DNA of 34,612 nt, from IMG/VR virus record IMGVR_UViG_3300002137_000055, positions 1 through 34,612 of that record. One strand, 5' to 3'. The position numbers and the translations under genes are program-made. The notes beneath the pieces were generated by a model. That model had not been told where the DNA came from. It saw only the letters and a program-made list of their open reading frames with translations, and ran no database searches. Shown in pieces: positions 1-34,612 of this stretch (position 1 is its first letter; the number at the start of each line of letters is the position of its first letter). The stretch is from a virus.

Positions 1-122
1 TACAAAGTGAATCAGATGCGGAGGCGGCACTAGCACAAGTACAACTGGCTTCTTTGAATCTGAATAGAAGATTAAAGACAGAAATCAACTCATTAGAGCG
101 TGAGATTGAAACGGAACGAAAA
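1..122. repeat. Left copy of terminal direct repeat (assembly overlap)
   Basis: Bases 1-122 match bases 34491-34612 at 119 of 122 positions. The differences are at 92 (a/c), 98 (g/a) and 121 (a/t). The tape-measure reading frame is in phase in both copies, so this is the overlap left when a circular or circularly permuted genome was written as a linear contig, not a biological duplication. The mismatches at 92 and 98 are both synonymous third-codon positions. Confidence 0.93.
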
Positions 123-998
123 CAACGAGGGGCTGCGCAATCTGAGAGGTTAAAGAAAGAAGCTGCTGAATTACAAGCGTTAGCCGACCTTGAGTTTAAA
201 TTAGCGGGTGAAGTTGCTGCTCACGAGGTTGAGATAGAACAACAACTAAAAGATTCTAAGATAGCCCTAATGGAAGAGGGCGAAGCAAAAGAGGTGGCAT
301 TAGCTAAACGAGCTTTAGAGCGTAGGCTTGAGGGAATCATGGGGGCAAGTAAGACGGAAATAGACCTTAGAGCTAACCTTGAAAATGTCGGTCTTATGGA
401 GGTTCAAGCGATTAGAGATAAGTACGCACTTGAAAGCCTAGCCAAAGAAACGGCAGCAACTAAGGCGCGTGTCGATATGCAAAAGAAGGAAAAGGACGCA
501 CGGCTTGCGGCTGCTTCTGGAATGATTGAGGGTCTTGGTGGGCTAGTTGAGGCATTGGGTAATCAATCAAAGGCATCGGTAGCAATACAGAAAACATTGG
601 CAATCGCTCAGATAGCAATTGACACAGCTAGAAGTATCAGCGCGGGTATCGCGGGGGCTACCACGTCAGCAACAGCAACAGGCCCTGGAGCGTTTGTTGC
701 CACTCCTGTTTTCATTGCCACAACAATAGCAACCATTTTAGGGGCGGTAGGTTCTGCGGTTGGTATTCTTAATTCTGTTCCTGGAGGTGGTGGTGCAAGT
801 GTGCCAAGTATTAGCGTACCAACTGCATCGGCTGCACCTTCATTTAATCCAGTAACGACCAACACAACTGAGTTAGGTAATACTAACGCGGCTGAACTAG
901 CACCAATACAAGCCTTTGTCGTTGAGACACAACTAACAGGAACTCAAAACGACATTAATCAGATTGAAGGGCAGGCTACTTTTGGAGGTCCAGAATAA
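1..998 (+). CDS. Tail tape measure protein, C-terminal part (continues from 33506-34612 across the join)
   Basis: This is the C-terminal portion of the tape measure protein that sets tail length and helps DNA cross the host envelope. The frame is open from the window edge (first full codon at base 3) to a TAA at 996-998. The TTG at 54 is an internal codon, not a start. Joined with 33506-34490 it gives 661 codons (660 residues). The first half seen here is a charged, Lys/Glu/Ala-rich helical coiled coil. It is followed by an Ala/Gly/Thr-rich hydrophobic stretch (around SAGIAGATTSATATG and TTIATILGAVGSAVG) that could insert in a membrane, then a low-complexity Ser/Pro/Thr tail. This layout is usual for tape measures of Bacteroidota phages. 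The prohead protease gene follows directly. Confidence 0.88.
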   Translation, partial: QSESDAEAALAQVQLASLNLNRRLKTEINSLEREIETERKQRGAAQSERLKKEAAELQALADLEFKLAGEVAAHEVEIEQQLKDSKIALMEEGEAKEVALAKRALERRLEGIMGASKTEIDLRANLENVGLMEVQAIRDKYALESLAKETAATKARVDMQKKEKDARLAAASGMIEGLGGLVEALGNQSKASVAIQKTLAIAQIAIDTARSISAGIAGATTSATATGPGAFVATPVFIATTIATILGAVGSAVGILNSVPGGGGASVPSISVPTASAAPSFNPVTTNTTELGNTNAAELAPIQAFVVETQLTGTQNDINQIEGQATFGGPE

Positions 999-1030
999 AC
1001 AAATACGACATTAAGCTATTTAACAGTATG
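998..1030 (+). promoter_or_regulatory. Late promoter-like element PL1 (AACA-N15-TATTTAAC)
   Basis: AACA at 998-1001 is followed after exactly 15 bases by TATTTAACAGTATGG (1017-1031). The same bipartite arrangement occurs at 1616, 3910, 28088 and 28719. The ATG of the protease gene lies 3 bases after the TATTTAAC box, so transcription would begin at or beside the start codon. It does not match the TAnnTTTG host promoter. The element also reads open in the frame of the downstream protein, so a coding explanation is not fully excluded. Confidence 0.5.
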
Positions 1031-1600
1031 GAAAAGTTCCCTTTGATTAACATGACAATTGACGACCACGAAGAAACGGGAGTCGATTTTATCGCATTAG
1101 TTGACCAACCTGCTATTGAGCGCGAATGGATGGCGTTTAACAAGCAAGAGCGAATAGAGTTCAAAGTAGAAGATGAAGAACAACGGCTAATAATGGGCGC
1201 AATCATGGTCGCTGACTTGCCTATTTATAGGCGCGACGAAGAACACGGAGAGTATTATGTGCGATTTAGTTCTGACGCAATTAAGAAGATAGTTCACAGG
1301 TACTTTAAGAATGGATATACATCTAACGTCAACCTAGACCATACGACTAAAACGGACGGGGTTTATCTAGTTGAATCATTCATAATTGACGAGCGCAAAA
1401 GAACGCCTGAAGGGTTTAGTAAGATACCTAACGGCTCTTGGTTTGGAACTATGAAAGTAGAGAATGACGAAGTATGGAAGCAAGTTAAAGACGGAACATT
1501 TAGAGGCTTCTCAATTGAGGGAATCTTCACGGATGAAAGCCAAAAAGACCTAGACAAGCAATTGATTGACCAAGTTATTAGGGTACTATCAGAGGCGTAG
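1028..1600 (+). CDS. XkdF-like prohead protease
   Basis: Putative phage serine protease of the XkdF type (190 residues), expected to cleave scaffold and capsid precursors in the prohead. The signature seen is the N-terminal TGVDFIALVDQPAIE segment and a C-terminal block with SWFGTMKVENDEVWKQVKDG then FRGFSIEG, both characteristic of this family. It lies directly upstream of the scaffold and major capsid genes, the expected order. Start choice: ATG 1028 follows a late-promoter-like element. The frame is open upstream and would read NKYDIKLFNS before this Met, with GGAGG at 984-988 but only ATA available at 995. An N-terminal extension of 11 residues therefore cannot be ruled out. Confidence 0.8.
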   Translation: MEKFPLINMTIDDHEETGVDFIALVDQPAIEREWMAFNKQERIEFKVEDEEQRLIMGAIMVADLPIYRRDEEHGEYYVRFSSDAIKKIVHRYFKNGYTSNVNLDHTTKTDGVYLVESFIIDERKRTPEGFSKIPNGSWFGTMKVENDEVWKQVKDGTFRGFSIEGIFTDESQKDLDKQLIDQVIRVLSEA

Positions 1601-1615
1601 TTAAGCACAAAGTGT

Positions 1616-1645
1616 AACAGGTTTAAATTATTGCTATGTATTAGT
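1616..1645 (+). promoter_or_regulatory. Late promoter-like element PL2 (AACA-N15-TATGTATT)
   Basis: AACA (1616-1619), 15 bases, then TATGTATTAGTATAA (1635-1649), matching the element at four other late-gene boundaries in both sequence and spacing. It lies in the 62-base gap before the scaffold/capsid operon. The ATG at 1663 is 20 bases past the box, so here a short leader would be made. Confidence 0.55.
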
Positions 1646-1662
1646 ATAACAATAATTGAATA

Positions 1663-2298
1663 ATGGAAAAGACACTAAGAGAAAAAATTACTGCTAAACT
1701 TTCGGCAATCAAGAAAGTACTAGCGGAGGAAGAGAATCCTGAAGAATCAGTACAACTAGAAGACGTTAAGAAAGTTGACGGAACTATTCTAAGAATTGAG
1801 CCAGCCATTGAAGTAGGCGCAACCGTACAAGTAATCGGAGAGGATGCAGAATTGATTGAAGCTCCAGACGGTGACCATGAACTTGAAAGCGGAGACGTAA
1901 TCAAAACAGAAGGAGGAATCATTATCGAAGTTCTTGCTGTTGAGGGTGAGCCTGAAGCGGTTGTTGAGGAAGAAATGAGCGAAGAAGCTCCAGTTGTTGC
2001 TGAAGCACCTAAAGGACTTAACGTTGAGGAATTGACCAACAACGTAATGAACAAATTGAACGAGGCTATTGTAGCTAAAATCAATAATCTAAAGTTTGCT
2101 TCTGTAAAAGAAGTTGAGGCTTTGAAATCTGAGAATAAGGTTTTGAAAGAATCACTTACAGAAGTAATCGACCTAATGCAAAAGTTCGCGGGTACTCCAA
2201 CAGAGGAGCCTAAGAAGAAAGCATACAATCCTTTCGCAGATAAAGAGCCTAGCAAGTTTGACTTCTCGAAGGTTCGTCAATCATTGAATAAGAACTAA
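1663..2298 (+). CDS. Capsid scaffold-like protein
   Basis: Probable scaffolding protein (211 residues), placed between the prohead protease and the major capsid gene as is usual. The N-terminus is a basic/acidic helix (MEKTLREKITAKLSAIKKVL). Next is a Gly/Asp-rich segment with DGTILRIEPAIEVGATVQVI and APDGDHELESGDVIKTEGG that resembles a small beta domain. A very acidic Glu/Val-rich linker follows, then a predicted coiled coil (residues about 115-170) and a basic C-terminus that could bind capsid protein. The high Glu content and coiled coil fit a scaffold that the neighbouring protease degrades. No catalytic motif was seen. The assignment rests on composition and gene order. Confidence 0.68.
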   Translation: MEKTLREKITAKLSAIKKVLAEEENPEESVQLEDVKKVDGTILRIEPAIEVGATVQVIGEDAELIEAPDGDHELESGDVIKTEGGIIIEVLAVEGEPEAVVEEEMSEEAPVVAEAPKGLNVEELTNNVMNKLNEAIVAKINNLKFASVKEVEALKSENKVLKESLTEVIDLMQKFAGTPTEEPKKKAYNPFADKEPSKFDFSKVRQSLNKN

Positions 2299-2312
2299 AA
2301 AAATATAAGAAA

Positions 2313-3269
2313 ATGAGTTTTAACGTATCAGCACTTACTGACTACACCGCAGAAAATCAATTTGAATTGATGACTGCTACTGTGTTGGGTGCAAAAATGA
2401 TGTCTTTGGCTACAGTAGTGCCAAACATCAAAGGAGCTTCTAAGCTACCTCAACTATCACAATCGGTTATCTTCCAAGATGACGCTTGTAGCTTTGCTGC
2501 TTCAGGTTCTACGGTGTTCACACAAAGAACATTGACTCCTGGAAAGGTTAAGATTAATGATTCATGGTGTCCTAAAGACCTTGAGCCGAAATATCTTTCT
2601 GCTGAAATGGCTGCGGGAGCGCACCACGAAACAGTGACACCTGACTACGTGTGGAAAGCTATCATGGCTGAATATACTAAGCAAATTGCAAGAGATATTG
2701 ATATTGCAATCTGGAAAGGTGAGGACGGAATCGGAGCAGGAAACAACGGACATTGGGATGGATTTGTAACCTTGCTTTCTTCAGGCACTACTGATGCGGA
2801 TAGCGGTAACACTATCACTGACCTTGGAGATGCTACACAAGCGGTATCTGCTCAGAAGTTGGTATATCAAGCGGCTGCGGTTGCAGGTCTTACTGAGTTC
2901 GATGACTTCAGAGTATTCGTTGGTTATGATGACTACGCTGCTTTGGTTACTGGTTTGATGAACTCAGGGCTTACCTACGGAACATACCTTAATGGAATGG
3001 GCGGTGCTAATGTAGACCCTAACTCTTCTGATGGTCTTAGCTTCCCAGGAACAGGATTGAGAGTTATTCCAGTTGTTGGATTGAACGGAACAAACAAACT
3101 TTACGCTGGACGTTTGAGCAACTTCTTCATCGGAGTAGATGCTGAAGGTGATTTTGACTCTTTGGAGTCTTGGTATTCTCAGGACGACAGAGTTGTAAAA
3201 TTGGCTATGGAGTTCAAAGTAGGATGCCAAGTTGCTTTCCCTGCGGAAGTAATCACCATCATACCGTAA
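2313..3269 (+). CDS. Major capsid protein (HK97-fold, Bacteroidota phage type)
   Basis: Main shell protein of the head (318 residues). The N-terminus MSFNVSALTDYTAENQFELM, the block around TQRTLTPGKVKINDSWCPKD and the segment AEYTKQIARDIDIAIWKGED are typical of major capsid proteins in Bacteroidota siphophages, which adopt the HK97 fold. The length is normal for the family. It follows the protease and scaffold genes and is only 14 bases from the scaffold stop, without a Shine-Dalgarno sequence but with an A-rich leader (ATATAAGAAA). Codon use favours GCT, GGT and AAC more than its neighbours do, as expected for the most highly expressed gene. A strong hairpin follows its stop codon. Confidence 0.85.
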   Translation: MSFNVSALTDYTAENQFELMTATVLGAKMMSLATVVPNIKGASKLPQLSQSVIFQDDACSFAASGSTVFTQRTLTPGKVKINDSWCPKDLEPKYLSAEMAAGAHHETVTPDYVWKAIMAEYTKQIARDIDIAIWKGEDGIGAGNNGHWDGFVTLLSSGTTDADSGNTITDLGDATQAVSAQKLVYQAAAVAGLTEFDDFRVFVGYDDYAALVTGLMNSGLTYGTYLNGMGGANVDPNSSDGLSFPGTGLRVIPVVGLNGTNKLYAGRLSNFFIGVDAEGDFDSLESWYSQDDRVVKLAMEFKVGCQVAFPAEVITIIP

Positions 3270-3280
3270 TCGAATTAAAC

Positions 3281-3302
3281 GGGGTGGCTTTCGGGTCACC
3301 CC
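3281..3302 (+). terminator. Hairpin after the major capsid gene
   Basis: GGGGTGG (3281-3287) pairs with TCACCCC (3296-3302), with an 8-base loop. There is no T-run after it, so it may slow or partly stop transcription, or protect the 3' end of the capsid mRNA, rather than act as a full terminator. It sits in the gap between the capsid gene and the gene at 3327. Confidence 0.55.
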
Positions 3303-3326
3303 TTAACCTATAAAAGACTAAAAAAT

Positions 3327-3845
3327 ATGTCGTGTCCATTAACACAAGGTTTCTCATTAGATTGCAAAGATGCAATCGGTGGAATCAAGTCTGTTAGGTT
3401 TGCTTCGTTGAGTCAGTGGGAGTCATTAGACCCTGCTTATGCAACGGGCGCGGTAACTTTCGCTTCAGCTTCTTCAGTGTTCTACAAATATGAACTAGAC
3501 AAAGAAGAGTCCAGCTTTAACGATGACCCAACAGCGGGAAGTAACAAAGGAACAATTTACTATGTGCCTGCGGTTACTTTCATACTATCAAAATTAGACG
3601 TTGCAAAGCGTAACGAGATGCGATTACTTGCTAAGAATCGAGTGGTTGCAATTATCGAAACGCGGGAGGCTACTCCAACTTATTGGGCTATTGGTGTAAC
3701 CAATGGCTTAGACTTAGGTACGGGAGTTGGTGGCTCAGGTGTTGCGGCTGCTGACCTTAACGGGTATACAATGACTTTTTCAGGGCTTGAACCTGACCCA
3801 ATGGTAAACGTATCGTCTACGGATATTGCGAGTATCACAAATTAA
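3327..3845 (+). CDS. Probable tail tube-like virion protein
   Basis: A 172-residue beta-rich protein that opens MSCPLTQGFSLDCKDAIGGI and ends with FSGLEPDPMVNVSSTDIASI. Proteins of this form, often annotated as hypothetical structural proteins, lie next to the major capsid gene in Bacteroidota phages. I infer a tail tube subunit because no other candidate tube protein is present and tube subunits are of this size. The central KLDVAKRNEMRLLAKNRVVA helix followed by strands fits a tube fold. The gene is followed directly by a strong terminator, giving a capsid-tube transcription unit suited to high expression. A head decoration protein is the main alternative. Confidence 0.5.
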   Translation: MSCPLTQGFSLDCKDAIGGIKSVRFASLSQWESLDPAYATGAVTFASASSVFYKYELDKEESSFNDDPTAGSNKGTIYYVPAVTFILSKLDVAKRNEMRLLAKNRVVAIIETREATPTYWAIGVTNGLDLGTGVGGSGVAAADLNGYTMTFSGLEPDPMVNVSSTDIASITN

Positions 3846-3872
3846 GAATCTGTCTGTTTTGTTTTCATTAAG

Positions 3873-3896
3873 CCCTGTCTTCGGACGGGGTTTTTT
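3873..3896 (+). terminator. Rho-independent terminator
   Basis: CCCTGTC (3873-3879), TTCG loop, GACGGGG (3884-3890), then six T (3891-3896). Seven base pairs with one G-T wobble and a stable tetraloop. It ends the protease-scaffold-capsid-tube unit. A late-promoter-like element begins 14 bases further on. Confidence 0.9.
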
Positions 3897-3909
3897 GTTT
3901 CCTTAAATT

Positions 3910-3939
3910 AACAGAATCGGCGGTTCGCTATTTAATAGC
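3910..3939 (+). promoter_or_regulatory. Late promoter-like element PL3 (AACA-N15-TATTTAAT)
   Basis: AACA (3910-3913), 15 bases, then TATTTAATAGCATAA (3929-3943). GCTATTTAATAGC forms a 13-base perfect palindrome. It is located between a strong terminator and the gene starting at 3953, leaving a leader of roughly 12-18 bases. It matches four other late-gene elements. Confidence 0.62.
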
Positions 3940-3952
3940 ATAAACTATTAAC

Positions 3953-4402
3953 ATGGCAACTACAATTACACCCGCAACTCTTACTGTAACAATCACGGAG
4001 TCCATTACTCTTGGAGGTATTGACAGAGGGCAAACACAAACGCTACTCGTTTCAAGCGTAACCGAAACAGATAACAGGATAGTAAACGTTGGAACGGCTG
4101 AAACTGATATAATCGGTTTTGGGTCTGCTAACGGACAAGGCTCATTCATTCGTACAGATGTTAAGTACATCCGAATATCAAACCTTGATGACACTAACTA
4201 CGCAACTATCGGAGTAAGTAAGACGGGAGCAGATACGTTCTTCATCAAACTAGAGGCTGGAAAGTCCTTCATTATGGGTAACGATGACTTAGAAATTGAT
4301 GCTTCTGGAGGTGCTTCTAGTGCTTTCGTTGAGGCTGACAACATTAGCGCAAAGGCTAACGGTGCTGCGGTTGACCTTAATGTATTTGTAGCATTAACTT
4401 GA
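3953..4402 (+). CDS. Virion-associated protein of unknown function, beta-rich
   Basis: A 149-residue Thr/Ile/Gly-rich protein with no enzyme motif. The middle part (KYIRISNLDDTNYATIGVS, then FFIKLEAGKSFIMGNDD) resembles small beta-sandwich structural proteins found near the portal gene in Bacteroidota phages. It is the first gene of the unit that runs through the portal, connector and lysis genes, and its promoter-like element is well defined. Head decoration protein or head fibre are the most likely roles, inferred from position and composition only. Its stop overlaps the next start in TTGA. Confidence 0.5.
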   Translation: MATTITPATLTVTITESITLGGIDRGQTQTLLVSSVTETDNRIVNVGTAETDIIGFGSANGQGSFIRTDVKYIRISNLDDTNYATIGVSKTGADTFFIKLEAGKSFIMGNDDLEIDASGGASSAFVEADNISAKANGAAVDLNVFVALT

Positions 4403-4779
4403 TACGCATAACGCAAGATAGTGCAAACAACGTTGTAATAACGACAACTGAAAAAGGTAGTGCTAGTCATTACCTGTTTCAGTTCTTTTCGTTGTCTACT
4501 AACATCAATGCCTATTGCGTAGCCGATGACACTTCACCCTATCCTGACCGATACAATGCGTTCACGATTACAGACCAAGCAAGCCCAACGGCAACAGATG
4601 GAGAGGTTGATTTGGCAACAGGCGAATACAAGTACTATGTCTACGCTAATAGTTCAAGTTCCAATTTAGACCCTACTGGGTTGTTGGAATTAGAATCGGG
4701 AATGTGTTTGGTAAGTGGAACGGAACCAACAGTAACTGAATACGATAACACGGCAACATACACCGTATACAATGGCTAA
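4399..4779 (+). CDS. Probable virion protein of unknown function
   Basis: A 126-residue protein starting at TTG 4399, which overlaps the preceding stop as TTGA (the same arrangement recurs at 16325). It begins MIRITQDSANNVVITTTEKG and contains DLATGEYKYYVYANSSSSNL and a C-terminal TEYDNTATYTVYNG. This pattern is familiar in hypothetical proteins of Bacteroidota phages and prophages, where it lies beside the previous gene and the portal. It looks like an all-beta structural protein. No catalytic residues were seen. It overlaps the portal gene start by 8 bases. Confidence 0.5.
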   Translation: MIRITQDSANNVVITTTEKGSASHYLFQFFSLSTNINAYCVADDTSPYPDRYNAFTITDQASPTATDGEVDLATGEYKYYVYANSSSSNLDPTGLLELESGMCLVSGTEPTVTEYDNTATYTVYNG

Positions 4780-6658
4780 TAAAGGAGATAGAACATTTGT
4801 AATTGATTTAGCGGCTCATAACGTGCCACAATTCAAAGAAGAAAGGTCAAAGGATTGGATTATGTACGGAGTGGAAGCACCCTACAAAAACCGATACCCT
4901 GACTATCTTCTTGACCTATTCAATTCAAGCGCAAAGCACCACGCGATTGTTAAGGGTAAAACTGATTACATTGTAGGTAATGGCATTGGGGTACGTGATG
5001 ACGGTTTAAATACAGAGAATGTAGCTAGATTAAACCAACTAATAAAGTACCCTAACGGGAAAGAGGACTTAAATACGCTTCTCTACAAGATGGCTCTTGA
5101 TTTAGAGATATTTGGAGGCTTCGCTTTAGAGATTATAGGCAACCAAACACATGAGAAGATAGCAGCCATTTATCATGCTGACTTTTGCAAGTACCGAAAG
5201 GCAAAGGATTTAGACGGGTACTATTACGCTGAAGATTGGAAGAAGTCACAACCAGAAGTTGAGTATATAGACGCGTTCGACCCGATGAAAGTAGGGGGTA
5301 AATCACTTCTTTACATCAAGTCATACCATCCACAATCACAAGCATACCCATTACCCGGGTATCTTGGTTGCGTTCCATACATTGAGATGGACAAAGAGAT
5401 AGCTAACTTCCATTTGAACTCGATTAAGAACGGGTTTATGGGAGGAACTATGATAAACTTCTTTAACGGGCAACCAACAGAAGAAGAACAATACGCAATT
5501 GAGCGAAAATTATACGACAAATTCGCGGGTTCTGACAACGCTAATAAGTTGGTGTTGAACTTCAATGATAGCAAGGAGCAAGGCGCGGAGATTATCGCTT
5601 TAAATGGCAATGATTTTGACAAGCGTTTTGATGTTCTAAACGACACGGTACAACAAGAGGTATTTAGCGGTCACAGAATCACAGACCCGCAACTATTCGG
5701 AATCAATCAAGAGGGAATATTTGCGAGTAGAAACCAATTACGTGACGGCTACGAGTTATTCCAAAACACATACGTAAACGGGCGGCAACAATTCCTAGAA
5801 GAGGTGTTGAACGGGTTAGCGGGTGTGCAAGGATTTGAGCAAAGGCTATACATTAAGACAACCGAGCCGATAGGTGTAGGATTCAGCGAAGCTACACGGG
5901 CAAGCGTATTAACTACGGACGAGATTAGAATAGAGTTAGGTTATGAGGCTTTAGCTCCAGAACAAAAAGTAGTTGAGCAAAAATTAGCCGCACAAGATTT
6001 TGATGTAGAAATGAGGCTTTGCAGTCACTTTTCGCAAACGGGTTACGACCTAGACAAATGGGAGGTTGTGGGCGAAGGGCGGTCGGTTAGATTCGACTCA
6101 CAAGAGCAATTAGAAGCGAACGAGTCCAGAGTTAAAAGATATGGCTTTGGCTCAGAAGCGTTTGATTTCGCAGTATTAGAAATCCTAAAGAAAACACCTA
6201 CGGCAACGTGGGAAAGTATCGCTGCTCAACTTGAGACAACGATGGAAGAGGTGGTTATATCAATTCAATCACTTCAGGCGGCTAACTACATGACTATCGG
6301 TAGTGATGCCGTAGCGGGAGCAGCACAAAGGAGCGTAACGATAACCTCACAAGGAGAATCAGCACTAGCAACAGCCGAACCATTAGCAGTTACTTTCAAA
6401 GTGGCTTACAGGTACGTTAAAAGCGGTGAGGCTGCGGGGTCAGATATACTACCTACCACAAGAGACTTCTGTGTTAAGATGGTTAACGAGTCAAAGGTTC
6501 GAGTTTGGGATTCTGCACAAATACAACAGGTAGGAATGCAAGAGGATAGAAATGTATGGTTAAGACGTGGAGGCTTCTGGACTAGAAAAGGAACTAACAC
6601 AACGACACCATATTGCCGACACGTATGGGAGCAAGTTGTAATTAAAGAAAAGGGGTAA
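4772..6658 (+). CDS. Portal protein with C-terminal winged-helix and MuF-like extension
   Basis: The portal forms the ring at the head vertex through which DNA enters and to which the neck attaches. Residues 1-380 carry the portal part, with YPDYLLDLFNSSAKHHAIVK, DYIVGNGIG and VFSGHRITDPQLFGINQEGI as recognisable blocks. The protein is long (628 residues). From about 461 to 544 it has a winged-helix-like segment (FDFAVLEILKKTPTATWESI, then MEEVVISIQSLQAANYM). The last 84 residues hold a compact domain with TRDFCVKM, RRGGFWTRKG and TPYCRHVWEQVV. That tail resembles the C-terminal domain of SPP1 gp7/MuF-type head morphogenesis proteins. No separate MuF gene is present, so the extension may replace it. 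The portal call is firm; the extension roles are inferred. Confidence 0.82.
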   Translation: MANKGDRTFVIDLAAHNVPQFKEERSKDWIMYGVEAPYKNRYPDYLLDLFNSSAKHHAIVKGKTDYIVGNGIGVRDDGLNTENVARLNQLIKYPNGKEDLNTLLYKMALDLEIFGGFALEIIGNQTHEKIAAIYHADFCKYRKAKDLDGYYYAEDWKKSQPEVEYIDAFDPMKVGGKSLLYIKSYHPQSQAYPLPGYLGCVPYIEMDKEIANFHLNSIKNGFMGGTMINFFNGQPTEEEQYAIERKLYDKFAGSDNANKLVLNFNDSKEQGAEIIALNGNDFDKRFDVLNDTVQQEVFSGHRITDPQLFGINQEGIFASRNQLRDGYELFQNTYVNGRQQFLEEVLNGLAGVQGFEQRLYIKTTEPIGVGFSEATRASVLTTDEIRIELGYEALAPEQKVVEQKLAAQDFDVEMRLCSHFSQTGYDLDKWEVVGEGRSVRFDSQEQLEANESRVKRYGFGSEAFDFAVLEILKKTPTATWESIAAQLETTMEEVVISIQSLQAANYMTIGSDAVAGAAQRSVTITSQGESALATAEPLAVTFKVAYRYVKSGEAAGSDILPTTRDFCVKMVNESKVRVWDSAQIQQVGMQEDRNVWLRRGGFWTRKGTNTTTPYCRHVWEQVVIKEKG

Positions 6659-6660
6659 TC

Positions 6661-7215
6661 ATGGCAAACGTTCTATTTATATCCGAGACTTTTCTAAAGC
6701 AGAACACTCAGGTTAGTGATAACGTGGATGTGAAGTACATTCGGGAGGCTATCCTTTGGAGTCAAGACACATTGATTCAAACCATAATAGGATCAACGCT
6801 TTATAATAAGCTAAAAACAGAAATTTCAGCGTCCACTTTGGCAGGTGTTTACAAGACCTTAGTAGACGATTACATTCAAGTAACATTAAAGCACTACGTT
6901 ACGGCTGAATGTCTTGATATGGCGCACTACAAGATAACGAATAAGGGGCTACAAATACAAGATTCAGAGCAATCAGCACCCGCATCTAGTTCAAGACTTG
7001 ATAAGATAGTCGAGAAGGAGAATAACAAAGGTGATTGGTATCGTCAAAGGCTAATCAATTACTTGTGTGAGAATAGTTCTAGCTATCCCGAATATGAAAA
7101 CCCCGATGACGGTGTAGATGTTATACATCCATCAGACAACAACTACCGAACGTCAATATATTTAGGCGGCACATCTAGGGCGGAATCTTTGCAAGAAAAA
7201 TATCGAGATGTCTAA
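6661..7215 (+). CDS. Head-tail connector (DUF6712-like)
   Basis: A 184-residue, mostly helical protein located directly after the portal. The N-terminus MANVLFISETFLKQNTQVSD and the block IIGSTLYNKLKTEI match the form of head completion/adaptor proteins of Bacteroidota phages (DUF6712 type), which dock onto the portal ring and begin the neck. It starts 2 bases after the portal stop. The C-terminal 50 residues are Asp/Asn/Ser-rich and probably disordered. The family name is from memory of its N-terminal pattern; the role follows from gene order. Confidence 0.62.
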   Translation: MANVLFISETFLKQNTQVSDNVDVKYIREAILWSQDTLIQTIIGSTLYNKLKTEISASTLAGVYKTLVDDYIQVTLKHYVTAECLDMAHYKITNKGLQIQDSEQSAPASSSRLDKIVEKENNKGDWYRQRLINYLCENSSSYPEYENPDDGVDVIHPSDNNYRTSIYLGGTSRAESLQEKYRDV

Positions 7216-7244
7216 AAAGAACGAACAGAAATTAAGAAACTACC

Positions 7245-9311
7245 TTGCTAACTCTCAATCAAATACACGCCCAAATAGTAACTCTGGCAAACGCCCACTT
7301 TCAAATAGCGGAAGTGGGAATGGGAACGATAGCGGAACTACAAGGGAAACCCGATAGGCTATACCCGCTACTTTGGCTATCTAACGAAGGCGGTTCGTTA
7401 GAGGATAACTACAAGGTTGATAATATTCGCTTGACAATGTTCGGGCGTGTTATCGCGGGTGAAGAGGGGCAAGACGATGACGCTTCAGAGATTGAGGTGT
7501 TATCAGATATGCAATTGATTCTACTTGACTTTCTGAACTACTTTCACCAACAACACGGTCAAGAATATGTTACGGATAAGGCTGCCACATTAGAACACTT
7601 TACAGAACGAACGAATGACAGAACAGCGGGTTACTCTTGTGTCCTTGAATTAAAGCAGTTCTACGATTGGAATAAATGTCAGATTCCACAAAGCGGAGCA
7701 AGCATTCCTCCAAGTGTTGACGGGTTAACTTTGTACGACTTTTGCGACCAAAGTGTTATAGACAGATTAACAGCCCCACAGTTAGCTTGTTTATCTGCGG
7801 AGTTTGGAGGTGCTGACGTAACTATACAAGTTGATGGTAATACGATAGATACAACGCCAGCAGGTTCTACTTATAGCTTTACGTCAAAAGATACTGCGGG
7901 AACAACGATAGGAACGATTGCAAACCCTTCTATAATTGCAGACACAAATATTCGTAATCAAGCTAACGATTGGACAGATACGGAATTAGCAGAAGGAACA
8001 TACACACTAGGGCTTCAAAGAGTAATTGATTCAGATGGTTCAAATGTTGATACCGTAGATTATAAACCAATAGCAGACGGTGCTGTTTTTACGTGTACAC
8101 CCGCAACTAATCCATCTTTAGCGGTTGCCTTAGACGTAGCTACAATTGAGTTTGGAAAAGACCTAACGATAACAGCAACTCCTACGGATATTACTCCTAC
8201 AAATTATTACGCCTTTACGGAGGGTAGCTTGGGGTCATTGACCAAGATAGGCAGTCAAGCGGGTAATGTATTTAATTGGGCTGTTGATAGTGTACAAGGT
8301 GCTAATACAATCTACGTAAATGCTAACGATGGTAGTGCATCATGCTTTAACATTGTGGGTGAAGCGTTAACGGTTACAACGGTTTACATGAATAACGCCT
8401 TTGGTGGTGCTTTAGGATTATGGAGCGCGACAAAAAGAAGTGAGTTATTCGCATCTGCTTGGGGTAGGGTTAGGAGAAGTTCAGATAATGACGAGGCTGA
8501 CTTTTCGCTATTAACTGGGACTCCTGAAAGATTTGATAACACTTCAATCGCCTCTAATAGTTCTCCCGCTTCACATGATGGGGATACGTTTGCAACGTTC
8601 ATAGGTGCAACTAACGGATTCGTTCCTAACATCTATGACCAGGCGGGAAGTTCTGACGGTTCACAGACAACGGCTGCAAGTCAACCAAAGATTGCTACAA
8701 CCGGAACAATCAACACCAATTCAGGTTATCCAGCTTTAACATTTGATGGTAACGATAATTTTAAAGTGTGGAATAACACAACTGCTCCAGTAGCGTATCA
8801 AGGACTAAGCGATGCAATAACAATTGTAGCATGGGTTAAACCGAGCGCGATGACTACTGATGTTGGGGCTGCATGGTCACCAACATTTACATTGGTTGAA
8901 TTAAGGGTTAACTCTTCATCCTCAACCACTAAAGTACCGTTCAGTTTTGGGTTTGATAATAGTCGTTTACGTTGTGGGTTTACCGATAACTATACAACCA
9001 ACGCGGAAAACGTTATCAGTAACTCAACATTCCCGGTAGGTAACATTAGAATGGTTGCGGTTACGATTAATGGCGATGTTGTGAAGCTATACGTAGATGG
9101 TTGTTTGGATATTGAACAAACGCTAACTGTAGCAACGGGAAATAGAAGCGTAGGTGCTTTAAATAGTTCCTTGATAATTGGCTCACGTTCACGAGATGGA
9201 GGACAGGCAGACAGCTCTTATTATTGGGGAGATGTGATGGACATGGCCATTTACGATAGCGTGTTGAGTGATGACTATATAAGCAAACTAAGAAGATATT
9301 ATCTAAGCTGA
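7245..9311 (+). CDS. Neck/tail-completion domain fused to LamG-like adhesin domains
   Basis: A 688-residue fusion. Residues 1-150 (MLTLNQIHAQIVTLANAHFQ, RLYPLLWLSNEGG, QLILLDFLNYF, GYSCVLELKQFYDWNKCQ) look like the small neck or tail-completion protein that normally stands alone here in Bacteroidota phages. Residues about 160-380 are Thr/Asp-rich, Ig-like repeats. Residues 385-490 contain GRVRRSSDNDEADF and FVPNIYDQAGSSDG, as in arabinofuranosidase-B-like lectin domains. The last 200 residues are a concanavalin/LamG-type domain (AITIVAWVKPS, VKLYVDGCLDIEQ, DMAIYDSVLSDDYI). It probably displays a glycan-binding module at the neck. TTG 7245 is the only start that keeps the conserved N-terminus, since an in-frame stop lies at 7233. 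A 49-codon frame from ATG 7208 overlaps it. Confidence 0.68.
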   Translation: MLTLNQIHAQIVTLANAHFQIAEVGMGTIAELQGKPDRLYPLLWLSNEGGSLEDNYKVDNIRLTMFGRVIAGEEGQDDDASEIEVLSDMQLILLDFLNYFHQQHGQEYVTDKAATLEHFTERTNDRTAGYSCVLELKQFYDWNKCQIPQSGASIPPSVDGLTLYDFCDQSVIDRLTAPQLACLSAEFGGADVTIQVDGNTIDTTPAGSTYSFTSKDTAGTTIGTIANPSIIADTNIRNQANDWTDTELAEGTYTLGLQRVIDSDGSNVDTVDYKPIADGAVFTCTPATNPSLAVALDVATIEFGKDLTITATPTDITPTNYYAFTEGSLGSLTKIGSQAGNVFNWAVDSVQGANTIYVNANDGSASCFNIVGEALTVTTVYMNNAFGGALGLWSATKRSELFASAWGRVRRSSDNDEADFSLLTGTPERFDNTSIASNSSPASHDGDTFATFIGATNGFVPNIYDQAGSSDGSQTTAASQPKIATTGTINTNSGYPALTFDGNDNFKVWNNTTAPVAYQGLSDAITIVAWVKPSAMTTDVGAAWSPTFTLVELRVNSSSSTTKVPFSFGFDNSRLRCGFTDNYTTNAENVISNSTFPVGNIRMVAVTINGDVVKLYVDGCLDIEQTLTVATGNRSVGALNSSLIIGSRSRDGGQADSSYYWGDVMDMAIYDSVLSDDYISKLRRYYLS

Positions 9312-9526
9312 TGTATCTAATCTTATCACATAAAGAAGCGGAAATTCGCAACCTGGAGGAGGCTGCAAGGTTGGATATTAAAGGCGGCTCTATTTACCGT
9401 TGGGCAATGATTGTAGGCGATGAATTAACAGCCATAGACGTTGAAGATGGTGATGGGTTAACGGGTCAAGAGGCGTTAGAATGTGTTGGTGAGCTGCCAG
9501 TTGGCTTTATAAAAAACTGGAATTAG
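9311..9526 (+). CDS. Small hypothetical protein
   Basis: A 71-residue acidic protein of unknown function (MYLILSHKEAEIRNLEEAAR ... GELPVGFIKNWN). Its ATG overlaps the adhesin-fusion stop as TGATG, so the two are translationally coupled. No domain was recognised. It stands between the neck-adhesin gene and the lysis genes. Confidence 0.55.
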   Translation: MYLILSHKEAEIRNLEEAARLDIKGGSIYRWAMIVGDELTAIDVEDGDGLTGQEALECVGELPVGFIKNWN

Positions 9527-9543
9527 TAATTAATGAGTTTAAA

Positions 9544-9876
9544 ATGTCATACGATAAAATGCACAGCGTTACGGAATATGTGAATGAGATACTTATAGCA
9601 GGTACGGGAGTAGCTACATCTTTAGTTGCGTGGAAACAAGGTCAAAAAACGGCTAAGACAAGTCACCTAGACAACGTTGAGAAGGCTATTGAGATTTGGG
9701 AGAACACATCCGATAGGCTGAACACGAGCCTAACGAATTTGCAGGATGAAATGGTTGAGCTACGAAAGAACCATAAAGACTGCGAAGAAAGCAAGATGCT
9801 ACTGAGTGAGAAGGTAAATCAGCTAGAGAATACAATGCACAACATTATCGGAACGCCAAAGAATAAGCGCAAATGA
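9544..9876 (+). CDS. Membrane-anchored coiled-coil protein, possible holin or lysis accessory
   Basis: A 110-residue protein with one hydrophobic segment near the N-terminus (residues about 13-31, VNEILIAGTGVATSLVAW) followed by a long charged coiled coil (residues 38-98). It sits 4 bases in overlap (ATGA) with the predicted lysis enzyme downstream, the usual place for a holin. The single-span plus cytoplasmic coil form is common in phage-encoded proteins next to endolysins. Function is inferred from location and topology; no holin family motif can be claimed. Confidence 0.55.
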   Translation: MSYDKMHSVTEYVNEILIAGTGVATSLVAWKQGQKTAKTSHLDNVEKAIEIWENTSDRLNTSLTNLQDEMVELRKNHKDCEESKMLLSEKVNQLENTMHNIIGTPKNKRK

Positions 9877-10307
9877 GAGCCACACTTTGCCGCGAATACT
9901 ACAAGGCTCAAACACATGGAACGCTAACCATTTACGATGAAGATACGGGTAAACAAGTGTTTAAATGTAGAACGCTTGAATTACCCAACCTTAATAACGA
10001 AAGGAATGTTAGTTGTATTCCAGAAGGTCACTACGATGTGTCTCCTGTTTATTCACAAACCTTTGGTAATATTTACGGAGTTGAGGAAGTTCCTGGACGT
10101 TCATTAATTAGAATCCATCAAGGTAACTACGCGGGGTCTATTAACCCTAAAACGGGGCATTCAGATATTAGGGGTTGCATATTGGTTGGCAAGGCGTTTG
10201 TGGATATTTCGGGAGATGGTATTGCAGACATTACATCTAGCAAATCAACGTTAAAAGAGTTGATGAAGATTGCTCCAGATGGTTTTGTTTTGGAGGTTAC
10301 ACAATAG
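9873..10307 (+). CDS. DUF5675 family protein, probable cell-wall lysis protein
   Basis: A 144-residue protein with the DUF5675 pattern: CRTLELPNLNNERNVSCIPE, then VPGRSLIRIHQGNY and DIRGCILVG. The His82 (IHQGN) and Cys102 (GCILVG) pair recalls the His...Gly-Cys arrangement of L,D-transpeptidase-like (YkuD) folds, so a peptidoglycan-acting enzyme is plausible. It follows a membrane protein by an ATGA overlap and is the last gene of the rightward late unit. No other endolysin candidate was recognised. Its end overlaps the convergent gene by 11 bases. Family assignment is fairly sure; the lytic role is inferred. Confidence 0.68.
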   Translation: MRATLCREYYKAQTHGTLTIYDEDTGKQVFKCRTLELPNLNNERNVSCIPEGHYDVSPVYSQTFGNIYGVEEVPGRSLIRIHQGNYAGSINPKTGHSDIRGCILVGKAFVDISGDGIADITSSKSTLKELMKIAPDGFVLEVTQ

Positions 10308-10515
10308 CATCCCCATTTACATACATCCGATAGCAGAATAGTAGAAAGTAGTTTCTTGCCTTTCCTTGCTCAAAGTTTATAATTGTTCTTCTTGACACGC
10401 CAAACATTTTAGCCTTTTCGCCTTGTGAAATATTATTCACTTTTGAAACTATTTGTTTGACGTTGTTGTCGAACTCCGTTTCGTATTGCAGTTTATATCC
10501 TTGTAATTCAGTCAT
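10297..10515 (-). CDS. Helix-turn-helix DNA-binding protein
   Basis: A 72-residue protein with a helix-turn-helix in residues about 31-55 (QGEKAKMFGVSRRTIINFEQ), followed by a basic patch and an aromatic-rich C-terminus. It is the last gene of the leftward operon and overlaps the end of the late lysis gene tail-to-tail. A second regulator lies upstream in the same operon. It may be a Cro- or repressor-like protein. The 52-base gap upstream contains no clear TAnnTTTG box. Confidence 0.6.
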   Translation of the reverse strand: MTELQGYKLQYETEFDNNVKQIVSKVNNISQGEKAKMFGVSRRTIINFEQGKARNYFLLFCYRMYVNGDAIV

Positions 10516-10567
10516 TTACGTTGTGCGTTTATTTTCACATTTCATAGCCAATTGTTGTATGCAAGTG

Positions 10568-10816
10568 CTACGTTCGTGAAGTCCGAAACACCTGTACTAC
10601 TAATTCTTTTTCTTTTCTTTTTTCCCCACGCTCTGAATACGTTTCGTTTATTGCGTTTAGGTACTTAATCAAAGAGTCTATCGAATACCCTTTTACACCT
10701 TTCTCAATCGTACTTGGTAGGCTTGAGTGTATTCCTTTCTGCTCCAAATCGTAAGTAGAAACACCAAGCTCTTTTCTTAGGGTTTCTATTTGCTTTCCTA
10801 TATCTTGCCTTACCAT
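10568..10816 (-). CDS. XRE-like helix-turn-helix regulator
   Basis: An 82-residue protein with a lambda-repressor-like fold pattern: MVRQDIGKQIETLRKELGVS, then TYDLEQKGIHSSLPSTIEKG and SIDSLIKYLNAI. It lacks a C-terminal oligomerisation or peptidase domain, so it is a minimal XRE protein. The start overlaps the preceding stop by 7 bases. It is the best candidate to bind the paired CTACAAA-N5-GTAG boxes over the operon promoter, although this is inferred. Confidence 0.7.
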   Translation of the reverse strand: MVRQDIGKQIETLRKELGVSTYDLEQKGIHSSLPSTIEKGVKGYSIDSLIKYLNAINETYSERGEKRKEKELVVQVFRTSRT

Positions 10817-11067
10817 TTCTTTTTGTTTGGATTTCGCCTACATTCTACGCTCGTTGTGTCAATCTCATTTTTATACAATGATTTAATTTTAGTATAAGAT
10901 TGAGCGTAAATATTTCCGCCAGATTCTGACTTAATTAAGTACTTGTTAAAATAACAATCCCAAGATAATCTACCACATTGCCCTTTTTCGTTTTCCACTA
11001 AATCACCTAAAAGGATAGGCTCTTTAGTTTTCCTATCCTTTATCGGTGTATATCTTTCGTTTATCAT
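10810..11067 (-). CDS. Small hypothetical protein
   Basis: An 85-residue basic protein starting MINERYTPIKDRKTKEPI with the segment LLGDLVENEKGQ. That segment is weakly reminiscent of YopX-type phage proteins, in which a KDxxGKEIxxGDxV motif is followed by beta strands. The start is placed at 11067 because it overlaps the stop of the preceding gene as TAATG. A Met 16 codons further upstream (11115) exists but would overlap that gene by 49 bases. No function can be assigned. Confidence 0.55.
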   Translation of the reverse strand: MINERYTPIKDRKTKEPILLGDLVENEKGQCGRLSWDCYFNKYLIKSESGGNIYAQSYTKIKSLYKNEIDTTSVECRRNPNKKKW

Positions 11068-11294
11068 TAGAATCCGAATTTTTCTTTCATCATTATTCTT
11101 TTTGCTTTGTCCCATCCTTTAGTCCAGGCATCCATCAACTCGGTAGTCGAAGCTTCATTTTTAGGAGTTTCCCCTATTTTTCTTTCAGTTAACATGTTCA
11201 TTAACTCTTTGCTTTGAGCAGGAACTCTCATAATTCCTTGTTCGTGGTTAATCATTCCGAAAGTCTCTGCTGTTATAATTTGTGAAGTTGTCAT
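11067..11294 (-). CDS. Hypothetical protein, first gene of the leftward operon
   Basis: A 75-residue protein (MTTSQIITAETFGMINHEQG ... KAKRIMMKEKFGF) with no recognised domain. It is the promoter-proximal gene of the leftward operon; its ATG is 24 bases from a well-formed TTTG-N19-TATATTTG promoter. The presence of two helix-turn-helix genes downstream suggests that this protein takes part in, or is controlled by, the same switch. Confidence 0.6.
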   Translation of the reverse strand: MTTSQIITAETFGMINHEQGIMRVPAQSKELMNMLTERKIGETPKNEASTTELMDAWTKGWDKAKRIMMKEKFGF

Positions 11295-11315
11295 AATATC
11301 TTTTGTTTTTGTTCT

Positions 11316-11365
11316 CTACAAATATACGTAGATATTTTATACCTACAAACTTTTGTAGATATTTT
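11316..11365. promoter_or_regulatory. Tandem operator boxes CTACAAA-N5-GTAGATATTTT
   Basis: Two direct copies: 11316-11338 (spacer TATAC) and 11343-11365 (spacer CTTTT), 27 bp apart. In the second, CTACAAA-CT-TTTGTAG is a perfect 16-base dyad (11343-11358). In the first only CTAC/GTAG is symmetric. One box covers the -33 and the other the -7 of the leftward promoter. Auto-repression by one of the helix-turn-helix proteins of the operon is the natural inference. Confidence 0.75.
11319..11349 (-). promoter_or_regulatory. Leftward promoter (TTTG-N19-TATATTTG)
   Basis: On the minus strand the -33 box TTTG (plus-strand CAAA, 11346-11349) and the -7 box TATATTTG (plus-strand CAAATATA, 11319-11326) are 19 bases apart, the textbook Bacteroidota arrangement. 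Both boxes lie inside the two copies of the operator-like repeat, so a protein bound there would block RNA polymerase. Confidence 0.8.
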
Positions 11366-11454
11366 TTCAAAATATTTTTTCCAACGCTCAAAAAAGAAAA
11401 GAAAAAGGGTACGTGCTAAACTTAAAGTTTGCGCTATAAAACCGCACCAGACAC

Positions 11455-11514
11455 ACAACAATACCTAAACCCAACCCTACGGGTCGCTACGCTTGTGTTT
11501 AGCCAAACCGTTGT
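11455..11514. repeat. Long imperfect hairpin, attC-like shape
   Basis: ACAAC (11455-11459) pairs with GTTGT (11510-11514). Inside, CTAAACCCAA (11465-11474) pairs with TTGTGTTTAG (11493-11502) with one mismatch, around an 18-base loop. The nested arms with unpaired bases between them recall integron attC sites, but the flanks do not fit the RYYYAAC/GTTRRRY consensus well. It could equally be a transcription or replication structure. It lies in the divergent control region. Confidence 0.5.
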
Positions 11515-11518
11515 ATGA

Positions 11519-11582
11519 TAAATCATGCGTTATCGCATATAATTTGGTTAATGAATGGTAAATCATACGTAAAAGCATATAA
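11519..11582. repeat. Pair of 24-bp direct repeats spaced 40 bp
   Basis: TAAATCATGCGTTATCGCAT plus ATAA at 11519-11542 and TAAATCATACGTAAAAGCAT plus ATAA at 11559-11582, 20 of 24 bases identical. The first copy contains the inverted repeat ATGCG-TTAT-CGCAT. They lie 23 bases or more upstream of the rightward promoter's -33 box, a position suited to activator or repressor binding. Nothing else similar was seen in the window. Confidence 0.65.
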
Positions 11583-11604
11583 AAACTATACATACAATCT
11601 TCCG

Positions 11605-11633
11605 TTGTGCGTCAAAACTAAACCCTATCTTTG
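11605..11633 (+). promoter_or_regulatory. Rightward promoter (TTG-N18-TATCTTTG), leaderless geometry
   Basis: TTG at 11605-11607 and TATCTTTG at 11626-11633 fit the Bacteroidota -33/-7 pattern. The GTG start at 11638 lies only 4 bases after the -7 box, so the transcript would begin at or within a base or two of the start codon. The interval 11366-11637 otherwise holds only the hairpin and repeats listed and an AAACTT-A-AAGTTT dyad at 11418-11430; no gene was found there. Confidence 0.65.
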
Positions 11634-11637
11634 AAGT

Positions 11638-12021
11638 GTGAAAATTAATTCACCATCAATGAAAGGAAGCGAGAAAATACTAAGCGTTATAATTGCTATC
11701 CTAGTAGCTATTGTTATTGTGTTGAGCGTACTAAGGCAACAGTCAGAAGTTGAGATAGGCGCGACAGAATACGCTATAATTGAGCTTCGTAAATCTCGAA
11801 TCGCGATGTACGATAATCAGATTGATTCGTTAAATAGAATTATTCTTACATTGCAAACCGAAAGAACAAAAATAGATGTACAAGAGTCTAAAGTTCGTAT
11901 CGTTACCATTCGTGAAATTGATAGCATTGCTAGGTTGCCTTACGATGAGCAGTCAATCTATATCGCAAACGGTCTATCCTCACTTGACAGTATTAAACGG
12001 AGATACTTTAGCGGTCTTTAG
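11638..12021 (+). CDS. Membrane-anchored coiled-coil protein, inner-membrane spanin-like (Rz-like)
   Basis: A 127-residue protein with a transmembrane segment at residues about 14-31 (ILSVIIAILVAIVIVLSVL), then a long coiled coil (YDNQIDSLNRIILTLQTERT) and a C-terminal segment IVTIREIDSIARLPYDEQSI. The form (short cytoplasmic tail, one span, periplasmic coil) is that of inner-membrane spanins. The last 146 bases overlap, out of frame, a gene for a lipoprotein-like protein, as in Rz/Rz1 pairs. The start is GTG 11638, directly after a -7 box; ATG 11659 is an in-frame alternative. It could instead be a holin. Confidence 0.6.
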   Translation: MKINSPSMKGSEKILSVIIAILVAIVIVLSVLRQQSEVEIGATEYAIIELRKSRIAMYDNQIDSLNRIILTLQTERTKIDVQESKVRIVTIREIDSIARLPYDEQSIYIANGLSSLDSIKRRYFSGL

Positions 12022-12328
12022 CCTCAACCAATACGAGGCGGTTCGGTTTAGCATCGGCTACATTAGACATCTCCAGAAGCTCGACACGTTACACGTAGCG
12101 AAGGTTTACAACCTAGACGCGCAAATACACGTAAAAGATAATGTTATCGCCTTAGAACGCTTTAAAACGGCTGAAAACGAAGCTATCATTATGAACCTTG
12201 AATCAGTTGTCAAGGAATACAAGACAACTCGAAGAAGGCAAAGAATCAAATCAACATTCACATACATCGGTTTGGGTCTTATTGCGGGCGCTGAAGCGGG
12301 TGTTATAACATACCTTTTAATTAGATGA
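11876..12328 (+). CDS. Spanin-like protein with lipobox and C-terminal membrane span
   Basis: A 150-residue protein starting at ATG 11876 inside the previous gene in another frame. The N-terminus is an export signal ending in a lipobox-like LIALLGC (Cys21). A non-lipoprotein cleavage after SSQSISQ is also possible. The mature part begins TVYPHLTVLNGDTLAVFSLN, followed by a helical coil (about residues 60-125) and a C-terminal hydrophobic span (YIGLGLIAGAEAGVITYLLI). Lipid anchor at one end and membrane span at the other is the plan of unimolecular spanins such as T1 gp11. Similar proteins, without assigned function, are common in Bacteroidota phages. It overlaps the next gene as ATGA. Confidence 0.6.
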   Translation: MYKSLKFVSLPFVKLIALLGCLTMSSQSISQTVYPHLTVLNGDTLAVFSLNQYEAVRFSIGYIRHLQKLDTLHVAKVYNLDAQIHVKDNVIALERFKTAENEAIIMNLESVVKEYKTTRRRQRIKSTFTYIGLGLIAGAEAGVITYLLIR

Positions 12329-12525
12329 GCCTATATCATTCAAATCAAGGTATACGCGAAGAGATAGACAGGATTCTAAAGAGCAACGCTAAAAGACAGT
12401 CTAATCTAGGTACTGAATCTACTGAAGATGAAATATTCAGAGCGCGTAAACTTTGGGCGAATGACCTAATCGAGATAAGCAAACTAGATTCAGAGTTTGC
12501 AAAGGTTTTAGATCCGAACGAATAA
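12325..12525 (+). CDS. Small helical hypothetical protein
   Basis: A 66-residue charged, helical protein (MSLYHSNQGIREEIDRILKS ... AKVLDPNE) without a recognised domain. It is coupled on both sides: ATGA with the spanin-like gene and TAATG with the metallophosphoesterase gene. Its tight coupling to the latter suggests a partner role, but nothing in the sequence shows this. Confidence 0.5.
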   Translation: MSLYHSNQGIREEIDRILKSNAKRQSNLGTESTEDEIFRARKLWANDLIEISKLDSEFAKVLDPNE

Positions 12526-13625
12526 TGAAAGACCCTCATGGAGGAAATAAGCGCGTCCGTTTAAACGACCAAGAGCGCGAGGTAATAATGGAAATGCGAG
12601 GCGAAACCGTTACCAACATCAACGGTAACACCGCGTTAGACATACACCTACAAGAAAGAGGGATAAATAAAAAGGACGTTACAAGCGTTAAGCATTGGCA
12701 GTCAGCAAGTGGCGAACTACGGTTTTCAGTTGTAACGAAAGAAGGCAAGGTTACAACTTTAGAGCAACAATTCGAGCCGATACTAAAAGACCTTCAAAGC
12801 TATTCGCCAAAGTTTAAGAAGATTAAACGCGAAAAAGTAACAGACCCTCATTGCTTAATCATTGACCCTTCTGACGTTCACGTTGGTAAACTAGCAACAG
12901 TTAGTGAGACTGGTTCACATTACGATATTGAGAAAGCTGTATCACAAGTTGATAAAGGAATAGATGGAATCCTTAACAAGTCCTTCGGATTTAATATTGA
13001 AAAGGTAATCTTTGTAATCGGTAATGACTGTTTGCATATTGACAACCCAAGAAGACAGACAACAAGCGGAACACCACAAGACACTTCTGGAATGTGGCAT
13101 GAGGCATTCATTGCAGCTAAAGAGATGTACGTTCGGGCGATTGAAAGAATACTACCTTATTCAGATGTTGAGATAATATTCAATCCGTCTAACCATGATT
13201 ACATGAGTGGTTTTATGTTAGCTCAAACTATTGAGGCTTATTTCAGATGGTCTAAGAATGTGACCTTTGATGTATCAATAAGCCATAGGAAGTACACCAA
13301 GTACGGCAACAACATGATAGCCACAAGTCACGGAGACGGGGCTAAGTTAGAAAACACCCCTTTGTTAATGGCAACGGAAAACCCGCAAATGTGGAACGAT
13401 TGCCACTTTAGATACATCTACTTGCACCACTTGCACCACAAACAGACACACAAGTTTATGAGTGGAAAGGATTTTATCGGGGTTACTGCTGAGTATCTAA
13501 GGACACCAAGTCCTTCGGATTCATGGCATCATCGTAATGGATATGTCGGAGCAAAGAAAGCCATTGAGGGTTTCATTCATTCGTTTGATAACGGTCAGGT
13601 GGCTAGGTTAACGCACCACGTATGA
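12525..13625 (+). CDS. Calcineurin-like metallophosphoesterase
   Basis: A 366-residue protein with the full set of metallophosphoesterase motifs: DPSDVH (Asp117, His119), GND at 166-168, SNHD at 222-225, SHGDG at 268-272 and the C-terminal HHLHH at 301-305. These bind a two-metal centre and hydrolyse phosphodiesters or phosphomonoesters. The first 60 residues contain a helix-turn-helix-like region (VIMEMRGETVTNINGNTALD), which suggests DNA as substrate. Proteins of this type are frequent in phage genomes without a known role; DNA end processing or repair is plausible. It ends the 11638-13625 operon. The substrate is unknown. Confidence 0.8.
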   Translation: MKDPHGGNKRVRLNDQEREVIMEMRGETVTNINGNTALDIHLQERGINKKDVTSVKHWQSASGELRFSVVTKEGKVTTLEQQFEPILKDLQSYSPKFKKIKREKVTDPHCLIIDPSDVHVGKLATVSETGSHYDIEKAVSQVDKGIDGILNKSFGFNIEKVIFVIGNDCLHIDNPRRQTTSGTPQDTSGMWHEAFIAAKEMYVRAIERILPYSDVEIIFNPSNHDYMSGFMLAQTIEAYFRWSKNVTFDVSISHRKYTKYGNNMIATSHGDGAKLENTPLLMATENPQMWNDCHFRYIYLHHLHHKQTHKFMSGKDFIGVTAEYLRTPSPSDSWHHRNGYVGAKKAIEGFIHSFDNGQVARLTHHV

Positions 13626-13649
13626 CACGTTAGCCCAACAATCACCCCG

Positions 13650-13669
13650 TACCGTATCGGTAGTGATAC
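13650..13669. repeat. Overlapping short inverted repeats in intergenic region
   Basis: TACCG-TAT-CGGTA (13650-13662) overlaps GTATC-GGTAGT-GATAC (13654-13669), two alternative dyads in the gap after the metallophosphoesterase gene. It may be an operator or a weak termination structure; no T-run follows. The rest of the 178-base gap (13626-13803) holds regulatory module 1. Confidence 0.4.
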
Positions 13670-13677
13670 ATTACTTA

Positions 13678-13779
13678 TTTAGAATGATTATAAACTACGT
13701 TGATTTCGTGCTTAAACGCAATTAATTTGCCTTATGTATTTCGTTTATGCGAAATATCAATTACTAAAGTGTATATTTG
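13678..13779 (+). promoter_or_regulatory. Early regulatory module 1: IR1, IR2 and TATATTTG promoter
   Basis: IR1 TTTAGAATGATTATAAA (13678-13694, one mismatch from a perfect dyad), IR2 ATTTCG-TTTATG-CGAAAT (13738-13755) and the -7 box TATATTTG (13772-13779). The segment TATATTTGGTCTATAATTAA is identical in module 2 at 16799. IR2 begins 34 bp before the -7 box in both copies and so covers the -33 region, where no TTTG is present. That suits an activator that replaces -33 contacts, or a repressor. Confidence 0.72.
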
Positions 13780-13803
13780 GTCTATAATTAAAAATCAATA
13801 ATC

Positions 13804-14025
13804 ATGAAAATTATAGAAACTGTAAAAACAGAAAGCAAAGCAAAAGAGATACTGGAAGCTAACGGCTTTCAGTTGTTTTCAAAAAAAGCATCTTGCCATT
13901 GCGAATGCGGAGAAACTGTGGCTCTATTCGGGCACGATAAAGATTATGACAGAGTAGCCTTAGTTGGTGTCTGTGAGGCTTGCGGAGATGACGAAGCAAG
14001 TCAAATTGATGTGTTGAATGTTTAA
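13804..14025 (+). CDS. Small zinc-binding-like protein
   Basis: A 73-residue protein with a cysteine-rich core: SCHCECGE at about residues 30-37 and CEAC at about 58-61, enough ligands for one zinc ribbon. The N-terminus is a helix (SKAKEILEANGF). It is the first gene after early regulatory module 1, so it is likely among the first phage proteins made. Host takeover or a regulatory role is possible but is inference from position. Confidence 0.6.
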   Translation: MKIIETVKTESKAKEILEANGFQLFSKKASCHCECGETVALFGHDKDYDRVALVGVCEACGDDEASQIDVLNV

Positions 14026-14044
14026 CCAACAAAACAGATAAAAA

Positions 14045-14227
14045 ATGGAAAAACCACAACTATCAACCGACCCGTTAAAAACTAGGGTGATTAGAAACAT
14101 CTTAGGGAGTAGGACTAGAGCGCAATTAGAATCTTCTAAACGCTACGCTGAACTAGCGGGGCTGCAAGACGATGAACTCGTAAAAGAGTGGTTGCAATTC
14201 AAAAGAGCATTAATCAATAACAACTAA
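14045..14227 (+). CDS. Small hypothetical protein
   Basis: A 60-residue basic helical protein (MEKPQLSTDPLKTRVIRNIL ... LQFKRALINNN). It has no recognised domain. It is located between the zinc-ribbon protein and the ERF recombinase in the same early operon. Confidence 0.5.
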   Translation: MEKPQLSTDPLKTRVIRNILGSRTRAQLESSKRYAELAGLQDDELVKEWLQFKRALINNN

Positions 14228-14239
14228 ATAATAGACAAG

Positions 14240-14836
14240 ATGAACAAATCAGAATCAATAACAGAACTAGCGAAAGCGTTGGTTAAATTTCACTCAGTAA
14301 TGGGTAAGGTTTCAAAGGATGCTGCTAACCCGTTCTTTAAAAACAAGTACGCAAGCCTATCAAATATCATTGAGGCGGTCACCAAGCCATTAAATGACAA
14401 TGGGCTTAGTATTTTGCAGCTACCAAGTATTGAAGGGCTTACAACGCTTCTATTGCACGAGTCAGGCGAATGGATTTCTTCGGTATCCGCAACTCCTGTT
14501 AAGGATGCAACCGACCCACAGAAGCTAGGTAGTGCTATTACCTACGCAAGACGCTATGCTTTGGGTGCAATTCTATCATTGAACATTGATGAGGATGATG
14601 ACGGGCAAAAGGCGAACAAGCCAGCAAGACAGCAAGCACCAACACCTTTAGCCAAACCGATTGCAGCAAAGCCAACGGAAAAGAAAGTGATTGTTTTCGG
14701 AACTCCACAATTCGACCAAGTAGTTGAATGGATTCAAGGGGATGGGACTATTGAACTTGCCAAGAAGCATTATTCAATTTCCGAAGAAGTTGAGGACGCT
14801 ATTAAGAAGGTTTTACAAGTTAAAGAACTAGGATAA
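14240..14836 (+). CDS. erf: ERF-family single-strand annealing recombinase
   Basis: ERF-superfamily protein (198 residues) that anneals complementary single strands during phage recombination and genome circularisation. The N-terminal domain (residues 1-125) has the family pattern: LAKALVKFHSVMGKVSKDAA, FKNKYASLSNIIEAV, LNDNGLSILQLP and GSAITYARRYALGAILSL ending in DEDDDG. A Pro/Ala/Lys linker (residues 127-150) leads to a C-terminal acidic-helical part. A PD-(D/E)XK nuclease and an SSB-like protein are in the same operon, together forming a recombination set. Confidence 0.87.
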   Translation: MNKSESITELAKALVKFHSVMGKVSKDAANPFFKNKYASLSNIIEAVTKPLNDNGLSILQLPSIEGLTTLLLHESGEWISSVSATPVKDATDPQKLGSAITYARRYALGAILSLNIDEDDDGQKANKPARQQAPTPLAKPIAAKPTEKKVIVFGTPQFDQVVEWIQGDGTIELAKKHYSISEEVEDAIKKVLQVKELG

Positions 14837-15024
14837 TGAAATCATTGACACAAAGGGTTAAAGAGTCAGAAGAAATAACGGAAGATGTTGCTTTAGAGAT
14901 AGAATCAACAAGTCAGTTTAACATAAAACACATTAATTTTCTTGCATCAATGGGTGCTAGGTATCACAGAGAAACACGAACAATAGTAGGTATTGAAGAG
15001 TGGATGACAAACAAAAAGTATTAA
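14836..15024 (+). CDS. Small hypothetical protein
   Basis: A 62-residue protein (MKSLTQRVKESEEITEDVAL ... IVGIEEWMTNKKY) coupled to the ERF gene as TAATG. No domain recognised. The coupling hints at a recombination-related role. Confidence 0.5.
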   Translation: MKSLTQRVKESEEITEDVALEIESTSQFNIKHINFLASMGARYHRETRTIVGIEEWMTNKKY

Positions 15025-15029
15025 CAACA

Positions 15030-15215
15030 ATGAAAAAAGAAAGACATAAGTGGGGCGAGTTAAAAAATACAAAATACACCCACTTTCAAAAATGTATTAA
15101 ATGCCAATTGTATAGGTTCAACGCTTTGGGATGTTGGATGTACACAAAAGAAAACCCTGACTTAAATCCATTTTGTGAACACGTGATAAATGAAGGATGT
15201 AATGGGAGCGTCTAA
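15030..15215 (+). CDS. Small cysteine-containing protein, possible zinc finger
   Basis: A 61-residue protein starting MKKERHKWGELKNTKYTHFQ with KCIKC, then CWMY and FCEH, giving Cys and His residues spaced for one metal site. The start is placed at 15030, 5 bases after the previous stop. An earlier ATG at 15000 lies inside the previous gene and adds ten unpromising residues. Function unknown; small zinc-finger proteins of this type are common in early operons of Bacteroidota phages. Confidence 0.5.
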   Translation: MKKERHKWGELKNTKYTHFQKCIKCQLYRFNALGCWMYTKENPDLNPFCEHVINEGCNGSV

Positions 15216-15441
15216 GCAATTATTCATGGACGTTCGTATTAGATGCGAGATGTCAGAAGAAACCTTTTCAGAGATACCCGAACACCTAAAGGATGAAATG
15301 AAAATCAAATCAATCGAAGCGGTTAACTTCAAAGAAGTGTACAGAAAGGATGAGCAATGGCGAAAATTCAATACCTTAGTAGGCGATGCAATGCAAGCGC
15401 GTTCGGAATGGGAGGCAAAAATTAGAATAGCAAACAGATGA
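15202..15441 (+). CDS. Small hypothetical protein
   Basis: A 79-residue charged helical protein, MGASKQLFMDVRIRCEMSEE followed by VYRKDEQWRKFNTLVGDAMQ and EWEAKIRI. It resembles small phage or plasmid proteins of Bacteroidota of unknown function. Candidate starts are ATG 15190, 15202 and 15226. I chose 15202, which limits the overlap with the previous gene to 14 bases and keeps the LFMDVR block. It couples to the next gene as ATGA. Confidence 0.48.
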   Translation: MGASKQLFMDVRIRCEMSEETFSEIPEHLKDEMKIKSIEAVNFKEVYRKDEQWRKFNTLVGDAMQARSEWEAKIRIANR

Positions 15442-15788
15442 CCGACCCAACCAAACAGATAACAGACCTCAACAAGTATGTTAGCAGATACTACTCTTGC
15501 AATCTTCAGGATGGCAACGAGCTATCCGAACTTCTGCAAAAGATTACGGGACTATTGTATTACCTTGAGAGCGTAAGATGCGAAACTCATAACCTTTATG
15601 AAGTCAATGTATTTGAGTTGGTCAAAGGTGGGGCAAGTGTAGCAAGGGCTGTCAATGAATCGAATGTAAAGTACCCTGAGATGTATCAATTAAGACGTAT
15701 AATGGAATCGGGTTATCGAATAGTTGACGCAATCAGAACTAATATCAGCTATCTAAAATCAGAAAAACAACAATCAAATCAAAATTAG
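15438..15788 (+). CDS. Helical hypothetical protein
   Basis: A 116-residue, mainly helical protein (MTDPTKQITDLNKYVSRYYS ... GLLYYLESVRCETHNLYEVN ... ISYLKSEKQQSNQN). No catalytic or metal-binding motif. It overlaps the previous gene by ATGA and is 11 bases upstream of the SSB-like gene, so a role in DNA metabolism is possible but unproven. Confidence 0.55.
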   Translation: MTDPTKQITDLNKYVSRYYSCNLQDGNELSELLQKITGLLYYLESVRCETHNLYEVNVFELVKGGASVARAVNESNVKYPEMYQLRRIMESGYRIVDAIRTNISYLKSEKQQSNQN

Positions 15789-15799
15789 AACCATAACAA

Positions 15800-16159
15800 A
15801 TGAGCGAGTTTAAAGTAAAAGGAAAAATCAAAGAAATCATGCCAACGGAAACTGGAGTAGCCAAATCAAGCGGCAAAGAATGGAGCAAGTTAAACTTCAT
15901 TGTCAGCAATGACGAAGGCTATGAGGGGCGGGAGCAAATCTATTGCTTTCAGATATTCGGGCAGGAACGAGTAGATAAGTTTCTGAAATTCAACACCGAA
16001 GGCACTCAGGTAGATGTGAAGTTTGACATTCAAGTCAACGAACATTCTGGAAGATACTTTACCAACCTATCAGCGTTTCACGTTGCATCAGGCGAAGCGG
16101 TGGAGCAAGCAAGTCAAACGCCAGCACTTGAAGAGCAAGAAAGCGATTTGCCATTTTGA
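15800..16159 (+). CDS. DUF3127-like OB-fold protein, probable single-stranded DNA-binding protein
   Basis: A 119-residue protein with the DUF3127/SSB-like pattern: KVKGKIKEIMPTETGVA, WSKLNFIVSNDEGY, then GTQVDVKFDIQVNEHSGRYF and TNLSAFHV, that is, five strands of an OB fold. The C-terminus ends in the acidic tip EQESDLPF, equivalent to the DDLPF tip by which single-stranded DNA-binding proteins recruit partners. It follows the ERF gene and precedes the nuclease, so it likely coats single strands for annealing and replication. Confidence 0.78.
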   Translation: MSEFKVKGKIKEIMPTETGVAKSSGKEWSKLNFIVSNDEGYEGREQIYCFQIFGQERVDKFLKFNTEGTQVDVKFDIQVNEHSGRYFTNLSAFHVASGEAVEQASQTPALEEQESDLPF

Positions 16160-16160
16160 T

Positions 16161-16328
16161 ATGAGAGATTTATTTCAAAAAAAGTATTGGTCATGGCGTG
16201 GAAGGTGTGGAGCATACGCGAAGCATCACGGGCTAGATGATAGACTTAAAAGAATGAATGTGATACGTAGTTTCTATTGGGAAATGTCATGGAAAGGAAC
16301 AAACATTGAAGGCGTAAAAGAGATTTGA
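16161..16328 (+). CDS. Small basic hypothetical protein
   Basis: A 55-residue Trp/Arg/Lys-rich protein (MRDLFQKKYWSWRGRCGAYA ... SWKGTNIEGVKEI). The ATG is 1 base after the SSB-like stop, and the frame ends in a TTGA overlap with the nuclease gene. It could bind nucleic acid because of its basic, aromatic character, but no family is recognised. Confidence 0.5.
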   Translation: MRDLFQKKYWSWRGRCGAYAKHHGLDDRLKRMNVIRSFYWEMSWKGTNIEGVKEI

Positions 16329-16606
16329 GAGCAGCCCGTGTAGATTCTAATCAAAAGGAAATAGTAACCGCCCTGCGTAACTGTGGGGCGGTTGTTTTTC
16401 ACGTCCATACCATCAAGAATTTCTTTGATGTGTTGGTTGCATACAATGGTAAGCTGATAGCCATCGAGATAAAGGATGGTACACTAAACCAGAGCGCGCG
16501 TAAGCTAACCGAAGGCGAACTAAAGTGCAAGGCTGCACTTGAATCAGTTGGTGTTAAGTACAACGTGGTTAAATCAATAGCCGAAGCGTTGGCTTTGCTT
16601 GTATAA
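16325..16606 (+). CDS. PD-(D/E)XK nuclease (VRR-NUC-like)
   Basis: A 93-residue single-domain nuclease. Visible catalytic residues are Asp35 (FFDVLVAYNG) and Glu48-x-Lys50 (IAIEIKDG), with the N-terminal RVDSNQKEIVTALRNCGAVV helix typical of VRR-NUC-like phage proteins. This family cuts branched or flapped DNA, for example Holliday-junction-like structures. The TTG start overlaps the previous stop as TTGA. It completes a recombination group with the ERF and SSB-like proteins. The exact substrate is not shown by the sequence. Confidence 0.77.
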   Translation: MRAARVDSNQKEIVTALRNCGAVVFHVHTIKNFFDVLVAYNGKLIAIEIKDGTLNQSARKLTEGELKCKAALESVGVKYNVVKSIAEALALLV

Positions 16607-16636
16607 TGTCCAGTTTTTACACTAATAAACTGGACA
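16607..16636. repeat. Perfect 10-bp inverted repeat after the nuclease gene
   Basis: TGTCCAGTTT (16607-16616) and AAACTGGACA (16627-16636) with a 10-base spacer, beginning directly after the nuclease stop codon. The left arm is followed by TT but no T-run follows the right arm, so it is not a standard terminator for rightward transcription. An operator, an mRNA-stabilising hairpin or part of a replication origin are possible. Confidence 0.6.
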
Positions 16637-16666
16637 ATCAGCGTGACCAATCCCACACCACCAAAA

Positions 16667-16721
16667 GCGTTCACGAAATGCACGTGTTCATGTTTTGTGA
16701 ACAAGGTTAAAACGTGAACGC
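16667..16721. repeat. Nested GTTCA/TGAAC inverted repeats
   Basis: Outer arms GCGTTCACG (16667-16675) and CGTGAACGC (16713-16721) are perfect complements. Inner arms TGTTCA (16685-16690) and TGAACA (16698-16703) lie between them. All four carry the same GTTCA half-site in alternating orientation. With the neighbouring hairpin and early module 2, this 226-base gap (16607-16832) is the most structured non-coding stretch of the genome and contains no gene. Confidence 0.62.
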
Positions 16722-16725
16722 CTTA

Positions 16726-16806
16726 TTTAGAATCATTCTAAACTACCTTAATTTTGCAATAAACATTTCGATTAAGCGAAATATCTAAAAGTAAACTGTA
16801 TATTTG
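16726..16806 (+). promoter_or_regulatory. Early regulatory module 2: IR1, IR2 and TATATTTG promoter
   Basis: IR1 TTTAGAATCATTCTAAA (16726-16742, a perfect dyad around one base), IR2 ATTTCG-ATTAAG-CGAAAT (16765-16782) and TATATTTG (16799-16806). Sequence and IR2-to-box spacing (34 bp) equal module 1. IR1-to-IR2 spacing is 39 bp here and 60 bp in module 1, a difference of 21 bp or two helical turns. Confidence 0.75.
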
Positions 16807-16832
16807 GTCTATAATTAAAAAACAAAACGATT

Positions 16833-16976
16833 ATGAAAACTGAACTAACACTTGAAGACATCCTAAACAGCGAACTAATGAACGGCATGATTGAGCAAGA
16901 AGATAAAGAACTTGCCGAAGCTGGTTGGACTTACAAAGAAGTTAAAAGCCTTGCAGATTCAATAGCTAAGAAATAA
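16833..16976 (+). CDS. Small acidic protein, first gene of early operon 2
   Basis: A 47-residue acidic helical protein (MKTELTLEDILNSELMNGMI ... AEAGWTYKEVKSLADSIAKK). The start lies 26 bases after the TATATTTG box of module 2, matching the layout of module 1 and the gene at 13804. Being first in an early operon it may be a host-directed protein. No family recognised. Confidence 0.55.
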   Translation: MKTELTLEDILNSELMNGMIEQEDKELAEAGWTYKEVKSLADSIAKK

Positions 16977-17024
16977 TAACCAAACGGGGCAACCATAAGA
17001 ACGCCCCACTTTAAAAACAAAAAC

Positions 17025-17261
17025 ATGAAAACAGTACAATTTATTCAAGAGCCTAAAAACGGAGATGTGATTAAGGTCTATGACAATGGAAGTTCTTACT
17101 TTTCAATATGCAAAGGCGTTTCCGTAAAGGAAAATGATAATACAATTAGACAGGTTGCAATTGTAGAAAGGGTTAATAAGGTGTTTGAAACCTCTCAATG
17201 TGATTTCTTTTTAGGTTCAGAAAAAGTAATAGAGCGCGTACAAACACAACTAACCAAATGA
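17025..17261 (+). CDS. Small hypothetical protein
   Basis: A 78-residue protein (MKTVQFIQEPKNGDVIKVYD ... FFLGSEKVIERVQTQLTK) with an N-terminal stretch that looks like a small beta barrel. No known domain. It overlaps the next gene as ATGA. Confidence 0.5.
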   Translation: MKTVQFIQEPKNGDVIKVYDNGSSYFSICKGVSVKENDNTIRQVAIVERVNKVFETSQCDFFLGSEKVIERVQTQLTK

Positions 17262-17455
17262 CCCTACACCTAAACACTCCTAAAGCATACGATGTCATTA
17301 ACGACATGAAGGCTAAAGGAATCAAAGCAACCGTACTGATAGCAGATACTGGACTATCCAGCTGCACCTTCTACCGATTCATTAACGAGCAAGGCGGCAG
17401 CAGCCAACGGACAATTCAAACGATTATCAACTACGTAAACAATTACAAACCATGA
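17258..17455 (+). CDS. Small helix-turn-helix-like protein
   Basis: A 65-residue protein with a probable helix-turn-helix (KATVLIADTGLSSCTFYRFI at residues about 23-42, followed by the helix RTIQTIINYVN). It resembles minimal XRE-like DNA-binding modules. It is coupled on both sides by ATGA overlaps. It could act on the early control modules, but this is inference. Confidence 0.55.
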   Translation: MTLHLNTPKAYDVINDMKAKGIKATVLIADTGLSSCTFYRFINEQGGSSQRTIQTIINYVNNYKP

Positions 17456-17679
17456 CAACTCACACAATCACCTGGAAAGGCTACGAGCTTAAAGTAACAG
17501 GAACTACGGACGGTCACGATGCCGAAATTGATTCCATCGAAGGCATGGATATAGTGGACCTGCTACTCACCTGCGACGGCAATTCATGCAATGAGATTAC
17601 AGAAGCATTCGCACAAGCTGAGCAAGAAGCTAGGAACGACTACCACGGAGCCGATACCCTTTGGGAAAGAGATAATTAA
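17452..17679 (+). CDS. Small acidic hypothetical protein
   Basis: A 75-residue strongly acidic protein (MTTHTITWKGYELKVTGTTD ... YHGADTLWERDN). No recognised domain. High negative charge and early expression recall phage proteins that mimic DNA, but nothing else supports this. Confidence 0.5.
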   Translation: MTTHTITWKGYELKVTGTTDGHDAEIDSIEGMDIVDLLLTCDGNSCNEITEAFAQAEQEARNDYHGADTLWERDN

Positions 17680-17699
17680 CCTTTAAAAACAATAGACAA

Positions 17700-17885
17700 A
17701 TGAAACGATACGCAGTTACGATAGACCTTTACATACACGCTGAGAATGATTCAGATGCAATCAAACAAGCCGATGAGATAGCCGAGAAGCTAAGAAGCAA
17801 AGAAGATAACCACGCCTCAGTCTTGGAGATTTGGGAAAACAAATTCGGCTCTTTAAATCACAGATTAGTAAAATCAGAATCATGA
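17700..17885 (+). CDS. Small hypothetical protein
   Basis: A 61-residue protein (MKRYAVTIDLYIHAENDSDA ... NHRLVKSES) with a beta-alpha-beta pattern resembling a small ferredoxin-like fold. It ends in an ATGA overlap with the next gene. No function assigned. Confidence 0.5.
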   Translation: MKRYAVTIDLYIHAENDSDAIKQADEIAEKLRSKEDNHASVLEIWENKFGSLNHRLVKSES

Positions 17886-18187
17886 GCTACTACAACACAA
17901 CAAGCCTCAAAGGTGAAGAACTCAAAACGAGCGAGTCTAAGGCACTAACACAAGATGAAGAGGTACTTAGACTATTCAAGACGTTTGACGCGCTTACACT
18001 TACTCCAGAGCGATTACACAAGCACTTGATAGAAACAGTTGGTGGTAAATGGGAACGAACCCCAACCACAAGTTTGAGGCGTTCTTTTTCTAATCTGAAG
18101 AACAGGGGCTTAATCGAAAAGACGGAGACAATGGTAAAGGGTAACTACGGTAAGCCTGTTAACACTTGGAAGCTAGTCAATGTCTAG
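17882..18187 (+). CDS. Winged-helix-like protein
   Basis: A 101-residue protein, MSYYNTTSLKGEELKTSESK followed by a winged-helix pattern: DEEVLRLFKTFDALTLTPER, PTTSLRRSFSNLKNRGLIEK and GNYGKPVNTWKL. The start at 17882 overlaps the previous stop as ATGA. An upstream open frame to 17831 overlaps that gene and was not used. Similar proteins lie in early regions of Bacteroidota phages. It probably binds DNA. Confidence 0.62.
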   Translation: MSYYNTTSLKGEELKTSESKALTQDEEVLRLFKTFDALTLTPERLHKHLIETVGGKWERTPTTSLRRSFSNLKNRGLIEKTETMVKGNYGKPVNTWKLVNV

Positions 18188-18362
18188 CATCACCTTCATC
18201 ATAGCCCGTCAACTCCTGGATGACAAGCGTTCTGAAGTGCTGTCTAGGGTTAAGTCAAGACCTAAAGAGATGACGCAAACGCACCACGCTGGAATTAACA
18301 AGGAAGTACTCCAAGAAGTCAAGGCTATTAACGATGAACTTTGGTTGCTTAATAATTGGTAA
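18180..18362 (+). CDS. Small hypothetical protein
   Basis: A 60-residue helical basic protein (MSSITFIIARQLLDDKRSEV ... NDELWLLNNW) overlapping the previous gene by 8 bases. No recognised domain. It is the last gene of early operon 2; a new promoter follows. Confidence 0.45.
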   Translation: MSSITFIIARQLLDDKRSEVLSRVKSRPKEMTQTHHAGINKEVLQEVKAINDELWLLNNW

Positions 18363-18378
18363 ACTGATTAGATAATGC

Positions 18379-18409
18379 TTGCAAGGTTTAAAAGATTAAA
18401 CTATATTTG
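18379..18409 (+). promoter_or_regulatory. Promoter (TTGC-N19-TATATTTG), leaderless geometry
   Basis: TTGC (18379-18382), 19 bases, TATATTTG (18402-18409). The ATG at 18415 is 5 bases after the box, so the mRNA would start at the start codon. It drives the replication operon beginning with a small helix-turn-helix protein. Confidence 0.78.
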
Positions 18410-18414
18410 TACCA

Positions 18415-18567
18415 ATGGAATCGATTAAGGTAGATAAGACAAAGCTGAAGACCATTAAGAACTACGCTGAATACGCTGGTCTAAGCGTTCAAGCCATCTA
18501 TAAAATGGTTCGAGAAGAACGGGTAAGGGTTGAGAAGATAGATGGTGTAACATTCATTAGAGTGTAA
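18415..18567 (+). CDS. Small excisionase/MerR-like helix-turn-helix protein
   Basis: A 50-residue protein with a winged helix-turn-helix pattern: MESIKVDKTKLKTIKNYAEY, then AGLSVQAIYKMVREERVRVE and KIDGVTFIRV. This is the plan of excisionase-like and plasmid helix-turn-helix proteins. It is the first gene after a strong host-type promoter and would be translated from a leaderless mRNA. With no integrase in the genome it is more likely a transcription or replication regulator than an excisionase. Confidence 0.62.
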   Translation: MESIKVDKTKLKTIKNYAEYAGLSVQAIYKMVREERVRVEKIDGVTFIRV

Positions 18568-18608
18568 TTTTTTTTGAATAAGAAGTATAAAAATTTAAAC
18601 CTTTTAAC

Positions 18609-18890
18609 ATGACAGTAAGAGAGCAAAAAGTAGAGTTCGTGAGAATGAAAGAGTTATTTCAAAACACTTGCGTAAGGTGTGAAGGCAGTAGTGGATTAGT
18701 TAACGTAGAGAGAGACCATATAAAACCAACCTATCAGGGGGGTATTAACGAGCCTACTAACTGGCAACCCATTTGCGCTAGATGCAACGCGAGCAAGGGT
18801 GCTGAATCCATAGACCACAGGATTTCTTTTGCAGCGAATAGAGGTATTGTAATTCCTGAGAAATGGCTTAAAAATAAATTGAATGGATAA
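18609..18890 (+). CDS. HNH endonuclease
   Basis: A 93-residue HNH nuclease. Visible residues: Cys21 and Cys24 (CVRC), RDH with catalytic His37 (VERDHIKP), Asn51 (NEPTNWQPI), then CARCN (Cys56, Cys59) and Lys63 (ASKG). The paired cysteines hold a structural zinc. It may nick DNA for replication or packaging, or act as a free-standing homing-type enzyme. Its location at the start of the replication genes rather than beside the terminase favours a role in DNA metabolism. It overlaps the next gene by 8 bases. Confidence 0.8.
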   Translation: MTVREQKVEFVRMKELFQNTCVRCEGSSGLVNVERDHIKPTYQGGINEPTNWQPICARCNASKGAESIDHRISFAANRGIVIPEKWLKNKLNG

Positions 18891-19560
18891 TTTACAATGG
18901 TTTAAATTCAGCCCATCCGATTGGATGATGGGGCGAATACAGCGCCAACCACCACAAGTACAGGTTGACTTTCTTAGGCTCTGTTGTAAGTACTGGCAGA
19001 AGGACGGTGTAGTGTCTGTTGAAGACGCTGAGATTGAGGCGATGGATAGTTACGACACGCTAGTTAAATACAAGGTTGTCAAGGTAGAAGATGATTCAAT
19101 TGTAATTGATTTCTTAGATGAGCAGCTAGAGTCTTTAGAGGGGAAACGAAAGCAAGCGTCTGAAGCTGGTAAACGTTCAGCTGCCGCAAGGAAACGCAAG
19201 AAAGAAACCAACGACCGTTCAACGACCGTTGATAAACCGTTGAACGAAAAGGAACAGAGTAGAGAAGAAGAGAATAGAGAAGAAGAGACAATACTAGAAA
19301 CGGATTTTGATTTGTTCTTTATGGCATACGGAAAGAAAGTAGATTTAATACCTTGCCAACGTGAATGGTCAAACATTGATAAAGCTGAACATCAAAAAAT
19401 ATTAAAGCACGTTCCGAAATACGTTAGCGCAATCCATGATAAGAAGTACTTGAAAAGTCCTCTTAAATACCTAAAGGATAGAACTTGGTTAGATGAAGAC
19501 CTGCCAAACGCAAAACCAAAGACAGAACGATTTATACCAACACCTCCAAAGATTTACTAA
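18883..19560 (+). CDS. Replication protein, helicase-loader/primosome-like
   Basis: A 225-residue protein. The N-terminus (MDNLQWFKFSPSDWMMGRIQ, then VQVDFLRLCCKYWQKDG) resembles the DUF1376-like or DnaD-like N-domain of phage replication proteins. A middle low-complexity region is rich in Arg/Lys and Glu (REEENREEET). The C-terminal part (FDLFFMAYGKKVDLIPCQRE ... LKSPLKYLKDRTWLDEDLPN) matches the small helical domain that often precedes a DnaB gene. It ends in a 1-base overlap with the helicase gene, so a helicase-loading role is likely. Confidence 0.68.
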   Translation: MDNLQWFKFSPSDWMMGRIQRQPPQVQVDFLRLCCKYWQKDGVVSVEDAEIEAMDSYDTLVKYKVVKVEDDSIVIDFLDEQLESLEGKRKQASEAGKRSAAARKRKKETNDRSTTVDKPLNEKEQSREEENREEETILETDFDLFFMAYGKKVDLIPCQREWSNIDKAEHQKILKHVPKYVSAIHDKKYLKSPLKYLKDRTWLDEDLPNAKPKTERFIPTPPKIY

Positions 19561-20906
19561 TGAGCATTGAAAAACAAGTTATTGGAACACTGATTGCGTT
19601 TCCTAATCAATACATTGAGGTTAGTGAATTACTTAACGACAATTCATTTACTGAACCTGAAACAAAAGCAATCTTTGAGACATTCGTAAAGCTATTTAGC
19701 GAGGACGCAAACATTAGCGCGTCACTAATTCAAGAGCGACTACTTAAAAGCAATTGCAAACTTGACGTAACGTCCGTTATTGACTTCTTAGATTCTGGAA
19801 CTTCATTTATTGAGCATTGCCAAATACTAAAGGAAAAGGAAATAAGACGGGAGCAGACAACACTAGCATCTGAACTACTCTTAAAAGCTAACGACAATAC
19901 ACTAGACCCGTTTGAAACTAACGACTTTCTAATGGAGCAAGCGGAGCGCGTTGTTTCGATGGTTGACTTTGGGAAAAAGAACAGCAACAAGGAATTGATA
20001 AAGTCTGTTACTCAAAAAATGGAGCTTGCTCAACGTAGCAATGGAATGACTGGATTACTAACGGGCTTTACAGAGCTTGATAAAGTTTACGGGGGGCGGC
20101 AACGTTCGGATTTGATTATCAAAGCTGCACGTCCTGCTATGGGAAAAACAGCTCAGGCACTTTGCGAAGCCAAACACATGGCATTTAATGAAGGCAAGAA
20201 GGTTGTTTTCTTTAGCTTAGAAATGGGAGCAGAACAACTAATGCAAAGGCTTGTAAGTGTTCACACTGGAATCCCTTTAGGAACTATTAGAGCAGGTAAA
20301 TTAGACCGATTACAATGGGATAAATACAATCTGAATGCTGACTACCTAACGAGTGACAATCTAATTATCGTTGATGACGTTTACTCTTTGAATGGTATTA
20401 GAACGCGATGCAAGAAGCTGAAGATGTTAGGCAACCTGGACGCGGTTTACATTGACTATCTTCAATTGATTAACCACAAGGTTGGTGTAGGTAGGTCTAA
20501 GGAGCAAGAGGTTAGCGAAATATCAAGAGCATTAAAGATGTTGGCTAAGTCGTTAGACGTTCCTGTTGTTTGCCTTAGTCAACTTTCAAGAGCAGTAGAA
20601 ACAAGAGGGGGTACTCACAAGCCGATGTTGTCCGACCTTAGAGATTCTGGAGCTATTGAACAAGACGCTGATATTGTGGAGTTCATTTTCAGACCAGAGT
20701 ACTATGAAAAAGAGGATGAATCTTTACACGGAGTTGCTTATGTGATAATAGCAAAACATCGTAATGGAGCTTGTGGAGATATTGAATTAACCTTCAAACA
20801 TGAATGCACTAGGTTTGAGAATGTACAGGCGTATTCAGTGCCTAAAAACGAAAGCATTGAAAGTGTTATGAAACCATCTAATAACTTTGAAGAAGCACCT
20901 TTCTAA
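19560..20906 (+). CDS. dnaB: DnaB-like replicative helicase
   Basis: A 448-residue hexameric helicase that unwinds the replication fork. It has the N-terminal DnaB domain (MSIEKQVIGTLIAFPNQYIE) and a RecA-like ATPase domain with Walker A RPAMGKTA (about residues 191-198), the FFSLEMGAEQLMQRL segment after it, Walker B AVYIDYLQLI (about 296-305), LSQLSRAVE and LSDLRDSGAIEQDADIVEFI. Length and motif order are normal for the family. No separate primase gene was recognised, so the phage probably uses the host primase. Confidence 0.93.
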   Translation: MSIEKQVIGTLIAFPNQYIEVSELLNDNSFTEPETKAIFETFVKLFSEDANISASLIQERLLKSNCKLDVTSVIDFLDSGTSFIEHCQILKEKEIRREQTTLASELLLKANDNTLDPFETNDFLMEQAERVVSMVDFGKKNSNKELIKSVTQKMELAQRSNGMTGLLTGFTELDKVYGGRQRSDLIIKAARPAMGKTAQALCEAKHMAFNEGKKVVFFSLEMGAEQLMQRLVSVHTGIPLGTIRAGKLDRLQWDKYNLNADYLTSDNLIIVDDVYSLNGIRTRCKKLKMLGNLDAVYIDYLQLINHKVGVGRSKEQEVSEISRALKMLAKSLDVPVVCLSQLSRAVETRGGTHKPMLSDLRDSGAIEQDADIVEFIFRPEYYEKEDESLHGVAYVIIAKHRNGACGDIELTFKHECTRFENVQAYSVPKNESIESVMKPSNNFEEAPF

Positions 20907-20992
20907 TGGGAAAACCAAGACACATAAGCGAGATTATTAAAGAGATTTTAGAATCAATAGAAACAAGTACAAACGAAAACCAAACAACATGA
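20906..20992 (+). CDS. 28-residue microprotein
   Basis: MGKPRHISEIIKEILESIET followed by STNENQTT, coupled to the helicase gene as TAATG and to the next small gene as ATGA. A Bacteroidota DNA-binding family begins with a similar GKPxHISEII segment, but the fragment here is too short to assign. The tight coupling on both sides is the main evidence that it is translated. Confidence 0.45.
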   Translation: MGKPRHISEIIKEILESIETSTNENQTT

Positions 20993-21063
20993 TACCATTA
21001 GCGATAGTATGCACATCCATAGTAGTGGGGCGATTGATTCACCTAATCATAACAGATAACTAA
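20989..21063 (+). CDS. 24-residue membrane microprotein
   Basis: A 24-residue peptide, MIPLAIVCTSIVVGRLIHLI plus ITDN, that is almost entirely one hydrophobic span. It starts in an ATGA overlap with the preceding microprotein. A membrane-active role (for example superinfection exclusion or lysis control) is possible but unproven. Confidence 0.45.
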   Translation: MIPLAIVCTSIVVGRLIHLIITDN

Positions 21064-21073
21064 CAACAGACAA

Positions 21074-21508
21074 ATGACACAAGACGAAAAAAATAGAATC
21101 ATTGAGATACTGAAATTCCATAGCGGTATGATTGGCACCGATTCCGAAGAATGTAAAAGGCTAATCTCACAAGTGAAACAAGTAACCGTTACGGATAGGA
21201 ACTTATCCCTTGACCAGGACATACAAAACGAAATGAAACGCCTCTGCGCTTTGATAGGTTACGAGGTTAATACAGATACAAACAAATCTAGAGAGGGGCA
21301 TAGCGTACCAATGCGTGACGCGGTAACTAAGCGCATTGTTGATGTGTATTACAGTTATAGTAAGTTGCCTAACGTTGTAGGTAGTTTCTTCGATAAGGAT
21401 AGAACAACGGGAATCTCAATGATAGCAAGGAGTAAGGTTAGATTCGATACTAAGGATGCACTATTCATGCACCACTACAATAACACTTTAGAATCTGAAG
21501 CAGCATGA
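21074..21508 (+). CDS. DnaA domain IV-like DNA-binding protein
   Basis: A 144-residue protein. The C-terminal half (SREGHSVPMRDAVTKRIVDV, then YSYSKLPNVVGSFFDKDRTT and GISMIARSKVRF) follows the pattern of DnaA domain IV, the helix-turn-helix that binds DnaA boxes: a basic R-x-x-V helix, a short helix with KLPxVGxxF, and DRTTGISMIAR in place of the DHTTVxxA signature. The N-terminal half is helical and charged. No AAA+ domain is present. It may recognise the phage origin or block DnaA sites. Confidence 0.66.
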   Translation: MTQDEKNRIIEILKFHSGMIGTDSEECKRLISQVKQVTVTDRNLSLDQDIQNEMKRLCALIGYEVNTDTNKSREGHSVPMRDAVTKRIVDVYYSYSKLPNVVGSFFDKDRTTGISMIARSKVRFDTKDALFMHHYNNTLESEAA

Positions 21509-21582
21509 AAGTATTAATCAGCATTGTCGTATTCGTGATTGACGTGGCTATGTGGTTTAACTTTTACGAGAGAATTGATTAG
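21505..21582 (+). CDS. 25-residue membrane microprotein
   Basis: MKVLISIVVFVIDVAMWFNF plus YERID, one hydrophobic span ending in a charged tail. It starts in an ATGA overlap with the DnaA-like gene and ends 20 bases before the sigma-like gene. Translation is inferred from coupling. Confidence 0.45.
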   Translation: MKVLISIVVFVIDVAMWFNFYERID

Positions 21583-21590
21583 ATTATTTA

Positions 21591-21598
21591 TATATTGC
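21591..21598 (+). promoter_or_regulatory. Putative -7 box (TATATTGC) of the sigma-like gene, leaderless geometry
   Basis: TATATTGC (21591-21598) is one or two bases away from the TAnnTTTG consensus and lies 4 bases before the GTG start, the same geometry as the boxes at 11626 and 26371. No good -33 element is seen 19 bases upstream, so the promoter may need an activator. Confidence 0.5.
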
Positions 21599-21602
21599 AT
21601 CC

Positions 21603-22109
21603 GTGAAAGAGACAATGTGCAAGCACGTTATAACAGACCCATCGCTAAAATCGTTGGCTTATAATCTTGTGGTCAAGGTTAACAACGGGCGGGAGTTGAG
21701 TATAGTACCTCTGCGCGAAGACCTACTGCAGGAACTAGCTTTGATAATCTGCGAGAAGACAGAAGATGAACTAGCTAAGATTCACGGATACTTCAATTTT
21801 TGGTGCGTTAGAACACTAATCAATATGTGCGGTAAGCGCGGTAACTTTACCAAGAAGTATGCAATAAAGGATTTGAATTATGAGGATGCTAAATTTGATA
21901 TTGAATCAGAATACGATGGAAAGGTTGACGAGACACTTGATAAACTGGACAAGATATTAACCGGAGTTCATTGGTACAAGCGTGATTTATTCAAGCTATA
22001 CTTAGAGTGTGGAACGTTCAGGGCGGTTGAGGATGAGGTAGGGATAAATTACGTAAGCGTTTACCACACGATTAAAGATGTCAAGAAACATATAATCGCT
22101 AGCTTATGA
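21603..22109 (+). CDS. Sigma-70-like transcription factor
   Basis: A 168-residue protein with the plan of a compact sigma factor: a region 2-like part at about residues 38-88 (LREDLLQELALIICEKTEDE, then HGYFNFWCVRTLINM) and a region 4-like helix-turn-helix at about 122-162 (WYKRDLFKLYLECGTFRAVE, then GINYVSVYHTIKDVKKH), joined by an acidic linker. Such proteins replace the host sigma and redirect RNA polymerase. It is the first gene after replication and before the packaging and structural genes, where a late regulator is expected. The start is GTG 21603. Candidate sites are the five late elements described elsewhere. That pairing is inferred, not shown. Confidence 0.7.
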   Translation: MKETMCKHVITDPSLKSLAYNLVVKVNNGRELSIVPLREDLLQELALIICEKTEDELAKIHGYFNFWCVRTLINMCGKRGNFTKKYAIKDLNYEDAKFDIESEYDGKVDETLDKLDKILTGVHWYKRDLFKLYLECGTFRAVEDEVGINYVSVYHTIKDVKKHIIASL

Positions 22110-22342
22110 TAATTCAAACGACACTAGCAGCAATGTCAACAGCGGTCTTCGCTATGGCGGTCACTCAGTTCACTAAGCGAATAGGCTGTAAACCGTTTAA
22201 CTGTGAGTTGTGTATGACGTTTTGGATATCGTTGTTAATTAGCCTAATGGCTTTTAACTATGTTTTGGATGCCATTACATTTGTAGGCATCGCAGTATTC
22301 ACCCGTCAACTATTGTGGAAGGTATGGGCAACGATGTTTTAA
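22106..22342 (+). CDS. Small membrane protein with CxxC motif
   Basis: A 78-residue protein with two to three hydrophobic spans (MIIQTTLAAMSTAVFAMAVT, then ISLLISLMAFNYVL and AITFVGIAVF) and a short loop with FNCELCMTFW. The C-x2-C before an FW-containing span recalls DUF1360-type phage membrane proteins. Holin is a possible role, as is a membrane-remodelling or metal-binding function. It is coupled by ATGA to the sigma-like gene. Confidence 0.58.
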   Translation: MIIQTTLAAMSTAVFAMAVTQFTKRIGCKPFNCELCMTFWISLLISLMAFNYVLDAITFVGIAVFTRQLLWKVWATMF

Positions 22343-22548
22343 CAGAAGAAGAACAGACGTTCTTAGCTGCCAACGCTGAACAGATTACTCAGTTTGCGGG
22401 GTCATTATTCGCGGGGTCTATTGACATGGATAGGCGGGATATGTATCAACGATTATACTTTAAGGCGGGAGGCAAGCAAGAGATTTGTTATACTTGTGGA
22501 GGGTCGCTTAAACATTTAGGAATGAAATTAGAGGCGACATGGCTTTAA
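22324..22548 (+). CDS. Small hypothetical protein with CxxC
   Basis: A 74-residue protein (MGNDVLTEEEQTFLAANAEQ ... EICYTCGGSLKHLGMKLEAT). CYTCG may hold half a zinc site or a redox pair. ATG 22324 is preferred; GTG 22315 is an in-frame alternative. It overlaps the previous gene by 19 bases and the next by 10. Proteins of this size with CxxC precede glycosyltransferase or terminase genes in related phages, without known role. Confidence 0.48.
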   Translation: MGNDVLTEEEQTFLAANAEQITQFAGSLFAGSIDMDRRDMYQRLYFKAGGKQEICYTCGGSLKHLGMKLEATWL

Positions 22549-23306
22549 TAGCAATGGCGGTATTTGATACCGAAGAAAACAATCGGACGCAATACACCAA
22601 GCGAACGCTCGAATGTTTGATGGATACGGTTGATTTAGCATTCCATAGAATACACGTAATTGATAACGCTTCTTGTAAGGCTACTAAGCAAGTGCTTAAA
22701 GACTTTGAGCCACACATAACCGTACACACCAATGGACAAAACATCGGAACGGCAAAGGCGGTTAACATTGGATGGCAACATAGACAACCAGGTGAACACG
22801 CTATCAAGATGGATAACGATGTAGTGATACATTCTAAAGGATGGGTTGAAGAAATGGAGGAGGCTATTATGTTAGACTCTAAGATTGGTATTGTGGGTCT
22901 TAAACGTAAGGATTGTTGGGAGAAACCAACCCACGAAAACCCACACTACAAGTCAACTCTTGAACTATTAGGAGGCGTTAACCACAAATGGATTCCAATC
23001 GAAAAGGTTAATCATGTGATGGGTACGTGTCAGATGTTTAACTCAGCGTTACTAGATAAGATAGGTTACCTTTACCAACCTAGATTGTACGGCTTTGACG
23101 ATTCTTTAGCCGCTATCCGTTGTCAGGTCGCGGGGTTCTATTCCTGTTTCATTCCCCACATTGAGATAGACCACATCGACACGGGCGAAACGCCGTATCA
23201 AGGATGGAAAGAGAAACACTCAGGCGAAGACATGGTTGCTTTCAACCAAATTAAAAACGCTTACCTTAACGGAACTAAACCAATATACTGTGATAGTAAT
23301 TACTAA
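22539..23306 (+). CDS. Family 2 glycosyltransferase
   Basis: A 255-residue GT-A fold glycosyltransferase. Seen are the N-terminal strand and HVIDNAS (41-45), QNIGTAKAVNIGW (67-79) and the metal-binding acidic motif MDNDV (91-95), followed by GTCQMFNSALLDKIG and an acceptor-side YGFDDSLAAIRC. It should transfer a sugar from a nucleotide-sugar donor; the acceptor is unknown. It heads a group with a second glycosyltransferase and a sugar acyltransferase. Virion protein, host surface glycan or DNA base are the possible targets. Confidence 0.85.
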   Translation: MALIAMAVFDTEENNRTQYTKRTLECLMDTVDLAFHRIHVIDNASCKATKQVLKDFEPHITVHTNGQNIGTAKAVNIGWQHRQPGEHAIKMDNDVVIHSKGWVEEMEEAIMLDSKIGIVGLKRKDCWEKPTHENPHYKSTLELLGGVNHKWIPIEKVNHVMGTCQMFNSALLDKIGYLYQPRLYGFDDSLAAIRCQVAGFYSCFIPHIEIDHIDTGETPYQGWKEKHSGEDMVAFNQIKNAYLNGTKPIYCDSNY

Positions 23307-24000
23307 CATCTACGCACCCAACAACCGTACTAAAAAGATGGTTGAATCATTCGAGCGTTTTGGATATGAAATGGCAATACTTAACGCTGAATGGCCTAAC
23401 GGTAGAATATTTAACAACCTAGCGCAATGCTACAAGAGGGCTGCAACAGGTCATGAAACATTCCTTTATTCAGATGCTGGAGATTCATTCTGCCAAAAGC
23501 CCTTCACCGTCCCTAATGACCGTCTAATCTGGTCAACTGAAAAGCATTGTTTTCCACACGTTGAGATAGCTAAAGAATATCCAAACCCACGTACTAAAAC
23601 GGATTGGAAGTACTTAAACAATGGAGGGTACTGTGGTTCATTAGAGTTGATGAATGAGTTTTCAGACAAGTACATAGGCAAACTAAAGCTAGATGCCAAC
23701 TGTCAGCACGAAACAATGGTTGCATTCTTACAAGCTAAGAAAGATGGATTTCCTATCTACCTAGACTACAAGTGCAAGATATTCCAGACGATTGCATTCG
23801 ACCCTGCCAAACCTAATAAGGGTGAACCAATCGACAGAGCAAGTTATTCTATTCACCGAGATGATAAAGGCAACCCAACTTACACCGGAACAGACTTTAA
23901 GATTGTGAAAGGATTAGTAGTAAACAAGATGACTAAAACAACCCCGTCTATCCTACACGGTAACGGGCAAACACCGATGGAATGGATTTACCAATTATAA
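23290..24000 (+). CDS. PLOD-like glycosyltransferase
   Basis: A 236-residue protein with the pattern of procollagen-lysine glycosyltransferase-like domains: IVITNIYAPNNRTKKMVESF at the N-terminus, FLYSDAGDSF (acidic sugar-nucleotide/metal site), YLNNGGYCGSLELMNE and DANCQHETM. The start is uncertain: GTG 23290 gives a clean first strand and a 17-base overlap with the previous gene, whereas an ATG at 23236 lies inside it. Likely adds a sugar to a protein or glycan acceptor. It belongs to the glycan-modification group. Confidence 0.7.
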   Translation: MIVITNIYAPNNRTKKMVESFERFGYEMAILNAEWPNGRIFNNLAQCYKRAATGHETFLYSDAGDSFCQKPFTVPNDRLIWSTEKHCFPHVEIAKEYPNPRTKTDWKYLNNGGYCGSLELMNEFSDKYIGKLKLDANCQHETMVAFLQAKKDGFPIYLDYKCKIFQTIAFDPAKPNKGEPIDRASYSIHRDDKGNPTYTGTDFKIVKGLVVNKMTKTTPSILHGNGQTPMEWIYQL

Positions 24001-24227
24001 TACCTTGCTTCTTTTATACTGAAGAGTCAGTTGAAGCTGAAAAGGTTGCTGAACTAATAGGAAAGGAACTAGAAAACGATGCTCACTTTTTAGTGCAAGA
24101 CGTTTACTTCTTCAATATAACCTATGTGTGTTCTCACCCAAACAATACTAGCACAATGATTGGAACGGCAAACGAGGACTTTAGAAGTCCATTACCTTTG
24201 GATAAAATACTAGAACTAATAAAATGA
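23982..24227 (+). CDS. Small hypothetical protein
   Basis: An 81-residue acidic protein (MDLPIIIPCFFYTEESVEAE ... FRSPLPLDKILELIK) lying between the second glycosyltransferase and the sugar acyltransferase, overlapping both (19 and 4 bases). No recognised domain. It may be an accessory of the glycan cassette. Confidence 0.48.
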   Translation: MDLPIIIPCFFYTEESVEAEKVAELIGKELENDAHFLVQDVYFFNITYVCSHPNNTSTMIGTANEDFRSPLPLDKILELIK

Positions 24228-24796
24228 AACTAGCAATAATAGGCGCGGGTGGTTTCGGGCGAGAAGTCTATCACTCATTCAAACAGAACTTTACAGAGGT
24301 TCGCTTCTACGCAGAAGATGAATACGCGGGAGGCATGGTTAAGAAGCTATCTTCATTCGACCCGACCAAAGAGAAGGCTGTAATCGCAATAGCCGACCCA
24401 ACACAACGCCAACGGATAGCTGAATCAATGCCAAAGGAAACTAACTTTGCAACGCTTATACATCCGTCCGTTATTATCATGGATTCGATTACTATCCTTC
24501 CAGGTACTATCATTTGTGCTAATTGCGTACTAACCACAAACATTAACATCGGGAAACACGTTCATCTTAACTTAGGCACTACGGTAGGGCATGACTGTAT
24601 TCTAAACAACTACTTTACTACTGCACCCGCAGTTAACATATCAGGCAACGTTACAACAGGTAGACGCGTTTACATAGGTACTAACTCTAGCATAAGAGAA
24701 AAGGTAGACTTAACGCATGACGTTACTATTGGCATGGGGTCTGTTGTACTGAACGACATTAAAGAAAGAGGCACTTACGTAGGATTGATTAAGTAA
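24224..24796 (+). CDS. NeuD/PglD-like sugar O/N-acyltransferase
   Basis: A 190-residue protein of the NeuD/PglD family. The N-terminal Rossmann-like part opens IIGAGGFGREVYHSF. The C-terminal left-handed beta-helix contains LIHPSVIIMDSITILPGTII, the likely catalytic His123 in TVGHDCIL, then APAVNISGNVTTGRRVYIG and GMGSVVLNDI. These enzymes use acetyl-CoA or similar donors to acylate an amino or hydroxyl group on a sugar. It is unusual for a small phage and suggests that a specific modified sugar is displayed or transferred. ATGA and TAATG overlaps tie it to its neighbours. Confidence 0.84.
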   Translation: MKLAIIGAGGFGREVYHSFKQNFTEVRFYAEDEYAGGMVKKLSSFDPTKEKAVIAIADPTQRQRIAESMPKETNFATLIHPSVIIMDSITILPGTIICANCVLTTNINIGKHVHLNLGTTVGHDCILNNYFTTAPAVNISGNVTTGRRVYIGTNSSIREKVDLTHDVTIGMGSVVLNDIKERGTYVGLIK

Positions 24797-25209
24797 TGGC
24801 AAAGCATAAGTACATAGAAACTCCAGAAAAGCTAATGCAGTTATTCAAAGACTATGTTCTGCATGAACTAAAGAATCCAATGTATAAGCGTGAATACGTG
24901 GGAAAGGATGGAGAAGAAAAAGACACTCCACTTCAAACGCCAATCACTTTCGAGGGTTTTGAATGCTACCTTTCTGAACTTGAAATCATTGAGGACTTAG
25001 GGGATTATTCTAGCAATAAAGATGGTAGATATGGCGAATATGCCACTATCATAACGCGCATACAGAAAAATTGCTATGTACATAACTTCAAAGGTGCTGC
25101 GGTTGGACTGTTTAACCCTAGCTTGATAGCTCGTAAGTTAGGTCTAACGGATAAGAGCGAAGTAGTACACAAAGAACAACCCTTGTTTCCAGACAATCCA
25201 GATGTATGA
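24796..25209 (+). CDS. Terminase small subunit / DNA-packaging protein
   Basis: A 137-residue protein immediately before the large terminase (ATGA overlap). The N-terminal helices (KYIETPEKLMQLFKDYVLHE) and the segment LQTPITFEGFECYLSELEII match the DNA-packaging proteins that recognise phage DNA in Bacteroidota phages. The C-terminal LFNPSLIARKLGLTDKSEV block is typical for small terminases that bind the large subunit. Role assigned by pattern and gene order. Confidence 0.75.
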   Translation: MAKHKYIETPEKLMQLFKDYVLHELKNPMYKREYVGKDGEEKDTPLQTPITFEGFECYLSELEIIEDLGDYSSNKDGRYGEYATIITRIQKNCYVHNFKGAAVGLFNPSLIARKLGLTDKSEVVHKEQPLFPDNPDV

Positions 25210-26369
25210 CGTTCATACGGACAACCGCAATCAACAAGATACGGGCAATATCAGCGCGTAAGAAAGTAATACAAGGCGGAACAAGCGCGGGTAAAACGTT
25301 TGGCATTCTTCCAGTACTCATAGACCTAGCAACAAAGACAGAACGTTTAGAGATATCCGTAGTGTCTGAATCAATCCCTCACTTACGTAGGGGCGCGATG
25401 AAAGACTTTATCAAGATAATGATGGAGACAGGTCGCTATATTGATAGCGGTTGGAATAGGTCGTTACTAACTTACAACTTCGTTAACGGTAGCTATATTG
25501 AGTTCTTTAGCGCAGACCAAGAAGGACGGCTAAGAGGTGCAAGAAGAAACATCCTTTATGTAAACGAGGCAAATAATGTACCGTTCGATGCGTACCATCA
25601 ATTAGCGATTAGAACAAGTAACGAGATTTACTTAGACTTCAATCCGACTGCTCAATTTTGGGCACATACAGAAGTACTACAAGAGCCTGATTCTGAACTA
25701 CTCATCCTCACATACAAGGATAATGAAGCTCTACCAGCTAACGTATTACAAGACTTTAACAACGCAATAGTAAAAGCTGAAACATCCGACTATTGGAAAA
25801 ATTGGGTGCGCGTTTATGTGAATGGTGAGATTGGGAGCCTACAAGGCGTTATCTTCTCCAATTGGAATCAATGCGACAAGATGCCTGAAACATGGAAATG
25901 GAAAGCATACGGGATAGATTGGGGATTCACTAACGACCCAACAGCCGTTGTCGAGGTATGTGAGTTTGACGGTAAGCTATGGATTAACGAGATACTATAC
26001 GAGAAGGGATTAACCAATGCAGACATAGCCGACAAGCTGGACGGGTTTAGAGGTCAAGAGTTCATAGCCGATAGCGCAGAGCCTAAGAGCATTGAGGATA
26101 TAAGACGTAGAGGATTTAGAATTAGACCATGTGATAAAGGTAGAGATAGCGTTCGTTCTGGAATAGATAAGCTACAACAGTACCCGTTAATGATAACAAG
26201 CAACTCAACCAACATAATCAAAGAGGCAAGGGGTTATACATGGGCAACGGATAGGGCGGGCAAGGAAACAGGAGAACCTATAAGCAACATGAATCATGCA
26301 TGGGATGCAATTCGTTATACTGCAATGGAGAAACTAAAAGCAAGGTCGGGGCAATATTCGATTAGATAG
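25206..26369 (+). CDS. terL: Terminase large subunit
   Basis: A 387-residue ATP-driven packaging motor and nuclease. Walker A GGTSAGKT (24-31), Walker B NILYVNEAN (115-123), coupling motif YLDFNPT (142-148). The RNase H-like nuclease domain has acidic residues Asp238 (GIDWGFTNDPTA), Asp289 (IADSAEPKS) and Asp367 (NHAWDAIRY). Length is on the short side for the family but all motifs are present. The phage's circular map suits headful packaging, in line with such terminases, though cos packaging is not excluded by sequence alone. Confidence 0.93.
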   Translation: MTFIRTTAINKIRAISARKKVIQGGTSAGKTFGILPVLIDLATKTERLEISVVSESIPHLRRGAMKDFIKIMMETGRYIDSGWNRSLLTYNFVNGSYIEFFSADQEGRLRGARRNILYVNEANNVPFDAYHQLAIRTSNEIYLDFNPTAQFWAHTEVLQEPDSELLILTYKDNEALPANVLQDFNNAIVKAETSDYWKNWVRVYVNGEIGSLQGVIFSNWNQCDKMPETWKWKAYGIDWGFTNDPTAVVEVCEFDGKLWINEILYEKGLTNADIADKLDGFRGQEFIADSAEPKSIEDIRRRGFRIRPCDKGRDSVRSGIDKLQQYPLMITSNSTNIIKEARGYTWATDRAGKETGEPISNMNHAWDAIRYTAMEKLKARSGQYSIR

Positions 26370-26370
26370 T

Positions 26371-26378
26371 TATATTTG
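26371..26378 (+). promoter_or_regulatory. Putative -7 box (TATATTTG), leaderless geometry
   Basis: TATATTTG fills most of the 13-base gap between terminase and the glycosyltransferase gene, 4 bases before its ATG. The gap is too short for a separate -33 outside the terminase gene, and no clear TTTG lies 19 bases upstream. Confidence 0.55.
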
Positions 26379-26382
26379 AACC

Positions 26383-27315
26383 ATGAAAATAGGGATAGTA
26401 TGCAAGGGTGAGGGCGGTGTTGATTACCATAGACTAATCAAGCCGTTCAGCCTAATGACAGAGCATGACGTTACACGCTGCGAAGGTGTCTCAGAAGATA
26501 TGTTTGACTACAACTTTGACGTTGTGGTGTTCTCTAGGATTCTACCCATCAAGAAGCAGAAGGAGTTCATCCAGGAGCTTCAGAAACGAGGCACCTATGT
26601 GATATGTGACATTGATGACCATTGGATATTATCAAACAACCACGCAACCAAGAAGATAGGAGATGCTTTTAGGAAGTACTCTATTGACGCTTTGATGTAC
26701 GCTGATGAAGTCTGGACAACTCACGAGGTACTAGGCAAAGAGGTAGGGCGGTTAAACAACCATTGGCACGTAATACCAAACGCATTAGACCCGAACGAAC
26801 CAATGTGGCAACCTAAGACAACGTATGGCAATCGGATAGGATGGGCGGGAGGCATTACACACTTCCACGATTTGATGTTAACGGATGGTTGTTGGGGTGA
26901 TACCACACCTGTGATATGTGGCTTTAACGAGCATCAAGAGTGGGTTAAGTTAGCCGATAGATTCAAAGCCGATTACATTAACGCTTTGCCAGTTACGGAA
27001 TACGGTTATCTTTATGACCAATTCGACATAGCTATTGCGCCTTTGGAGGACAACAAGTTTAACACAATGAAGTCTAACCTCAAGATAATAGAGGCGGGAA
27101 TGAAGGGGCTTCCTATCTTTGTTCAGAACATACACCCGTACATAGATGACGCTAAAGGAATTTTTAAGGTTAACGACTGGGCTACCTCTTTGCAAGAAGC
27201 ATCGAATATGGAAACTGAATCCATCAAAGGATATGGTACTGAACTACGTAGGTATGTATTGGATAATTATGACATCAACAAAGTCAACAAACTCAGAACA
27301 GAAAGACTAAAATGA
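26383..27315 (+). CDS. GT-B fold glycosyltransferase (family 1/4-like)
   Basis: A 310-residue protein with GT-B features: MKIGIVCKGEGGVDYHRLIK at the N-terminus, VIPNALDP (typical linker between the two Rossmann halves), IGWAGGITHFHDL and the donor-binding IAPLEDNKFNTMKSNLKIIE followed by AGMKGLPIFV. It has a host-type -7 box directly upstream, and overlaps the tail-chaperone gene by ATGA. It is separated from the other glycan genes by the terminase pair, but is likely part of the same modification function. Confidence 0.78.
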   Translation: MKIGIVCKGEGGVDYHRLIKPFSLMTEHDVTRCEGVSEDMFDYNFDVVVFSRILPIKKQKEFIQELQKRGTYVICDIDDHWILSNNHATKKIGDAFRKYSIDALMYADEVWTTHEVLGKEVGRLNNHWHVIPNALDPNEPMWQPKTTYGNRIGWAGGITHFHDLMLTDGCWGDTTPVICGFNEHQEWVKLADRFKADYINALPVTEYGYLYDQFDIAIAPLEDNKFNTMKSNLKIIEAGMKGLPIFVQNIHPYIDDAKGIFKVNDWATSLQEASNMETESIKGYGTELRRYVLDNYDINKVNKLRTERLK

Positions 27316-27971
27316 AAGTCAATGTACCTACATCGTGGGAGGTTATTACTCTAAGAAAGTACCAAGCTATCACGGCTCTATTCAAAGATGCTACAATCAA
27401 AGGTGAGGGGTTAGAAGGCGATGCCAAAGAACTACACGACTACCATACCGAATGCGCTCTCATATCTACCATTACGGATATTGATATGGATGACGTTCTA
27501 TCACTTCACAGAGGCGCTCATAATGCAATAATGAATGAACTAGGTTTCTTATCTAGTCCTATCGTTGGCAAGCTGAAGACCCGACAAAAGGTTAACGGCA
27601 AACGTTACTACTTTGAGAATAATGCTAAGAAGATAAACGGTGGGCAATGGATTACCATAATGCACTTCTTAAAGGATGAGAAGAAGGTAGATGACAACCT
27701 GCACAACCTATTAGCCTGCTTCACAAACAGACGTAAGTGGTACGAGCGCAAAGGGAAGTACGAAGGCAAGATACATGACGAGATTGCAAAGGAACTTCTA
27801 GACCTACCTATCACATCAGTAAAACCATTGACCGATTTTTTTTTGAAGGATTGGCTCAAGTCCGTAAAGAATATGGCGGTCTATTTGGAGATAAAGGGGA
27901 ATCAGCTGAAACGACAAGCGGAGCGTCAGTTAGCACGTTCCACTCGACCTACGGATGGCTCTACACAATAG
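27312..27971 (+). CDS. Tail assembly chaperone, short product
   Basis: A 219-residue, mainly helical protein (MKVNVPTSWEVITLRKYQAI ... HNLLACFTNRRKWYERKGKY). Position before the neck and tape-measure genes and the overlapping second frame downstream fit the lambda G / GT pair of tail chaperones, which fold the tape measure before tube assembly. A run of nine T at 27836-27844 lies about 130 bases before its stop. The C-terminal part (LKDWLKSVKNMAVYLEIKGN) also looks like a normal protein sequence, so both frames appear to be coding. Confidence 0.68.
   Translation: MKVNVPTSWEVITLRKYQAITALFKDATIKGEGLEGDAKELHDYHTECALISTITDIDMDDVLSLHRGAHNAIMNELGFLSSPIVGKLKTRQKVNGKRYYFENNAKKINGGQWITIMHFLKDEKKVDDNLHNLLACFTNRRKWYERKGKYEGKIHDEIAKELLDLPITSVKPLTDFFLKDWLKSVKNMAVYLEIKGNQLKRQAERQLARSTRPTDGSTQ
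27836..27844 (+). promoter_or_regulatory. Putative -1 ribosomal frameshift site (T9 run)
   Basis: T-TTT-TTT at 27836-27842 in the frame of the upstream gene is a canonical X-XXY-YYZ slippery sequence. A -1 shift there joins codons ending at 27842 to the frame that runs from 27842 to 28102, giving a 263-residue fusion. No clear stimulating hairpin was seen directly downstream. Confidence 0.6.
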
Positions 27972-28102
27972 ATAGCCTAACCAATGGCAGACCCGAACTG
28001 TGGGAGTTCTACTTTGAAATGAATATCTTAGAGCTTCTGAATCGGTTAGCATATCAGAAAGCCAAGAGCGCGTACGAGCGTCAGCAAAACAAAAAGCGTT
28101 AG
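27842..28102 (+). CDS. Tail assembly chaperone, -1 frameshift extension
   Basis: The -1 frame from the T run to the TAG at 28100-28102 reads EGLAQVRKEYGGLFGDKGES, then STFHSTYGWLYTIDSLTNGR and PELWEFYFEMNILELLNRLA, a typical tail-chaperone T-domain pattern. TTG 27851 could in principle start it separately, but there is no ATG and frameshift fusion is standard in this gene pair. The region overlaps the end of the short product by 130 bases. A homopolymer sequencing error is unlikely to explain it, since both frames are open and protein-like. Confidence 0.62.
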   Translation, partial: FEGLAQVRKEYGGLFGDKGESAETTSGASVSTFHSTYGWLYTIDSLTNGRPELWEFYFEMNILELLNRLAYQKAKSAYERQQNKKR

Positions 28103-28121
28103 TTTACTATTTATTAGTATG
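28088..28121 (+). promoter_or_regulatory. Late promoter-like element PL4 (AACA-N16-TATTTATT)
   Basis: AACA (28088-28091), 16 bases, TATTTATTAGTATGG (28108-28122). The ATG of the next gene (28119) lies 3 bases after the box, as at 1028 and 28749. The element overlaps the last codons of the chaperone frame. Confidence 0.52.
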
Positions 28122-28622
28122 GCGTTCACTTACAGAAAAACAGTCAAGGCACTAAACAACTCAATGGAGTTGATAGCCAAAAGTCTAAAGAGTAGATTAG
28201 AAGAAAACTTCTCGGACGCTTCTGGTGACTTAGGTAGCAGCATTGCAGTTTCGGCTATTAGTAAAAAATCGGGTTCTTTAGAGGTTAACATATCAATGCT
28301 TGACTATTGGGAGGCGTTAGATAAAGGGCGTAAACCTGGAAAGCAACCTCCAATTAACAAAATAAAGGAGTGGTTAACCTATCCAAACCCAAGAGCAAAA
28401 CTAGGACTTGAAGGCGTTTCAAATGTCAACATTGCAGAGGTTAATTCTTTAGCATTCTTGATAGCTAGAAAGATAGGCAAGAAGGGAACTAAGGGTAACA
28501 ACTTTGCGAGCGATGTATTTGATTCAAAAAAAGTAACTGTTGATTTACCAAACGCAATAGCCGATGCAGTATTTGAAGACTTAAATATTGTGCTAGATGA
28601 TTTGGTTACAAGCATTAATTAG
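28119..28622 (+). CDS. Neck protein (HK97 gp10-like head-tail/tail completion protein)
   Basis: A 167-residue protein with the HK97-gp10-like pattern: ALNNSMELIAKSLKSRLEEN, MLDYWEALDKGRKPGKQPPI, IKEWL and LAFLIARKIGKKGTKGNNF. This family seals the head-tail joint. It has its own late-promoter-like element and is followed by a terminator, so it forms a one-gene unit. Confidence 0.7.
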   Translation: MAFTYRKTVKALNNSMELIAKSLKSRLEENFSDASGDLGSSIAVSAISKKSGSLEVNISMLDYWEALDKGRKPGKQPPINKIKEWLTYPNPRAKLGLEGVSNVNIAEVNSLAFLIARKIGKKGTKGNNFASDVFDSKKVTVDLPNAIADAVFEDLNIVLDDLVTSIN

Positions 28623-28659
28623 TACATTAGCAACGCCATAAGGCATAAACGGTGTACTA
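28620..28659. repeat. 7-bp inverted repeat after the neck gene
   Basis: TAGTACA (28620-28626) and TGTACTA (28653-28659) flank a short GCC-ATAA-GGC hairpin. Together with the terminator that follows, this makes up most of the 126-base gap (28623-28748). Possibly an mRNA 3' structure. Confidence 0.4.
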
Positions 28660-28687
28660 GAAGATTGGCTACTACACCCGACATAAA

Positions 28688-28708
28688 CCCTGCAATAGTG
28701 CGGGGTTT
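28688..28708 (+). terminator. Rho-independent terminator
   Basis: CCCTGCA (28688-28694), loop ATAG, TGCGGGG (28699-28705), then TTTGTTGTTT. AAA before and TTT after extend the stem to ten pairs with one wobble. It closes the neck-gene unit; late element PL5 begins 11 bases further on, the same terminator-then-promoter arrangement as at 3873-3910. Confidence 0.87.
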
Positions 28709-28718
28709 GTTGTTTAAA

Positions 28719-28752
28719 AACATTTTGCGCTGATTGCTATTTAATAGTATGG
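28719..28752 (+). promoter_or_regulatory. Late promoter-like element PL5 (AACA-N15-TATTTAAT)
   Basis: AACA (28719-28722), 15 bases, TATTTAATAGTATGG (28738-28752), the best match to the consensus of the five. The ATG at 28749 is 3 bases beyond the box, suggesting a leaderless transcript for the tail operon. Confidence 0.65.
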
Positions 28753-29984
28753 CAGTAATAGTTCAATCACAACCAGAAGCATACGGACTGGCTCACAATG
28801 ATAACCCGTTCGTATTCTTCTCCACAGCTTACACAGCTACACAACGGTTTAAAGTTGTTGTGTTGCCTAGCACCTACCCTACTGACCCTGCACTATCAAC
28901 GGTTCGCGTTTATCCAAGAGTAGGGATAACAAGCGGTGGAACGGTTCAGCTCAATAAAGCGTATTACGACCCGTCTAGGATTCTGCAGACGCAAATGGCA
29001 GCGCAGGTATCAATACCATCTGCTAACCATGCCACGCTATTCACTGCGAATAACATCCACTTCGAGTATGCTCTATTTATCCAAGAAGAAGACTTAGTTG
29101 GAGGTGTTTATGTATTGGGAAGCTCATACATCTCAAGCATAAAAGGCGTATGGAATGGAGTCAGGAATAAGGTAGACTGGTTAACATTTGACTATACTGA
29201 TTACGACATGAAGTCAAGTGTTGGCGGGAAGAAATTTCTTACTGACGCTCCACGAACTCAATACATCAACAGCAATCAATCTTCATTTCTATACTTCTTA
29301 TCCTCAACAACAACCATAACAAGATTATTTATCAAGTCATATGACGCTAATGGCAGTTTGATTGTAAGTACACACATATCAAATCCAAAATCATATACGT
29401 ACACAATGGCAGCGTGTGGCACGTATGACATAACCAACTCAGCACCATCTACATGGAACTCATCTAACGCAGCTGCATTCTTTAACGGTGCCGCTTACTA
29501 TACTGTTAATACTTCAGGCATAGCTGATAATGAGATAGTCACATTCTACATTGATTCAAAATGTTCTAAGTACACACCTATTCGTTTACATTGGCTGAAT
29601 AGATTAGGCGGGTTTGATAGCTTCAACTTCAATCTAAAGAGTACGGAGGACGAGGATATTAAACGAGCTTCATACAAGCAAGAAGAACACAACTTTACTG
29701 GTACATCTTGGGAGTACACAAAGGCAAGTAGAGGAACAACCGATTACCATATCCAAACCCAACAGAAGCTAACGGTTAACACGGACTATTTAACAGAAGC
29801 GGAGTCTACATGGATGAACGACCTGTTTACGTCTCCTGTAATTTACCAAGAGGTGAACAATGAACTCATTGCTATGTCTGGAAAGCCTAAGAGAATCAAG
29901 AAGCAAACAAGCCTCAATGACAAGTTGATGCAGTACGAGTTTGAAATGGACTATTCGCTAAGTAACAATAGACAACGTGGGTGA
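28749..29984 (+). CDS. Tail protein (probable distal tail or baseplate component)
   Basis: A 411-residue beta-rich protein. The start at 28749 (MAVIVQSQPEAYGLAHNDNP) is chosen because a TTG at 28734 would lie inside the promoter-like box. The block PIRLHWLNRLGGFDSFNFNL and the following RASYKQEEHNF are typical of tail proteins of Bacteroidota phages, where they lie just before the long hub-like protein. No enzyme motif. Distal-tail-like role is inferred from order. Confidence 0.58.
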   Translation: MAVIVQSQPEAYGLAHNDNPFVFFSTAYTATQRFKVVVLPSTYPTDPALSTVRVYPRVGITSGGTVQLNKAYYDPSRILQTQMAAQVSIPSANHATLFTANNIHFEYALFIQEEDLVGGVYVLGSSYISSIKGVWNGVRNKVDWLTFDYTDYDMKSSVGGKKFLTDAPRTQYINSNQSSFLYFLSSTTTITRLFIKSYDANGSLIVSTHISNPKSYTYTMAACGTYDITNSAPSTWNSSNAAAFFNGAAYYTVNTSGIADNEIVTFYIDSKCSKYTPIRLHWLNRLGGFDSFNFNLKSTEDEDIKRASYKQEEHNFTGTSWEYTKASRGTTDYHIQTQQKLTVNTDYLTEAESTWMNDLFTSPVIYQEVNNELIAMSGKPKRIKKQTSLNDKLMQYEFEMDYSLSNNRQRG

Positions 29985-32766
29985 TGTATTAATTGAGGGT
30001 AGGAGGTTAGACGTTAAAGAGGGGTTAGACTTCTCTTTCAATTATTCTATTGCGGATGTTCGCGACCCGAACAAGCGGTCAACTGAATATTCTAAAACAA
30101 TTGTATGCCCCTCTACTCCATCGAACGATGAGTTGTTTGGTAATATTTGGGATGTGAACATTAACAACCCTTATGATTCTGCTGACCTTAACATTGATGT
30201 TAATTTCAATCCAAACAAGAAGGCAGAAGCAAGGGTAGTTTCTGATGGCGTGGAGGTGATGGTAGGTGTTGTTCAGCTTAGAACTATATCTGTTGTGGAT
30301 GGCAAGATGGACTACGAGGTGGTGTTCATTGGTAAGCTGAAGAACATATTTTCAACGTTAGGCGATAAAGCATTAAACGATGTTGATGAGGACGGTAGTG
30401 TATTCATTGACTTTAGCGACTTAGACCACTTCTTAACAGAACCGATAGTAACCGCATCATGGTCTAATACAACGGGTTATACATACCCAATGATTGACTA
30501 TGGTCATGCGTTCAACTACAACAATCAAGGTCAAAGGATATACGATTTAGAGGACTTCAGACCCGCTGTATTTCTTAAGACGATAATTGATAAGATATTC
30601 AGTTATGCGGGTTTTACATACGATAGCACGTTCTTTGATTCTGCACCTTTTACTAAGCTGATAGTTCCGTGGTTTAAAGAGTCGTTCACGCTAACAGATG
30701 CTCAGATAGCAGATAGGCAATTCACGGCACAAAGCACAAGTTTACAGGATATAGGCGCGGCTACTGACACGGTTGTTATTAATGGCGATTCATTCACATA
30801 TGATAAATTAGAGTATGCAGATTTAAGCGACCCTAATGACCTTTGGAACGCAACTACTAACGAGTTTGAGCCTGCTAACATTGGGTACTATGAGATGTAT
30901 ATTGATAGTGACTTTACTATTACTAAGATTGGTACCTCTGTTATTAGTGGTGTGCTTCCTGCTGCCATTCATGTTAAGCGGCTATCGGGATTAGTAGAGA
31001 CTACTATTGATATAGTTGATTTTGATATTGACATTCCTGCGGGTGGAATTGGGTCTTCAGAAACAACCAACATAAGCTGGTCTACTAGTCAAGAATTGTT
31101 TTTTGTTGGTGATACAATATGGTTTGAGATATGGTTTTTGTCTAATCAATTTAACTCAGTAGTAGTTCCTGGAGACTTCACTATTGATATGGACGTAGGT
31201 TCTAACGCCTTTAACCAAGTAGCAGAGCAACAAGTGTTTGAGCAGTCTAACGTGTACATGAACAACTTTACTCCAGACATAGGAATGTCAGACCTACTCC
31301 TATCCGTGTTTAAGATGTTCAACCTTTACGTAACCGTTGACCCTATTAATGAAACTAACCTACTGATTGAAACCCGTAACGATTATTATGCGGGAGGAAT
31401 CACAAGAGACTGGAACAAGAAACTAGCAAGAAATAAGAGGTCAACGATTAAGCCATTAGGTCTGCTAACGGCAAAAGAATACATCTACACCTATTCTGAG
31501 GACGATGATTACTACAACGCTAGATACCAGAACAACAAGGGTCACGCATACGGGAGAAGGCGTATAGATATGGATAATGACTTCTTGACCAATACAACAA
31601 AGGTTGAGATTGATTTTTCACCTACTCCATTGGTTAACGATGACGTAACTAACAGAATTATTGCTAAGATTTATGACGAAGATATTGAGGAAGGCGCAAA
31701 GCCTGTTGATATTAATACACGTGTTCTATACTTCAATAACGGATTAGTGTCTAACCCTCATTGGGTGCTTAGATACAACGGGGGCAATACAGAAGATACA
31801 AAGTATGTTTATCCGTATGCTGGACACTTAGACCATCCATTAACTCCAACACTAGACTTAAACTTTGGCATACCAACTCAGCTATATTATAGCGGGAACG
31901 GGTACACGGGAACATTGCAATACACGAATGCCAATCTATTCAACGTATACCACAGGGCTTATTTAGACGAGATTACCAATAAAGACTCTAAGGTGTTTCA
32001 AGGCGAGTTCTATTTGGATGCGTGGGATATTGATAAGCTAGACTTCCGCGACCAGATAATACTAGATAATTCTTATTGGAGGATTAACAAGATAACCGAT
32101 TACAACCCCTTCAAAGAAGGATTAACAAAGGTTGAGTTAATTAAGGTTCTTGACGTTATTGAGCAACCCGTAGAAACATTCACGCTAGGTCGGCAAGGTA
32201 GTACTAATGGCGAACAATACCCAACCAACAAGCACTACGCCAAACTAAACAGAAACCAATTCCAATCCTTCAAAGGAAGTGTAAAGGGTAAGCGCAATAG
32301 AGTAAATGATTCTGCAACATCTTACAAGATACTAGGAGATAACAACTACATAGGGTCAGCTTCTAAGAACGTTACAATTTTAGGAAACGGGAACGAGGTA
32401 ATCAACGGAGCATCTAATGTAGTTATAATTAACTCGGACAATCAGACGGTCGCAGCCGATAACGTAACGATTATAGACGGCAAGAAGACTTGGCAGAAGT
32501 TAGAAATAACCGCAGACCATGACGCAACAGACAGACAGATTCTTTTTGCTGACGCTTCTCCAGGAGCACTTACAGTAACGCTTCCATTGGCTGCCGATTC
32601 TAAGAATGTTTGGATAGCCGTTAAGAAGGTAGATAGTTCCGTTAATGTAGTGACAATAGACCCAACGGCGGGGATAACAATAGACGGTGCAGCAACACAA
32701 ACACTATCAACACAATATGATTCAGTAGACTTCTATTGTGATGGTACAAACTGGTTTATAAGATGA
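29977..32766 (+). CDS. Long tail/baseplate hub-like protein with fibre-type C-terminus
   Basis: A 929-residue structural protein from GTG 29977. The N-terminal part (GLDFSFNYSIADVRDPNKRS, then TEYSKTIVCPST and ELFGNIWDVNIN) is a recognised start of large tail proteins in Bacteroidota phages. The middle is beta-rich and may form the hub. Near the C-terminus the repeat-like SASKNVTILGNGNEVINGAS and SNVVIINSDNQTV suggest a short beta-helix, followed by a terminal domain (LTVTLPLAADSKNVWIAVKK ... VDFYCDGTNWFIR) of the kind that trimerises phage fibres. It may combine hub and receptor-contacting functions. Confidence 0.68.
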   Translation: MGDVLIEGRRLDVKEGLDFSFNYSIADVRDPNKRSTEYSKTIVCPSTPSNDELFGNIWDVNINNPYDSADLNIDVNFNPNKKAEARVVSDGVEVMVGVVQLRTISVVDGKMDYEVVFIGKLKNIFSTLGDKALNDVDEDGSVFIDFSDLDHFLTEPIVTASWSNTTGYTYPMIDYGHAFNYNNQGQRIYDLEDFRPAVFLKTIIDKIFSYAGFTYDSTFFDSAPFTKLIVPWFKESFTLTDAQIADRQFTAQSTSLQDIGAATDTVVINGDSFTYDKLEYADLSDPNDLWNATTNEFEPANIGYYEMYIDSDFTITKIGTSVISGVLPAAIHVKRLSGLVETTIDIVDFDIDIPAGGIGSSETTNISWSTSQELFFVGDTIWFEIWFLSNQFNSVVVPGDFTIDMDVGSNAFNQVAEQQVFEQSNVYMNNFTPDIGMSDLLLSVFKMFNLYVTVDPINETNLLIETRNDYYAGGITRDWNKKLARNKRSTIKPLGLLTAKEYIYTYSEDDDYYNARYQNNKGHAYGRRRIDMDNDFLTNTTKVEIDFSPTPLVNDDVTNRIIAKIYDEDIEEGAKPVDINTRVLYFNNGLVSNPHWVLRYNGGNTEDTKYVYPYAGHLDHPLTPTLDLNFGIPTQLYYSGNGYTGTLQYTNANLFNVYHRAYLDEITNKDSKVFQGEFYLDAWDIDKLDFRDQIILDNSYWRINKITDYNPFKEGLTKVELIKVLDVIEQPVETFTLGRQGSTNGEQYPTNKHYAKLNRNQFQSFKGSVKGKRNRVNDSATSYKILGDNNYIGSASKNVTILGNGNEVINGASNVVIINSDNQTVAADNVTIIDGKKTWQKLEITADHDATDRQILFADASPGALTVTLPLAADSKNVWIAVKKVDSSVNVVTIDPTAGITIDGAATQTLSTQYDSVDFYCDGTNWFIR

Positions 32767-33506
32767 CATACATAAGCAACAAAGACTTCATTATTGAAGT
32801 GGTAAAAGGTAATGTGGCTGGACATTCATTAGTCCCAAAGCTAGGACAAAACCCCGATGTAGATACGGCTTCTATACCTGAAGACATTTGGAATTTAGGC
32901 GGCACTTACACAGGCTTTCCTACGGGTTCGCCTGAAACGGTTGATTGTGTTAGTACATCGGCAAGCGATACGGGCGTGTTGACTATTACGGGGCTTCAAA
33001 CAAGCGCGTCTACGGAATACACAAGCGAAGACATAACGTTAACGGGAACTACACCCGTAACTAGTTCTAATTCTTACTACCGTATTCACACGGCTAGATA
33101 TTCAAGCGGAACTTCAACGGGTTTAAATGTTGGAACGATAAGCGTTAACCACACCACGACAACGGCTAACGTATTTTTAAATATTGTTATCGGTAAAAGC
33201 CAATCTAACATGGCTGGGTATACAGTTCCTTCGGGTTCAACGGCTTACATAATTAACGAGTTTACTTTAATAAAGGATGGCGGTACAGCGGTTGACGCTG
33301 AAATAGCCTTTTGGATTAGACCATTAAGCGGCTCGCCAAGATTAAGGAGGCCATTATCTATAACGTCTGTTGTTGCTACTAACGGAATCGTGAAAGCGCC
33401 AATTACGGTAGGAGGCGGGAGTGACATAATGCCAAGAGTAACGGCAACATCAAACAACAATCTGACTATTGAAGTAGGGTATGATTTATTAATAGTTGAG
33501 GACTAA
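32763..33506 (+). CDS. Tail fibre/tip-associated protein
   Basis: A 247-residue beta-rich protein. The N-terminus carries GNVAGHSLVPKLGQNPDVDT then IPEDIWNLGGTYTGFPTG, a motif seen in tail proteins of many marine and other phages. The rest is Thr/Ser-rich strands without a catalytic site. It overlaps the hub-like gene as ATGA and the tape measure as TAATG. The inversion of the usual order (tape measure after tip proteins) is typical of Bacteroidota phages. Confidence 0.6.
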   Translation: MTYISNKDFIIEVVKGNVAGHSLVPKLGQNPDVDTASIPEDIWNLGGTYTGFPTGSPETVDCVSTSASDTGVLTITGLQTSASTEYTSEDITLTGTTPVTSSNSYYRIHTARYSSGTSTGLNVGTISVNHTTTTANVFLNIVIGKSQSNMAGYTVPSGSTAYIINEFTLIKDGGTAVDAEIAFWIRPLSGSPRLRRPLSITSVVATNGIVKAPITVGGGSDIMPRVTATSNNNLTIEVGYDLLIVED

Positions 33507-34612
33507 TGGCAACAGATAAAAAGGTAATAGCGTTAAAGGTAACCGTAGATACATCTACAGTAAGCACAAGCGTAAAGAAGACTACTAAGGACGTTGAGAA
33601 ATTAGGAGACACAACTAAGAAGGCATCCGAAGAGATGAGTTCGGGGTTCAAGTCTTCTTCTGAGAACGCTAAAGACTTAGGCGGGAAACTTGGCGGGGCT
33701 GTGGGTGGTGCGCTATCATTTGCATCGGGAATAAAGACAATGACTAAGGCTGCGCTTGCCTTTATTGCTACGCCTCTTGGTGCTGTTATCGCTGCCATTG
33801 TTGCGGTTGGTGCATTGCTTAAAGCGTTCTTTACATCTTCTGAAGAAGGTGAGCAAAAATTAAGAATAGCAACGGCGGCGCTATCGGCTGCATTTAGTGT
33901 ATTCATCGACATAATTTCATCAGTAGGGGGGAAATTAGTTGACCTATTCACCAAACCACAAGAGACATTAAAGGACTTCGGGGAGTCAATTAAAAGCTAT
34001 GTGATTGACAACTTTAAGTTAATCCTATCGGGTGCTACTAAGCTAGGTCAAGCGATGGTTCAACTATTCGAGGGAGACTTTGATGGTGCTGTTGAAACTG
34101 CAAAAGAGGGGGTTCTTGAACTAGGTGAGGGCATGTTAAAACTTAACCCATTAACAGCTATTCCAATAGCCCAAGCGAAAGCATACAAAGAGTTAGGTAT
34201 TGAGATTCTTAACGATGTCAAGGCTGCGATGGAGCTTGAGGATGCAATGAATGGTGTCAAGGTAGCGGAGCGTGCGTTAGGTGTTGAGAGAGCTAAAACA
34301 CTTACATTAATTGCAGAGGCAAGATTAGCAGCGGAGGACGAAACAAAGAGCGCACAAGAAAGAGTTGATGCTCTTAAGAAGGCGGCAGAGCTTGAAACCA
34401 ATTTAACAGAAAAAGAGCTTGCCAATGCAGAGGAGAAGTTAAGAATTATTAGAGAACAAAACGCTCTTAGCAAATCAAACGAGGCAGCGTTACAAAGTGA
34501 ATCAGATGCGGAGGCGGCACTAGCACAAGTACAACTGGCTTCTTTGAATCTGAATAGAAGATTAAAGACAGAAATCAACTCCTTAGAACGTGAGATTGAA
34601 ACGGAACGAATA
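33506..34612 (+). CDS. Tail tape measure protein, N-terminal part (continues at 1-998)
   Basis: N-terminal portion of the tape measure, cut by the window end. It begins MATDKKVIALKVTVDTSTVS, then a Lys/Ser-rich coil, a hydrophobic segment (LAFIATPLGAVIAAIVAVGA at about residues 87-106) and long charged helices (ALKKAAELETNLTEKELANA). The frame is open to the last base, in phase with 1-998. Across the join the protein is 660 residues, consistent with a tail of roughly 100 nm by the usual 0.15 nm per residue rule. Confidence 0.9.
   Translation, partial: MATDKKVIALKVTVDTSTVSTSVKKTTKDVEKLGDTTKKASEEMSSGFKSSSENAKDLGGKLGGAVGGALSFASGIKTMTKAALAFIATPLGAVIAAIVAVGALLKAFFTSSEEGEQKLRIATAALSAAFSVFIDIISSVGGKLVDLFTKPQETLKDFGESIKSYVIDNFKLILSGATKLGQAMVQLFEGDFDGAVETAKEGVLELGEGMLKLNPLTAIPIAQAKAYKELGIEILNDVKAAMELEDAMNGVKVAERALGVERAKTLTLIAEARLAAEDETKSAQERVDALKKAAELETNLTEKELANAEEKLRIIREQNALSKSNEAALQSESDAEAALAQVQLASLNLNRRLKTEINSLEREIETERI
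34491..34612. repeat. Right copy of terminal direct repeat (assembly overlap)
   Basis: Equals bases 1-122 with three mismatches (34582, 34588, 34611). Removing one copy leaves 34,490 bp. The first 91 bases are identical and all three mismatches lie in the last 31 bases, toward the contig end. Confidence 0.93.

Follow-up and report, generated by a model that had tools for sequence, protein, structure and literature searches.

The viral DNA analysed here (the window, 34,612 nt in its whole length) carries an open reading frame on the plus strand at 21603–22109, which has a GTG start and encodes 168 aa, as the initial annotation had it, and the GTG start is also kept in the nearest relative, L014. 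The gene was flanked by replication genes, with a DnaB-like replicative helicase upstream (19560–20906, +; phrog_19, E 1e-87), and by packaging genes, with the terminase small subunit (TerS, 24796–25209, +; phrog_606, E 1e-16) and large subunit (TerL, 25206–26369, +; phrog_2, E 1e-32), so its described setting between replication and packaging was correct. Glycosyltransferase genes and an acyltransferase-like gene were seen within the packaging region (22539–24796 and 26383–27315), and a 688-aa late protein (7245–9311) with a C-terminal concanavalin-like lectin domain (Laminin_G_3, E 1e-14) is possibly a receptor-binding protein. A 120-bp terminal direct repeat was present at 1–120 and 34491–34610, and a tape-measure-like gene appears to span the join of the window ends, which makes a near-complete, circularly permuted genome probable. 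Hosts among the Bacteroidota were inferred because TerL relatives occur in Flavobacterium psychrophilum phages and in Bacteroidota genomes.

To describe the protein, 32 homologs were collected from scans with the 168-aa protein, its distant relatives and TerL, and aligned (alignment A4). This alignment and an AlphaFold2 model bore out the arrangement that had been proposed, which is a region 2-like half (residues 2–86, 21606–21860, +; from A4 and the model helices) with DLLQE at residues 40–44 followed by FNFWCVRTLINM, an acidic linker of low model confidence (residues 87–105, 21861–21917, +), and a region 4-like helix-turn-helix half (residues 106–168, 21918–22106, +; from VIA-align). D40 was almost invariant in A4. 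About 11 extra residues (approximately residues 26–37) stand right before DLLQE and were not found in the close relative L014.

The single-sequence search with the 168-aa protein gave no significant family (Pfam, PHROGs), PDB or cultured-phage match, and a coronavirus NSP1 Pfam model at E 0.024 was under the model's cut-off and was disregarded. When the A4 profile was searched against all PDB chains, the top two matches were sigma factors and both were full-length (3mzy, E 9e-5; 5wuq, E 0.015). At Pfam curated thresholds the window protein had no match, while its relatives matched Sigma70_r2 in 9 of 32 cases (best E 4.5e-5) and Sigma70_r4_2 in 3 of 32 (best E 0.0066), and 11 of the 32 A4 members matched the PHROG sigma family phrog_1740. 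The A4 profile was also run against 296 Bacteroidota genomes, where it found proteins at E 1e-8 to 1e-18, those inspected being mostly ECF sigmas, with the host ECF sigmas scoring E 1e-10 to 1e-18, together with one closer phage-type pair at E 1e-30; seven of the ECF-like host proteins were scanned with Pfam and had strong r2 and r4 domains. A profile from only the four closest sequences recovered host ECF sigmas as well (best E 1e-7). In the reverse search, a host-ECF profile reached the window ORF at E 3e-6 and only family members ranked above it; because the host ECFs had been picked with A4, we treat this as a consistency check which is not fully independent. The sigma similarity that had been suggested therefore held in profile comparison, both with sigma factors of the PDB and with host ECF sigmas, in the latter case in both directions.

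Structure comparison pointed the same way. The AlphaFold2 model had pLDDT 82 and pTM 0.49, with confidence below 50 at residues 90–101 (an earlier model from 3 sequences was poor, with pLDDT 50, and was left unused), and all of its 50 best Foldseek matches were sigma factors, with a best E of 0.034 and a probability of up to 0.98. Every individual Foldseek E-value was above 0.001, and the pTM leaves the domain arrangement in the model uncertain. VIA-align gave Z 8–10 across both halves, and the region 4 half alone fitted several sigma structures at 1.6–2.7 Å (3mzy: Z 9.3, rmsd 2.4 over 66 residues; 3vfz: Z 8.8, rmsd 1.6 over 59 residues); the large whole-chain rmsd was due to the different domain arrangement. 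ECF sigmas are defined by the presence of regions 2 and 4, the absence of regions 1.1 and 3, and homology to known ECF sigmas. The first two points were met in A4 and in the PDB profile and structure matches of both halves, and the third was met because the profiles find each other both ways. The 168-aa protein is a divergent two-domain ECF-type (Group IV) sigma factor, for which core binding and transcription initiation are inferred.

The gene also has a conserved place. Among 50 loci of related phages, each with at least 2.5 kb upstream of TerL, a sigma homolog preceded TerL on the same strand in 40, and the loci without one had at most 4.4 kb of upstream sequence each. Upstream of the terminase of isolated Flavobacterium (FpV9), Elizabethkingia and Bacteroides phages with related TerL, no sigma homolog was found, and the Elizabethkingia record had less than 1 kb of upstream sequence. 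RinA and ArpU, which are regulators of Firmicute phages, occupy the same gene position before the terminase, and this, together with the region 4 half being among the best modelled parts, would suit a protein that has a sigma fold and yet works like them, not as a free sigma but by a region 4-type DNA binding that activates host holoenzyme at late promoters. We consider such an activator unlikely, since the protein has a full region 2 with the conserved DLxQE motif and matches ECF sigmas over its full length, and the elements before the late genes contain a -10-like box unlike the host box.

Host-type TATATTTG boxes were found in the early region at 13772–13779, 16799–16806 and 18402–18409 (all +), the last one upstream of an ORF of 50 aa that weakly matches a helix-turn-helix, and a further one at 26371 precedes the glycosyltransferase gene at 26383. 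Two 73-nt repeats (13726–13798 and 16753–16825), which are 82% identical, stand before early genes and have a TATATTTG box in each. TAnnTTTG is the sigma-A box of Flavobacterium, and TAnnTTGY is promoter motif SM5 of F. psychrophilum (PMC9723704). The sigma gene had been given a weak host-type box of its own, and indeed the TATATTGC box before it (21591–21598, +) fits the TAnnTTGY of SM5 (PMC9723704), with the G of GTG as the expected start site; a perfect TATATTTG stands at this place in the relatives L048 and L050.

A different element was found directly before late genes, in five copies which were all on the late strand (+), and its consensus was AACA-N13/14-RCTATKTA (in a longer form AACA-N13/14-RCTATKTAwyAG). 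The copies are AACA-N13-GCTATTTAACAG at 998–1026, ending 1 nt before the ATG of gene 1028–1600; AACA-N13-GCTATGTATTAG at 1616–1644, before gene 1663–2298; AACA-N13-GCTATTTAATAG at 3910–3938, before gene 3953–4402; AACA-N14-ACTATTTATTAG at 28088–28117, ending 1 nt before the ATG of gene 28119–28622; and again AACA-N13-GCTATTTAATAG at 28719–28747, ending 1 nt before the ATG at 28749. G001 is the nearest relative with a full contig, and its sigma is 62% identical; the first element is conserved in G001, and the ortholog of the gene behind the second has the one-base variant AACA-N14-GCTATTAAGATAG. The gapped pattern AACA.{13,15}CTAT[GT]TA occurred 5 times on the plus strand of the window and not on the minus strand, against 0.2 per strand in dinucleotide shuffles. 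The pattern had been fitted to the window, so G001 was the independent test, and there it occurred 6 times on the plus strand and 0 times on the minus strand, with 0.11 expected per strand. A G001 match at 18118 was treated as chance, and so was a CTATTTA at 29785 of the window, which lies within a gene.

At four orthologous genes of the window and G001, the two boxes were identical at 16/16 and 31/32 positions, but the spacers at only 19/53 and the upstream flank at 27/80. The non-host late elements of the initial annotation are thus real and conserved, and with host-type TATATTTG boxes at early genes and the other element at late genes, the window has the division that the proposed early-to-late switch needs. 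Since the sigma gene has a host-type box and the virion genes have non-host elements, the former looks host-transcribed and the latter look sigma-transcribed.

At three window sites and three G001 sites, the ATG stood 5 nt after CTATTTA, so the inferred start site would be at the AUG or close to it and leaderless messages would result; in F. psychrophilum, 5.5% of mapped messages are leaderless (PMC9723704). That three of the five elements end 1 nt before an ATG could also mean that they are signals for translation initiation or RNA processing instead of promoters. This is very improbable in our judgement, because the other two elements and most sites in another clade of sigma-bearing phages (c17) are 15–30 nt before the start, and because a second box is conserved at fixed spacing across a diverged spacer.

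The element was also found in further relatives. L015 had three more, one of them immediately before TerS, and L048, L049 and L050, whose sigmas are about 45% identical, had AACA-N14-TATATTTA before TerS or before the ortholog of the gene at 28119. L016 was not counted as independent because its DNA is nearly identical to the window at the element sites. An unbiased k-mer count before start codons gave CTATTTA as the top 7-mer in the window clade (11 against 0.6 expected), and the same count gave it again as the top 7-mer in clade c17 (16 against 1.1 expected), where ACA-N14-CTATTTA occurred 41 times on the plus strand and 0 times on the minus strand. Unlike L015, L050, G001 and G002, which have an element before or near TerS, the window has none directly before TerS (24796), so its terminase may be transcribed differently.

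In clades c35, c42, c60 and L001, which have more distant sigmas of the family, the element was absent, and de novo motif searches there returned only coding or AT-rich repeats. The sigma tree did not join the window clade and c17 (its deep branches are weak), and it does not account for why only these two share the element. The absence of the element with distant sigmas, and the lack of binding data for the sigma on the elements, leave room for a real sigma beside CTATTTA elements that are read by a host alternative sigma or by another phage protein. We think this improbable, as the closest sigmas (L014 at 62% identity, L048 and L050 at about 45%) come with the element, or with one that differs little from it, at late genes, and the window showed no other gene recognisable as a likely late regulator, although many of its genes are unknown.

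We judge it likely that the 168-aa protein, with region 2 and region 4 only, is a phage-encoded ECF-type sigma which serves this phage as its late sigma by means of the bipartite elements. An own sigma together with a matching non-host promoter-like sequence at virion genes means that it probably redirects the host's polymerase to the late genes of the phage. Homology to sigma factors, a conserved gene position ahead of the terminase, conservation of the elements and the early/late split of boxes were established by computation, but the link from sigma to elements is inferred from comparative correlation only. Speaking against this reading are the empty single-sequence searches, the weak individual Foldseek E-values and uncertain domain arrangement, the AT-rich -10 part of the elements, their absence in phages with distant sigmas, the sigma tree, and the lack of an element directly before TerS in the window. 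In the mechanism we propose, the sigma would be made from its host-type promoter in an early-to-middle phase, its region 2 would bind the host core RNA polymerase, and it would guide the core to (A)ACA-N13/14-RCTATTTA before the virion genes, where the ACA box would be read by region 4 and the CTATTTA box by region 2. Leaderless messages would arise at three of the five sites, with transcripts beginning on the AUG or right beside it. Core binding, the assignment of boxes to regions, the start sites, the timing and the sigma as reader of the elements are all inferences.

ECF promoters usually have CGT at -10. The elements have an AACA box and lack this CGT, their -10 part being AT-rich, and they are unproven as sigma targets. 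ECF sigmas generally prefer AAC at -35 (PMC4153023). The window sigma shares with the ECF (Group IV) sigmas of Bacteroidota hosts the two-domain layout, clear profile homology and, if it reads the elements, an ACA/AAC-type -35 box, but it is viral and strongly diverged, would have the AT-rich -10 box instead of CGT, and its type is paired with a membrane protein of 67–99 aa instead of the usual anti-sigma.

The closest known analogue is Xpf of PBSX, a defective prophage of Bacillus subtilis; the Xpf gene immediately precedes those for the terminase, and Xpf switches on the late operon. It is a small Group IV phage sigma with region 2 and region 4 (PMC10141391). The window sigma is also small with region 2 and region 4, which is a likeness of layout without sequence comparison, and its gene is likewise upstream of the terminase on the same strand, as in the 40 of 50 related loci. 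Unlike the window phage, Xpf comes from a Firmicute prophage, and we know of no overlapping CxxC membrane protein for it. By comparison alone, the window sigma would drive the late operon in an Xpf-like way, and phage late sigmas of the region 2 plus region 4 layout are already known in kind from Xpf. Like T4 gp55 and other phage late sigmas, the window sigma is inferred to redirect host core polymerase to late promoters; T4 gp55 is without region 4 and needs the sliding clamp, whereas the window protein has region 4. In the literature, which was covered only in part, no such system was found described for Bacteroidota phages. Gene control in uncultured Bacteroidota phages is little studied, and the present factor and promoter sequence, with their inferred link, provide a concrete late-gene switch for a large group of them. 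Because standard annotation does not pick up the sigma, phages of this kind would be listed as having no late regulator.

An unexpected finding, absent from the initial annotation, was the membrane neighbour of the sigma gene. A hydrophobic membrane protein of 78 aa (22106–22342, +) with KPFNCELCMTFW, of the motif KPFxCxxCxxFW, overlaps the sigma stop codon (ATGA). Its homologs were found in all 48 sigma-bearing loci of the TerL clade; in 42 of these the two genes overlap or are no more than 15 nt apart, in six they are separated by approximately 1–1.3 kb, and the L001 clade yielded no homolog. Viral contigs were also scanned independently with only the DNA pattern of the KPFxCxxCxxFW motif, which gave at least 73 loci with room upstream (L149–L227), and among the loci listed, 59 of 73 had a sigma-family match just upstream of the membrane gene or overlapping it. 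The remaining 14 of the 73 divided into two with weak sigma-like neighbours (L161, L172), nine in which a conserved 135-aa protein took the place of the sigma, and three with unrelated sugar genes. The membrane protein had no match in cultured phages, and an identity as DUF1360 was dropped for want of a match.

The conserved pairing of sigma and small membrane protein suggests possible membrane-level control of phage sigma activity. The small protein is a possible partner of the sigma at the membrane, and hypothetically, being translated next, it would retain the sigma or set its timing. To call it an anti-sigma is a guess, as it is smaller than anti-sigmas usually are and without a recognisable anti-sigma domain. 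As a speculative extension, which we rate as possible but doubtful, uncultured Bacteroidota phages would have a widespread two-gene module, in which an ECF-type late sigma is usually overlapped by a KPFxCxxCxxFW membrane protein that would act as a minimal phage anti-sigma by binding, tethering or restraining it at the membrane, and late transcription would be timed by a membrane or a redox/metal signal.

The protein of about 135 aa (A6) overlaps or abuts the membrane gene on its upstream side in L150, L160, L164, L168, L173, L176, L211, L214 and L221; its resemblance to T4 gp55 was by eye only, and no significant match was obtained with HMMER or hhalign. In L161, a region 2-like and a region 4-like part lie in two overlapping ORFs before the membrane gene (approximately 2377–2917 on the motif strand), which is either a split sigma or a frameshift.
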